Shown here: positions 1-40,330 of the stretch, piece by piece
How positions within the stretch are numbered: the stretch's first letter is position 1
Layout: each line of letters begins with the position of its first letter
Assembly: GCA_020060545.1 (NCBI GenBank)
Contig: JAGUZX010000132.1
Coordinates: forward strand, 1 to 40,330
Reading direction: 5' to 3'
Origin: Desulfovibrio sp.
GTDB lineage: Bacteria > Bacillota > Dethiobacteria > DTU022
Length of the DNA stretch: 40,330 nucleotides
The notes under the pieces: model-generated
The model's database searches: none
The model's input: only the letters and a program-made list of their open reading frames with translations
Told to the model about the DNA's origin: nothing
Program-made: the position numbers and the translations under genes

Positions 1-229
1 TGAGGCCGCAGGCGAGTCGATGCCCTTTCCCGCGAGCAGCTGACATTGCGCCGGAAACCGCTAACGCACATACGTGTGTCAAGCAGCCTGAGTAGTAACT
101 TTGGGCCATAGTTTAGCATTACCACACCGGATACGCTGTTCCCCTCCGGCTTCCGACCGCTGATTTCTGACCTCTGCTTTGCGACGGATGCGCTCCCTAC
201 AGTATGAGCGAACTTCCAACCGCCAAAAA
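1..229. other. Non-coding stretch 3' of lon
   Basis: No credible gene is seen. It holds decayed pieces of the repeats found elsewhere in the window: an AACTTCCAACCGCC string at 211-224 matching the 7-bp array at 16214, and a CTCCGGCTTCCGACC string near 142-160 resembling one near 16122-16140. No clear terminator for lon was found. Confidence 0.5.
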
Positions 230-2635
230 TTAGTGCTGGAGGAGGGAGTCGTCGTTGCGCAGGGAGGAGGGGATTTCGTCCGTTTTCATCAGGGCTTCCG
301 GGATCACCTGCCCGCGTTTAACCGCTCCCGTGGCCAGGGCCAGTTCGAGGACTTCGTCCATATGCTCAACCATTTTCACTTCCACCTTGCGCCGCACATT
401 TTCCGGAATATCGCTTAAATCCCGCCGGTTCTCGGCCGGCATGATCATATACTTGATCCCGGCCCGGTGGGCGGCAAGCATCTTTTCCTTGATCCCCCCT
501 ACCGGCAGGACCCGGCCGCGCAGGGTAATCTCGCCCGTCAGGGTCACATCCCGGCGCACGCTAATCCTGGTCAGGGCGGAAGCCAGGGCGGTGGCCATGG
601 CGATACCGGCGGATGGGCCGTCCTTGGGGATGGCCCCTTCAGGAACATGGATGTGGATGTCGTTTTCCTCGTAAAAATTGCCGTCCAGGCCCAGCGAATC
701 GGCGCGGGAACGGATATAGCTCAAGGCGGCCTGGGCCGATTCCTGCATCACTTCCCCCAGTTTGCCGGTCAGCGTCACCTTTCCTTTCCCTTTCAGCAGG
801 GTCACTTCGATCGAGAGGAGGTCCCCCCCGGCTTCAGTCCAGGCGAGGCCGGTGGCCACGCCCACTTCGTCTTCCTTCTCCGCCACCCCGAAACGGTAGC
901 GGGGGATGCCCAGGTATTTGTGCAGGTTTTGCCGCGAAACCCGGATGTGGGCCTCCCTGTTTTTAACCACCTCGCGCGCCACCTTCCGGCAGATGCCGGC
1001 CAGGCTGCGCTCCAGGCTGCGCACCCCGGCCTCCCGGGTGTATTCGCGGATAATCCGGCGCACCGTGCCCTCGGATATGACCATGTTGCCGGGGTTGAGG
1101 CCGTGCTCGCGGATCTGCTTCGGCAGCAGGTGCCGCCCGGCGATCTCCACCTTGTCTTCCTCGGTATAACCGGGAATATGAATGATCTCCATCCGGTCCT
1201 GCAGCGGCTGCGGGATGTTATACGACGCGTTGGCCGTGGTGATAAACATGACCTGGGACAGGTCGAACGGGACCTCGATATAATGGTCGCTGAAAGCATG
1301 GTTCTGCTCGGGATCCAGCACTTCCAGCAGGGCCGAAGAGGGATCGCCCCGGAAATCGGTGGACATTTTATCGATTTCGTCCATCAAAAAAACCGGGTTT
1401 CGCGACTTCGCCAGGCGCATCCCCTGGATTACCCTGCCGGGCAGCGCGCCCACGTAGGTGCGCCGGTGCCCCCTGATTTCAGCCTCGTCGCGCACGCCGC
1501 CCAGAGAGATGCGCACGAAATTGCGCTCCAGCGCGCGGGCGATCGATTTGGCCAGGGAGGTCTTGCCCACCCCGGGCGGGCCGATCAGGCAGAGAATGGG
1601 CCCTTTCAGCTTTTCGGTCAGCTGGCGCACGGCCAGGTACTCGACAATCCGCTCCTTGACCTTGTGCAGGCCGTAGTGGTCTTCATCCAGGATCTGCTCG
1701 GCGCGGTCCAGGTCGAGGCGGTCGGTCGTGCAGGCGGACCACGGCAGCTCGAGCAGCCAATCGAGGTAAGTCCGGATTACGATCCCCTCGGCGGCGGCGG
1801 GAGGCATCTTCTCCAGCCGCTCCACCTCCTTGAGCGCCTTTGTTTCAACCTCTTCCGGAAGCCCCGCTTCGGCAATTTTTTCACGGTATTCTTCCGCCTC
1901 GGCCATCCGCTCGTCTTTTTCCCCGAGTTCTTTCTGGATCGCCTTCATCTGCTCGCGCAGGTAATACTCTTTCTGCGTTTTTTCCATCTGCTTGCGCACC
2001 CGGAGGTTGATCTTGCGCTCGATCTCTAAGATTTCCATCTCCCGGCTCAAAATGTCGTTGATCCTCTCCAGCCGCGCCCGGGCCGTAACCGCCTCCAGGA
2101 TATCCTGCTTCTGCAATATTTTCAGGTTCAGATGAGAGGCGATCACGTCGGCCAACCGGCCCGGTTCTTCAATCCCGGAAACCGTGGCCAGCGTTTCCGG
2201 CGGGATTTTCCGGCTGACCTTGATATACTGCTCAAACTGGTAGAGGGCGCTGCGCATCAGCGCCTCGATCTCCGGGCTCCTGCTCTCGTCGTCCCGGAGG
2301 ACGATTGCCTCCACCGAAAAGCATGGTTCCGACGAAAGAAAGCGGGTAATCCTGGCCCGGTTCAGCCCTTCCACCAGGACCCGGATCGTTCCGCCGGGCA
2401 GCTTGATCATTTGCTTGATCAGGGCGACGGTGCCGATATTAAACAGGTCTTCTTCCACCGGCTCGTCGATCCGGGCATCCTTCTGGGCCACCAGCAGGAT
2501 GCGGCTATTGTCAACCATGGCGCGCTCCAACGCGGTCACAGAACGTTCCCGCCCCACGTCCAGGTGTAAAACCATGTTCGGAAAAACCAGGACCCCCCTT
2601 AAGGGCAGCAGCGTGAGTCGCTCTCTTTCTTTCAT
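230..2635 (-). CDS. lon: ATP-dependent protease La (Lon)
   Basis: Cytosolic AAA+ serine protease that unfolds and degrades damaged and regulatory proteins. The 801-residue length is normal for LonA. Residues 1-200 are the Lon N-terminal substrate-binding domain, followed by a coiled-coil-rich stretch. The AAA+ module has Walker A GPPGVGKT near 352-359 and Walker B VFLMDEID near 415. The C-terminal protease domain carries the Ser-Lys dyad: Ser675 in [10 protein letters not shown] and Lys718 in [10 protein letters not shown]. The ATG has a strong site (AGGAGGTGACAGG) upstream on the minus strand. It lies 187 bp downstream of lonB in the same direction, the usual lonB-lon pairing of endospore-forming Firmicutes. 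All key residues are present, so it should be active. Confidence 0.97.
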
Positions 2636-2822
2636 GGCTCTTTACCTGTCACCTCCTAGATAAAAGCAAAAAGCGAGAAGCCTCGTTAATAGTATTCGCT
2701 TCCCGCCCATTGTTTCCTTTTTTTTTATGGGCCACGACTATACCAAATTATGTAACCTGCAATGGCTCGCTCCGCTTCTTAACCCGGCCGCATTCAGGAG
2801 AGGGCCCGGGGGAGAGGGTCTT

Positions 2823-4469
2823 TCAGCCGGAGGGCAGCGCGGCCACCGCTTCTTTTTTGATCAGCGCTTCCTTGAACACTTCTTCCAGGCGGACTACCGG
2901 GATGATCTTTACGGCAAAGTTGTGCTTGAAGCTCTGCTGCCAGTTAAGCTGCGGCAGGATGATTTTTTTAATCCCGGACTCGACGGCCGCTTCGACCTTA
3001 GCCGGGATGCCGCCCACCGGGCGGACCAGGCCGCGCACGGAAAGTTCACCGGTCATCGCCACCAGCGGATCAACGGGGCAGCCGGTAATCGCCGAGTAAA
3101 TCGCTGTGGCCATGCTGATCCCGGCGGAAGGCCCGTCGACGGGAGTGCCCCCGGGGAAGTTGAGATGGATGTCGTAATCGCGCAGGTTAAGGCCCATGAA
3201 ACGGCTCAAAACGGTGATCACGTTTTCCGCCGCCCCCTTGGCCGTCCCCTTGCGGCGCACGGTGTGTCCCATCCCGCCCATCTCCTCTTCTTCCACGATC
3301 CCGGTGATGGTAACCTTCCCCACCCCCTGCTTGACGGCGATCGTGGTCGCTTCGACCTCGATCAGGGTGCCCATGTTTGGCCCGTAGACGGCCAGGCCAT
3401 TGACATAGCCGACCTGGGGTTCTTCGGGAGGTTTGCGCTCCGGGCGGGGCGACAGCTGGGAACTGTTTACCACCCATTCGATATCTTCCTGGTTCAGCAC
3501 TTTGCGCCCCTCGCCCTGGGCGATGCCGGCGGCCATCTGCACGATGTTCACCGCTTCGCGCCCGTTTGCGGCGAAGCGGGTAATGATATCCAGGGCGCCG
3601 TCGCTGATTGCAAATTCAATCCGCCGGGCGGCATTGGCCGCGATCAGCCTGATTTCCCGGGGGTGCAGGCCGCGGAAAAAGATCTCCAGGCAGCGGGAAC
3701 GGATCGCCGGAGGCAGATCTTGGGGCATGCGCGTGGTCGCCCCGATCAGGCGAAAGTCGGCCGGCAGCCCTTTTTGAAAGATCTCGTGGATGTGGCGGGG
3801 GATGTTGATGTCTTCGCTGTTGTAATACGAGCTTTCCAGGAAAACCTTGCGGTCTTCCAAAACTTTGAGCAGTTTGTTGATTTGAATCGGGTGCAGCTCC
3901 CCGATCTCGTCGATAAAGAGGATTCCGCCGTGGGCCTTGGTTACGGCGCCGGGTTTCGGCTGGGGGATGCCGGCCATGCCCAGGGGTCCGGCCCCCTGGT
4001 AAATCGGGTCATGCACGGTCCCGATCAGCGGGTCGGCGATGCCGCGTTCGTCAAAGCGGGCCGTGGTGGCATCGAGCTCGGTGAACTTGGCGCTCTGGCC
4101 GAACGGACTTAAAGGGTTCTTCTTCGCTTCATCAAGGACCAGCCTGGCCGCCGCCGTCTTGCCGATGCCGGGCGGGCCGTAAAGGATTACATGCTGGGGG
4201 TTGGAGCCGCAGATGGCGGCGCGCAGCGCTTTAATGCCGTGCGCCTGGCCGACGATCTCGTCGAAGGTGGCCGGCCTGGTCTTTTCCGACAGCGGCTCCG
4301 TCAGCGAAATCTGCCGCATCCGCTCCAGCTGGTCCATCTCTTTGCGCGATTCCCGGTCCACGGCCACGCGGCTGGTCTGCTGGTTGCGCAGCAGGTTGAA
4401 GAAATAGAGGCCGATCACCACGGCAAAAAAAATCTGCACCAATCCCAGGACACCGGTAAAGTTACCCAA
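2823..4469 (-). CDS. lonB: Membrane-anchored Lon-like protease LonB
   Basis: ATP-dependent Lon-type protease of spore-formers; in Bacillus LonB acts in the forespore. One N-terminal membrane helix (LVQIFFAVVIGLYFFNLL) precedes an AAA+ domain with Walker A GPPGIGKTAA and Walker B GGILFIDEIGEL. The C-terminal protease domain has the catalytic Ser in DGPSAGISMATA and Lys in VGGIPAKVEAA. I place the start at the TTG at 4469 (548 residues), because GGGGAGGGG lies just upstream and the N-terminus then matches the length of Bacillus LonB. A TTG at 4544 would add 25 residues but has no ribosome binding site. It lacks the long LonA N-domain, as expected for the B type. Confidence 0.93.
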   Translation of the reverse strand: MGNFTGVLGLVQIFFAVVIGLYFFNLLRNQQTSRVAVDRESRKEMDQLERMRQISLTEPLSEKTRPATFDEIVGQAHGIKALRAAICGSNPQHVILYGPPGIGKTAAARLVLDEAKKNPLSPFGQSAKFTELDATTARFDERGIADPLIGTVHDPIYQGAGPLGMAGIPQPKPGAVTKAHGGILFIDEIGELHPIQINKLLKVLEDRKVFLESSYYNSEDINIPRHIHEIFQKGLPADFRLIGATTRMPQDLPPAIRSRCLEIFFRGLHPREIRLIAANAARRIEFAISDGALDIITRFAANGREAVNIVQMAAGIAQGEGRKVLNQEDIEWVVNSSQLSPRPERKPPEEPQVGYVNGLAVYGPNMGTLIEVEATTIAVKQGVGKVTITGIVEEEEMGGMGHTVRRKGTAKGAAENVITVLSRFMGLNLRDYDIHLNFPGGTPVDGPSAGISMATAIYSAITGCPVDPLVAMTGELSVRGLVRPVGGIPAKVEAAVESGIKKIILPQLNWQQSFKHNFAVKIIPVVRLEEVFKEALIKKEAVAALPSG

Positions 4470-4568
4470 AAAAAATCCCCTCCCCAGGCCCTTCCGGCCG
4501 CAAGCGGCAAAATGGCTTGTAAATGGTAAAGATATTATCTCCAATTCGGGCGCAAAGTATCCTGTTAA

Positions 4569-4603
4569 GACAGGAGACAGGAGTCAGGAGTCAGAAGAAG
4601 AGA
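4569..4603. repeat. Heptanucleotide tandem array
   Basis: Five consecutive 7-bp units read GACAGGA, GACAGGA, GTCAGGA, GTCAGAA, GAAGAGA. It is one of several 7-bp tandem arrays in spacers of this window. Confidence 0.8.
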
Positions 4604-4722
4604 ACCGGAAAATGGTGATATTTTCAACAACAAAACCCTTCAAGCCCGAGGCCAGACTGGAACATAACCCGGGAATTTTGAATTCCGACCACTGATTCTG
4701 AATGCTAAATTTGGGCCTGGAA

Positions 4723-4746
4723 AAGGCGATCCTTGCGGATCGCCTT
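4723..4746 (-). terminator. Possible terminator of the tig-clpP-clpX unit
   Basis: A perfect 10-bp stem (AAGGCGATCC/GGATCGCCTT) with a 4-nt loop sits 140 bp beyond clpX. On the minus strand it is followed only by TT, so the U-tract is weak. It could be a Rho-assisted 3' end or simply a palindromic repeat. Confidence 0.4.
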
Positions 4747-4788
4747 AAGTTATGGTGTTTGTGCAGGGGCGCAGCGAACTGTAACCGC

Positions 4789-4808
4789 GGGCGGCGCATG
4801 CGCCGCCC
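4789..4808. repeat. GC-rich perfect palindrome
   Basis: GGGCGGCGCATGCGCCGCCC is a perfect 20-bp palindrome followed by CTAC. Close relatives occur at 18336 and 32417, so it belongs to a dispersed family. Confidence 0.8.
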
Positions 4809-4885
4809 CTACCGGAAACTGGAGCGTAAAGAGTAGCTGTCGGAAAACAAATTTGGAGATTGATTAAAGAAGATACCGCACCATA

Positions 4886-6145
4886 CTAGGCGGTCTCTTC
4901 TTTTTTCTTCCGCTTCTCCCGGGTAACCAGGATCGGTTTTTCCCGTTTCAAGATGGCGTCCTTGGTAATGATGCAGCGGCCGATATCGTCGCGGGAAGGC
5001 AGCTCGAACATCACGTCCAGCAGGACATCTTCCATGATCGCCCTTAAACCCCTGGCCCCGGTGCTGCGCTTGATCGCCTCTTCGGCGATAGCGTGAAGGG
5101 AGCTTTCCTTGAACTCCAGGGAAACGTCGTCCAGCTCGAACATCCTTTGGTACTGCTTGACCAGGGCGTTGCGCGGCTCCGTCAAAATGCGGATCAGCGC
5201 CTCCCTGTCCAGGGCGTCGAGGGTGGCGATCACCGGGATACGGCCGACAAACTCCGGGATCAGCCCGTACTTGAGCAGGTCCTGGGGCAGGATCTGGCGT
5301 AAGATCATTCCGACTTTGCGATCGTCACGGCTGACAACATCGGCCCCGAAGCCGATCCCTTTCTTGCCGATGCGGTTCCCGATGATCTTCTCCAGCCCGT
5401 CGAAAGCGCCCCCGCAGATGAAAAGGATGTCGGTGGTATCGATCTGCATGAATTCCTGGTGGGGGTGCTTGCGCCCGCCCTGGGGCGGCACGCTGGCCAC
5501 GGTCCCTTCCAGGATCTTGAGCAGCGCCTGCTGGACGCCCTCGCCGGAAACGTCGCGGGTGATCGACGGGTTGTCGGTCTTGCGGGCGATTTTGTCGATT
5601 TCGTCGATATAGACGATCCCCTTTTCGGCTTTCTCCAGGTCGTAGTCGGCGGCCTGGATCAGCTTGAGCAGGATATTCTCGACGTCTTCCCCGACATACC
5701 CCGCCTCGGTCAGCGAAGTGGCGTCGGCGATGGCGAAGGGGACGTTCAGGATGCGGGCCAGGGTCTGGGCCAGCAAAGTTTTACCCGTTCCGGTGGGGCC
5801 GATCAGGACGATGTTGCTCTTCTGCAGCTCCACGTCTTCCAGCTTCTGGCCGGCGTTGATGCGCTTGTAGTGGTTGTAGACGGCCACGGCGAGATTTTTC
5901 TTCGCTTCTTCCTGGCCGATCACATACTGGTCGAGGACGTGCTTGATTTCCTGGGGCTTCGGCAGCTCAACCAGGCCGAAATCGGTCTCTTCACCGATCT
6001 CTTCCTCGATGATCTCGTTGCAGAGCTCAATGCACTCGTCGCAGATATAGACCCCCGGGCCGGCCACCAGCTTGCGGACCTGCTCCTGGGTTTTGCCGCA
6101 GAAGGAACATTTTAACTGTCCTTTGTCGTCGCTGAATTTAAACAT
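4886..6145 (-). CDS. clpX: ClpX, ATPase subunit of ClpXP
   Basis: AAA+ unfoldase that recognises tagged or folded substrates and feeds them into ClpP. The protein has 419 residues. The N-terminal zinc-binding domain has Cys13, Cys16, Cys35 and Cys38 (CSFC and CDEC). Walker A GPTGTGKT lies near 115-122 and Walker [10 protein letters not shown] near 178-186. The C-terminal small AAA domain is complete. The ATG follows GCGAGGTGAGC. The gene starts 26 bp after clpP, in the standard tig-clpP-clpX order of Firmicutes, so ClpP and ClpX are probably co-transcribed. Confidence 0.97.
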
Positions 6146-6171
6146 CAGGCAAAGCTCACCTCGCTTTGTTT

Positions 6172-6759
6172 TTAAAGCCGGTGGAGCAGGATCTCATCGA
6201 CTATCCCGTATTTTTTGGCCTCTTCGGCCGAGATAAAAAAGTCGCGATCGGTATCCTGGGCGAGGCGCTCAACCGGCTGCCCGGTATGCTTGGAGAGGAT
6301 TACGTTTAAGGTTTCCTTGATTTTAATAATCTCCCGGGCGTGGATTTCAATATCCACCGCCTGCCCCTGGGCGCCGCCGGCCGGCTGGTGCAGCATGATC
6401 CGCGAATGGGGCAGGGCAAACCGCTTCCCTTTGGCCCCGGCGGCCAGCAGCACCGCCCCAAAACTGGCAGCCAGCCCGACGCAAATTGTCGATACCGCCG
6501 GCTTGATATACTGCATCGTATCGTAGATCGCCATCCCGGCATAAACCGCGCCGCCGGGAGAGTTAATATAAAGGTTGATATCTTTATCGGGGTCTTCCGA
6601 TTCCAGGAACAGCATCTGGGCGACGATCAGGTTCGCCACGTAATCGTCGATGGGGCTGCCCAAAAATACAATCCGGTCTTTCAACAACCGGGAATAGATA
6701 TCGTATGCCCTTTCACCCCGGTTGGTTTGCTCAACAACCATCGGCACTAAGATGCTCAT
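6172..6759 (-). CDS. clpP: ClpP, proteolytic subunit of Clp protease
   Basis: Serine peptidase that forms the tetradecameric barrel of ClpXP/ClpCP. With the ATG at 6759 the protein has 195 residues and carries the triad Ser99 (GLAASFGA), His124 (IMLHQPAGG) and Asp173 (DTDRDFF), at nearly the same numbering as Bacillus ClpP. I chose this ATG because GAGGAGGG lies 9 nt upstream; an in-frame TTG two codons earlier would be too close to that site. It lies 39 bp after tig and 26 bp before clpX. Phe in AASFG replaces the more usual Met, a conservative change. Confidence 0.97.
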
Positions 6760-6798
6760 GCTCAATACCCTCCTCAGTGGTCCGGCGGCCTGATCAGC

Positions 6799-8106
6799 CT
6801 ACCCGGTGCTTTCCACCGTCTTAATTTGAGCTTCGTTAACCAGCAGATCGATCGCTTTTCGGATGCGGATCTCTTCCCTGATTACCGGAATGCGGCCCTG
6901 CTTCTCCAAAATGCCCTTGACCCGCCCGGGCTCGTCGTTGTAAGCCCCGGCGATGCCGGAAATCTTCTCGTCTACTTCGCTGTCGGCGACAGTAATTCCT
7001 TCTTTTTTCACCACGGCATCAAGGACAAGGTTGGCCTTGGCCCTTTTTTCCGCCTCCGCCTGCTTATCCCGGCGCATCTCTTCGATGGTGCGGCCGGAAA
7101 GTGCGGCAAACTTTTCCAGGGTTAAACCCTGGTAACGCAGGTACTGCTCCATATCGCCGATAATCCGATCGATCTGGCGCTCCACGAGCACCGGGGGCAG
7201 TTCCACCCGGGAAGCGTCGCTCAGTTTTTGGATCAGCTCCGCTTCCAGTTTCACTTTGGCTTTTTCCCGGGCCGCCTTCTCCAGGCGCTCCCGGACATCT
7301 TTTTTGAGCTCTTCCAGGGTCTCAAAATCGCTGATCTCTTTGACAAAATCGGCGTCGAGCTCCGGCAGCTGCTTCTGCTTAATCTGCCGGACTTTTACTT
7401 TAAACAGCGCCTCTTTCCCCGCCAGCTCATTTTTGTGGTAATCGCCGGGAAACTGCACGCCGATCTCCTTTTCTTCATCCGCGCTCATCCCGACCAGCTG
7501 TTCCTCGAAACCGGGGATGAAGCTTTGGGAACCCAGTTCAAGCGAGTAGTTCTCGGCTTCGCCCCCGGGAAAAGGCTCTCCGCCGATAAAACCCTGGAAA
7601 TCAATCAGCACCAGGTCCCCGTTTTGGGCGGCCCCTTCTGCACGGGGGATCAGGCGGGAATGCTGCTCCTGCAGGGCCTGCAGGTATTGATCGACCTGCT
7701 CATCGGTTACCGTGGCCGCCTCCTGCTCGACCTCGATCCCCCTGTACTCGCCCAGCTCCACGGGAGGCAGGACTTCGACCACGGCGGAAAAAAGCAACGG
7801 TTTCCCCTCTTCAATTGGCGCCAACTCGAAGCCGGGTTGATTGATGGGTTCCAGCTCTGCTTCTTTAAGAGCTTGTTGATAGGCCGGGGGGACAAGGATT
7901 TCCAGGGCCGCTTCATGCAGTATTTCCAGCCCGAACCTTGACTCGAGAATGCGCCGCGGGACCTTGCCCTTGCGAAAACCCGGCAGGTTGACTTTTTGCA
8001 CCACCTGGCGGTAGGCCCTCGCCAGGGCCGTATCAACCTCCGCGGCCGGCACCTCGATCTCCAGCTTTATTTTATTGTTCTCTATTTTCTCCCACCTGGA
8101 AAGCAT
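6799..8106 (-). CDS. tig: Trigger factor chaperone
   Basis: Ribosome-associated chaperone with peptidyl-prolyl isomerase activity that meets nascent chains at the exit tunnel. The 435 residues fit the family. The N-terminal ribosome-binding domain has the signature GFRKGKVPR around 43-51. The FKBP-like domain lies roughly at 155-245 (GDLVLIDFQGFI, FIPGFEEQLVGM). The helical C-terminal chaperone arms follow (LVERQIDRIIGDM and beyond). The ATG is preceded by GGGAGGAGCATAA. It is the first gene of the tig-clpP-clpX unit, linking co-translational folding to degradation. Confidence 0.96.
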   Translation of the reverse strand: MLSRWEKIENNKIKLEIEVPAAEVDTALARAYRQVVQKVNLPGFRKGKVPRRILESRFGLEILHEAALEILVPPAYQQALKEAELEPINQPGFELAPIEEGKPLLFSAVVEVLPPVELGEYRGIEVEQEAATVTDEQVDQYLQALQEQHSRLIPRAEGAAQNGDLVLIDFQGFIGGEPFPGGEAENYSLELGSQSFIPGFEEQLVGMSADEEKEIGVQFPGDYHKNELAGKEALFKVKVRQIKQKQLPELDADFVKEISDFETLEELKKDVRERLEKAAREKAKVKLEAELIQKLSDASRVELPPVLVERQIDRIIGDMEQYLRYQGLTLEKFAALSGRTIEEMRRDKQAEAEKRAKANLVLDAVVKKEGITVADSEVDEKISGIAGAYNDEPGRVKGILEKQGRIPVIREEIRIRKAIDLLVNEAQIKTVESTG

Positions 8107-8327
8107 TTATGCTCCTCCCTCTTCCTTCATATCATATGCTTCTTGATTATAAAGTAGATCGAATTATCCACGGCGCGCAATATACAATATAAAACGCCTT
8201 ATGAGGCGCCGCCAGGTTCAGTTAACATTTTAACACATTAAAACAGCCGGTGACAACCTAAATTAGTCAAATTCAACCTTTCTACTGTTAAGTATTACCA
8301 TTTATGCGGGATTTAATCATTGCTTTG

Positions 8328-8358
8328 AAAAGTTAAAGGGTCAGACCCCTTAACTTTT
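8328..8358. repeat. GGGTCAGACCC palindromic element
   Basis: AAAAGTTAA-(A)-GGGTCAGACCC-(C)-TTAACTTTT is a nearly perfect palindrome with the same core as copies at 12683, 12769, 14658 and 20353. Here it lies between two divergent transcription units rather than at a gene end. Confidence 0.85.
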
Positions 8359-8388
8359 GGTTTGTATTTCCAGGTAATTTGAAAAATC

Positions 8389-8417
8389 TTGATCTTTGGC
8401 GGCCAAGCAGTTACAAT
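8389..8417 (+). promoter_or_regulatory. Sigma-A-type promoter of the fadR-like gene
   Basis: TTGATC (8389-8394) and TACAAT (8412-8417) are separated by exactly 17 bp. The predicted start near 8424 falls next to the palindromic operator at 8426-8441, an arrangement that fits autorepression. Confidence 0.6.
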
Positions 8418-8425
8418 AGCATTAC

Positions 8426-8441
8426 GAATGAATATTCATTC
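8426..8441. promoter_or_regulatory. FadR-like operator
   Basis: GAATGAATATTCATTC is a perfect 16-bp palindrome and fits the Bacillus FadR box (TGAATGAMTANTCATTCA) with one mismatch at the first base. It lies 30 bp upstream of the TetR-type regulator and just after the predicted -10 box, so binding would block transcription. Long-chain acyl-CoA would be the expected inducer by analogy. Confidence 0.75.
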
Positions 8442-8470
8442 ACTTACGACACCCTCTGGAGCTGGAAGCT

Positions 8471-9052
8471 TTGGCCAAACGCACGGGCGAAAAATATTTC
8501 ACCATCCTCGAAGCGGCGGTTAAGATATTTGCCCGGCACGGCTTTCACCGCACCCGGGTCGCCGATATCGCCCGGGAAGCGGGGGTAGCCGACGGCACGG
8601 TCTACATCTACTTTGAAAAAAAAGAAGATATCCTGGTCTGCCTTTTCCAGGAGGCGATGGCCCGTTTTGTCGAAGGGCTGTCGCGCCGGCTGGAGCAGTG
8701 TGAAAACCCCGATCAAAAACTGGCGGCCGTAATCGATTATCATCTCACCACCCTGGGCAGCCTTCCCGACCAGGCGAAGGTAACGCAAATCGAACTGAGG
8801 CAGATCGACGAGGCGATCAACAAGGGCATCTCCCTGCCGCTGATGCATTATTTCAAGTTAATCGAGGAGGTGATTACGGAAGGGCAGGAGAAAGGGTTCT
8901 ACCGTCGGGACCTGAACGCGCGCACCGCCCGCAAGGTCATTTTCGGAGCCGTCGACGAGGTCGTGACCTGCTGGGTCATGTCCAAAAAACCGTATGACCT
9001 GGGCGGCCTGGCGAAACCCGTATTTGAGCTGCTGGTGAAAGGGCTTAAGTAG
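8471..9052 (+). CDS. fadR: TetR-family fatty-acid metabolism regulator (FadR-like)
   Basis: Predicted transcriptional repressor of beta-oxidation genes, released by acyl-CoA in the Bacillus homologue. The 193-residue protein has a TetR N-terminal helix-turn-helix (ILEAAVKIFARHGFHRTRV, then GVADGTVYIYFEKKEDIL), close to that of B. subtilis FadR. The C-terminal ligand domain is helical and ends in PVFELLVKGLK. The start is a TTG after GGAGCTGGAAG. A FadR-type operator and a promoter lie just upstream, and fadN starts 33 bp downstream, so the whole set is probably one autoregulated operon. The ligand cannot be read from sequence. Confidence 0.88.
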   Translation: MAKRTGEKYFTILEAAVKIFARHGFHRTRVADIAREAGVADGTVYIYFEKKEDILVCLFQEAMARFVEGLSRRLEQCENPDQKLAAVIDYHLTTLGSLPDQAKVTQIELRQIDEAINKGISLPLMHYFKLIEEVITEGQEKGFYRRDLNARTARKVIFGAVDEVVTCWVMSKKPYDLGGLAKPVFELLVKGLK

Positions 9053-9085
9053 TCCCCTTAGTGATTGAAAAAAGGAGGTATTGTG

Positions 9086-11494
9086 ATGGCCGTAAAAGAG
9101 ATCAAGAAAGCCGCCGTCCTCGGCGCCGGGGTGATGGGGGCCACCATCGCCGCCCACCTGGCGAACGTGGGCCTCCCGGTCTTCCTGCTGGACATCGTGC
9201 CGCCGGAGCTGACCGCGGAGGAGGCGAAAAAAGGGCTGACCCTGCAGAGCCCCGCCGTGCGGAACCGCCTGGCGGCGGCGGGAAAGGAAGCGCTGCTCCA
9301 GCAAAAGCCCGCGCCGCTTTACCGCAAAGCTTTCGCCGACCTGATCACCCCGGGCAACTTCGAGGACAACATGGAGTGGCTCAAGGAGAGCGACTGGATC
9401 ATCGAGGTCGTCGTCGAGAACATGGCGATCAAGAAAAAGGTCTACCAGAACGTGGAGCAGCATTGGACCCCCGGCACGATCGTCAGCTCCAACACTTCCG
9501 GGCTGTCCATCAACGAAATGGTTTCCGAAAATTCCGTGGAGTTCCGCCGGCACTTCCTGGGGACCCACTTCTTCAACCCGCCCCGCTACATGAAGCTGCT
9601 CGAGGTAATCCCCTGCGCCGACACCGCCGCTGAAGTGCTCAAATACATGCACCGCTTCTGCGAGCGGGTCCTCGGCAAGGGCGTGGTCTTCGCCAAGGAC
9701 ACCCCCAACTTTATCGCCAACCGCATCGGCACCTACGCCATGGTTTACACGATGAAGCTGATGGAACAGGAGGGGTTGACCATCGAGGAGGTCGACGCGA
9801 TCACCGGGCCGCCGATGGGGCACCCGAAGAGCGCCTCTTTCCGCACCCTGGACCTGGTCGGCCTCGATACTTTTTGCCACGTGGCGAAGACCTGCGCCGA
9901 CAAGGCCGCCGACCCGGCGGAAAAAGCGGCGATGGAACTGCCCGCCTTCATCTCCGCCATGCTCGAGAAGAAGATGCTTGGCGACAAGGCCAAAGGCGGC
10001 TTCTACAAGAAGGTCAAGGGAGAGGGCGGCTCGGAGATCTATGCCCTGGATTACCGGACCATGGAATACAAGCCGCGTGAAAAGGTGCGCTTCGACATCC
10101 TCAGGAAAACCAGGGATGCCGGACTGGCCAAAGGCTTCAAGATGCTGATCGAGTCCGACGAGAAGGCCGGCCTTTTCGCCTGGAAACTGACCAGGAACCT
10201 CCTGCTTTATACGGCGGGGCTTTTGGGCGAGATCGCCGGCGACATCGTCAACGTGGACCGCGCCCTGAAGTGGGGCTTCAACTGGCAGGCCGGCCCCTTC
10301 GAGAGCTGGGACGCGATCGGCCTGCGCGAGAGCGTGGCCCGGATGAAGCAGGAAGGAGAAAAGATCCCCGCCCTGGTCGAGGCGATGCTGGCGACCGGCG
10401 CGGAAAGCTTTTACAAGGAAGATGAAAAAGGCGCCGTTACTTATTACGATATTTTCGCGAAGGGCTACCAGCCGGTGCCGATCAGCCCGGAGACAATCAG
10501 CCTGCCGGCGCTGAAAAAGCAAAACAGGCTGGTCAAGGGCAACGACGACGCCAGCCTGATCGACTTGGGCGACGGGGTCGTCTGCCTGGAGATGCACACC
10601 ATGCGCCAGGCGATCACCCCCGTCTTTACCCAGTTCATTTTCGAGGCGCTGCACGAAACCGAAAAGAACTTCGCCGGCATGGTCATCGGCAACCAGGAAG
10701 GGAACTTCTGCGTCGGGGCCAATGTCGGCCTGGTAATGATGGCGGCCCAGGGCGGCGAGTGGGAGATGCTGGCCGGGGCGGTCAAGGAATTCCAGGACGC
10801 GCTGATGGCGATCAAGTATTCGCGCATTCCGGTGGTGGCGGCCCCTTACCAGATGACTTTGGGCGGCGGGATGGAGATCTGCCTGCACTGCGACCGCATC
10901 CATGCCGCGGCGGAAACGTACATGGGGCAGGTGGAGATGGGCGTCGGCCTGCTGCCGGGCGGCGGCGGGAACAAGGAGCTTTTAATCCGCTATACCGAGG
11001 GGATCCCCGACGATATGAACGTCGACCTGCTGCCGTACGTGCAGAAAGCTTTCGAAGCGATCGCCATGGCCAGGGTGGCCACCAGCGCCCGCGAGGCCCA
11101 GGAGTTTAAATTCATGCGCCCCACGGACAAGGTTACCGTCAACCAGGATTTCCTGATCCACGACGCCAAGCGGACGGTCCTGGCCATGCTCATGGAAGGC
11201 TACGAACCGCCCCGGCCGAAGCCGATCAGGGTGCTCGGCGAAGCGGGGCTCGCCGCGTTCAAGGTCGGCCTCCAGACGATGCGCTGGGGCGAGCATATCA
11301 GCGACCACGACATGAAAATCGCCATGGAGATCGCCTTCGTCCTCTGCGGGGGCCGGATCAAGCCCAACTCGCTGGTCAGCGAACAGTACCTGCTCGACAT
11401 CGAGCGGGAAGCGTTCCTGCGCCTTTGCGGCGAGCCGAAAACCCACGAGCGGATCACGGCGATCCTGACCACAGGGAAGCCATTAAGGAATTAA
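9086..11494 (+). CDS. fadN: 3-hydroxyacyl-CoA dehydrogenase/enoyl-CoA hydratase (FadN type)
   Basis: Bifunctional beta-oxidation enzyme that hydrates trans-2-enoyl-CoA and oxidises 3-hydroxyacyl-CoA with NAD. I use the ATG at 9086 (802 residues) because AAAGGAGGT ends 6-7 nt before it; an upstream TTG at 9065 overlaps that site. The N-terminal Rossmann fold has GAGVMG at about 13-18. The dehydrogenase motif with the catalytic His is GTHFFNPPRYMKLLEVI. A second HCDH domain follows (KAKGGFYKK). The C-terminal crotonase domain includes GNFCVGANVGLV near 537 and GGGMEICLHCDRI. The domain order (dehydrogenase first) is that of Bacillus FadN, opposite to E. coli FadB. The thiolase follows 12 bp later. 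No acyl-CoA dehydrogenase is in the window. Confidence 0.94.
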   Translation: MAVKEIKKAAVLGAGVMGATIAAHLANVGLPVFLLDIVPPELTAEEAKKGLTLQSPAVRNRLAAAGKEALLQQKPAPLYRKAFADLITPGNFEDNMEWLKESDWIIEVVVENMAIKKKVYQNVEQHWTPGTIVSSNTSGLSINEMVSENSVEFRRHFLGTHFFNPPRYMKLLEVIPCADTAAEVLKYMHRFCERVLGKGVVFAKDTPNFIANRIGTYAMVYTMKLMEQEGLTIEEVDAITGPPMGHPKSASFRTLDLVGLDTFCHVAKTCADKAADPAEKAAMELPAFISAMLEKKMLGDKAKGGFYKKVKGEGGSEIYALDYRTMEYKPREKVRFDILRKTRDAGLAKGFKMLIESDEKAGLFAWKLTRNLLLYTAGLLGEIAGDIVNVDRALKWGFNWQAGPFESWDAIGLRESVARMKQEGEKIPALVEAMLATGAESFYKEDEKGAVTYYDIFAKGYQPVPISPETISLPALKKQNRLVKGNDDASLIDLGDGVVCLEMHTMRQAITPVFTQFIFEALHETEKNFAGMVIGNQEGNFCVGANVGLVMMAAQGGEWEMLAGAVKEFQDALMAIKYSRIPVVAAPYQMTLGGGMEICLHCDRIHAAAETYMGQVEMGVGLLPGGGGNKELLIRYTEGIPDDMNVDLLPYVQKAFEAIAMARVATSAREAQEFKFMRPTDKVTVNQDFLIHDAKRTVLAMLMEGYEPPRPKPIRVLGEAGLAAFKVGLQTMRWGEHISDHDMKIAMEIAFVLCGGRIKPNSLVSEQYLLDIEREAFLRLCGEPKTHERITAILTTGKPLRN

Positions 11495-11506
11495 GGAGGG
11501 AGCGAA

Positions 11507-12697
11507 ATGAAAGAAGCTGTTATTGTCTCCAGCGTCCGCACCGCCGTCGGCCGGGCGCCGCGGGGGATATTGCGCTTTACCCGGCCCGACTGCATGGCGG
11601 CGCTGGCGGTAAAAGAGGCCGTCTCCCGGGCCAGGGGTTTGGATCCGGCGGAAATCGACGACGTGATCCTCGGCTGCTCTTTCCCCGAGGCGGAGCAGGG
11701 TTTGAACGTGGGACGGATCGTGGCGCTCCAGGCCGGCCTCCCCGATACGGTATCGGGGATGACGGTAAACCGTTACTGCTCCTCCGGGCTGCAGGCGATC
11801 GCGCTGGCCGCCGAGCGGATCATGCTGGGCTTCGCCGACGTGATGGTCGGCGGCGGGGTGGAGAGCATGAGCATGGTCCCCATGGGCGGGAACAAGCTCA
11901 CCCCCAGCCCGGCGCTGGTGGAGAGCCTGATCGAGGCCTTTACCCCGATGGGCATTACCGCCGAAAACGTGGCTCAACGTTATAACGTCAGCCGCGAAGC
12001 GCAGGACGAATTCGCCCTGCGCAGCCACCAGAACGCGGCCGCGGCGATCAAGGAAGGGCGCTTCAAGGACGAGATTGTCGGGATCAAGGTTGTCGATCGC
12101 TCCGTGGGGCCCGACAACAAGGCCGTGGAGAAGGAATTTATTTTTGACGTGGATGAAGGGGTGCGCTTCGACACCACCCTGGAGGCGCTGGGCAAGCTGC
12201 GCCCGGCTTTCCATGCCAAGGGGAGCGTTACCGCCGGCAACTCCTCGCAGACCAGCGACGGCGCCGCAGCGGCGGTGCTGATGAGCGCAGGCAAAGCGGC
12301 CGCCCTGGGGCTCAAGCCGCTGGGCGTCTTCCGCGGTTTCGCCGTGGCCGGCTGCCCGCCGGAGATCATGGGGGTCGGTCCGGCGGTGGCAATTCCGAAG
12401 CTGATGCGGCTCACCGGGATCAAACTCGAGGAGATCGACCTCTTTGAAATCAACGAAGCCTTTGCCTCGCAGGCCCTCTACTGCGTGCGCGAGCTGGGCA
12501 TTCCGCTGGAAAAGGTCAACGTCAACGGCGGGGCGATCGCCCTGGGCCATCCCCTGGGCTGCACCGGGGCCAAGCTCACCGCCACCCTGCTGCACGAGAT
12601 GGCCCGGCGCGGCTCCCGCTTCGGCGTCGTCTCCATGTGCATCGGCGGCGGCATGGGCGCCGCCGGCCTCTTCGAAAACCCCGGGGTCAGACCTTGA
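11507..12697 (+). CDS. fadA: Acetyl-CoA acyltransferase (3-ketoacyl-CoA thiolase)
   Basis: Catalyses the last beta-oxidation step, cleaving 3-ketoacyl-CoA with CoA to acetyl-CoA and a shortened acyl-CoA. The 396-residue protein has the nucleophile Cys91 in NRYCSSGLQ, His348 in [10 protein letters not shown] and the second Cys378 in [11 protein letters not shown]. The ATG follows AAGGAGGGAGCGAA, 12 bp after fadN. The last residues GVRP and the TGA stop are written by the GGGGTCAGACCTTGA part of a dispersed repeat (12683-12709). The original gene therefore probably ended at or shortly after AAGLFEN, and the repeat now supplies the stop. Catalytic residues are unaffected. Confidence 0.95.
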
Positions 12698-12709
12698 AAT
12701 GTGAATTAA
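12683..12709. repeat. 27-bp repeat element, left copy
   Basis: The element begins GGGGTCAGACCTTGAAATG and ends GTGAATTAA. It covers the last codons and stop of the thiolase gene. Its exact reverse complement is at 14658-14684, and a copy with one change is at 12769-12795. Confidence 0.95.
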
Positions 12710-12726
12710 CTTTCGCAGTCATGGAA

Positions 12727-12762
12727 CCGTCCCTCCAACTCCTTGCCGGGCTGGAGGGACGG
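12727..12762. terminator. Hairpin between the two repeat copies
   Basis: An 11-bp perfect stem (CCGTCCCTCCA/TGGAGGGACGG) with a 14-nt loop lies 30 bp after the thiolase stop. No T-tract follows on either strand. It could be a Rho-assisted or processed 3' end of the fad operon, or a REP-like hairpin linked to the adjacent RAYT transposase. The two readings cannot be separated by sequence alone. Confidence 0.4.
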
Positions 12763-12768
12763 CCCTTC

Positions 12769-12795
12769 GGGGTCAGACCTTGAAATGTGACTTAA
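12769..12795. repeat. 27-bp repeat element, second copy
   Basis: Identical to the copy at 12683 except for GACTTAA in place of GAATTAA. Read on the minus strand it encodes the end of the RAYT transposase (KSHFKV then TGA). Confidence 0.95.
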
Positions 12796-13741
12796 CTGTA
12801 GAAACAAGTCCACGCAAAGTCTGGTTTTCCATAATTTCTTGCTCTACAAAAGCCGCTGCTTTACTGATAGCGCTGCCTTGTATCCCGCCAAATAGCTCTC
12901 CAATTTCCCGATTACTTAAACGACAATACCGTTGTGTCATAAATAACGCAACTTTCCGTGCCGTGTTGCTTCTTTTTTGTTTTGCAAGGATTGATTCAAC
13001 AGGGACTTTCAATACATCTGCTACCACTTCAATAATGTAATGGGGGTCCTGGCCTTCATAAACAAGCCGCCGGAACCCTTCCAACTGATCTGATTGAGTG
13101 TGGGTTAAATAGTCTTCAACACGGTTTATAAATTCTTTGCCGCCCAGAACAGCTTGCCTATATACGTCTTCCAATGGATTTTTCATATCATGGATCGATA
13201 CCTTTTCGACGAAATTTTTGTATTGTTCTCTTGCTTTGTCAATTTGATCAGAAAAAAGGGCCAGGATTTCATGATATTTTACCCAACTGATAGCTTTACG
13301 GGCGTCAACGAAACCAGAATAACTGCTCCATTGGTACTGCCCGGGCTCCTTCACCAGATTAGCCCTGACCGGGTTGAGATGCACGTACCTGCTTAATGAC
13401 ATGAGATAACTATCTTTATCCACCAGAATACTTTTATACCTGCCTTGAAGGAGGTGCCCTACCCGTTTATGCCTGTGATTAAAATAGATGGTAAAACTGC
13501 TGTTTATGCCGTGCATCGCTTTAACCAAATTTGCTTCAGGGGTCTCCATGATCAGATGAAAATGATTCGGCATAAGAACATACCCGTGAAGCCAAAACCC
13601 GTACTTTTCATGGTATACCTGCAATATCTCCAGAAATTTTCTGCGATCTGTATCATCATAGAATATTTCTTTTTTTTCATTACCTCGGCTTGTGATATGA
13701 TAAAAAGCACCCGGATACTCAATGCGTACAGGCCGAGCCAA
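12773..13741 (-). CDS. REP-associated tyrosine transposase (Y1/HUH family)
   Basis: HUH-type single-strand endonuclease of the IS200/RAYT class, which cuts and joins hairpin-bearing DNA. The 322-residue protein starts ARPVRIEYPGAFYHITSRGN, typical of RAYTs. It has the HUH motif at His60-Phe-His62 (MPNHFHLIM) and a probable catalytic Tyr119 in SRYVHLNPVRANLV. The C-terminal third (ARKVALFMTQRYCRLSNREI, then GELFGGIQGSAISKA) resembles the DnaA domain IV helix-turn-helix, as in a known subgroup. The start is TTG with GGGAGGT upstream. The gene is clearly A+T-richer than its neighbours. Its last codons lie in a repeat copy and a hairpin lies just beyond, consistent with the enzyme acting on these elements, though that is inference. 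Confidence 0.92.
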   Translation of the reverse strand: MARPVRIEYPGAFYHITSRGNEKKEIFYDDTDRRKFLEILQVYHEKYGFWLHGYVLMPNHFHLIMETPEANLVKAMHGINSSFTIYFNHRHKRVGHLLQGRYKSILVDKDSYLMSLSRYVHLNPVRANLVKEPGQYQWSSYSGFVDARKAISWVKYHEILALFSDQIDKAREQYKNFVEKVSIHDMKNPLEDVYRQAVLGGKEFINRVEDYLTHTQSDQLEGFRRLVYEGQDPHYIIEVVADVLKVPVESILAKQKRSNTARKVALFMTQRYCRLSNREIGELFGGIQGSAISKAAAFVEQEIMENQTLRGLVSTVKSHFKV

Positions 13742-13816
13742 AATGCATACCTCCCTTGCTCGTCATAAATTAAAATGACTATAAAGTTAGCTCCGCATAA
13801 GTGAGAATTGGGCCAT

Positions 13817-13990
13817 TCACGCATGCGGACAAAAGCGACTAAAAAGCTGCGGTTGCCATGCCCTGCGGTTAAAACGGTAACAAAACTCATCCAGATAGGC
13901 CTGCAAGTGTTTCTTGTCAAGCCCATGATAAGTACCAGCTATGAACGCCCTGGCGTTAGACACTAAAGTGACGTGCCGGATAAATTTTAC
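13817..13990 (-). pseudogene. C-terminal remnant of an IS1595-family transposase
   Basis: Translating the minus strand across 13990-13817 gives SNARAFIAGTYHGLDKKH, then LQAYLDEFCYRFNRR, and ends at a TGA after FCPHA. This is the hallmark C-terminus of IS1595/ISXO2-type transposases. There is no start codon or ribosome binding site. A following MAQFSLMRS stretch suggests that the TGA itself is a later mutation. The central DDE-type core is missing between this piece and the N-terminal part at 14003-14508. Confidence 0.75.
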
Positions 13991-14002
13991 TCAAAAAAGC
14001 GC

Positions 14003-14508
14003 TTAACATGGCAATTTAATCGGTTCTTGGGACAACATATCTTTCAGGGCGCTAGCGGTGAACCTCCAGTTAAACGGATTTGCATTTAATTGTTCCAGGT
14101 GTCTATGAAACTCAAGGTGTGATGCTGGCCGGCCGCGGTGCTGGCGACGTCCATTCGCTTTTTGCAGCATGAGCCAGGCAGTAGGGTAACTGACAGCGAT
14201 GGTTTTCATCAAAGCGAGAGCGGAGTATCCTCTCTTATCAGTTGCCACCAGAAATATGGCCCAAAACCACTTTAAAAGCGGCGTATGAGTCTTGTGAAAG
14301 ACTGTCCCGGCAGTGGGGAAGCCTGATAATTACACGACTTGCATTGATCGAGACGCCGTTTGGAGACAAAATAATACTCTTTTTGGCCACAACGCGGGCA
14401 ACAAAAGCCCTCGGGCCAGCGTATGTCAAATAAATACTGGTAACAGGCTTCTTCGCTAGCAAAACGCTTTTGAAACTCCATAAAGCAAATAGGTTCTCTT
14501 TGAGCCAT
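14003..14508 (-). pseudogene. Frameshifted N-terminal part of an IS1595-family transposase
   Basis: The frame starts at an ATG (14508) with GGAGGGGATGATTCCC upstream and encodes the N-terminal zinc ribbon (CCPRCGQKEYY, CKSCNYQ). It stops at LIRRF. Inserting one base at about 14306 restores HKTHTPLLKWFWAIFLVATDKRGYSALAL, so a 1-bp deletion broke the gene. The second frame then passes from the expected AWLMLQKANG into NPFNWRFTASALKDML and stops at 14003. That end looks like the C-terminus of an IS630-type transposase, so a second insertion or recombination probably replaced the catalytic core. It is non-functional. Confidence 0.8.
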
Positions 14509-14657
14509 TGGGAATCATCCCCTCCAAACATATGTTCAAAGGAAATTATAGCACATCTGTCCGGTCGAGGGAAGGACTTCCTGATGAAACTTGATAGTCA
14601 TTTAAATTAATCTTTATCAATGTTACCAGGTTACATCAACAATCATCTTCTTCGGCC

Positions 14658-14684
14658 TTAATTCACATTTCAAGGTCTGACCCC
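14658..14684. repeat. 27-bp repeat element, right inverted copy
   Basis: Exact reverse complement of the copy at 12683-12709, ending in AAGGTCTGACCCC. The two copies bracket 1,948 bp holding the RAYT and the IS1595 wreck. Confidence 0.95.
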
Positions 14685-14789
14685 CTGGCCCTGGCCCTGC
14701 CTTAAAAAAGACAACTTGACTGGAAAGCCATACCTTGGTAGTCTTGAAGCGGTCAAAGCTGTTATCCTGAAAGGAAGGGAGCAATTACA

Positions 14790-15977
14790 TTGAAAGATCA
14801 TGCCGTACCGCTTGCGGAACTGGAACAACGGATCGAAAGGCTGCAAGAGCAGATGGAGCGGCAGGAAATCGGGGGCGCCCTGGTCGTCCAGAAAGCCGAC
14901 CTCTTTTATTTCAGCGGGACCGCCCAGAATGCGCACCTGTTCATCCCGGACCGGGGCGAGCCCGTTTTGCTGGTCAAAAAGAGCTACCCCAGGGCGAGGC
15001 GTGAAAGCGCGCTGCGCAGGGTGATCGAGCTGGACGGCTGGTCCAGGCTGGTGGAAACGGTGAAACCCCGGCTCGCGACCGGTAGAAAGATCGGCCTGGA
15101 GATGGACATTCTCCCGGCAAGCCTTTACTTGCGCTATCAAAAAATGCTCGCTCCCGCGGCCATAGCCGATATTTCGCCGGCGATCCGCCGGGTGCGGGCC
15201 GTCAAATCGCCCTTCGAGCTGGCGCGCCTGCACGCCGCCGCCGCAGTCGGTGAAGCTGTTTTTCGATTTGCCCGGGAAATATTAAGGGAAGGGATGACCG
15301 AAGTGGAGCTTTCCGCGCAGCTGGAAGCCTTCGGCCGGGCCCGGGGGCACCAGGGCTTTGTCCGCACGCGCGGCTTCAACCAGGAGCTCTTTTTCGGGCA
15401 TGTGTTGAGCGGGGAGAGCGGTGCGGCAGCCAGCTTTTTCGAGGGCCCCACCGGGGGCCTTGGGATGAACCCTTCTTTCCCGCAGGGAGCCGGCACGAAA
15501 CAAATAAAGCGCGGCGAACCGGTATTGATCGATTATACTACCGTCATCGACGGCTACCTGGTCGACCAGACCCGCATTTTTTGCCTGGGCAAACTGCCGC
15601 CGCACCTGGCGGAAGCCCACCGGACAGCGATAGGGATAAACAAAACTTTGGCCTCCTTGGGGAAAGCGGGGGCCGACGGCAGGGAGCTTTACCGGCGCGC
15701 GGCGGAGATGGCGCAAGAGGCGGGCCTGGCGCCATATTTCATGGGCTGTGAGGAGAAGGTCGGTTTTATCGGCCACGGCGTGGGGCTTGAATTGGACGAA
15801 CTGCCCGTGATTGCCCGTAACCTGGAATGCCCGCTGGAAGAAGGGATGGTGGTAGCCCTGGAGCCGAAGTTCATTTTCCCCGGCGAGGGTGCGGTAGGCA
15901 TCGAGGATACTTTTGTGGTCCGCAAGCACGGCCTGGAACAGATTACCCGTTTTGATGACGATCTGCAGGAGCTGTAA
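14790..15977 (+). CDS. M24-family Xaa-Pro peptidase
   Basis: Predicted cytosolic metallopeptidase that removes N-terminal residues next to proline or splits Xaa-Pro dipeptides. The 395-residue protein has a creatinase-like N-domain (1-130) and a pita-bread catalytic domain. All five metal ligands are recognisable: two Asp in LIDYTTVIDGYLVDQTR, His in GHGVGLELDELP, and two Glu in ALEPKF and GIEDTF. The start is a TTG after AAGGAAGGGAG; there is no better ATG. It is transcribed away from the transposase zone and appears to stand alone. Substrate preference cannot be read from sequence. Confidence 0.9.
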   Translation: MKDHAVPLAELEQRIERLQEQMERQEIGGALVVQKADLFYFSGTAQNAHLFIPDRGEPVLLVKKSYPRARRESALRRVIELDGWSRLVETVKPRLATGRKIGLEMDILPASLYLRYQKMLAPAAIADISPAIRRVRAVKSPFELARLHAAAAVGEAVFRFAREILREGMTEVELSAQLEAFGRARGHQGFVRTRGFNQELFFGHVLSGESGAAASFFEGPTGGLGMNPSFPQGAGTKQIKRGEPVLIDYTTVIDGYLVDQTRIFCLGKLPPHLAEAHRTAIGINKTLASLGKAGADGRELYRRAAEMAQEAGLAPYFMGCEEKVGFIGHGVGLELDELPVIARNLECPLEEGMVVALEPKFIFPGEGAVGIEDTFVVRKHGLEQITRFDDDLQEL

Positions 15978-16383
15978 TGACCGCCCGCGCACGCGGCGTA
16001 CCGTACCCCTACATTCAAAATGCACGAAGCAAGATGTAAGAAGCAGGAGATACATACAATTGCTTTGTTTCTTCCTGCAGGCACAGGACGCTGCGCCCTA
16101 CACTTTTCATAAGCGGACCGTTCTCCTCCGGCTTCCGGCCTCTGCCGTGCGAGGCCTGCCTCGCCCCTTGTATTTTTTAGGTGCGGCAGGTTAAGTTAAC
16201 CTGTTTTCTGCCTCCAACTTCCAACTTCCAACTTCCAACCTCCAACCGCCGGGAGAGCGAGGCATGCTCAAGCCCCCGCGGGTTTGAAAACAACATTACC
16301 TTTATCATTGCCTGCACCCGGACGGGGAGTGCGGCATAAATTATAATGTTCGGGGTAAACCTGTTGCTTTGGGGGGATGGCCG
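15978..16383. other. Repeat-rich spacer
   Basis: No gene is seen in these 406 bp. It holds decayed 7-bp units at 16026-16046 (GAAGCAA, GATGTAA, GAAGCAG), a clear array at 16214-16248, and a 7-bp-stem palindrome at 16149-16164 followed by CCCCTTGTA. The latter is the reverse complement of the TACAAGGGG seen at 18330 and 33840. Confidence 0.65.
16214..16248. repeat. Heptanucleotide tandem array
   Basis: Five 7-bp units read CCAACTT three times, then CCAACCT and CCAACCG. A partial copy of the same string lies at 211-224. Confidence 0.9.
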
Positions 16384-18228
16384 ATGTGCGGGATTTGCGG
16401 TTTTGCGGCGTTAAAAGGCCTGCCGGGGGAGAGCCACGCCGTGCTGGAAGAGATGACGCGGGCGATGGTCCACCGCGGGCCGGACGACAGCGGCTTTTTC
16501 ACGGACGAGCGGGCGGCCTTGGGCTTCCGGCGGCTCAGCATCATCGATCTGAGCGCGGGCCGCCAGCCGATCACCGACGAAAACGGTCGCTTCTATCTCA
16601 TCTTTAACGGCGAAATATACAATTTCAGGCAGCTCCGGCGCGATCTGCAGGCCAATGGACACCGCTTCCGGTCCCAGACCGACGGCGAAGTGATTGTCCA
16701 TCTCTACGAAGACTGCGGCGCAGAATGCGTGACCAGGCTGCGGGGCATGTTCGCCTTCGCCCTCTGGGATACGGCGGAAAAACGGCTTTTTCTGGCCCGG
16801 GACCGTTTCGGGATCAAGCCGCTTTATTACACCCGGGCCGGGGAGATGCTGCTCTTTGCTTCCGAGGTCAAAGCGCTGCTGAAGCATCCCGCCCTCCGGG
16901 CCCGGCTGAACCGGGCTGCGCTGCCCCATTATCTTACCTTCCAGTATGTCCCCGACCCCGAAACGATATTTGAAGGGATCTTCCGCCTCCGCCCGGCTCA
17001 CCACCTGACCTTGGACAGCCGGGGGATGCGGATCAAGAGATACTGGCAAATCCGTTTCCACCCGGAGCCGAAGCCGCTCTCCTACTTTGTCGGGATGACC
17101 GATCAGCTGCTCCGCGAGTCGGTGCGCCTGCATATGATCAGCGACGTCCCCCGCGGCGCCTTCCTCAGCAGCGGCATCGATTCGAGCAATATCGTGGCCC
17201 TGTTGAACCGGCTCGAAACGGTCAATACATACTCCGTCGGCTGCGCAGGCGGCCGCTACGACGAGCTGCCGGAGGCCCGGGAAACAGCCGCCTTCCTGGG
17301 GACCAGGCACCGCGAGGTCAGGGTCGGCGCCCAAGAATTCTGGGCCAACCTGCCGCGGATCGTCTGGTGCCAGGACGAACCGGTGGCCGATCCGGCGGCG
17401 ATCGCCCTCTATTTTGTCGCCCGTCTCGCTGCTGAAGATGTGAAGGTGGTCCTTTCGGGTGAGGGGGCGGACGAAGTTTTTGGCGGTTACGAGATCTACC
17501 GTGAGCCGGCGGCGGTCGCCCCCATGCAGGTACTGCCGGGCCCGCTGAAAAGTTGGCTCCACAGCGCTTCCGGCCGGGTGCCCGCAGGGATCAGGGGCAA
17601 GAATTACCTGCGGCGGGCCACCACGCCCCTGGAGCGGCGCTACTTCGGGAACGCCCTTATTTTTACGGAACCGGAAAAACGGGAACTGCTGAACCCGGAG
17701 CTCTACTCCGGCGGGTGGGAGCCGCCATGCAGCGTCACGGCCCCGTATTTCGCGAAAAGCAAAGCGCACGACGGCGCCACGCGCATGCAGCACCTGGATT
17801 TCCACACCTGGCTGCCGGGGGATATCCTGGCCAAGGCCGACCGTATGACCATGGCCCACTCGCTGGAGCTGCGGGTCCCCTACCTGGACCACCCGCTGGT
17901 TGAATTCGCCGCCACGATTCCGCCGCGCCACAAGATCGCCCGCGGCATGACCAAGTATGTCTTAAGGCAGGCCGCGGCGAATTACCTTCCGGAAGCGGTT
18001 TACCGCCGCCCCAAGCTGGGTTTTCCCGTGCCAATCGCCGGCTGGATCAGGGAGCATTACCGTCCCTACCTGGAGGAGCTCTTTCAAAGCAATGCCGCGC
18101 GCGCCTACTTCAATCCCGCCTTGCTGCAGCAGATGCTCGACCGGCACTGCCGGGAAAAAGCGGACTACGGGCGGAAGCTGTGGACCGTTGCGATCTTCCT
18201 GCTGTGGCATGAAATTTACCTGGAGTGA
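16384..18228 (+). CDS. asnB: Asparagine synthetase, glutamine-hydrolysing
   Basis: Transfers ammonia from glutamine to an aspartyl-AMP intermediate to make asparagine. I use the ATG at 16384 (614 residues) because it places the catalytic Cys at position 2 (MCGICGFAA), which class II amidotransferases need; GGGGGG lies upstream. The glutaminase domain (1-210) has HRGPDDSGF, and NGEIYNF, which contributes to glutamine binding. The synthetase domain has the pyrophosphate loop SSGIDSS near 260 and SGEGADEVFGGYE. The length and spacing match Bacillus AsnO/AsnB. It is monocistronic, flanked on both sides by repeat-rich spacers. Use on a specialised acceptor, as in some AsnB paralogues, cannot be excluded. 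Confidence 0.94.
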   Translation: MCGICGFAALKGLPGESHAVLEEMTRAMVHRGPDDSGFFTDERAALGFRRLSIIDLSAGRQPITDENGRFYLIFNGEIYNFRQLRRDLQANGHRFRSQTDGEVIVHLYEDCGAECVTRLRGMFAFALWDTAEKRLFLARDRFGIKPLYYTRAGEMLLFASEVKALLKHPALRARLNRAALPHYLTFQYVPDPETIFEGIFRLRPAHHLTLDSRGMRIKRYWQIRFHPEPKPLSYFVGMTDQLLRESVRLHMISDVPRGAFLSSGIDSSNIVALLNRLETVNTYSVGCAGGRYDELPEARETAAFLGTRHREVRVGAQEFWANLPRIVWCQDEPVADPAAIALYFVARLAAEDVKVVLSGEGADEVFGGYEIYREPAAVAPMQVLPGPLKSWLHSASGRVPAGIRGKNYLRRATTPLERRYFGNALIFTEPEKRELLNPELYSGGWEPPCSVTAPYFAKSKAHDGATRMQHLDFHTWLPGDILAKADRMTMAHSLELRVPYLDHPLVEFAATIPPRHKIARGMTKYVLRQAAANYLPEAVYRRPKLGFPVPIAGWIREHYRPYLEELFQSNAARAYFNPALLQQMLDRHCREKADYGRKLWTVAIFLLWHEIYLE

Positions 18229-18696
18229 TTACCGGAAAAAAATCACCCTCCCGGGGGCGCGGCGTACTGCGCCCGCTATTCCCTCCGGGAAGCGGCGATA
18301 GGGTGCAAAGCAATACGGCTGTTGCCCTGTACAAGGGGCGGCGCATACGCCGCCCGCGCAAACGGCGCCAAGAAAGCAAAACGGGCGAGGCATGCCCCGC
18401 CCGGACGGAAGTTGACCAACTTCCCCGGCAGGCCCGCTTATCAGGGGCTGCAGCCCGAAAGCAAAACGAAAAGAGCGGCTGCCAGAGCGAAAAGAACCGG
18501 GAGCAAGATCTTGCGCACCGCCTGAGCACCTCCCCGGGTTTTTTTGGCGCCGTTAAACGCTATGCCGGCACCCGCCGCCCCGGCCCGCCCCGGGTGGCGG
18601 AACGGAAAGAGGAGAACGGTAACCCGGCTATAAATTGGCTCCAGTTATATATTCAATACCGCACGTTCGCATACCTTCTTGAACGGATAACCCTGG
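18229..18696. other. Spacer with three GC-rich palindromes
   Basis: No gene is evident. Three palindromes follow one another: GGGCGCGGCGTACTGCGCCC (18255-18274), GGGCGGCGCATACGCCGCCC (18336-18355) and GGGCGAGGCATGCCCCGCCC (18383-18402). The middle one is preceded by TGTACAAGGGGCG (from 18328), also found at 33838. Open frames here have the composition of the repeats and no recognisable motif. Confidence 0.65.
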
Positions 18697-18699
18697 CAG

Positions 18700-18732
18700 A
18701 AAAAAGGAAACCGCCTCCCCGCAGGGAGGCGG
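18700..18732 (-). terminator. Rho-independent terminator of the riboswitch-controlled unit
   Basis: Stem CCGCCTCCC/GGGAGGCGG (18711-18719 and 18724-18732) with a CGCA loop on the plus strand. Read leftward it is followed by TTTCCTTTTTT. It sits 6 bp past the lipoprotein stop codon. Confidence 0.85.
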
Positions 18733-18738
18733 CGCCTT

Positions 18739-19266
18739 TCATTCCAGTTCAAATTTTTCCAGGAAGGCCGCCAGCCGAAACCGGCCTGATTCAAAATGCT
18801 CCTGCCTGGCGATCAGCGTCACCAGGGCCGTAAAGCGGGAGCCGTAGAGGACGGCGGTGCCTGCTTCAATTTGCTCCCGCCGGCCCGCCTGTACCCTCAG
18901 GAATGGCAGCGACCGTCCCGAAGCCAGGATGATCTCCTCATACCCGATCGGCTCCCGGGGCTCATAAAGGCCTTTTTGAAGCAGCTTCCCGGCTTCATTT
19001 AAAGTCTCGGCCGGAGTAAACCGGTCCGCCTGGAAAACGGTAACCACCAGGTAGGAAGATTCCCGGTCTGCGGCCTGCACCCGCAGGGTCAGGACCCCCT
19101 GCCGCTCCTTTTCCTCCGCCAACTTCCAGCTTTCTCCCAGGGAGAAGCGGCAGCCGTAAGCCCGGTTGGCATATTCGTTCCCGCCGCGCATATTTGTGCA
19201 GCCGATAATAATCCCCAATAGCAGCAAATAAGAACCAAGGGTTAGCCCGAGCCGCTTTTTCCGCAT
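18739..19266 (-). CDS. Predicted lipoprotein, unknown function
   Basis: The 175-residue protein has a type II signal peptide: MRKKRLGLTLGSYLLLLG followed by the lipobox IIGC, so the mature N-terminus would be a lipid-modified Cys near residue 22. The rest (NRAYGCRFSLGESWKL and onward) looks like a small soluble beta-rich domain, distantly like PsbP-type lipoproteins, but I do not recognise a family. The ATG lies 3 nt after the stop of the upstream gene with no ribosome binding site of its own, so translation is probably coupled. It shares the c-di-GMP riboswitch leader and ends at a strong terminator, so it should act outside the membrane together with the upstream secreted protein. Confidence 0.75.
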   Translation of the reverse strand: MRKKRLGLTLGSYLLLLGIIIGCTNMRGGNEYANRAYGCRFSLGESWKLAEEKERQGVLTLRVQAADRESSYLVVTVFQADRFTPAETLNEAGKLLQKGLYEPREPIGYEEIILASGRSLPFLRVQAGRREQIEAGTAVLYGSRFTALVTLIARQEHFESGRFRLAAFLEKFELE

Positions 19267-19269
19267 TGG

Positions 19270-20328
19270 TTATTTGTTACGGCCCGGCGCACCGCTGCGG
19301 CCGCGGTTGCCGGTGCTATTGCCGTTGCCGGCGCTATTGCCGTTGCCGCTGTTCTTCGGCGTTGAATTTTCGCGTTGGGTCCCGGACAGTGTAGCGCCGC
19401 CGTTTTCACCGTTGCCGCCGCCGTTATCGGCGCCGCTGCCTTCACCGTTTCCGTTTTCACCGTTGCCGCCGCCTTCGGTTTCACCGCCGCCGTTACCGTT
19501 TTTACCGTTTCCGCGGCTGCCGCCGTTTTCTCCTGCGCCGTTCCCGTTGCGGCCGTTGCGGTTTACTCCGGTATTAGCCCACGGGGGAGGGCCCTCCTGT
19601 CCGGATTGAGCCCAGGCGGCATGCTCCATGGCCCTGGCCATATTGTCCAGCGCCCTTTGGGCGTTGGCCCGGACATGAGCGGGCAGCGTTTCATCGCCTG
19701 CTTTTTCTCTCAAGCGCCAGCCTCTTCTTTCCCGCCCGTTGAAAATTTCCTCGATTAATTCATCCAAATCGCCGGCTTCGCCTTCACCCGGCTCTGCCTC
19801 ATCACCGGGTCCTTCATCTTCAACAGGATCTGCGCCTTCTCCGGGTGCGGCCTCATCGGCAGTCTCTCCGCCATCGCCGGTCCCTTCGCCTCCCTCCGGC
19901 TCTGCCGCGTCACCGGTTTCCTCATCCTCACCGGGCGGCAAATCGCCATCCTGTGCTCCGTCATCTCCCGGCCCGGAAACAGCGTCACCGGCTCCGGAGC
20001 CGCCGCTTTCGTTGTTGAATACCCCGGTCATGATTTCATCCAACGCTGTTTCCGCTTGCTCCAGGTCTTTTAACAGCTCATCCAGGTTCGCCTCGTCTTC
20101 TTCGGCCATGATCCCGTCCACCAGCCGGTTGGCCAGGTCGTTCTGCAGCCCGGCCTGCTCCAGGAGATCTTCGCTCAGATCGTTCTGGGACACCCTGATG
20201 CCCATAACAGCATCATAAAAGCCGTCCCCCGGGGAAAAGGCGCCGCCGTCCTGTCCATCCCCGGCCATTACGGCGCCGCCCCCCGCCAGCAGCAACACCA
20301 GCAAAACCGCTGCCGTTTTTTTGCCCAT
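19270..20328 (-). CDS. Secreted acidic then Gly/Asn-rich protein under a c-di-GMP riboswitch
   Basis: Unknown function. A signal peptide (MGKKTAAVLLVLLLAGGGAV, cut near MAGDG) leads into a helical region (residues 30-105; SPGDGFYDAVMGIRVSQNDL) that loosely resembles DUF5667-type domains. Next is a Glu/Asp/Gly/Pro-rich stretch (about 110-190), a short helical segment (RERRGWRLREKAGD to AMEHAAWAQ, about 197-245), and a Gly/Asn-rich tail (GNGNSAGNGNSTGN) to residue 352. The last part is low complexity and the DNA there is repetitive. AAGGAGGGG precedes the ATG. It follows a GEMM-I riboswitch and precedes a lipoprotein gene, which suggests a surface or matrix role tied to the motile-to-sessile switch. 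That role is inference. Confidence 0.75.
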   Translation of the reverse strand: MGKKTAAVLLVLLLAGGGAVMAGDGQDGGAFSPGDGFYDAVMGIRVSQNDLSEDLLEQAGLQNDLANRLVDGIMAEEDEANLDELLKDLEQAETALDEIMTGVFNNESGGSGAGDAVSGPGDDGAQDGDLPPGEDEETGDAAEPEGGEGTGDGGETADEAAPGEGADPVEDEGPGDEAEPGEGEAGDLDELIEEIFNGRERRGWRLREKAGDETLPAHVRANAQRALDNMARAMEHAAWAQSGQEGPPPWANTGVNRNGRNGNGAGENGGSRGNGKNGNGGGETEGGGNGENGNGEGSGADNGGGNGENGGATLSGTQRENSTPKNSGNGNSAGNGNSTGNRGRSGAPGRNK

Positions 20329-20352
20329 GCTCCAGCCCCTCCTTAGATTTGA

Positions 20353-20384
20353 TAATTTAAGGGGTCAGACCCCTTAACTTATGA
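20353..20384. repeat. GGGGTCAGACCCC palindrome in a 5' leader
   Basis: TTAAGGGGTCAG and its complement form a near-perfect palindrome (core 20357-20377). It lies between the riboswitch terminator and the ribosome binding site of the gene at 19270-20328, so it would fold as a hairpin in that leader. Confidence 0.85.
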
Positions 20385-20400
20385 CATATTTTGGTTCCCT

Positions 20401-20417
20401 AAAAAACAGCTCCTGTT
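20401..20417 (-). terminator. Riboswitch expression-platform terminator
   Basis: On the minus strand AACAG-GAG-CTGTT is followed by a run of T. The stem is short (5 bp) but directly abuts the riboswitch aptamer, as expected of a transcriptional expression platform. Confidence 0.6.
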
Positions 20418-20500
20418 TCGGCGGCCCGGCGATCGTAGTTCGTAGCGAACCTTAGACCCGTGGCTTTGCGTGCCAACCTTTCGGAAGGGTTGCCATTATC
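20418..20500 (-). promoter_or_regulatory. Cyclic di-GMP-I (GEMM-I) riboswitch
   Basis: Read on the minus strand, the segment starts GATAATGGCAACCC, has a GAAA tetraloop hairpin (CCTTCCGAAAGG), then the conserved core ACGCAAAGCCACGGG followed by TCTAAGG. A second hairpin (GGTTCGCTACGAACTA) follows, and it closes with GCCGGGCCGCCGAA. These are the hallmark GEMM-I elements: the GNRA tetraloop, CGCAAAGCC, and the closing GCCGGG that pairs back to GGCAA. It leads into a terminator and then the secreted protein and lipoprotein genes. Whether c-di-GMP turns expression on or off cannot be decided here. Confidence 0.92.
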
Positions 20501-21080
20501 GTTCAGGATACGGTATTACTTTGATTTTAACACATTTTTTCGCCATTGGCACCATCTTTTTCTGAGGTAAATTATACCACCGCCCGGTACCAGCCGGATG
20601 CGCCGGAAAGCACCCCGGCGTTACGTAAAGAGCTTATGTTCACTGGATAAAATGTCGTAAAACCAGGAAATACCTCACTTTATGGCCCTTGGTGTAAATA
20701 CCGTGAAAAAATAACTCACACTATCCACAGGGTTATGCACAGCTCAAAGGCTTTTTTTACCCTGCCGGCCCGGCTTATCCACAGGCGGGGAGCCGGTAAA
20801 CATAATTTCAGCCGGCGGGTAAACCGGCGAGCGCCGCAAAAGACGGCGCCCCGGACCGGCCGGATCGGTTGGGCCGCTCTGCGCGCAGGCTTAATCACAG
20901 AGATGGGGCCGCCCTTCACGCCGGTCCCGGCGCAAATTATCCTGCCGTCCACCCGCCGGAAAAACCTGCCGCGGGATCGCAAAAAAACCACAGAAAAATT
21001 TAAGCTGGAAAAAAGGGAAAACGGGATCGTTAGCGAATAAAAAGCAATTGGTAAATTGATTCAGATAAAGGAGGATCGAG
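20501..21080. other. Spacer with DnaA boxes upstream of ferredoxin
   Basis: No convincing gene is seen. A DnaA-box cluster lies at 20721-20783. Open frames on both strands (20716-20991 and 20735-21040) lack ribosome binding sites and recognisable motifs. Both the leftward riboswitch transcript and the rightward ferredoxin transcript must start here, but I could not assign promoters with confidence. Confidence 0.55.
20721..20783. promoter_or_regulatory. Cluster of three DnaA-box-like sites
   Basis: CTATCCACA (20721-20729), TTATGCACA (20733-20741) and the consensus TTATCCACA (20775-20783) all point the same way within 63 bp. The third is a perfect DnaA box; the others each differ from it at one base. 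No dnaA or dnaN gene is near, so this is unlikely to be the main origin. Confidence 0.6.
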
Positions 21081-21266
21081 ATGGAGGTTAGAGTTAACGA
21101 CGAGTGCAGCGCCTGCGGGATCTGTGAAGACATCTGCCCGGAAGTGTTTGAACTGGGAGACGAAAAAGCCGAAGTAAAGAAAAACCCCGTACCCGATGAA
21201 TTCGAGGATAAATGCCGCGAAGCCGCCGAGGAATGCCCTTCCGAAGCGATCGAGATTAGCGAGTAG
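21081..21266 (+). CDS. Single-cluster [4Fe-4S] ferredoxin
   Basis: Small electron carrier of 61 residues. The cluster motif is CSACGICEDICP (C-x2-C-x2-C-x3-C-P) near residues 10-21. The distant Cys in EECPSEAIEI completes the fold; an extra Cys in DKCREAAEECP may form a disulfide as in other monocluster ferredoxins. AAAGGAGGATCGAG precedes the ATG. It is followed by a strong terminator, so it is probably monocistronic. Its redox partner is not evident from the neighbours. Confidence 0.93.
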   Translation: MEVRVNDECSACGICEDICPEVFELGDEKAEVKKNPVPDEFEDKCREAAEECPSEAIEISE

Positions 21267-21284
21267 TTAACCGGTAAAATGTAA

Positions 21285-21316
21285 AAAGAGCCCGCCTGGC
21301 TTGCAGCGGGCTCTTT
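21285..21316 (+). terminator. Rho-independent terminator of the ferredoxin gene
   Basis: An 11-bp perfect stem AAAGAGCCCGC/GCGGGCTCTTT with a 10-nt loop is followed by CTCTTT, 18 bp after the ferredoxin stop. Confidence 0.85.
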
Positions 21317-21514
21317 CTCTTTGGCCAGGGGAGCGGTTAACCTGCATAATTTAAGGCTCCAAGGTCGATAACAGGTTTATCCTGATCCTTTTTCCAGGGG
21401 AGGGATGCCGGCTCTGATGTGGCAGAACTTGCCCCAGAGCTGCGGCAGGAATTACAGCCCGGCTTCACGAAATAACAGGGGTGTGTATAAAGCGGAGGTG
21501 GATCATAAACCGCA

Positions 21515-23053
21515 ATGATGCTGAAAACGATGCTTGAAGCGCTGTCGCTCCCGGAATCCGGCCATGCGCCCGATCTGCCGGTTACCGGCCTCGCTTACCA
21601 CTCGGAAAAGGTTGTCCCGGGCGACCTGTTCGTCTGCATTAAGGGCTACAAAACTGACGGCCACCGCTACCTGGGAAAGGCCGTGGAAAAAGGGGCCGCC
21701 GCCGCCGTGGTGGAAGAGATCCAGGCGGGGATACCGATCCCCCAATACCGTGTCGCCAACAGCCGGCAGGCGCTGGCCGCCCTGGCGGATCTCTTTTACG
21801 ATCACCCGTCGCGGAAAATTAAGGTGATTGGGGTTACCGCCACCAACGGCAAAACCACTACTACTTTTATGACCAACGCCATCCTCGAAGAGCACGGCCT
21901 GAAAACAGGCCTGATCGGCACCGTCATCATCAAGGTCGGCAATACGGTTCGCCCCGCCGTCTTGACCACGCCCGAATCGCTGGACCTGCACCACCTCTTC
22001 TACCAGATGGTCCAGCAAGGCATCTCCCATGTGACCATGGAAGCCTCTTCTTCGGGGCTTGAACTCTACCGGGTGGGAAATGTTGACTTCGATATCGTGG
22101 CCGTCAACAACATCAGCCGCGAGCATATCGACCTGCACGGCTCTTTTGAAGCTTATTTCAACGCCAAGGCCAGGCTGGTCCGCGAGGCGAATCCCGGCCA
22201 GTGGGCCATCTTCAACCTGGATTGCCCCAACAGCGCTTCGCTCGTCGAACAGACCAGGGCTAAAACTTTGACCTACGGGCTTAAAAACAGCGGCGGGGAC
22301 TGCCTGGTGAAAGATCTGGACCTTTCCACGGGCCGGGCCCGCTTTACGGTGGAGCTGCAAAAGCCGGGCCTGGCGGGGACCCTCGGCGCCGGCGTGCGGC
22401 GCTTCCCGGTCGAGCTTTCCGTGCTGGGGCTGCACAGCGTTTACAACGCGATGGTGGCGATCCTGTCCGGCCTGCTCTGCGGCGTCCCCGTGGCGGTAAT
22501 CCAGCGGGCGCTGCGCAGCTTCCGCGGGGTCGAGCGCCGGTTTGAGCTGATCTTCGAGGACGAGTTCAAGGTGATCGACGACCATTTCGCCAACAACGGC
22601 AATATCCATGTCACCCTGGAGACCCTCAAGTTCATGGACTACCGCAACCTGCATGTCGTTTACGCCATCCGCGGCAGCCGCGGTGTCACCGTGAACCGGG
22701 AAAGCGCCGAGGCGCTGGCCCACTGGGCCCCGGTTTTGGGGGTGAAAGAGATCATCGCCACCACCAGCAGCTCCCATGTCACGGATAAAGACGCCGTCAC
22801 CGGGGAAGAAAGGGAAGCCTTTCAAGCGGTGATGAACTCGGCCGGCTTAAGCACGGTCATCTGCGACGAGCTCCCCGAGGCCGTCGCGAAGGGGCTCAGC
22901 CGCGTTCGCCCCGGCGACATCCTGCTCCTGGCGGGCTGCCAGGGAATGGACCACGGCGCCCGGATCTGCCTGGAACAGATTCACCAGCGCAACCCGCACC
23001 TGGGCCGGGAAAAGGTCTTCCAGGCCCTGCAGAACCGGGTGGCGGGGATGTGA
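21515..23053 (+). CDS. Divergent MurE-like Mur ligase
   Basis: Predicted ATP-dependent amide ligase of the Mur family (512 residues) with three domains. The N-terminal substrate domain has the MurE-type SEKVVPGDLFVCIKG. The central ATPase has the P-loop GVTATNGKTTT (106-116), EASSSGLELYR, and NAKARL, whose Lys is normally carbamylated. In the C-terminal domain the MurE signature VDYAHTPD is replaced by IDDHFANNGNI, and the DAP-binding DNPR motif by SSSHVTD, so it may not add diaminopimelate. GGAGGTG lies an unusually long 15 nt before the ATG. It is not in a division and cell wall cluster, so it looks like a specialised paralogue. The stop TGA is the first triplet of a heptamer array. Confidence 0.8.
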   Translation: MMLKTMLEALSLPESGHAPDLPVTGLAYHSEKVVPGDLFVCIKGYKTDGHRYLGKAVEKGAAAAVVEEIQAGIPIPQYRVANSRQALAALADLFYDHPSRKIKVIGVTATNGKTTTTFMTNAILEEHGLKTGLIGTVIIKVGNTVRPAVLTTPESLDLHHLFYQMVQQGISHVTMEASSSGLELYRVGNVDFDIVAVNNISREHIDLHGSFEAYFNAKARLVREANPGQWAIFNLDCPNSASLVEQTRAKTLTYGLKNSGGDCLVKDLDLSTGRARFTVELQKPGLAGTLGAGVRRFPVELSVLGLHSVYNAMVAILSGLLCGVPVAVIQRALRSFRGVERRFELIFEDEFKVIDDHFANNGNIHVTLETLKFMDYRNLHVVYAIRGSRGVTVNRESAEALAHWAPVLGVKEIIATTSSSHVTDKDAVTGEEREAFQAVMNSAGLSTVICDELPEAVAKGLSRVRPGDILLLAGCQGMDHGARICLEQIHQRNPHLGREKVFQALQNRVAGM

Positions 23054-23085
23054 GAGGTGAGAGGTGAGAAGTGAGAAGTGAGAAG
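23051..23085. repeat. Heptanucleotide array beginning at a stop codon
   Basis: Five 7-bp units read TGAGAGG twice and TGAGAAG three times. The first TGA is the stop codon of the Mur ligase gene. Confidence 0.92.
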
Positions 23086-23135
23086 TGTAAGTGGCAAGCA
23101 AGACAAAAAGAGTTCCCCAATCACAAAATACAAGT

Positions 23136-23163
23136 AGGCCCCCCGGCCAGGTTTGGGGGGCCT
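23136..23163 (+). terminator. Terminator after the Mur ligase gene
   Basis: A 9-bp stem AGGCCCCCC/GGGGGGCCT with a 10-nt loop, followed by TTGCTTCACCTTTTTT. It lies between convergent genes and may serve both. Confidence 0.75.
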
Positions 23164-23189
23164 TTGCTTCACCTTTTTTGGTGCGGGGT

Positions 23190-23945
23190 TTAAGGTTTTT
23201 CTTTGATCTCGATGCCGCCCATGATCGCGCGGGCCTGGATGCGCACCAGGCGCTCCGTCGATGCGGTAACGTTATGTTCGATCGTGCGGCCGGCGACAAT
23301 GCCGGCATCCTCATGGCCCCTGAATGTAACGCCGCCCAAAACCGACGAACCCTGGTAGATCACCGCGAGGTCCGGGGGGATCTTCACGTCGATGCCGCCC
23401 ATGAACGCGGTCAGATCCAGGACGGTTTCCCCGGGCGGAATTTCCGCCGTGGTCAGGTCCAGGTCAATCCCGCCCATAAAGGCCAGATAGCTGCCGCTTT
23501 CGAGCTTCCACGGGGTGGACCCGCCGGCGCCGATGCCGCCCATGAACGCCACCCTGCCCCGCCCCTGGCCGGCCCTGGAGAAACCTTTGAGCAGGCTCAA
23601 ACCGATCAAGATCAGGACAAACGCCCCAAAAATCCGCCAGAAAGAAACCATCTGGACTTCGAAATATCCGAGATTCCGGCCCAGGTAGATTACACCGACG
23701 GCCAGGGCGATTACGGCTGAAATTAGCTGCCCCCAGGAGAAGAACACCCGCCGCCCTTCACCGGAGCCCGCCGGGCGGAAGGAGAGGATCAACCAGTTCA
23801 GGCCCAGAATGAGAGGGATCACCGGCCAGTAGGTGGCAAAAATCATCCTCGGATTAACGGGCACACCCGCCATTCTCAGCAGCAAAAGCACGCCCATGGC
23901 CAGGATGGCCAAACCCAAAACGACCCGCGCACTGATTACACGCAT
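23190..23945 (-). CDS. LiaF-like membrane protein
   Basis: 251-residue envelope protein of the LiaF/VraT-like group, whose members modulate cell-envelope stress sensing. Four hydrophobic segments are visible: VVLGLAILAMGVLLLLRMAG, TYWPVIPLILGLNWLILSF, LISAVIALAVGVIYLG and IFGAFVLILIGLSLL. A soluble C-terminal domain (about 130-251) has repeated MGGI turns (VAFMGGIG, LAFMGGIDLD, TAFMGGIDVKI, AIMGGIEIKE) and a related VLGGVTF turn, typical of this beta-solenoid fold. The ATG follows GGAAGGTGG. No LiaRS-type two-component genes are nearby, so its partner is unknown. Confidence 0.85.
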   Translation of the reverse strand: MRVISARVVLGLAILAMGVLLLLRMAGVPVNPRMIFATYWPVIPLILGLNWLILSFRPAGSGEGRRVFFSWGQLISAVIALAVGVIYLGRNLGYFEVQMVSFWRIFGAFVLILIGLSLLKGFSRAGQGRGRVAFMGGIGAGGSTPWKLESGSYLAFMGGIDLDLTTAEIPPGETVLDLTAFMGGIDVKIPPDLAVIYQGSSVLGGVTFRGHEDAGIVAGRTIEHNVTASTERLVRIQARAIMGGIEIKEKP

Positions 23946-24135
23946 CTTTTATAACCACCTTCCATGATTGGCCTCATTTTTACCATTTACCATCAACTTT
24001 CGCCATCAATTGAGAATTCCCTGCCTCACCCGGAGAGCGCAATTCTGTACTTGTTGCTTTTCCCTTTTATGGCCGGGCCCGGGCCTGGCCGCGCTCCGGA
24101 GCCCGGGCTGCCGCGGCACAGGCAGCCGCGAGCCG

Positions 24136-24164
24136 TTGACTTTTTCCGGTGGGCATGCTAAAAT
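24136..24164 (+). promoter_or_regulatory. Promoter of the tRNA-His/tRNA-Gln unit
   Basis: TTGACT (24136-24141) and TAAAAT (24159-24164) are spaced by 17 bp, 18 bp before the tRNA-His gene. Confidence 0.75.
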
Positions 24165-24182
24165 TAACAGCGCGAGAAGCAT

Positions 24183-24260
24183 GGTGGGTGTAGCTCAGCA
24201 GGTTAGAGCGCCAGGTTGTGGCCCTGGAGGTCGTGGGTTCGAATCCCATCACTCACCCCA
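24183..24260 (+). tRNA. tRNA-His (anticodon GTG)
   Basis: Cloverleaf with acceptor GTGGGTG/CACTCAC, the extra 5' G at 24183 opposite C73, D-arm GCTCAGCAGGTTAGAGC, anticodon loop TTGTGGC, TTCGAAT T-loop and encoded CCA at 24258-24260. Confidence 0.95.
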
Positions 24261-24287
24261 ATAATTTACTGCAAAAAAGCTGTATGC

Positions 24288-24362
24288 TGGGGTGTCGCCA
24301 AGCGGTAAGGCACGGGACTTTGGATCCCGCATGCGTAGGTTCGAATCCTACCGCCCCAGCCA
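24288..24362 (+). tRNA. tRNA-Gln (anticodon TTG)
   Basis: Acceptor TGGGGTG/CGCCCCA, anticodon loop ACTTTGGAT with TTG, T-loop TTCGAAT, and encoded CCA at 24360-24362. It lies 27 bp after tRNA-His and shares its promoter. Confidence 0.95.
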
Positions 24363-24438
24363 TTTTCATGATTCCACCGGATTACCAGGGCGGCTCTTGC
24401 GCCGCCCCGCTATTGGGCGTAAAACAAATATTTGAACA

Positions 24439-24470
24439 GGGGCTGCCTTTTGAGGCAGCCCCTTACTTTT
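24439..24470 (+). terminator. Terminator of the tRNA-His/tRNA-Gln unit
   Basis: A 9-bp perfect stem GGGGCTGCC/GGCAGCCCC with loop TTTTGA is followed by TTACTTTT. It lies between the tRNAs and the convergent penicillin acylase gene, and a second 7-bp GC hairpin precedes it at 24388-24407. Confidence 0.85.
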
Positions 24471-24500
24471 AAAAGGTTCGAAGCGGCAGGCCGGCGAAGC

Positions 24501-26918
24501 TTATTGGCGCGGCTCCAGGACCAGCAGCCGCCCCAGTTTTTTGATCTCCGCCAGGCGGAAAAGGCGCGGCTTGTATGCCATGCCCAGCCACATCTCCAGA
24601 AGGTCGGCGTAATGGGGGCTGCGGATATGGCCCGAATTGCCGATCGCCAGGATATCGTAAGCGGTGTGGTCGGCAAGGTCCACGACGTAGCGCCAGGGCG
24701 CGCCGGTGCCGACCCGGAAGGGCAGCTCGAGCCTCCGGGCATAGCCCATCGCCGCGGGCGTGGAGCCGCTGCCCCCCACCGGGAAAGGCCCGCGGTTATA
24801 CCTGGTTTTGCTGACGCTGTCCCCGAGCGGATGCTTGAAGGTCAGGAGATGGATCTCCCCCCACCGCCACCGGGCCGGGTCTTCGCCAAGCGTTTCACTC
24901 AGCATGGCCGCCGCATCGTGCAGGCTCTGCGCCAGCAGCAGGACGCGGTCCCCGTACCACGCCGATTGGCCGGCCTGGATCAGCCGGTCGAGCACGGCGG
25001 CGGAGGTTCCGATCATCCGGCCGAGCAGCGCTTCGGACACCTGGCCGGCAAAGAGATTTTCCGCCAGGCAGGCGTAGAGGGTGTGGAAAATGGCGGCCCC
25101 GGCCGAATCGGCCGACTCCACGGGGTTCCGGCCCCATTCTTCCAGGATGGCCAGCGCCTCCCGCTCCCTGCCGCCAAGCGCGGCCTCCCGGAGAATTTCA
25201 GCCAGCAGCGGCACCGCCTGCGCGGCGTGGCTGTTGTAAAAACTGGCCTGCGCCGCCATCATCTGCTCCAGGGTGAGGCCGTCTTTCCCCTCCAGCTCCC
25301 GCAGGATCGAGAGCGCCCGGCTCGGGTGGGCCCACTCGTAAGTGAGGAAATAGGGGTAACCGTCGTCGACCGCCTTGTGGTTGGCGGTCACGATCAGCCC
25401 CGAGGGGGGATTATACAGGCCCGGTATCTCCTCCCAGGGCACCCACCCGGTCCATTCGTACTCGCCGGTCCACCCGGGCACGGGCAAGAGGCCGTTGCCG
25501 GCCGCCCGGTGGCTCTCACTGCGGATGGGGAAACGGCCGTTGCCCAGGTAACCGATATTGCCCTCCACGTCGGCGTAAACGAAGTTTTGGGCCGGGGCCT
25601 CGAAATTGCGCAGGGCGGCCCGGAATTCCGCGAAGTTCGTGGCGCGGGTCATCCCCAGCATCGCTTCCGCTTCCCGGGTGGCCTCCAGCGCCGTCCAGCG
25701 CAGGCTTAAAGGCAGTTCTCCGGCCGGAAGCGCGATCACGTCGGAAACCACCGGCCCGAAGCGGGTCACCCTGATCCGCAAAGGCACGTCCGCGGCGCCC
25801 CTGACCTTGATCACCTCTTCAATTATTTCCGCCTGCAGCCACTGGTCATTGTAGCGGTAGAGGCTGTCGTTCCCCGCCTGGAACTCGATCCGGTAGAGGT
25901 CCATCACGTCCGGGCCCAGGTTGGTCACCGCCCAGGCGATATGATCGTTGAAACCGGCGATCACGCCGGGAATCCCGGGAAACATCACCCCGGTGACGCT
26001 CAAGCCCGGGATGGAAAGGTAGTTCATGTACCAGATCGACGGCAGGTCCAGCCCGAGATGCATGTCGCTGGCCAGGAGCGCCCCGCCCGAGGCGGTGAGC
26101 CTCCCGCTCACGACCCAGTTGTTGGAACCGATCCCCGGGGACCCCTGGGGAAAAACGCTCTCTTCGCACAGCCCGATCAACGCCAGGGCGGCGCCGCTGT
26201 CCAGGGCGGTCCAGGCACGGCCCAAAATGGAAGGGCCGCCCTCCGGATAGGCCGGGAAAAGCTCGGCCGCTTTTTCCATCCCCACTTCGCCCGCCAGGGC
26301 GGCCAGGTAGAGTTCCGTCTGCATGTTGCCGCCCAGCGACCAGGCCATCATTTTAGCGATGGAGAGCGAATCGACCGGATCCCACGGTTCAGGCGCATAG
26401 TTCAGCAGGATAAACTCCGGCGGGAGATTCTTCCGGTTTTGTTCGATATAATCGTTGACCCCCGCGCTGTATGCTTCAAGAACCCTCCTTGTTTCACCGG
26501 AGAGCACGGCATAGCTCCGTTCCGCCGCCCGGCGGAAGCCGATCGTCCGGTGAAAGCGGTCCGACTCGACCAGGGCCGGGCCGGCCACCTCGGACAGCCG
26601 GCCGGCGATGGCGCGCCTGGTCATATCCATCTGGGCAATCCGCTCCATGGCGTGCACGTAGCCCTGGGCGTAAAAAAGGTCCCGCTCGGTTTGAGCCAGG
26701 ATATGCGGCACCCCGTAGTCGTCGAAATAGATCTCCACCGGCGCATCGACACCGGCCAGGATCGTGCCGCTGTACTGCGGCAGCCCGCTTTTCTGGCTGA
26801 AGTTCCATTTCAGGAAGTCGGTTACGCCCGTCTTTTCGGAGGCGCAATCGCGGATAAGGAAAGCAAGCAGAATCACCAGCAGCAGGCCCAAAATCAACCA
26901 TACCAGTTTTTTCTTCAT
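24501..26918 (-). CDS. Penicillin acylase family protein (Ntn hydrolase)
   Basis: Predicted exported or membrane-anchored amidase of the penicillin G acylase/acyl-homoserine lactone acylase family (805 residues). An N-terminal hydrophobic segment (VWLILGLLLVILLAFLI) acts as signal or anchor. The alpha-chain region has YFDDYGVPHILA and YAQGYVHAMERIAQMDMTRR. The autocatalytic cleavage site is at GSNNWVVSG near residue 260, where the Ser becomes the N-terminal nucleophile of the beta chain. The Asn of the oxyanion hole is probably in LIVTANHKAVDDGYPYF. GGGGAGGAGAACC precedes the ATG. It follows a truncated M24-like gene by 18 bp, so the two are probably co-transcribed. The substrate (acyl amide, lactone or peptide) is unknown. 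Confidence 0.92.
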   Translation of the reverse strand: MKKKLVWLILGLLLVILLAFLIRDCASEKTGVTDFLKWNFSQKSGLPQYSGTILAGVDAPVEIYFDDYGVPHILAQTERDLFYAQGYVHAMERIAQMDMTRRAIAGRLSEVAGPALVESDRFHRTIGFRRAAERSYAVLSGETRRVLEAYSAGVNDYIEQNRKNLPPEFILLNYAPEPWDPVDSLSIAKMMAWSLGGNMQTELYLAALAGEVGMEKAAELFPAYPEGGPSILGRAWTALDSGAALALIGLCEESVFPQGSPGIGSNNWVVSGRLTASGGALLASDMHLGLDLPSIWYMNYLSIPGLSVTGVMFPGIPGVIAGFNDHIAWAVTNLGPDVMDLYRIEFQAGNDSLYRYNDQWLQAEIIEEVIKVRGAADVPLRIRVTRFGPVVSDVIALPAGELPLSLRWTALEATREAEAMLGMTRATNFAEFRAALRNFEAPAQNFVYADVEGNIGYLGNGRFPIRSESHRAAGNGLLPVPGWTGEYEWTGWVPWEEIPGLYNPPSGLIVTANHKAVDDGYPYFLTYEWAHPSRALSILRELEGKDGLTLEQMMAAQASFYNSHAAQAVPLLAEILREAALGGREREALAILEEWGRNPVESADSAGAAIFHTLYACLAENLFAGQVSEALLGRMIGTSAAVLDRLIQAGQSAWYGDRVLLLAQSLHDAAAMLSETLGEDPARWRWGEIHLLTFKHPLGDSVSKTRYNRGPFPVGGSGSTPAAMGYARRLELPFRVGTGAPWRYVVDLADHTAYDILAIGNSGHIRSPHYADLLEMWLGMAYKPRLFRLAEIKKLGRLLVLEPRQ

Positions 26919-26936
26919 GGTTCTCCTCCCCTTTTT

Positions 26937-27440
26937 TTAACCGATCTCGTCTACGCCAAGCGGGAACCTGGAGAGCGCTTCGCAACCGTCTTCCCGGATC
27001 AACACCGGGTTTTCATAGCGGAAACCGATCCCCTCCTGCGGGCAGGCATACTGCAGGGCGCAGATGATCAGCTCGCCGGCCCGGTAGAGGTGATCAGGGT
27101 CGGTCCAGTAGGGAAAAGGCCCGCTGTTTAAGCCGATCCGCCATTCGTCGCCCATCATCCCGATGCCGTGTTCGAACCCGGGCACCATGTAATCGGCAAA
27201 CCCCCGCTCGTCAGCGAAAGCCATCATTTTCTCCGCCAGGGCGGAAGGCGAAATCCCCGCCCGGTAAGCCTGAAGGGTGAGTTTTACCATGTCAACAAAA
27301 ATTTGGGCGTGCCAACGCTGCCGGCCGGTTACGGGAGCGATCAGGTAATTGTGGGCATGGTCCCCCAGGCCCAGCTTGAACATGGCGTGGATGTCCCCGT
27401 CGCGCCACTCGGGGCTGAGATACCGCACTTTTCCGGCCAT
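26937..27440 (-). CDS. Truncated M24-like peptidase fold, probably inactive
   Basis: The 167 residues match only the C-terminal part of an M24 (Xaa-Pro peptidase/creatinase) domain. FEHGIGMMGDEW corresponds to the GHGIG region and FRYENPVLIREDGCEALSRFP to the RIEDTVLVTEDG region. The usual Asp ligands are absent from its N-terminal stretch, and the EP Glu motif is replaced by ICALQY. Only one His and one Glu ligand remain, so metal catalysis is doubtful. The ATG has a good AGGAG site, the frame is open, and the penicillin acylase gene follows after 18 bp, so it is expressed rather than simply decayed. It may be a binding-only derivative or an early-stage remnant. Confidence 0.65.
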   Translation of the reverse strand: MAGKVRYLSPEWRDGDIHAMFKLGLGDHAHNYLIAPVTGRQRWHAQIFVDMVKLTLQAYRAGISPSALAEKMMAFADERGFADYMVPGFEHGIGMMGDEWRIGLNSGPFPYWTDPDHLYRAGELIICALQYACPQEGIGFRYENPVLIREDGCEALSRFPLGVDEIG

Positions 27441-27590
27441 CTTGATTCTCCTGTTGTGGAAAAGATTTCAGCTGCACTTTTCTCTTTGTGAAGAGGCTTT
27501 TCCTGCCGGTTGAAAATAGGAAATGTAAAAAAATCCGTATTTCCCCATGGCGGTGGATACGGACCATACCTTGGTGCAGCCCAAATCAGC

Positions 27591-27616
27591 GCAGCGGGGG
27601 TGAAACCCCTGCTGCG
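27591..27616 (-). terminator. Hairpin after the alpha/beta hydrolase gene
   Basis: GCAGCGGGGG and CCCCTGCTGC form an imperfect stem a few bases past the hydrolase stop codon. There is no T-tract on the minus strand, so this is only a possible terminator. Confidence 0.35.
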
Positions 27617-27622
27617 TTAAGC

Positions 27623-28444
27623 TTATGTTTCCCGGGATCCGGAAGGGAGCCGGAAAGCGCGCAGCCAGCGGAAGAATACCGTCCATACCTGCGGGAGATG
27701 GTTGGAAAAGCGGTGGTCGGCTCCTGCGATCAGCGCCAGTTCTTTGGGCTGGCGGGCCGTTTCAAAGATAAGAGCGGCGTCTGTAACGGGGACCGTCCCG
27801 TCGGCTGTGCCGTGGATTATCAGGAGCCGCCGGGGCGCCAGCGCCGCGGCGGCCGCCGGAACATTGTGCCGTTCCAGGTCGGTGAAAAAGCCTTGCTTCA
27901 GGGAGACACCTTCCGCGCCGGCCAGGGCCACCGGTTCGTCCGGGGACCCATCCAGCGGCTCCCGGGCCAGGCATTTGAACAACACCGCCGGCCGGGCCAC
28001 CGCCGCCCAGGTGCAAACCCCGCCGATCGCGGGGTCGGCCGCCGCGTACAGGAGCGCTGCCGTCCCGCCGAAGCTGCGGCCGTTCAGGACAATGCTGCGG
28101 CAGCCCCTGTCCCGGCACCAGGCCACCACGTCACCCAGGTCTTCCAGCTGCCGCGTGAGGGTGAGCTCTTCCCAAACTCCCTCGCTTGCGCCGCACCCGC
28201 TGAAATCAAAAAGCAGGGTGCCGCAGCCGAGGCGGGCCAGCGCATCGCCCATCTCCACCGCCCGCCCCCCGCCTTCCTTGGAGCCGGTAAAGCCGTGGCA
28301 GACGATCACCAGTGGCGCAACCGGCAGGCCGGTCCCGGCGCATTTTTTTGCCCGCGGTGCGCTCTCACGCGGGCCGGCCGCCCGCCACAGGGCCGCCAGC
28401 TTTTCTCCCCGCCGGTTGGGTATGGCCAAGCTGCGCCACGTCAT
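27623..28444 (-). CDS. Alpha/beta hydrolase
   Basis: Cytosolic serine hydrolase of the alpha/beta fold (273 residues). The oxyanion strand is VIVCHGFTGSKEGGG, the nucleophile elbow is NGRSFGG with Ser124, the acid is probably Asp in HGTADGTVPV, and the base is His in GADHRFSN. The layout resembles dienelactone hydrolase and acyl-peptide esterase-like proteins, but the substrate is not identifiable. The ATG has GGAGG rather far upstream (about 15 nt). It lies 182 bp before the M24-like gene, perhaps in the same unit. Confidence 0.88.
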   Translation of the reverse strand: MTWRSLAIPNRRGEKLAALWRAAGPRESAPRAKKCAGTGLPVAPLVIVCHGFTGSKEGGGRAVEMGDALARLGCGTLLFDFSGCGASEGVWEELTLTRQLEDLGDVVAWCRDRGCRSIVLNGRSFGGTAALLYAAADPAIGGVCTWAAVARPAVLFKCLAREPLDGSPDEPVALAGAEGVSLKQGFFTDLERHNVPAAAAALAPRRLLIIHGTADGTVPVTDAALIFETARQPKELALIAGADHRFSNHLPQVWTVFFRWLRAFRLPSGSRET

Positions 28445-28597
28445 GACTGATGCCCGCCTCCAGGTTTAACTTGATAACGGCATTATATCATACTGCGGCC
28501 CTGTTATAGCCGGGCGCTTTACGCTGATGCGCCGGCAAGACTTTCGATCCGGAAGCTCGATCAGGCCGGCTTGATGATACACCGCATACCGCAGGCC

Positions 28598-28626
28598 TTG
28601 AACAAATGGAATTATTATATTATAAT
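28598..28626 (+). promoter_or_regulatory. Promoter of tRNA-Lys
   Basis: TTGAAC (28598-28603) and a perfect TATAAT (28621-28626) are spaced by 17 bp in an A+T-rich stretch, 12 bp before the tRNA. Confidence 0.8.
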
Positions 28627-28638
28627 ATATCAATATAA

Positions 28639-28714
28639 GGGCCATTGGCTCAACCGGCAGAGCACCTGACTCTTAATCAGGGGGTTGGAAGTTCGACTCT
28701 TCCATGGCCCACCA
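28639..28714 (+). tRNA. tRNA-Lys (anticodon CTT)
   Basis: Acceptor GGGCCAT/ATGGCCC, anticodon stem-loop CCTGA-CTCTTAA-TCAGG, T-loop TTCGACT, and encoded CCA at 28712-28714. Confidence 0.95.
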
Positions 28715-28742
28715 AAATAACAACACCGCACCGCCTGATTAA

Positions 28743-29900
28743 TTAAATTCTTCCGGAAAACAACCTGGGACGGCTGAAAAGCAGCCTGGCGTATTCCAGC
28801 GTCATCAGAAACTGGGGGGAGATCCCGACCGTGTCTTCGATCTCCTGTTCCGGGAGTTTGCTGGGTTTTGAATTTGCCTCCAACAGCCACACCCTCCCGT
28901 TTTCATCTACGGCGATATCAAGACCGATTTCCCCAAACGGACCGAACTCCTTTTCTATATACCGGGCAAAGGTAATGCCCAATTTACGGATTGCTTTGTC
29001 ATCGGGTATATGCGGGTAAGTTGTTTTTAAAGCGGGATAAATGGCGCTGTAGTCCATGACCTCTCCGCCTAGCGAGAGATTCGTAATCACCGTCCCTTTT
29101 TGCGCCACTCGCGCTTGATTATAAACCGCGTTCCATTTCCCGCCTTTGTCTTTAACCATCAAGACGCGCAGGTCCAAACGGCGTCCCCGGTATTTTGCCA
29201 GGTGAATACCCTGCTGGACGGCAATCTTATCCTGGATGCCGCTGATTATGCCTCGCAAAGCCGCGGATAAACTGCCAAAGCCCGGCACAAACAGCTTTTG
29301 ATGAATACCGTGGCGATAAAACCGCAGCTGGAACCCCGTATTCTTTTTTTTGATGGCATAGACGCCTTTTCCGCCGCTGCCTCCGGAAGTCTTTAAAAAA
29401 ATGAAGCCGTACCGGATCAGCATCCTTTTTATATCCGCCAGATTACGGCACAAAACAGTGTGCGGCAAATACTTTTTTACCGCCGCATGCTTTGACAATT
29501 TTAGATAGACCTTCCATTTTTCCAATTTGCAGCTGTTGATAAACTGAATTTCCGGCTGGCTGCGAAAACGTTTCCGTATGTCCTCCAGCAGCTCGTCCTG
29601 ATTCCGGTTTAACGGGACAGCCCGGTCGTAAATAATATCGGGAAAAGGCATCAAGCCGGCCAGCCAGCGCTTTTTCTGCTCGTCGAAGTAATATCCGTTG
29701 ATTTTTCGATTGGGCCAATCAATCTCATCAGGGGCAAAGAAATAGATTCGGCACCGGACTTTTTCATTAGCCTGCATTAATTTACCGGCGAAAATTTTTC
29801 CGTCCTGGTTTTGAAAAAATACATCGTTCACAAAGACACCGATCACCGGCTTGCGGTTATTTTCAATCCTTATCTTGCCAATGCCGGTCACTTCAATCAC
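28743..29900 (-). CDS. YheC/YheD-like ATP-grasp protein
   Basis: 385-residue ATP-grasp protein of the YheC/YheD group, coat-associated in Bacillus spores, with no known substrate. The N-terminal domain has KPVIGVFVND and the family motif MPFPDIIYDR. The ATP-grasp part has GFIFLKTSGGSGGKGVYAIK, the lid and binding segment LDLRVLMVKDKGG, and the metal-binding EIGLDIAVDENGRVWLLEANS. The start is a GTG overlapping the acetyltransferase stop by 8 bp, so translation is coupled. It is visibly A+T-richer than most genes of the window and than its paralogue at 31118-32278, suggesting separate acquisition rather than recent duplication. Confidence 0.88.
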   Translation of the reverse strand: MIEVTGIGKIRIENNRKPVIGVFVNDVFFQNQDGKIFAGKLMQANEKVRCRIYFFAPDEIDWPNRKINGYYFDEQKKRWLAGLMPFPDIIYDRAVPLNRNQDELLEDIRKRFRSQPEIQFINSCKLEKWKVYLKLSKHAAVKKYLPHTVLCRNLADIKRMLIRYGFIFLKTSGGSGGKGVYAIKKKNTGFQLRFYRHGIHQKLFVPGFGSLSAALRGIISGIQDKIAVQQGIHLAKYRGRRLDLRVLMVKDKGGKWNAVYNQARVAQKGTVITNLSLGGEVMDYSAIYPALKTTYPHIPDDKAIRKLGITFARYIEKEFGPFGEIGLDIAVDENGRVWLLEANSKPSKLPEQEIEDTVGISPQFLMTLEYARLLFSRPRLFSGRI

Positions 29901-30393
29901 CGTGGCTGCTTTTTTTGCGCACCGGGCCGAACAGCAGGAAATAGCGCGGCGATTCCTTAATTACTTGATGTCCGTATTTTTGCAGGGAAGCATGTAAAGC
30001 CGCCTGGTTCGTTTTATGGACCCGTGAAAATATCCCGTAGACAGGCTCCAGCGCGTTTTCCTGGAAGAACATCCATTTGCCCGCTTCATAGGCATAGCCC
30101 TGGTTTTGCGCTTCTTTCTCAAAGGCCAGCAGATACATATAAAGATAATTGCCGCCGGCCCGGCAATACGAGATGAAGCCGATCAAATTGCCGTCCCGGT
30201 AAATCACCGCTGTTTTGTGCTTATGCAGCCGCTTGGGAACAATCCCTATTTCACGGCGGGCCAGGTCCATAATATAAGCAACATCCTGCTTTGTCGCTTC
30301 CCTGAAAGTAAGCGGGCCGGAATATGCGGCGTTTTTGGGAGAAGCGCCTTTACCGTCTGTGTTCTTAACCGGGTGTTCATTCTGCCGCTCCAT
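29893..30393 (-). CDS. GNAT-family N-acetyltransferase
   Basis: Predicted acetyl-CoA-dependent N-acyltransferase (166 residues). After a 27-residue leader the GNAT fold runs from LTFREATKQDVAYIMDLA through NLIGFISYCRAGGNYLYMYL and the pyrophosphate-binding region AQNQGYAYEAGKWMF to VHKTNQAALHASLQKYGHQV. It is truncated or divergent in the classical Q/RxxGxG/A loop (QNQGYA). The ATG follows GAGGAG. It overlaps and is coupled to the ATP-grasp gene, so the pair may modify one substrate, for example on the spore surface; that is inference. Confidence 0.82.
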   Translation of the reverse strand: MERQNEHPVKNTDGKGASPKNAAYSGPLTFREATKQDVAYIMDLARREIGIVPKRLHKHKTAVIYRDGNLIGFISYCRAGGNYLYMYLLAFEKEAQNQGYAYEAGKWMFFQENALEPVYGIFSRVHKTNQAALHASLQKYGHQVIKESPRYFLLFGPVRKKSSHGD

Positions 30394-30503
30394 TCTTATA
30401 CTCCTCTTCGATACCGGTTGGCCTGGCCGGCTGATGTACCAGCCGCGTATATAGGTTAATATATTCGGGAAAGTGCATTATGTTCTAACCTCGAATGAAA
30501 AGG

Positions 30504-31116
30504 TTAAGCCCGGCGCCGCCGCTGTGAGGAGATCCTGTGAAGGCCTCCGCTGTAGGCTGCGGGTCGGCTGACGTGGCATGACCCGCAAGTAGCGTGGCAT
30601 TTATAGCAGTTCTTGTCAAACGCGAGCTTCAGCCCGCCTTCTTCCTCCAGGACACCGGGGTGGGCAAAATCCTCCAGGGCGTTGCGAAACCCCTGAATCG
30701 TATAGTGGATGGAAGTCGCAAATGTACTCCCGATTGCCGTGTGGCATTGGACGCAAATACCCCCGGCGGCGGCGGAAGGATCCCTGACGACACCGGCGTG
30801 GGCCTTTTTTTTATCGAGGACGTTTTGACCGGAATGACAGGTAATACACCCCAAACGGCCATGCGCTGTTTTGAGGTAATCTTCAACGACATAATACTTT
30901 TCACTGCCCCCCAACTGGGGACCGGCTACGCCTCAGCCGCCTCCTCCCGCCGCTTGCTCCGGCGGAGTATAGAGCGAATTCATCACTTCAGGTTGGCCGT
31001 GGCAGGAAACGCAGGCTTCGCTGGGGATCGGGTCCAGCTGCGGCAGCGTGGACTGATCGCCGCAGCCTGCAAACACGGCTAAAACGGCAGGGAGGCGCGA
31101 GGCGGGATGCGGGCCG
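30504..31116 (-). pseudogene. Decayed multiheme c-type cytochrome lipoprotein
   Basis: One minus-strand frame encodes a lipobox (LPAVLAVFAGC), then five heme motifs: CVSCH, CITCH, CVQCH, CYKCH and CGSCH. An in-frame TGA at 30933-30935 splits it after PPEQAAGGGG. No ATG, GTG or TTG precedes the signal sequence; the frame begins right behind the stop codon of the ATP-grasp gene. The C-terminus after CHVSRPA ends in an unlikely basic tail (SSQRRRRA). Three lesions together point to a pseudogene. The intact form would have been a membrane-attached periplasm-side electron carrier. Readthrough or internal initiation at 30914 (136 residues, three or more hemes, no signal peptide) seems unlikely to be useful. 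Confidence 0.75.
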
Positions 31117-31117
31117 G

Positions 31118-32278
31118 TTAAGTCCGGGCTTTGCCGCCGTAATATAGATAGAGGGCATACTCGAGGGGGTTGGCGAAGGCGGCGGCGGCGGTTTTGCCGC
31201 CGTATGCTTTCATCAGCGACACCTTGGCCGGCTGTGAATTGCACTCGATAAACCACAGCTTGCCTTTTTTATCCAGGCCGATGTCAATGCCGATTTCTCC
31301 GAACGGGCCGTAGTGTTTCTCGATACAGCCGTAAATCCGGTATAAAAAGTCGTAAATCCTGTTTTTTAAGGCGGCAAGCTCTGCTTCACCGTAATGCAAA
31401 GCACCGGTAAAAAATGGATCGAATTGGTAACTGGCGGCATGGGTGGTGATGGGGGAATCTCTGCGCCCGATCCGCACCGGGATGGCTACGACTTCCAGCT
31501 CTCCTTTGCCGTTCCGCTGCATCTCAGCCCTTAAGTCAATAATGCCTCCTTCATGCTCGATCAGGTCGATCGGCTGCTGGATGATAAACGGTCTGCCCTT
31601 GTAAAATGAATCCACGGCCCGGTGCAGGCTGCTCTTTTGATGGACCTTGCGGCGCGTCAGCTTCTCGATAAAGTAACAATATTCATATTTGCCGCCCGCC
31701 AGCCGGGTGACCCGCATTACCTGCCGGCCCTGCCGGCCCCGGCAGCCCTTGAGGTAAACCCGCCCGTAAGCCTGCAGCATCGCCTCGAGGTCTCCGGCCA
31801 CCCGCCCGCCAAGCCTGGTCTCGGGCAAGTGCGGCCTCAAAGCGGCATCGTTCTGTAAAACCAGGTTAACCTCCCACTTGTCAAAGCCCACCAGGCTGTT
31901 AACCATCGGTATTTTCAACTCCTGGAAGGCTTTTTGCATCAGTGCATATTCCCTGCTCCGGCTCTCCGGGACCCCGTCGCGCAGGTAGAGGATGTCGGGG
32001 AATGGGAAAAGGGCGCCAACCCATCCCCGCCTCGAGGGATCATAAGCAGTGCCGTTGATCAAGCGCCGGCCGTAGTCGATATCATGGAGAGAGAAGAAAT
32101 AAAGGGTGGCCCGGGCCGGCCGGCAGGTATTGTCCATCAGATCATACCTGGACCAGCCAAAATGATAATAGACCCGGCCGGGCTTATTGATAAAAACCCC
32201 GATCAAGGGGCCCGGCGCGAAAGATTCAATTTCTCCGGTATGCAACCAAAAACACCACCGCTGGGCTGATTTGAACAC
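31118..32278 (-). CDS. YheC/YheD-like ATP-grasp protein, second copy
   Basis: 386-residue homologue of the protein at 28743-29900 with the same plan: LIGVFINKPG, the family motif FPFPDILYLRDG, a central GRVYLKGCRGRQGRQVMRV and the metal-binding EIGIDIGLDKKGKLWFIECNS. The usual glycine-rich SGGSGGKG loop reads KGCRGRQGRQ, so nucleotide binding could be altered. The best start is a GTG at 32278 without a visible ribosome binding site; an internal TTG 11 codons on is no better, so the start is uncertain. Its base composition is closer to the window average than that of the other copy. Confidence 0.85.
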   Translation of the reverse strand: MFKSAQRWCFWLHTGEIESFAPGPLIGVFINKPGRVYYHFGWSRYDLMDNTCRPARATLYFFSLHDIDYGRRLINGTAYDPSRRGWVGALFPFPDILYLRDGVPESRSREYALMQKAFQELKIPMVNSLVGFDKWEVNLVLQNDAALRPHLPETRLGGRVAGDLEAMLQAYGRVYLKGCRGRQGRQVMRVTRLAGGKYEYCYFIEKLTRRKVHQKSSLHRAVDSFYKGRPFIIQQPIDLIEHEGGIIDLRAEMQRNGKGELEVVAIPVRIGRRDSPITTHAASYQFDPFFTGALHYGEAELAALKNRIYDFLYRIYGCIEKHYGPFGEIGIDIGLDKKGKLWFIECNSQPAKVSLMKAYGGKTAAAAFANPLEYALYLYYGGKART

Positions 32279-32496
32279 ACAATAAATAATATGCCGCAGC
32301 CCGGGAGTGGTGTTTATCCGAAGCGGAAATGGATGGGGAATTCATGGTTAAATCATATCCGGAAAATAGCTAATTTGCACCCAGGGTTCCGTACTACTGT
32401 TGGATGCTGCCGCCGCGGGCGACGCATGCGTCGCCCCAACCAATTTTTTAGGCGCAGCGTGCTGCGCCCGCCGTCAAGGCGCCCGACCGTTTGGTA
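32279..32496. repeat. Spacer with two palindromes beyond hemL
   Basis: GGGCGACGCATGCGTCGCCC (32417-32436, perfect) and GGCGCAGCGTGCTGCGCC (32451-32468, palindromic except at its centre) lie just past the hemL stop. Either could act as the 3' end of the heme operon, but there is no T-tract on the minus strand. No gene is seen. Confidence 0.7.
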
Positions 32497-33801
32497 TTAG
32501 GGATTGTTTCCCCCATATTGCTTCACGGCGGCCAGGGCCGCCGCGGCGGCGGCGGCGGTTGCGGCGATATCCGCGGCGCTGTGCGCCAGGGAGACGAAGC
32601 CCGCTTCGAACTGGGAAGGGGCGATGTAGACGCCGTTTGCCAAAAGCGTTTTAAAGTAAACCCGGAAGCTGTCCCGGTCGGAGCGGGCGGCTGAATCGAA
32701 ATCACGGACATCTCCGGAGGTAAAGAAGACGCCGAACATCGAGCCGATCTGCTTGACGCACACGGGGACCCCCAGCACCTGGGCCGCCTCTTTAATGCTC
32801 CTGGCGAGAACGGCGCTTTTTTCTTCGAGGGATTCGTAGGCGCCGGGCTCGCGCAAGATTTTCAGCGTCTCAGCTCCCACGGCCATGGCGAGGGGGTTGC
32901 CGGAAAGGGTCCCCGCCTGGTAGACGGGCCCGGCGGGCGCCACCTTTTCCATAATCTTTCGCTTCCCGCCATAGGCGCCGACGGGGAGCCCGCCCCCGAT
33001 CACCTTCCCCAGCGTGGTCAGGTCGGGGTCGATCTTGAAGCGCTCCTGGGCGCCGCCGTAGGCGACGCGGAAGCCGGTCATTACCTCGTCGAAAATCAGC
33101 AGCGCCCCGAAGCGGCGGGTGATTTCGCGCAGGCCCTCCAGGAAACCGGGCTGCGGCAGGACCAGGCCCATGTTGCCGGCCACCGGCTCCAGGATCACGG
33201 CGGCGATCTCTTCGCCGGCCCGGTCAAATATTTCTTGCACGAAGGCAAGGTCGTTATACGGGGCGGTGATGGTATCGGCGGCGGTCCCGGGGGTCACGCC
33301 GGGGCTGTCGGGGAGGCCGAGGGTGGTGACGCCGGAACCGGCTTTAATCAGGAGGCTGTCGGCGTGCCCGTGGTAGCAGCCGGCGAACTTGACAATCCTG
33401 GGCCGCCCGGTGTAGCCCCGCGCCAGGCGCAGGGCGCTGAGCACCGCCTCGGTGCCGGAATTCACCATCCGGACCATCTCCAGGGACGGGACCGCTTCGA
33501 CCACCAGGCGGGCCAGCTCGGTTTCAAGGGCGGTCGGCGCGCCGAAACTGGTGCCGTGGGCCGCGGTTTCACGGATGACGGCGACTATGCGCGGGTGGGC
33601 ATGGCCGAGGATGAGCGGCCCCCAGGAGCCGACGTAGTCGATATAGGCGTTGCCGTCTTCGTCAAAAATTTTACTCCCGGCGCCGCGACGGATAAAGAGC
33701 GGCTCCCCTCCGACAGCGTTGAAGGCCCGCACCGGGCTGTTCACCCCGCCGGGCAGGTATTTTTTCGCTTCGGCAAAAAGTTCCCTCGATTTTGGATACA
33801 T
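32497..33801 (-). CDS. hemL: Glutamate-1-semialdehyde 2,1-aminomutase
   Basis: PLP enzyme that makes 5-aminolevulinate from glutamate-1-semialdehyde, the start of the C5 route to tetrapyrroles. With the ATG at 33801 the protein has 434 residues; TAGGAGG lies 8-9 nt upstream, whereas an in-frame start 7 codons earlier would overlap that site. Motifs: [36 protein letters not shown], and the PLP-binding Lys266 in [10 protein letters not shown]. It is the last gene of the heme operon, separated from ahbB by a repeat-filled 183-bp spacer. It fits with the other seven heme genes. Confidence 0.97.
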
Positions 33802-33837
33802 GTTTGGTTGACCTCCTAGCATAAGTAACCGTTTTTC

Positions 33838-33866
33838 TGTACAAGGGGCGCGGCATCACGTGCCCG
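33838..33866. repeat. GC-rich palindromic element in the ahbB-hemL spacer
   Basis: TGTACAAGGGGCG (33838-33850), identical to 18328-18340, leads into an imperfect palindrome GGGCGCGGCATCACGTGCCC. Confidence 0.65.
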
Positions 33867-33953
33867 TTGAAAAAGCCGGAGCCTATATCCATGCAGGAGG
33901 CAGGAAAATCCCGCCACCTGCGGCACGGCACGTTGTGCCCAAAAAGATCTTAC

Positions 33954-33988
33954 CTCTCATTGCTCACTGCTCACATCTCACATCTCAA
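33954..33988. repeat. Heptanucleotide array overlapping the ahbB stop codon
   Basis: Plus-strand 7-bp units read CTCTCAT, TGCTCAC, TGCTCAC, ATCTCAC, ATCTCAA. Read in the gene direction it is a TGAGATG/TGAGCAG-type array whose first TGA is the ahbB stop, exactly as at 23051. Confidence 0.88.
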
Positions 33989-34449
33989 AAGTAGCGCATG
34001 CTCGCTTTTTTAAATTCCCGGGTGCTGTAAAGTATAGTATAGTCTGCGATGCCGGTTAAGGCGGCTATTTCCCGGGCAACATTTTCCAGCTCCTCCCTGG
34101 TCCTGCCGTGCAGCATGGTAAACAGGTTGTACGGCCAGTCGGGATAGACCGGCCGCTGGTAGACATGGCTGGCCTGGGGGAAGGAGGCCATGATTTGGCC
34201 CGCTTCTTCCACCCTGTCGGGGGGAACGCGCCAGGCGCACATCCCGTTGGCGCTATAGCCGGTGCGGTAGTGGTAAAGGACGGCGCCAAGGCGGCGTAAG
34301 ACACCCTGCGCTTTAAATTCACCCAGCCGGGCGAGCAGCGCTTCCTCTGCCATCCCCAGCTCCCGGGCCAGGTCGGCATAGGGAGTAAGCGTCAGCGGAA
34401 GCTCCCCCTGCAGGCGGGCGATAATCTTTTTGTCCAGATCTGTGAGCAT
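33985..34449 (-). CDS. ahbB: Siroheme decarboxylase subunit AhbB
   Basis: Lrp/AsnC-like protein that with AhbA decarboxylates siroheme to 12,18-didecarboxysiroheme. With the ATG at 34449 it has 154 residues; AGGGGTGA lies 8 nt upstream. A winged helix-turn-helix (LTDLDKKIIARLQGE, then MAEEALLARLGEFKAQGVLRR) is followed by a RAM-like domain. The motif SHVYQRPVYPDWPYNLFTML is typical of AhbB. Family membership is strong; the A/B assignment rests on this motif and on its pairing with the gene at 34605. Its stop codon begins a heptamer array. Confidence 0.9.
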   Translation of the reverse strand: MLTDLDKKIIARLQGELPLTLTPYADLARELGMAEEALLARLGEFKAQGVLRRLGAVLYHYRTGYSANGMCAWRVPPDRVEEAGQIMASFPQASHVYQRPVYPDWPYNLFTMLHGRTREELENVAREIAALTGIADYTILYSTREFKKASMRYF

Positions 34450-34473
34450 ATAAATCACCCCTGTGCTCCAGGC

Positions 34474-34603
34474 TCGTGTTGGTGTCAGGTACTGACATTG
34501 ACATAATTCGTGTTGGTGTCAGACGCTGGCATTGACATTAGGAAGTAAACTAATCTTATCTGATATGCCTGGTTGCTTATGTCAATGCCAGTGCCTGACA
34601 CCA
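34474..34603. repeat. Three copies of a GGTGTCAGGCAC-type element in the ahbA-ahbB spacer
   Basis: Two direct copies (34474-34506 and 34508-34540) share GTGTTGGTGTCAG and ATTGACAT. A third, inverted copy (34577-34603) ends GTGCCTGACACCA, leaving one base before the ahbA stop codon. The inverted arrangement could fold into a long hairpin in the mRNA. Confidence 0.9.
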
Positions 34604-34604
34604 T

Positions 34605-35075
34605 TTAGAACTGAAAATTGACGCCGATTTTAAAAAGGCGCAAGGCCGGGAGGCTGCGCAGCTTCTCCACGCCCGGCCAGCCTTCAATAGTGGCCAGGGT
34701 CTTCGCCAGCTCTTCCGGCGTGGGGCAGGTCAGGGTGAACCAGAGGTTGAACGCGTGGTCGCGCTGGTAGTTGTGCGTGACCCCCTCGAGCGCGCTGACC
34801 CGCGCCGCAATCTGCGCCAACTTTTCCGGCGCCGCCTGCAAAGCGACCAGGGTGCCGGCAAATCCCAGCTTCTGCGAGTCGAAGACCCCGCCCAGGCGGC
34901 GGATAATCCCCCGCTCCCGCAGCGCCTTGACCCGCGCGAGCGCTTCGTTTTCGGTACAGCCGGCCGCTTCGGCCAGCGCCCGGAACGGGCGGGGGTCCAG
35001 CGGAAAATCCTGCTGGATCAGGTTGAGGATCTCCCTCTCCAGCGGGTCAAGCCGGCCCTCCCGTTCAGCCTTCAT
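34605..35075 (-). CDS. ahbA: Siroheme decarboxylase subunit AhbA
   Basis: Partner of AhbB in siroheme decarboxylation. I use the ATG at 35075 (156 residues): it overlaps the ahbD stop by 11 bp, indicating coupling, and an upstream in-frame extension has low-complexity composition unlike the family. It has the Lrp-type helix-turn-helix (LDPLEREILNLIQQDFPLD, then ENEALARVKALRERGIIRRL) and the AhbA-like segment THNYQRDHAFNLWFTL. It ends at IGVNFQF, one base from a repeat element. No DNA-binding regulatory role is expected despite the helix-turn-helix. Confidence 0.9.
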   Translation of the reverse strand: MKAEREGRLDPLEREILNLIQQDFPLDPRPFRALAEAAGCTENEALARVKALRERGIIRRLGGVFDSQKLGFAGTLVALQAAPEKLAQIAARVSALEGVTHNYQRDHAFNLWFTLTCPTPEELAKTLATIEGWPGVEKLRSLPALRLFKIGVNFQF

Positions 35076-36072
35076 GCCCGTAAACCACCCCTCTCCGGTA
35101 GAGGCACCAGGGGTCTTCGGCCATGTAATCCCCGCCGGTATAGTAGAAAGCCCGTGCCCGGCAGCCGCCGCAGACAGGCTTGTATTTGCACTCGCCGCAC
35201 TTGCCACCGAGCTCGTCCCGCCGCAGTTCCTGGAAAACGGCCGCCTCCCGCCAGATCCGGTCGAAGGGCCTCTCCCGGACATCCCCTACCGGGAGGGGCA
35301 GGTAGGGGCAGGGGTGGACCACCCCGTTGGGGAGGATGCAGCAGTAAGCGCTGCCGGCCAGGCAGCCGCGGGTGAAGCGCATCTCCAGCCCCATCTGCCG
35401 GGCGATGCGCATGAACTGGGGCGCACAGGTGGGCTTCAGCTCGAGCTCAACCTCTTTCTGCTTTCTCAGGATCCGGTGCAGCAGCTGCTCGTACCGCTTT
35501 TCGCGCAGCGCCTCCTCTTCGATGTCTTTGCCGCGGCCCGTGGGCACCAGGAAAAAGACATGGTGCCCGGCGGCGCCCATCCGCACCGCCAGATCGGTGA
35601 TTTTTTCGAACTCGTGATAGTTGTGCTCCATGACGGTGGTGTGGATCTGGAACGGCAGGCCGGCCCGGCGGCAGGCTTCCATGCCGCTTAAGGCGCTGTC
35701 AAAGGCGCCGGGGACCTGCCGGAACGCGTCGTGCAGCGGGGCGGCGGCGCTGTCCAGGCTGATCCCGATCCGGGCCGCCCCGGCTCCTTTTAGCCGCGCG
35801 GCGACCGCGCCGGTGATCGTGGTGCCGGTGGTGCCGAAGACCGGCCGCAGCCCCAGGGAGGCGGCGCAGGCGGTCAATTCGAAAATGTCTTCCCGCAGCA
35901 GCGGCTCGCCGCCGCTCAAGATCAAGATCTTGAACCCGGCCCGGGCGATCTCTTCCAGGAGCTTCTTCCCTTCCGCCGTGGAAAGCTCGCCTTCCCTTTT
36001 CTCACCGGCGTCGCGATAGCAGTGCTTGCACTTCAGGTGGCAGGCCCAGGTCGTATTCCAGGAGATAATCAC
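35065..36072 (-). CDS. ahbD: Radical SAM heme synthase AhbD (NirJ2-like)
   Basis: Radical SAM enzyme proposed to convert iron-coproporphyrin III to heme b by oxidative decarboxylation of two propionates. The 335-residue protein starts at a GTG after AAAGGAGGAACAGCC. The SAM cluster Cys are 11, 15 and 18 (CHLKCKHC). GGEP in LSGGEPLLREDIF binds SAM. The C-terminal SPASM-like region has auxiliary-cluster Cys (CLAGSAYCC, PCPY, CGECKYKPVCGGC, EDPWC). It is related to NirJ2 annotations in Clostridia. It lies 26 bp after hemB and overlaps ahbA. The AhbC/AhbD choice follows from length, context and similarity to the family pair. Confidence 0.88.
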   Translation of the reverse strand: MIISWNTTWACHLKCKHCYRDAGEKREGELSTAEGKKLLEEIARAGFKILILSGGEPLLREDIFELTACAASLGLRPVFGTTGTTITGAVAARLKGAGAARIGISLDSAAAPLHDAFRQVPGAFDSALSGMEACRRAGLPFQIHTTVMEHNYHEFEKITDLAVRMGAAGHHVFFLVPTGRGKDIEEEALREKRYEQLLHRILRKQKEVELELKPTCAPQFMRIARQMGLEMRFTRGCLAGSAYCCILPNGVVHPCPYLPLPVGDVRERPFDRIWREAAVFQELRRDELGGKCGECKYKPVCGGCRARAFYYTGGDYMAEDPWCLYRRGVVYGHEG

Positions 36073-36098
36073 GGCTGTTCCTCCTTTAAAGCTTTCCG

Positions 36099-37076
36099 CT
36101 AAGCTTCCGCCAGCCAGCGGGCGGCGTCCTTGGCATGGTAGGTCAGGATTATGTCGGCGCCGGCCCGCTTGATCGAAAGCAGGATCTCCAGCACCGCCCG
36201 GCGCTCGTCCAGCCAGCCGTTGGCGGCGGCGGCCTTGACCATGGCGTACTCGCCGCTGACGTTGTAGGCGGCCACGGGGCAGCGGGTCATTTCTTTAACC
36301 GCCCGGATCACGTCGAGGTAAGCCAGGGCCGGCTTGACCATGATCAGATCCGCCCCTTCCGCCAGGTCCTGCTCCACCTCTTTCAGCGCCTCCCGCCGGT
36401 TGGCCGGATCCATCTGGTAGGAGCAGCGGTCGCCGAACGCGGGCGCGGAGCCGGCGGCCTCGCGGAAGGGGCCGTAAAAGGCCGAGGCGTACTTGGCGGC
36501 GTAGGAAAGGATCGCCACCTGGTCGAACCCCTCCCGGTCCAAGGCGCCGCGCAGGGCGGCCACCCGCCCGTCCATCATGTCCGAGGGGGCGACGATATCG
36601 GCCCCGGCGGCGGCATGGGAGACGGCGGCCCGGGCCAGGATCTCCAGGGTGGGGTCGTTTAAGATCTCGCCGCCGGCAATAACGCCGCAGTGTCCGTGGT
36701 CGGTGTATTCGCAGAGGCAGACGTCGGTGATGACCGCCAGTTCCGGGCAGCGGTCTTTAATCGCCCGCACCGCGCTCTGCACCGCCTCGCCGGGATCGTG
36801 CGCCGCGGAGCCCACGGCGTCCTTGGAGGCGGGGAGGCCGAAAAGGATTACCGCCGGGATGCCCAGGGCGCAGGCTTCGGCCGCTTCTTTAAGGGCGTTG
36901 TCCACGGACAGCTGGTAGACGCCGGGCATGGCGCCGATCGGCTTTTTTACGCCTTTGCCCTTGGTGACAAAGAGGGGGTAGACCAAATCGTTTGCCGACA
37001 GCCCTGTCTCGCGGACCATGCGCCGGATCGTCCCGGTGCGCCGCAGCCGGCGGGGCCGGTGAACGGGGAAACCCAT
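36099..37076 (-). CDS. hemB: Porphobilinogen synthase (delta-aminolevulinate dehydratase)
   Basis: Condenses two 5-aminolevulinate molecules to porphobilinogen. The 325-residue protein has the zinc-binding Cys120, Cys122 and Cys130 in [14 protein letters not shown], and the two active-site lysines: Lys195 ([14 protein letters not shown]) and Lys248 ([10 protein letters not shown]). This is the zinc-dependent type. AGGAGGGATTAACTT precedes the ATG. It follows ahbC across a 123-bp spacer filled by repeats and precedes ahbD by 26 bp. Confidence 0.97.
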
Positions 37077-37140
37077 AAGTTAATCCCTCCTGAACATCAA
37101 TAAATGTCCCGCCCGGAGCGGAGGGGCGCAGCACCCTGCT

Positions 37141-37227
37141 ATGGCACCGAATGAACTTCTCAGTTCACATGGTGCCAGGCACCAAATGAACTGTTCGGTT
37201 CACATGGTGCCTGGCACCGAATGAACT
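37141..37227. repeat. GGTGCCWGGCACC tandem repeats in the hemB-ahbC spacer
   Basis: Two 31-bp copies (37162-37192 and 37197-37227) differ at few bases and share TTCACATGGTGCC and AATGAACT; a half copy lies at 37141-37157. The right copy overlaps the 3' end of ahbC and supplies its stop codon. Confidence 0.92.
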
Positions 37228-38387
37228 TCGGCGTCGGTGAGGTAGCAGGCCGGGTCGGAGGCCCAGAAGTCGCCGGTGGCCGCCTCGGCCCGGGCGCGGA
37301 AGTTGCCGTTGCAAACGTCCAGCCAGCGGCAGGAGGCGCAGCGGCCCTTGAGCAGCGGCTTGCGGTTTTTGAGCCCGGCCAGGACCGGGTGTGTAGTGTC
37401 GGTCCAGATCTCGCCGAACTTGCGCTCCCGCACGTTGCCGAAGGTATGATTCCGGGTAAACTGGTCGGGGTGCACATAGCCCAGGCTGTCCACCGCCCCG
37501 ATGGCGATGCCGGTGCGGTTGCCCCCGTTGGCCTGGAGCAGCGCCAGGATCTGCGCCGCCCGCGCCGGGTCCCGCTCCTTCATGTAAAGGTAGATGAACG
37601 GCCCGTCGGCATGGTTGTCGACCATGAGAATCTCTTTTTCCTTGCCCCGCCGGCCGAAGTCGAGGGTGCGCTCGATGATCCGCTCCATCGCCCGCCGCGA
37701 CTCCTCGAGGGTGATATCCTCGTCGATCATGGCGGAGCCGCGCCCGCTGTAGACCAGGTGGTAGAAGCAGACGCGGGGGATATACTCGGCCTCGACCAGG
37801 TCAAGGATATTGTCCAGTTCAGCGTAATTGTGGCGGTTAATGGTGAAGCGCAGGCCCACCCGCTGCCCCACCGCGAGGCAGTTGCGGATCCCGCGCAGGG
37901 CGTCGTCGAAGGCGCCCTCTTTGCGGCGGAAGCGGTCGTTGTTGGCCCCGATCCCGTCCAGGCTGATCCCGACATAGCCCACTCCGGCCTCTTTCAGGCG
38001 GCGGGCCGTGCCGGCGTCGATAAGCGTGCCGTTGGTGGAGATGGTGGCACGCAGGCCTTTTGAAACGGCATAACCGACCAGCTCGAAGAAATCGCCGCGC
38101 ACCAGCGGCTCGCCGCCGGAAAAAAGCAGCACGGGGACGCTGAATTCCGCCAGGCCGTCAATGAATTGCTTCGCCTCGGCGGTGTCCAGTTCGCCTGCGT
38201 ATTTTTTCGGCTCGGAATCCATATAACAATGGATGCAGTTCAGGTTGCAGCTGCGGGTGCTGTTCCAGACCACCACCGGGCCGGCGCCGGCCGCCGTGCC
38301 GTGCACCGCCTCCCGGGAGCCGCCGTGGTAGCGGAGGCTGTCGCCAAAGTAATCCGAGCCGAGCAGCAGCTTGGTAACGCTGATCAA
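37200..38387 (-). CDS. ahbC: Radical SAM protein AhbC (NirJ1-like)
   Basis: Radical SAM enzyme that removes the two acetate side chains of didecarboxysiroheme to give iron-coproporphyrin III. The 395-residue protein has the SAM cluster at Cys47, Cys51 and Cys54 (CNLNCIHC), the SAM motif FSGGEPLVRGDFF, and C-terminal auxiliary Cys (CASCRWLDVC, DPACYL). The start is a TTG whose TTGA overlaps the stop of cobA-hemD, with GGGAGGGG upstream, so translation is coupled. The last residues HSVPGTM and the TGA come from a dispersed GGTGCCTGGCACC repeat; homologues usually end near ACYLTD-E, so the native end was probably replaced. Confidence 0.9.
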   Translation of the reverse strand: MISVTKLLLGSDYFGDSLRYHGGSREAVHGTAAGAGPVVVWNSTRSCNLNCIHCYMDSEPKKYAGELDTAEAKQFIDGLAEFSVPVLLFSGGEPLVRGDFFELVGYAVSKGLRATISTNGTLIDAGTARRLKEAGVGYVGISLDGIGANNDRFRRKEGAFDDALRGIRNCLAVGQRVGLRFTINRHNYAELDNILDLVEAEYIPRVCFYHLVYSGRGSAMIDEDITLEESRRAMERIIERTLDFGRRGKEKEILMVDNHADGPFIYLYMKERDPARAAQILALLQANGGNRTGIAIGAVDSLGYVHPDQFTRNHTFGNVRERKFGEIWTDTTHPVLAGLKNRKPLLKGRCASCRWLDVCNGNFRARAEAATGDFWASDPACYLTDAEVHSVPGTM

Positions 38388-39943
38388 CTGCCATCCCCTC
38401 CCTTTGCTTGAAAGTATTCCAGCAGGGCTGCGATCAGCCCGTCAATGGTGTATTCCCGCGCCTCCACGTCGATGCGCAAGCCCAGCTCCCGGGCCGCCGC
38501 CGAAGTGACCGGGCCGATGCTGGCCAGGACAACCCCGTTCAAAAGGCCGTTCAAGCCGTCCGGTCCCAGAAGCTCCACAAAATTGCGCGCCGTGGACGAA
38601 CTGGTGAAGGTGACGGCGTGGACCAACCCCTCCTGCAGCATCCCGCGCAGCAGGGCGGCATCGCCGCCGCCGCGCCGGGTGCGGTAGGCTTCCACGTTGT
38701 CCACCGCCGCCCCCATGGCGGAAAGCAGGGCGGCAAGCTCCGGGCGGGCGATGTCGGCCCGGGGCAGCAGTACCCGGTCACCCGGTTCGATCGCACCGCG
38801 CAGCAGTTCAGCCGCGGCCTCGGCCCGGTATTCGTCCGGGACGTAATCCACCAGCAGCCCTTTCTCCTCCAGCGCCTCCCTCGTGCGCGGCCCGATGGCG
38901 CAGAGGCGCACCCCCTTCAGGTCGCGGAGATCGCGGCGGCAGTGGCGCAGCCGCGCGAAGAAGTGCTCGACCCCGTTCACGCTGGTAAAGACGACCCAGC
39001 GGTAGCTTTCGATCACGCCGATGGCCCGGTCCAGCGGCCCGTAATCGGCCGGGGGAACGACCTCGATCGCCGGAAATTCAAACGGCTCCCCGCCCAGCGC
39101 TTCGATTTTGACCGAAAGGACGCCGGCCTGCGCCCGGGAACGGGTGACGACGATGCGCTTGCCGAAGAAGGGCTTGTTTTCAAACCACTGCAGCTTATCC
39201 CGTAAGCCTACGACTTCCCCCACGATCGTCACCGCCGGAGAGTGGAAGCCCGCGCTATGCACCTTGGCAACGATATCCGCCAGCGTGCCGGTGAGGGTGC
39301 GCTGCTCGGGGCGGGTGCCCCAGCGGATCAGGGCAACCGGCGTGCTCGGATCGCGGCCGTTTTCCACCAGTTTCCGCACGATAAAGGGAAGGTTGCCCAC
39401 CCCCATCAGGAACACCAGGGTGCCGATGCCGGTGGCGATTTTATCCCAGGCGATGCCGCTTTCGTTTTTGGCCGGGTCCTCGTGGCCGGTGATTACGGCG
39501 AAGCTGGAGGTAAAGTCGCGGTGCGTGACCGGGATCCCGGCATAGGCAGGGACGGCGATGGCCGAGGTGATCCCCGGGACTACCTCGAAGGGGATGCCGT
39601 TTTCGGCCAGGATCTCCGCTTCCTCCCCGCCCCGGCCGAAAAGATACGGGTCACCGCCCTTGAGCCGGGTCACGATTTTTCCCTGCCGCGCCTTCTCCAG
39701 CAGCAGCCGGTTGATCTCTTCCTGCGGCAGGGTGTGGCGGTCGGGCAGTTTCCCCACGTAGATCAGCTCCGCGCCCGCACGGGCGTGGGCCAGGAGCCGC
39801 CCGCCCGCCAGGCGGTCGTAAACCAGGACGCCGGCTTCAGCGATGCACCGCAGCCCCTTGACCGTGATCAGGCCGGGGTCCCCGGGGCCGGCCCCCACCA
39901 GGTATACTTTGCCAATATTTTGGTCAGTGCTATTATTCCGCAT
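38384..39943 (-). CDS. cobA-hemD: Uroporphyrinogen-III C-methyltransferase/synthase fusion
   Basis: Bifunctional enzyme. The N-terminal SUMT domain methylates uroporphyrinogen III to precorrin-2, the branch point to siroheme; motifs are VYLVGAGPGDPGLIT, LKGGDPYLFGRGGEE and GIPVTHRD. The C-terminal HemD domain (from about 255, GKRIVVTRSRAQAGVLS) closes hydroxymethylbilane to uroporphyrinogen III, with FTSVNGVEHFF and FTSSSTARNFVELL. I prefer the ATG at 39943 (519 residues), which overlaps the hemC stop by 11 bp; a TTG three codons upstream is also possible. Such fusions are common in Clostridia. Coupling hemC-hemD-cobA would channel flux to siroheme and then Ahb heme synthesis. Confidence 0.95.
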   Translation of the reverse strand: MRNNSTDQNIGKVYLVGAGPGDPGLITVKGLRCIAEAGVLVYDRLAGGRLLAHARAGAELIYVGKLPDRHTLPQEEINRLLLEKARQGKIVTRLKGGDPYLFGRGGEEAEILAENGIPFEVVPGITSAIAVPAYAGIPVTHRDFTSSFAVITGHEDPAKNESGIAWDKIATGIGTLVFLMGVGNLPFIVRKLVENGRDPSTPVALIRWGTRPEQRTLTGTLADIVAKVHSAGFHSPAVTIVGEVVGLRDKLQWFENKPFFGKRIVVTRSRAQAGVLSVKIEALGGEPFEFPAIEVVPPADYGPLDRAIGVIESYRWVVFTSVNGVEHFFARLRHCRRDLRDLKGVRLCAIGPRTREALEEKGLLVDYVPDEYRAEAAAELLRGAIEPGDRVLLPRADIARPELAALLSAMGAAVDNVEAYRTRRGGGDAALLRGMLQEGLVHAVTFTSSSTARNFVELLGPDGLNGLLNGVVLASIGPVTSAAARELGLRIDVEAREYTIDGLIAALLEYFQAKGGDGS

Positions 39944-40330
39944 TGGATGCAAGCCTCACTTGTTCCAGGATCGCCGCCGCGCCGCGGCCCAAGAGCTTCT
40001 CCGCCAGCCGCACCCCGATCTCTTCCGCCGCTTCGACGGGGCCCGCGGTCTCATCCCGCAGCACGGCCGAGCCGTCCAGGGAGGCGATCACGCCCCGCAG
40101 GCGTAAATTACCGCCGGCGACCTCGCCCAGGGCCCCGAGGGGGACCTGGCAGCCGCCTTCGAGCCGGCGCAAGAACGCCCGCTCGGCGGTTACGGCGGCC
40201 CGCTCATGCGGCCGGTCAAGCCTGGAGACCAGTTCCGCCACGGCGGCGTCGCCGTCCCGGATCTCCACGGCGAGGGCGCCCTGGCCCACCGCGGGCAGGC
40301 AGATCCCGGGCGCGATCACCTCCGCCACCA
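39933..40330 (-). CDS. hemC: Porphobilinogen deaminase, C-terminal part (cut by window edge)
   Basis: Polymerises four porphobilinogens to hydroxymethylbilane. Only the last 131 or so codons are in the window; the gene enters from beyond 40330. Visible are LPAVGQGALAVEIR, AERAFLRRLEGGCQVPLGA with the Cys that carries the dipyrromethane cofactor, and the C-terminal domain ending VRLASNAE. It is the first gene of the heme operon seen here and overlaps cobA-hemD. Confidence 0.95.
   Translation of the reverse strand, partial: VAEVIAPGICLPAVGQGALAVEIRDGDAAVAELVSRLDRPHERAAVTAERAFLRRLEGGCQVPLGALGEVAGGNLRLRGVIASLDGSAVLRDETAGPVEAAEEIGVRLAEKLLGRGAAAILEQVRLASNAE

Follow-up and report, generated by a model that had tools for sequence, protein, structure and literature searches.

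Riboswitches of the c-di-GMP-I (GEMM-I) class have been described in the leaders of membrane and surface protein genes, and among the closest described systems are those of B. thuringiensis, in which one such riboswitch, Bc1, belongs to mcpE and another lies upstream of the collagen-binding surface protein gene cbpA (PMC11218506, PMC7423583). The present locus, located in the window (that is, the whole stretch of 40,330 nucleotides that was analysed), places a riboswitch of this common class ahead of two genes encoding an exported protein related to DUF5667 and a PsbP-like lipoprotein, and it is the identity of these targets, together with the connection between DUF5667, SigI and c-di-GMP, that is new. 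The available evidence makes it likely that an envelope module of the SigI/RsgI type was duplicated and put under the control of a c-di-GMP riboswitch.

The aptamer occupies positions 20417 to 20504 of the minus strand, where a cmscan search of Rfam returned a complete match to RF01051 (model positions 1-87, 71.7 bits, E 2.7e-12), well above the gathering score of 35. This significant result of a covariance check with the Rfam GEMM-I model bears out the class and the strand assigned in the preliminary description, whose interval (20353-20500) held the aptamer without its first 4 nucleotides, plus about 60 nt of leader. The aptamer retains its GAAA tetraloop, its closing stems, the ACGCAAAGCC core and the conserved core GCAAAGCC; the tetraloop is presented as CC-GAAA-GG and the CUAAG...CUACGA receptor side aligns to the consensus, while two U-U mismatches in the tetraloop stem and one A-C pair in the closing stem were flagged as non-standard. 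Contact nucleotides are also present, namely G11 and A38, which correspond to G20 and A47 in Vc2 numbering (mapping from PMC11218506), and CC at the site of the C92 equivalent. The riboswitch is genuine and its aptamer an ordinary member of the class, which, judging from these residues, probably binds c-di-GMP; this ligand should be made in the cell, since the 2.5-Mb genome carries ten GGDEF-domain matches and eight c-di-GMP-I aptamers. It is very improbable that the aptamer instead belongs to the GEMM-Ib type and senses 3',3'-cGAMP: one Rfam family takes in both ligand types, but cGAMP binding has been tied to an A at the G20 site (G20A; PMC6274999, PMC7288161), where the window aptamer has G and accordingly does not classify as GEMM-Ib, and the ten GGDEF matches likewise speak for c-di-GMP, although Hypr-type cyclases may be among them.

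Upstream of the aptamer, a consensus scan detected a promoter-like site (20524-20552, minus strand), GTGCCA-17-TAAAAT, in which TG precedes the second hexamer; it is a consensus match only. On the same strand, the Shine-Dalgarno sequence AAGGAGG (20338-20344) precedes gene 1 (19270-20328; assigned from its open reading frame and homology), encoding the exported protein of 352 aa, followed after a 3-nt gap by gene 2 (18739-19266; open reading frame, homology and fold match) and by a terminator-like site with a 10-pair stem and a T-rich tail (18710-18733), called as an intrinsic terminator 3' of the lipoprotein gene. The short gap and the missing clear ribosome site of gene 2 make the coupling of the two genes, as proposed earlier, plausible. 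The promoter-like site at one end (20552-20524) and the strong terminator-like hairpin at the other (18733-18710) delimit riboswitch, gene 1 and gene 2 as one compact two-gene unit, and this layout supports the earlier view that the minus-strand leader controls both an exported protein and a lipoprotein. The riboswitch would then set the amount of the two proteins according to cellular c-di-GMP.

With regard to the expression platform, the switch may be of either sign. The aptamer is enclosed by an outer closing stem in which UCCUG (20504-20508) pairs with CAGGA (20415-20411), and the 3' strand of this stem overlaps a hairpin, GAAACAG-GAG-CUGUUUU (20403-20419), that runs into a U-tract and could represent a weak terminator or an anti-SD strand. 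The slightly favoured reading, which has about an even chance of being correct, is an ON switch: c-di-GMP would stabilise the outer stem and thereby block the overlapping hairpin. The second riboswitch-led copy of the gene, on contig C56 of the same genome, has an aptamer closed by the identical five outer pairs, and some relatives carry other complementary pairs at this place (ACCUG/CAGGU, GCCUG/CAGGC, UCCUAC/GUAGGA and AGCCCA/UGGGCU); conservation of the pairing is suggestive only, as in a flank permutation of 38 aptamers 65 of 2000 trials reached the observed mean pairing, a weak test given that the flanks are themselves conserved. The short terminator that had been reported for this leader is doubtful, because the hairpin, the sole one in the leader bearing a U-tract, has a predicted stability of just -3.6 kcal/mol and the terminator scan of the leader called no terminator-like site. 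The same hairpin is absent from the C56 leader, folding of the full leader showed no extra stability over shuffled sequences (z -0.27), and the terminator probability in a truncated transcript was alike in free and aptamer-constrained folds (0.28-0.38).

Nearly as likely as the ON switch, although tentative, is a translational OFF mode, in which the outer stem stabilised by c-di-GMP would free the CUGUUUUUUAG strand to pair with CUAAGGAG around the ribosome site, so that the module would be made at low c-di-GMP. Full-leader folding does predict pairing of this U-rich strand with the ribosome site, which makes translational control of either sign possible, and trapping of the ribosome-binding site upon c-di-GMP binding has been reported for Bc1 (PMC11218506); furthermore, about 13 nt separate the end of the aptamer from the AUG at two distant DUF5667 loci (G344 and G273), a spacing at which the closing stem would reach into the ribosome site. 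However, G-U pairs are frequent in the proposed helix, which does not recur in the same form at C56, a palindromic repeat alters the spacing, and predicted exposure of the ribosome site, which varies with forcing of the outer stem, rose in one model when the stem was forced (Shine-Dalgarno exposure 0.67 versus 0.17).

This repeat, TAAGTTAAGGGGTCTGACCCCTTAAATTA, occupies positions 20353 to 20381 of the leader (minus strand) and was recognised by its recurrence in the genome: its core is found exactly at 5 genomic places, while a reversed-pattern control returned 0, and longer flanks are common to the copies. The strong hairpin that it forms (20381-20353) was considered as a terminator and rejected, being a dispersed repeat without a U-tract, and it probably lies outside the riboswitch proper. 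As a dispersed palindrome, TAAGTTAAGGGGTCTGACCCCTTAACTTAT is present in the window and at about 6 further, mostly intergenic, places in the genome; a near copy lies at window positions 8335-8351, and a literature search found no paper containing the palindrome. Sitting between the aptamer and the ribosome site, such an element may have weakened the response of the switch, and it is conceivable, if unlikely, that the ligand is still bound while the platform has degenerated and c-di-GMP has no effect on an effectively constitutive operon. The repeat copy itself, the weakness of the hairpin, the empty terminator scan and the unexceptional folding stability would all agree with such decay, but the aptamer retains its 71.7 bits and its contact residues, both riboswitch-led copies keep the outer stem, and the coding sequences of both protein-1 genes appear to be under purifying selection. 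A functional switch, with the ON mode slightly ahead, is preferred in what follows.

The gene-1 protein has a signal-peptide-like start, a helical N-domain, an acidic linker (34 of 96 residues are D or E) and a Gly/Asn tail, in agreement with its preliminary description as an exported protein with these features, and it contains the conserved motifs GRERRGW...ALDN and GPPPWA. The accompanying statement that neither protein matches a nameable family holds for direct scans, since Pfam (at E up to 1) and NCBIfam gave 0 families for both window proteins and a direct comparison of the gene-1 protein with DUF5667 (PF18915) gave no match; it does not hold once intermediates are considered, which lead to DUF5667 for the exported protein and to a PsbP-like assignment for the lipoprotein. 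For the former, the intermediates are paralogues on C56 (53% identity overall, E 1.6e-63; 65% in the N-domain) and, more distantly, on contig C28 (E 3e-9), the latter matching DUF5667 below the cut-off (E 8e-4), together with relatives in genomes G034 and G060 that score above the DUF5667 Pfam cut-off. In an hhalign comparison, the N-domains of the window and C56 proteins matched those of the C28, G034, G060 and G096 set with probability 98 and E 1.4e-13, and clear DUF5667 proteins also bear the acidic linker, an LP..A..A..AL-N motif and GPPPWA plus a Gly/Asn tail. The N-domain is predicted to be helical, at low confidence (pLDDT 68). Judged from these alignments, the gene-1 protein is a divergent relative, not a curated member, of DUF5667, a family for which a literature search, with most subscription journals outside its coverage, found no paper that names it.

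The gene-2 protein (175 aa) carries a lipobox-like IIGC, which upholds its earlier designation as a lipoprotein. A direct Pfam search for PsbP-like families (PF18933) again gave 0 families, and a pattern search of the genome contigs with this protein recovered no relative; it is nevertheless 36% identical (E 3.4e-17) to the lipoprotein encoded on C28, which matches PsbP_2 (36 bits against a cut-off of 27). PsbP structures are also the best solved matches of its predicted model, which is of moderate quality (pLDDT 72.6) and aligns in Foldseek with 4rti and 2vu4 (E about 2e-5, TM 0.54). The paralogue and the predicted fold both point to a divergent PsbP-like lipoprotein that is not a curated member of the family.

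The paralogous pair on C28 has a different genetic setting, being arranged in the order sigI, rsgI, DUF5667-like gene and PsbP-like lipoprotein gene. Two MAG contigs show the same order, namely the Syntrophomonadaceae contig SKMK01000058.1, with the proteins of the G060 locus, and the Dethiobacter contig JAGXRN010000073.1, with those of the G096 locus, while in PWEB01000082.1 the series sigI, rsgI, DUF5667 is cut by the contig end. At more distant loci (L100, L104 and L106) DUF5667 adjoins sigI or rsgI, and in G487 a lipoprotein not assigned to the PsbP-like group, DUF5667, sigI and rsgI stand in a row. No c-di-GMP-I aptamer was found near the sigI-rsgI loci of C28, SKMK01000058.1, JAGXRN010000073.1 and PWEB01000082.1. 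The RsgI proteins in question consist of RsgI_N and RsgI_M domains only, without the carbohydrate-binding parts that C. thermocellum RsgI proteins carry. Judged by the names of the nearest rsgI relatives, the window comes from a Dethiobacteria-like organism. From this distribution, rather than from a tree, the SigI/RsgI operon was probably the ancestral setting of the pair.

The C56 paralogue is located directly behind a c-di-GMP-I aptamer of its own (70.6 bits), which among the other seven aptamers of the genome is the most similar to that of the window (76%), a likeness suggesting that riboswitch and gene were probably duplicated as a whole unit. Between the two copies, the N-domain gave dN 0.226 and dS 1.74 (dN/dS about 0.13) and the GRERRGW motif dN 0.058 and dS 1.61 (about 0.04), ratios that are rough, with dS near saturation, and that indicate purifying selection on both protein-1 genes. 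Around this second copy, the gene immediately upstream of the aptamer is of the CBS-GGDEF type (L010:6339-7205). In the sequence 3' of the paralogue, a residual lipoprotein gene could be read (L010:8500-8680), which is short, has an early stop, is truncated at its end and resembles the window lipoprotein's N-terminal portion.

The riboswitch-led pair is known from one genome only, and a second, independent link to c-di-GMP covers DUF5667 alone. DUF5667 profile matches were collected at 48 loci in relatives and the wider phylum, several of them sub-threshold and probably due to chance; at four of these loci the DUF5667 gene is immediately preceded, on its own strand, by a c-di-GMP-I aptamer (88-92 bits). 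These four (G344, G273, G297 and G483) belong to one genus (g192) of another, distant family and constitute all DUF5667-bearing g192 genomes in the set examined; in G344 and G273 the aptamer closely precedes the start codon, as described above, and in G297 and G483 aptamer and gene are separated by a strong terminator-like hairpin (-18.8 kcal/mol). The c-di-GMP-I class is widespread, being present in 112 of 120 relatives. By rough arithmetic assuming about five aptamers per 2.5 Mb, about 4 in 10,000 genes would by chance have an aptamer on their own strand in the 400 nt upstream, which makes a coincidence in two separate lineages, with about 50 genes considered, unlikely.

Other targets of c-di-GMP-I aptamers in the same genome include a BsaA/TasA-type SipW-dependent matrix protein (L009:5992-6624, contig C80), a transglutaminase-like protein whose gene is followed by that of a penicillin-binding protein, type IV pilus genes of the pilB-pilT-pilC type (named from sequence) and a protein of the PAS-GAF-HD-GYP type. 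These targets fit an attachment or envelope programme for the window pair, and together with the sigI-rsgI linkage they strengthen the surface or matrix system put forward in the preliminary description, which is a reasonable reading, the envelope or matrix role of the pair being probable. Several further features of this set of loci were observed. An unusual fusion of 692 aa, with an N-terminal response-regulator receiver and a C-terminal SipW-type signal peptidase, is encoded at L009:3128-5206, followed by L009:5203-5781 and by the riboswitch-led L009:5992-6624, these neighbours being of the TasA/camelysin type and one of them standing behind the c-di-GMP-I aptamer; nothing relevant was found in the literature on c-di-GMP riboswitches together with TasA. 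On contig C134, a riboswitch-led gene (L014:6888-7163) encodes a very small exported protein of no family. An aptamer of 67.8 bits with a strong terminator on contig C121 (L012:6189-6264) is possibly an orphan riboswitch or a small RNA; no gene is evident after it on its own strand, and the neighbour that follows is a convergent gene for a GH57 branching enzyme.

Taken as a whole, the window pair would be a paralogue of an envelope module composed of sigI, rsgI, DUF5667 and the PsbP-like lipoprotein, one copy of which may have left the control of SigI/RsgI and come under that of c-di-GMP as part of a biofilm or attachment regulon. More speculatively, DUF5667 and PsbP-like lipoproteins might form a general envelope or matrix module of these anaerobic Bacillota, repeatedly moved between SigI/RsgI surface sensing and c-di-GMP riboswitches, and hence a recurrent, unrecognised biofilm effector. 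Both are poorly understood families, for which the locus provides a first handle on function; for DUF5667 the lead consists of a SigI/RsgI tie in several genomes and a c-di-GMP tie in two separate lineages, and a role in attachment or envelope building becomes directly testable in a culturable relative.

In comparison with known systems, the locus shares with the c-di-GMP-I class (RF01051) a complete aptamer, the contact residues and a position in the 5' leader of exported-protein genes, and differs from it in an unusually weak terminator and a repeat within the leader, the aptamer itself being in no way notable. As in Bc1 and the cbpA riboswitch, a class-I aptamer stands before a membrane or surface protein, with a possible mix of transcriptional and translational control, whereas the target proteins are unrelated and Bc1 has two clear terminators. 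With Pfam DUF5667 (PF18915) the gene-1 protein has in common the signal peptide, the helical N-domain, an acidic stretch, the ALDN/ALEN motif and a Gly/Asn- or Lys-rich tail, but it falls below the Pfam model and its acidic and Gly/Asn regions are much longer. The second protein resembles PsbP-like proteins (PF18933/PF01789) and LpqN of M. tuberculosis (by fold) in its predicted fold, with homology through the C28 paralogue, yet it is a bacterial lipoprotein outside photosynthesis with about 15% identity to solved PsbP. Finally, the window copy has no adjoining sigI or rsgI, and what it shares with the SigI-RsgI sigma/anti-sigma systems is that its paralogous DUF5667-lipoprotein pairs sit in sigI-rsgI operons.
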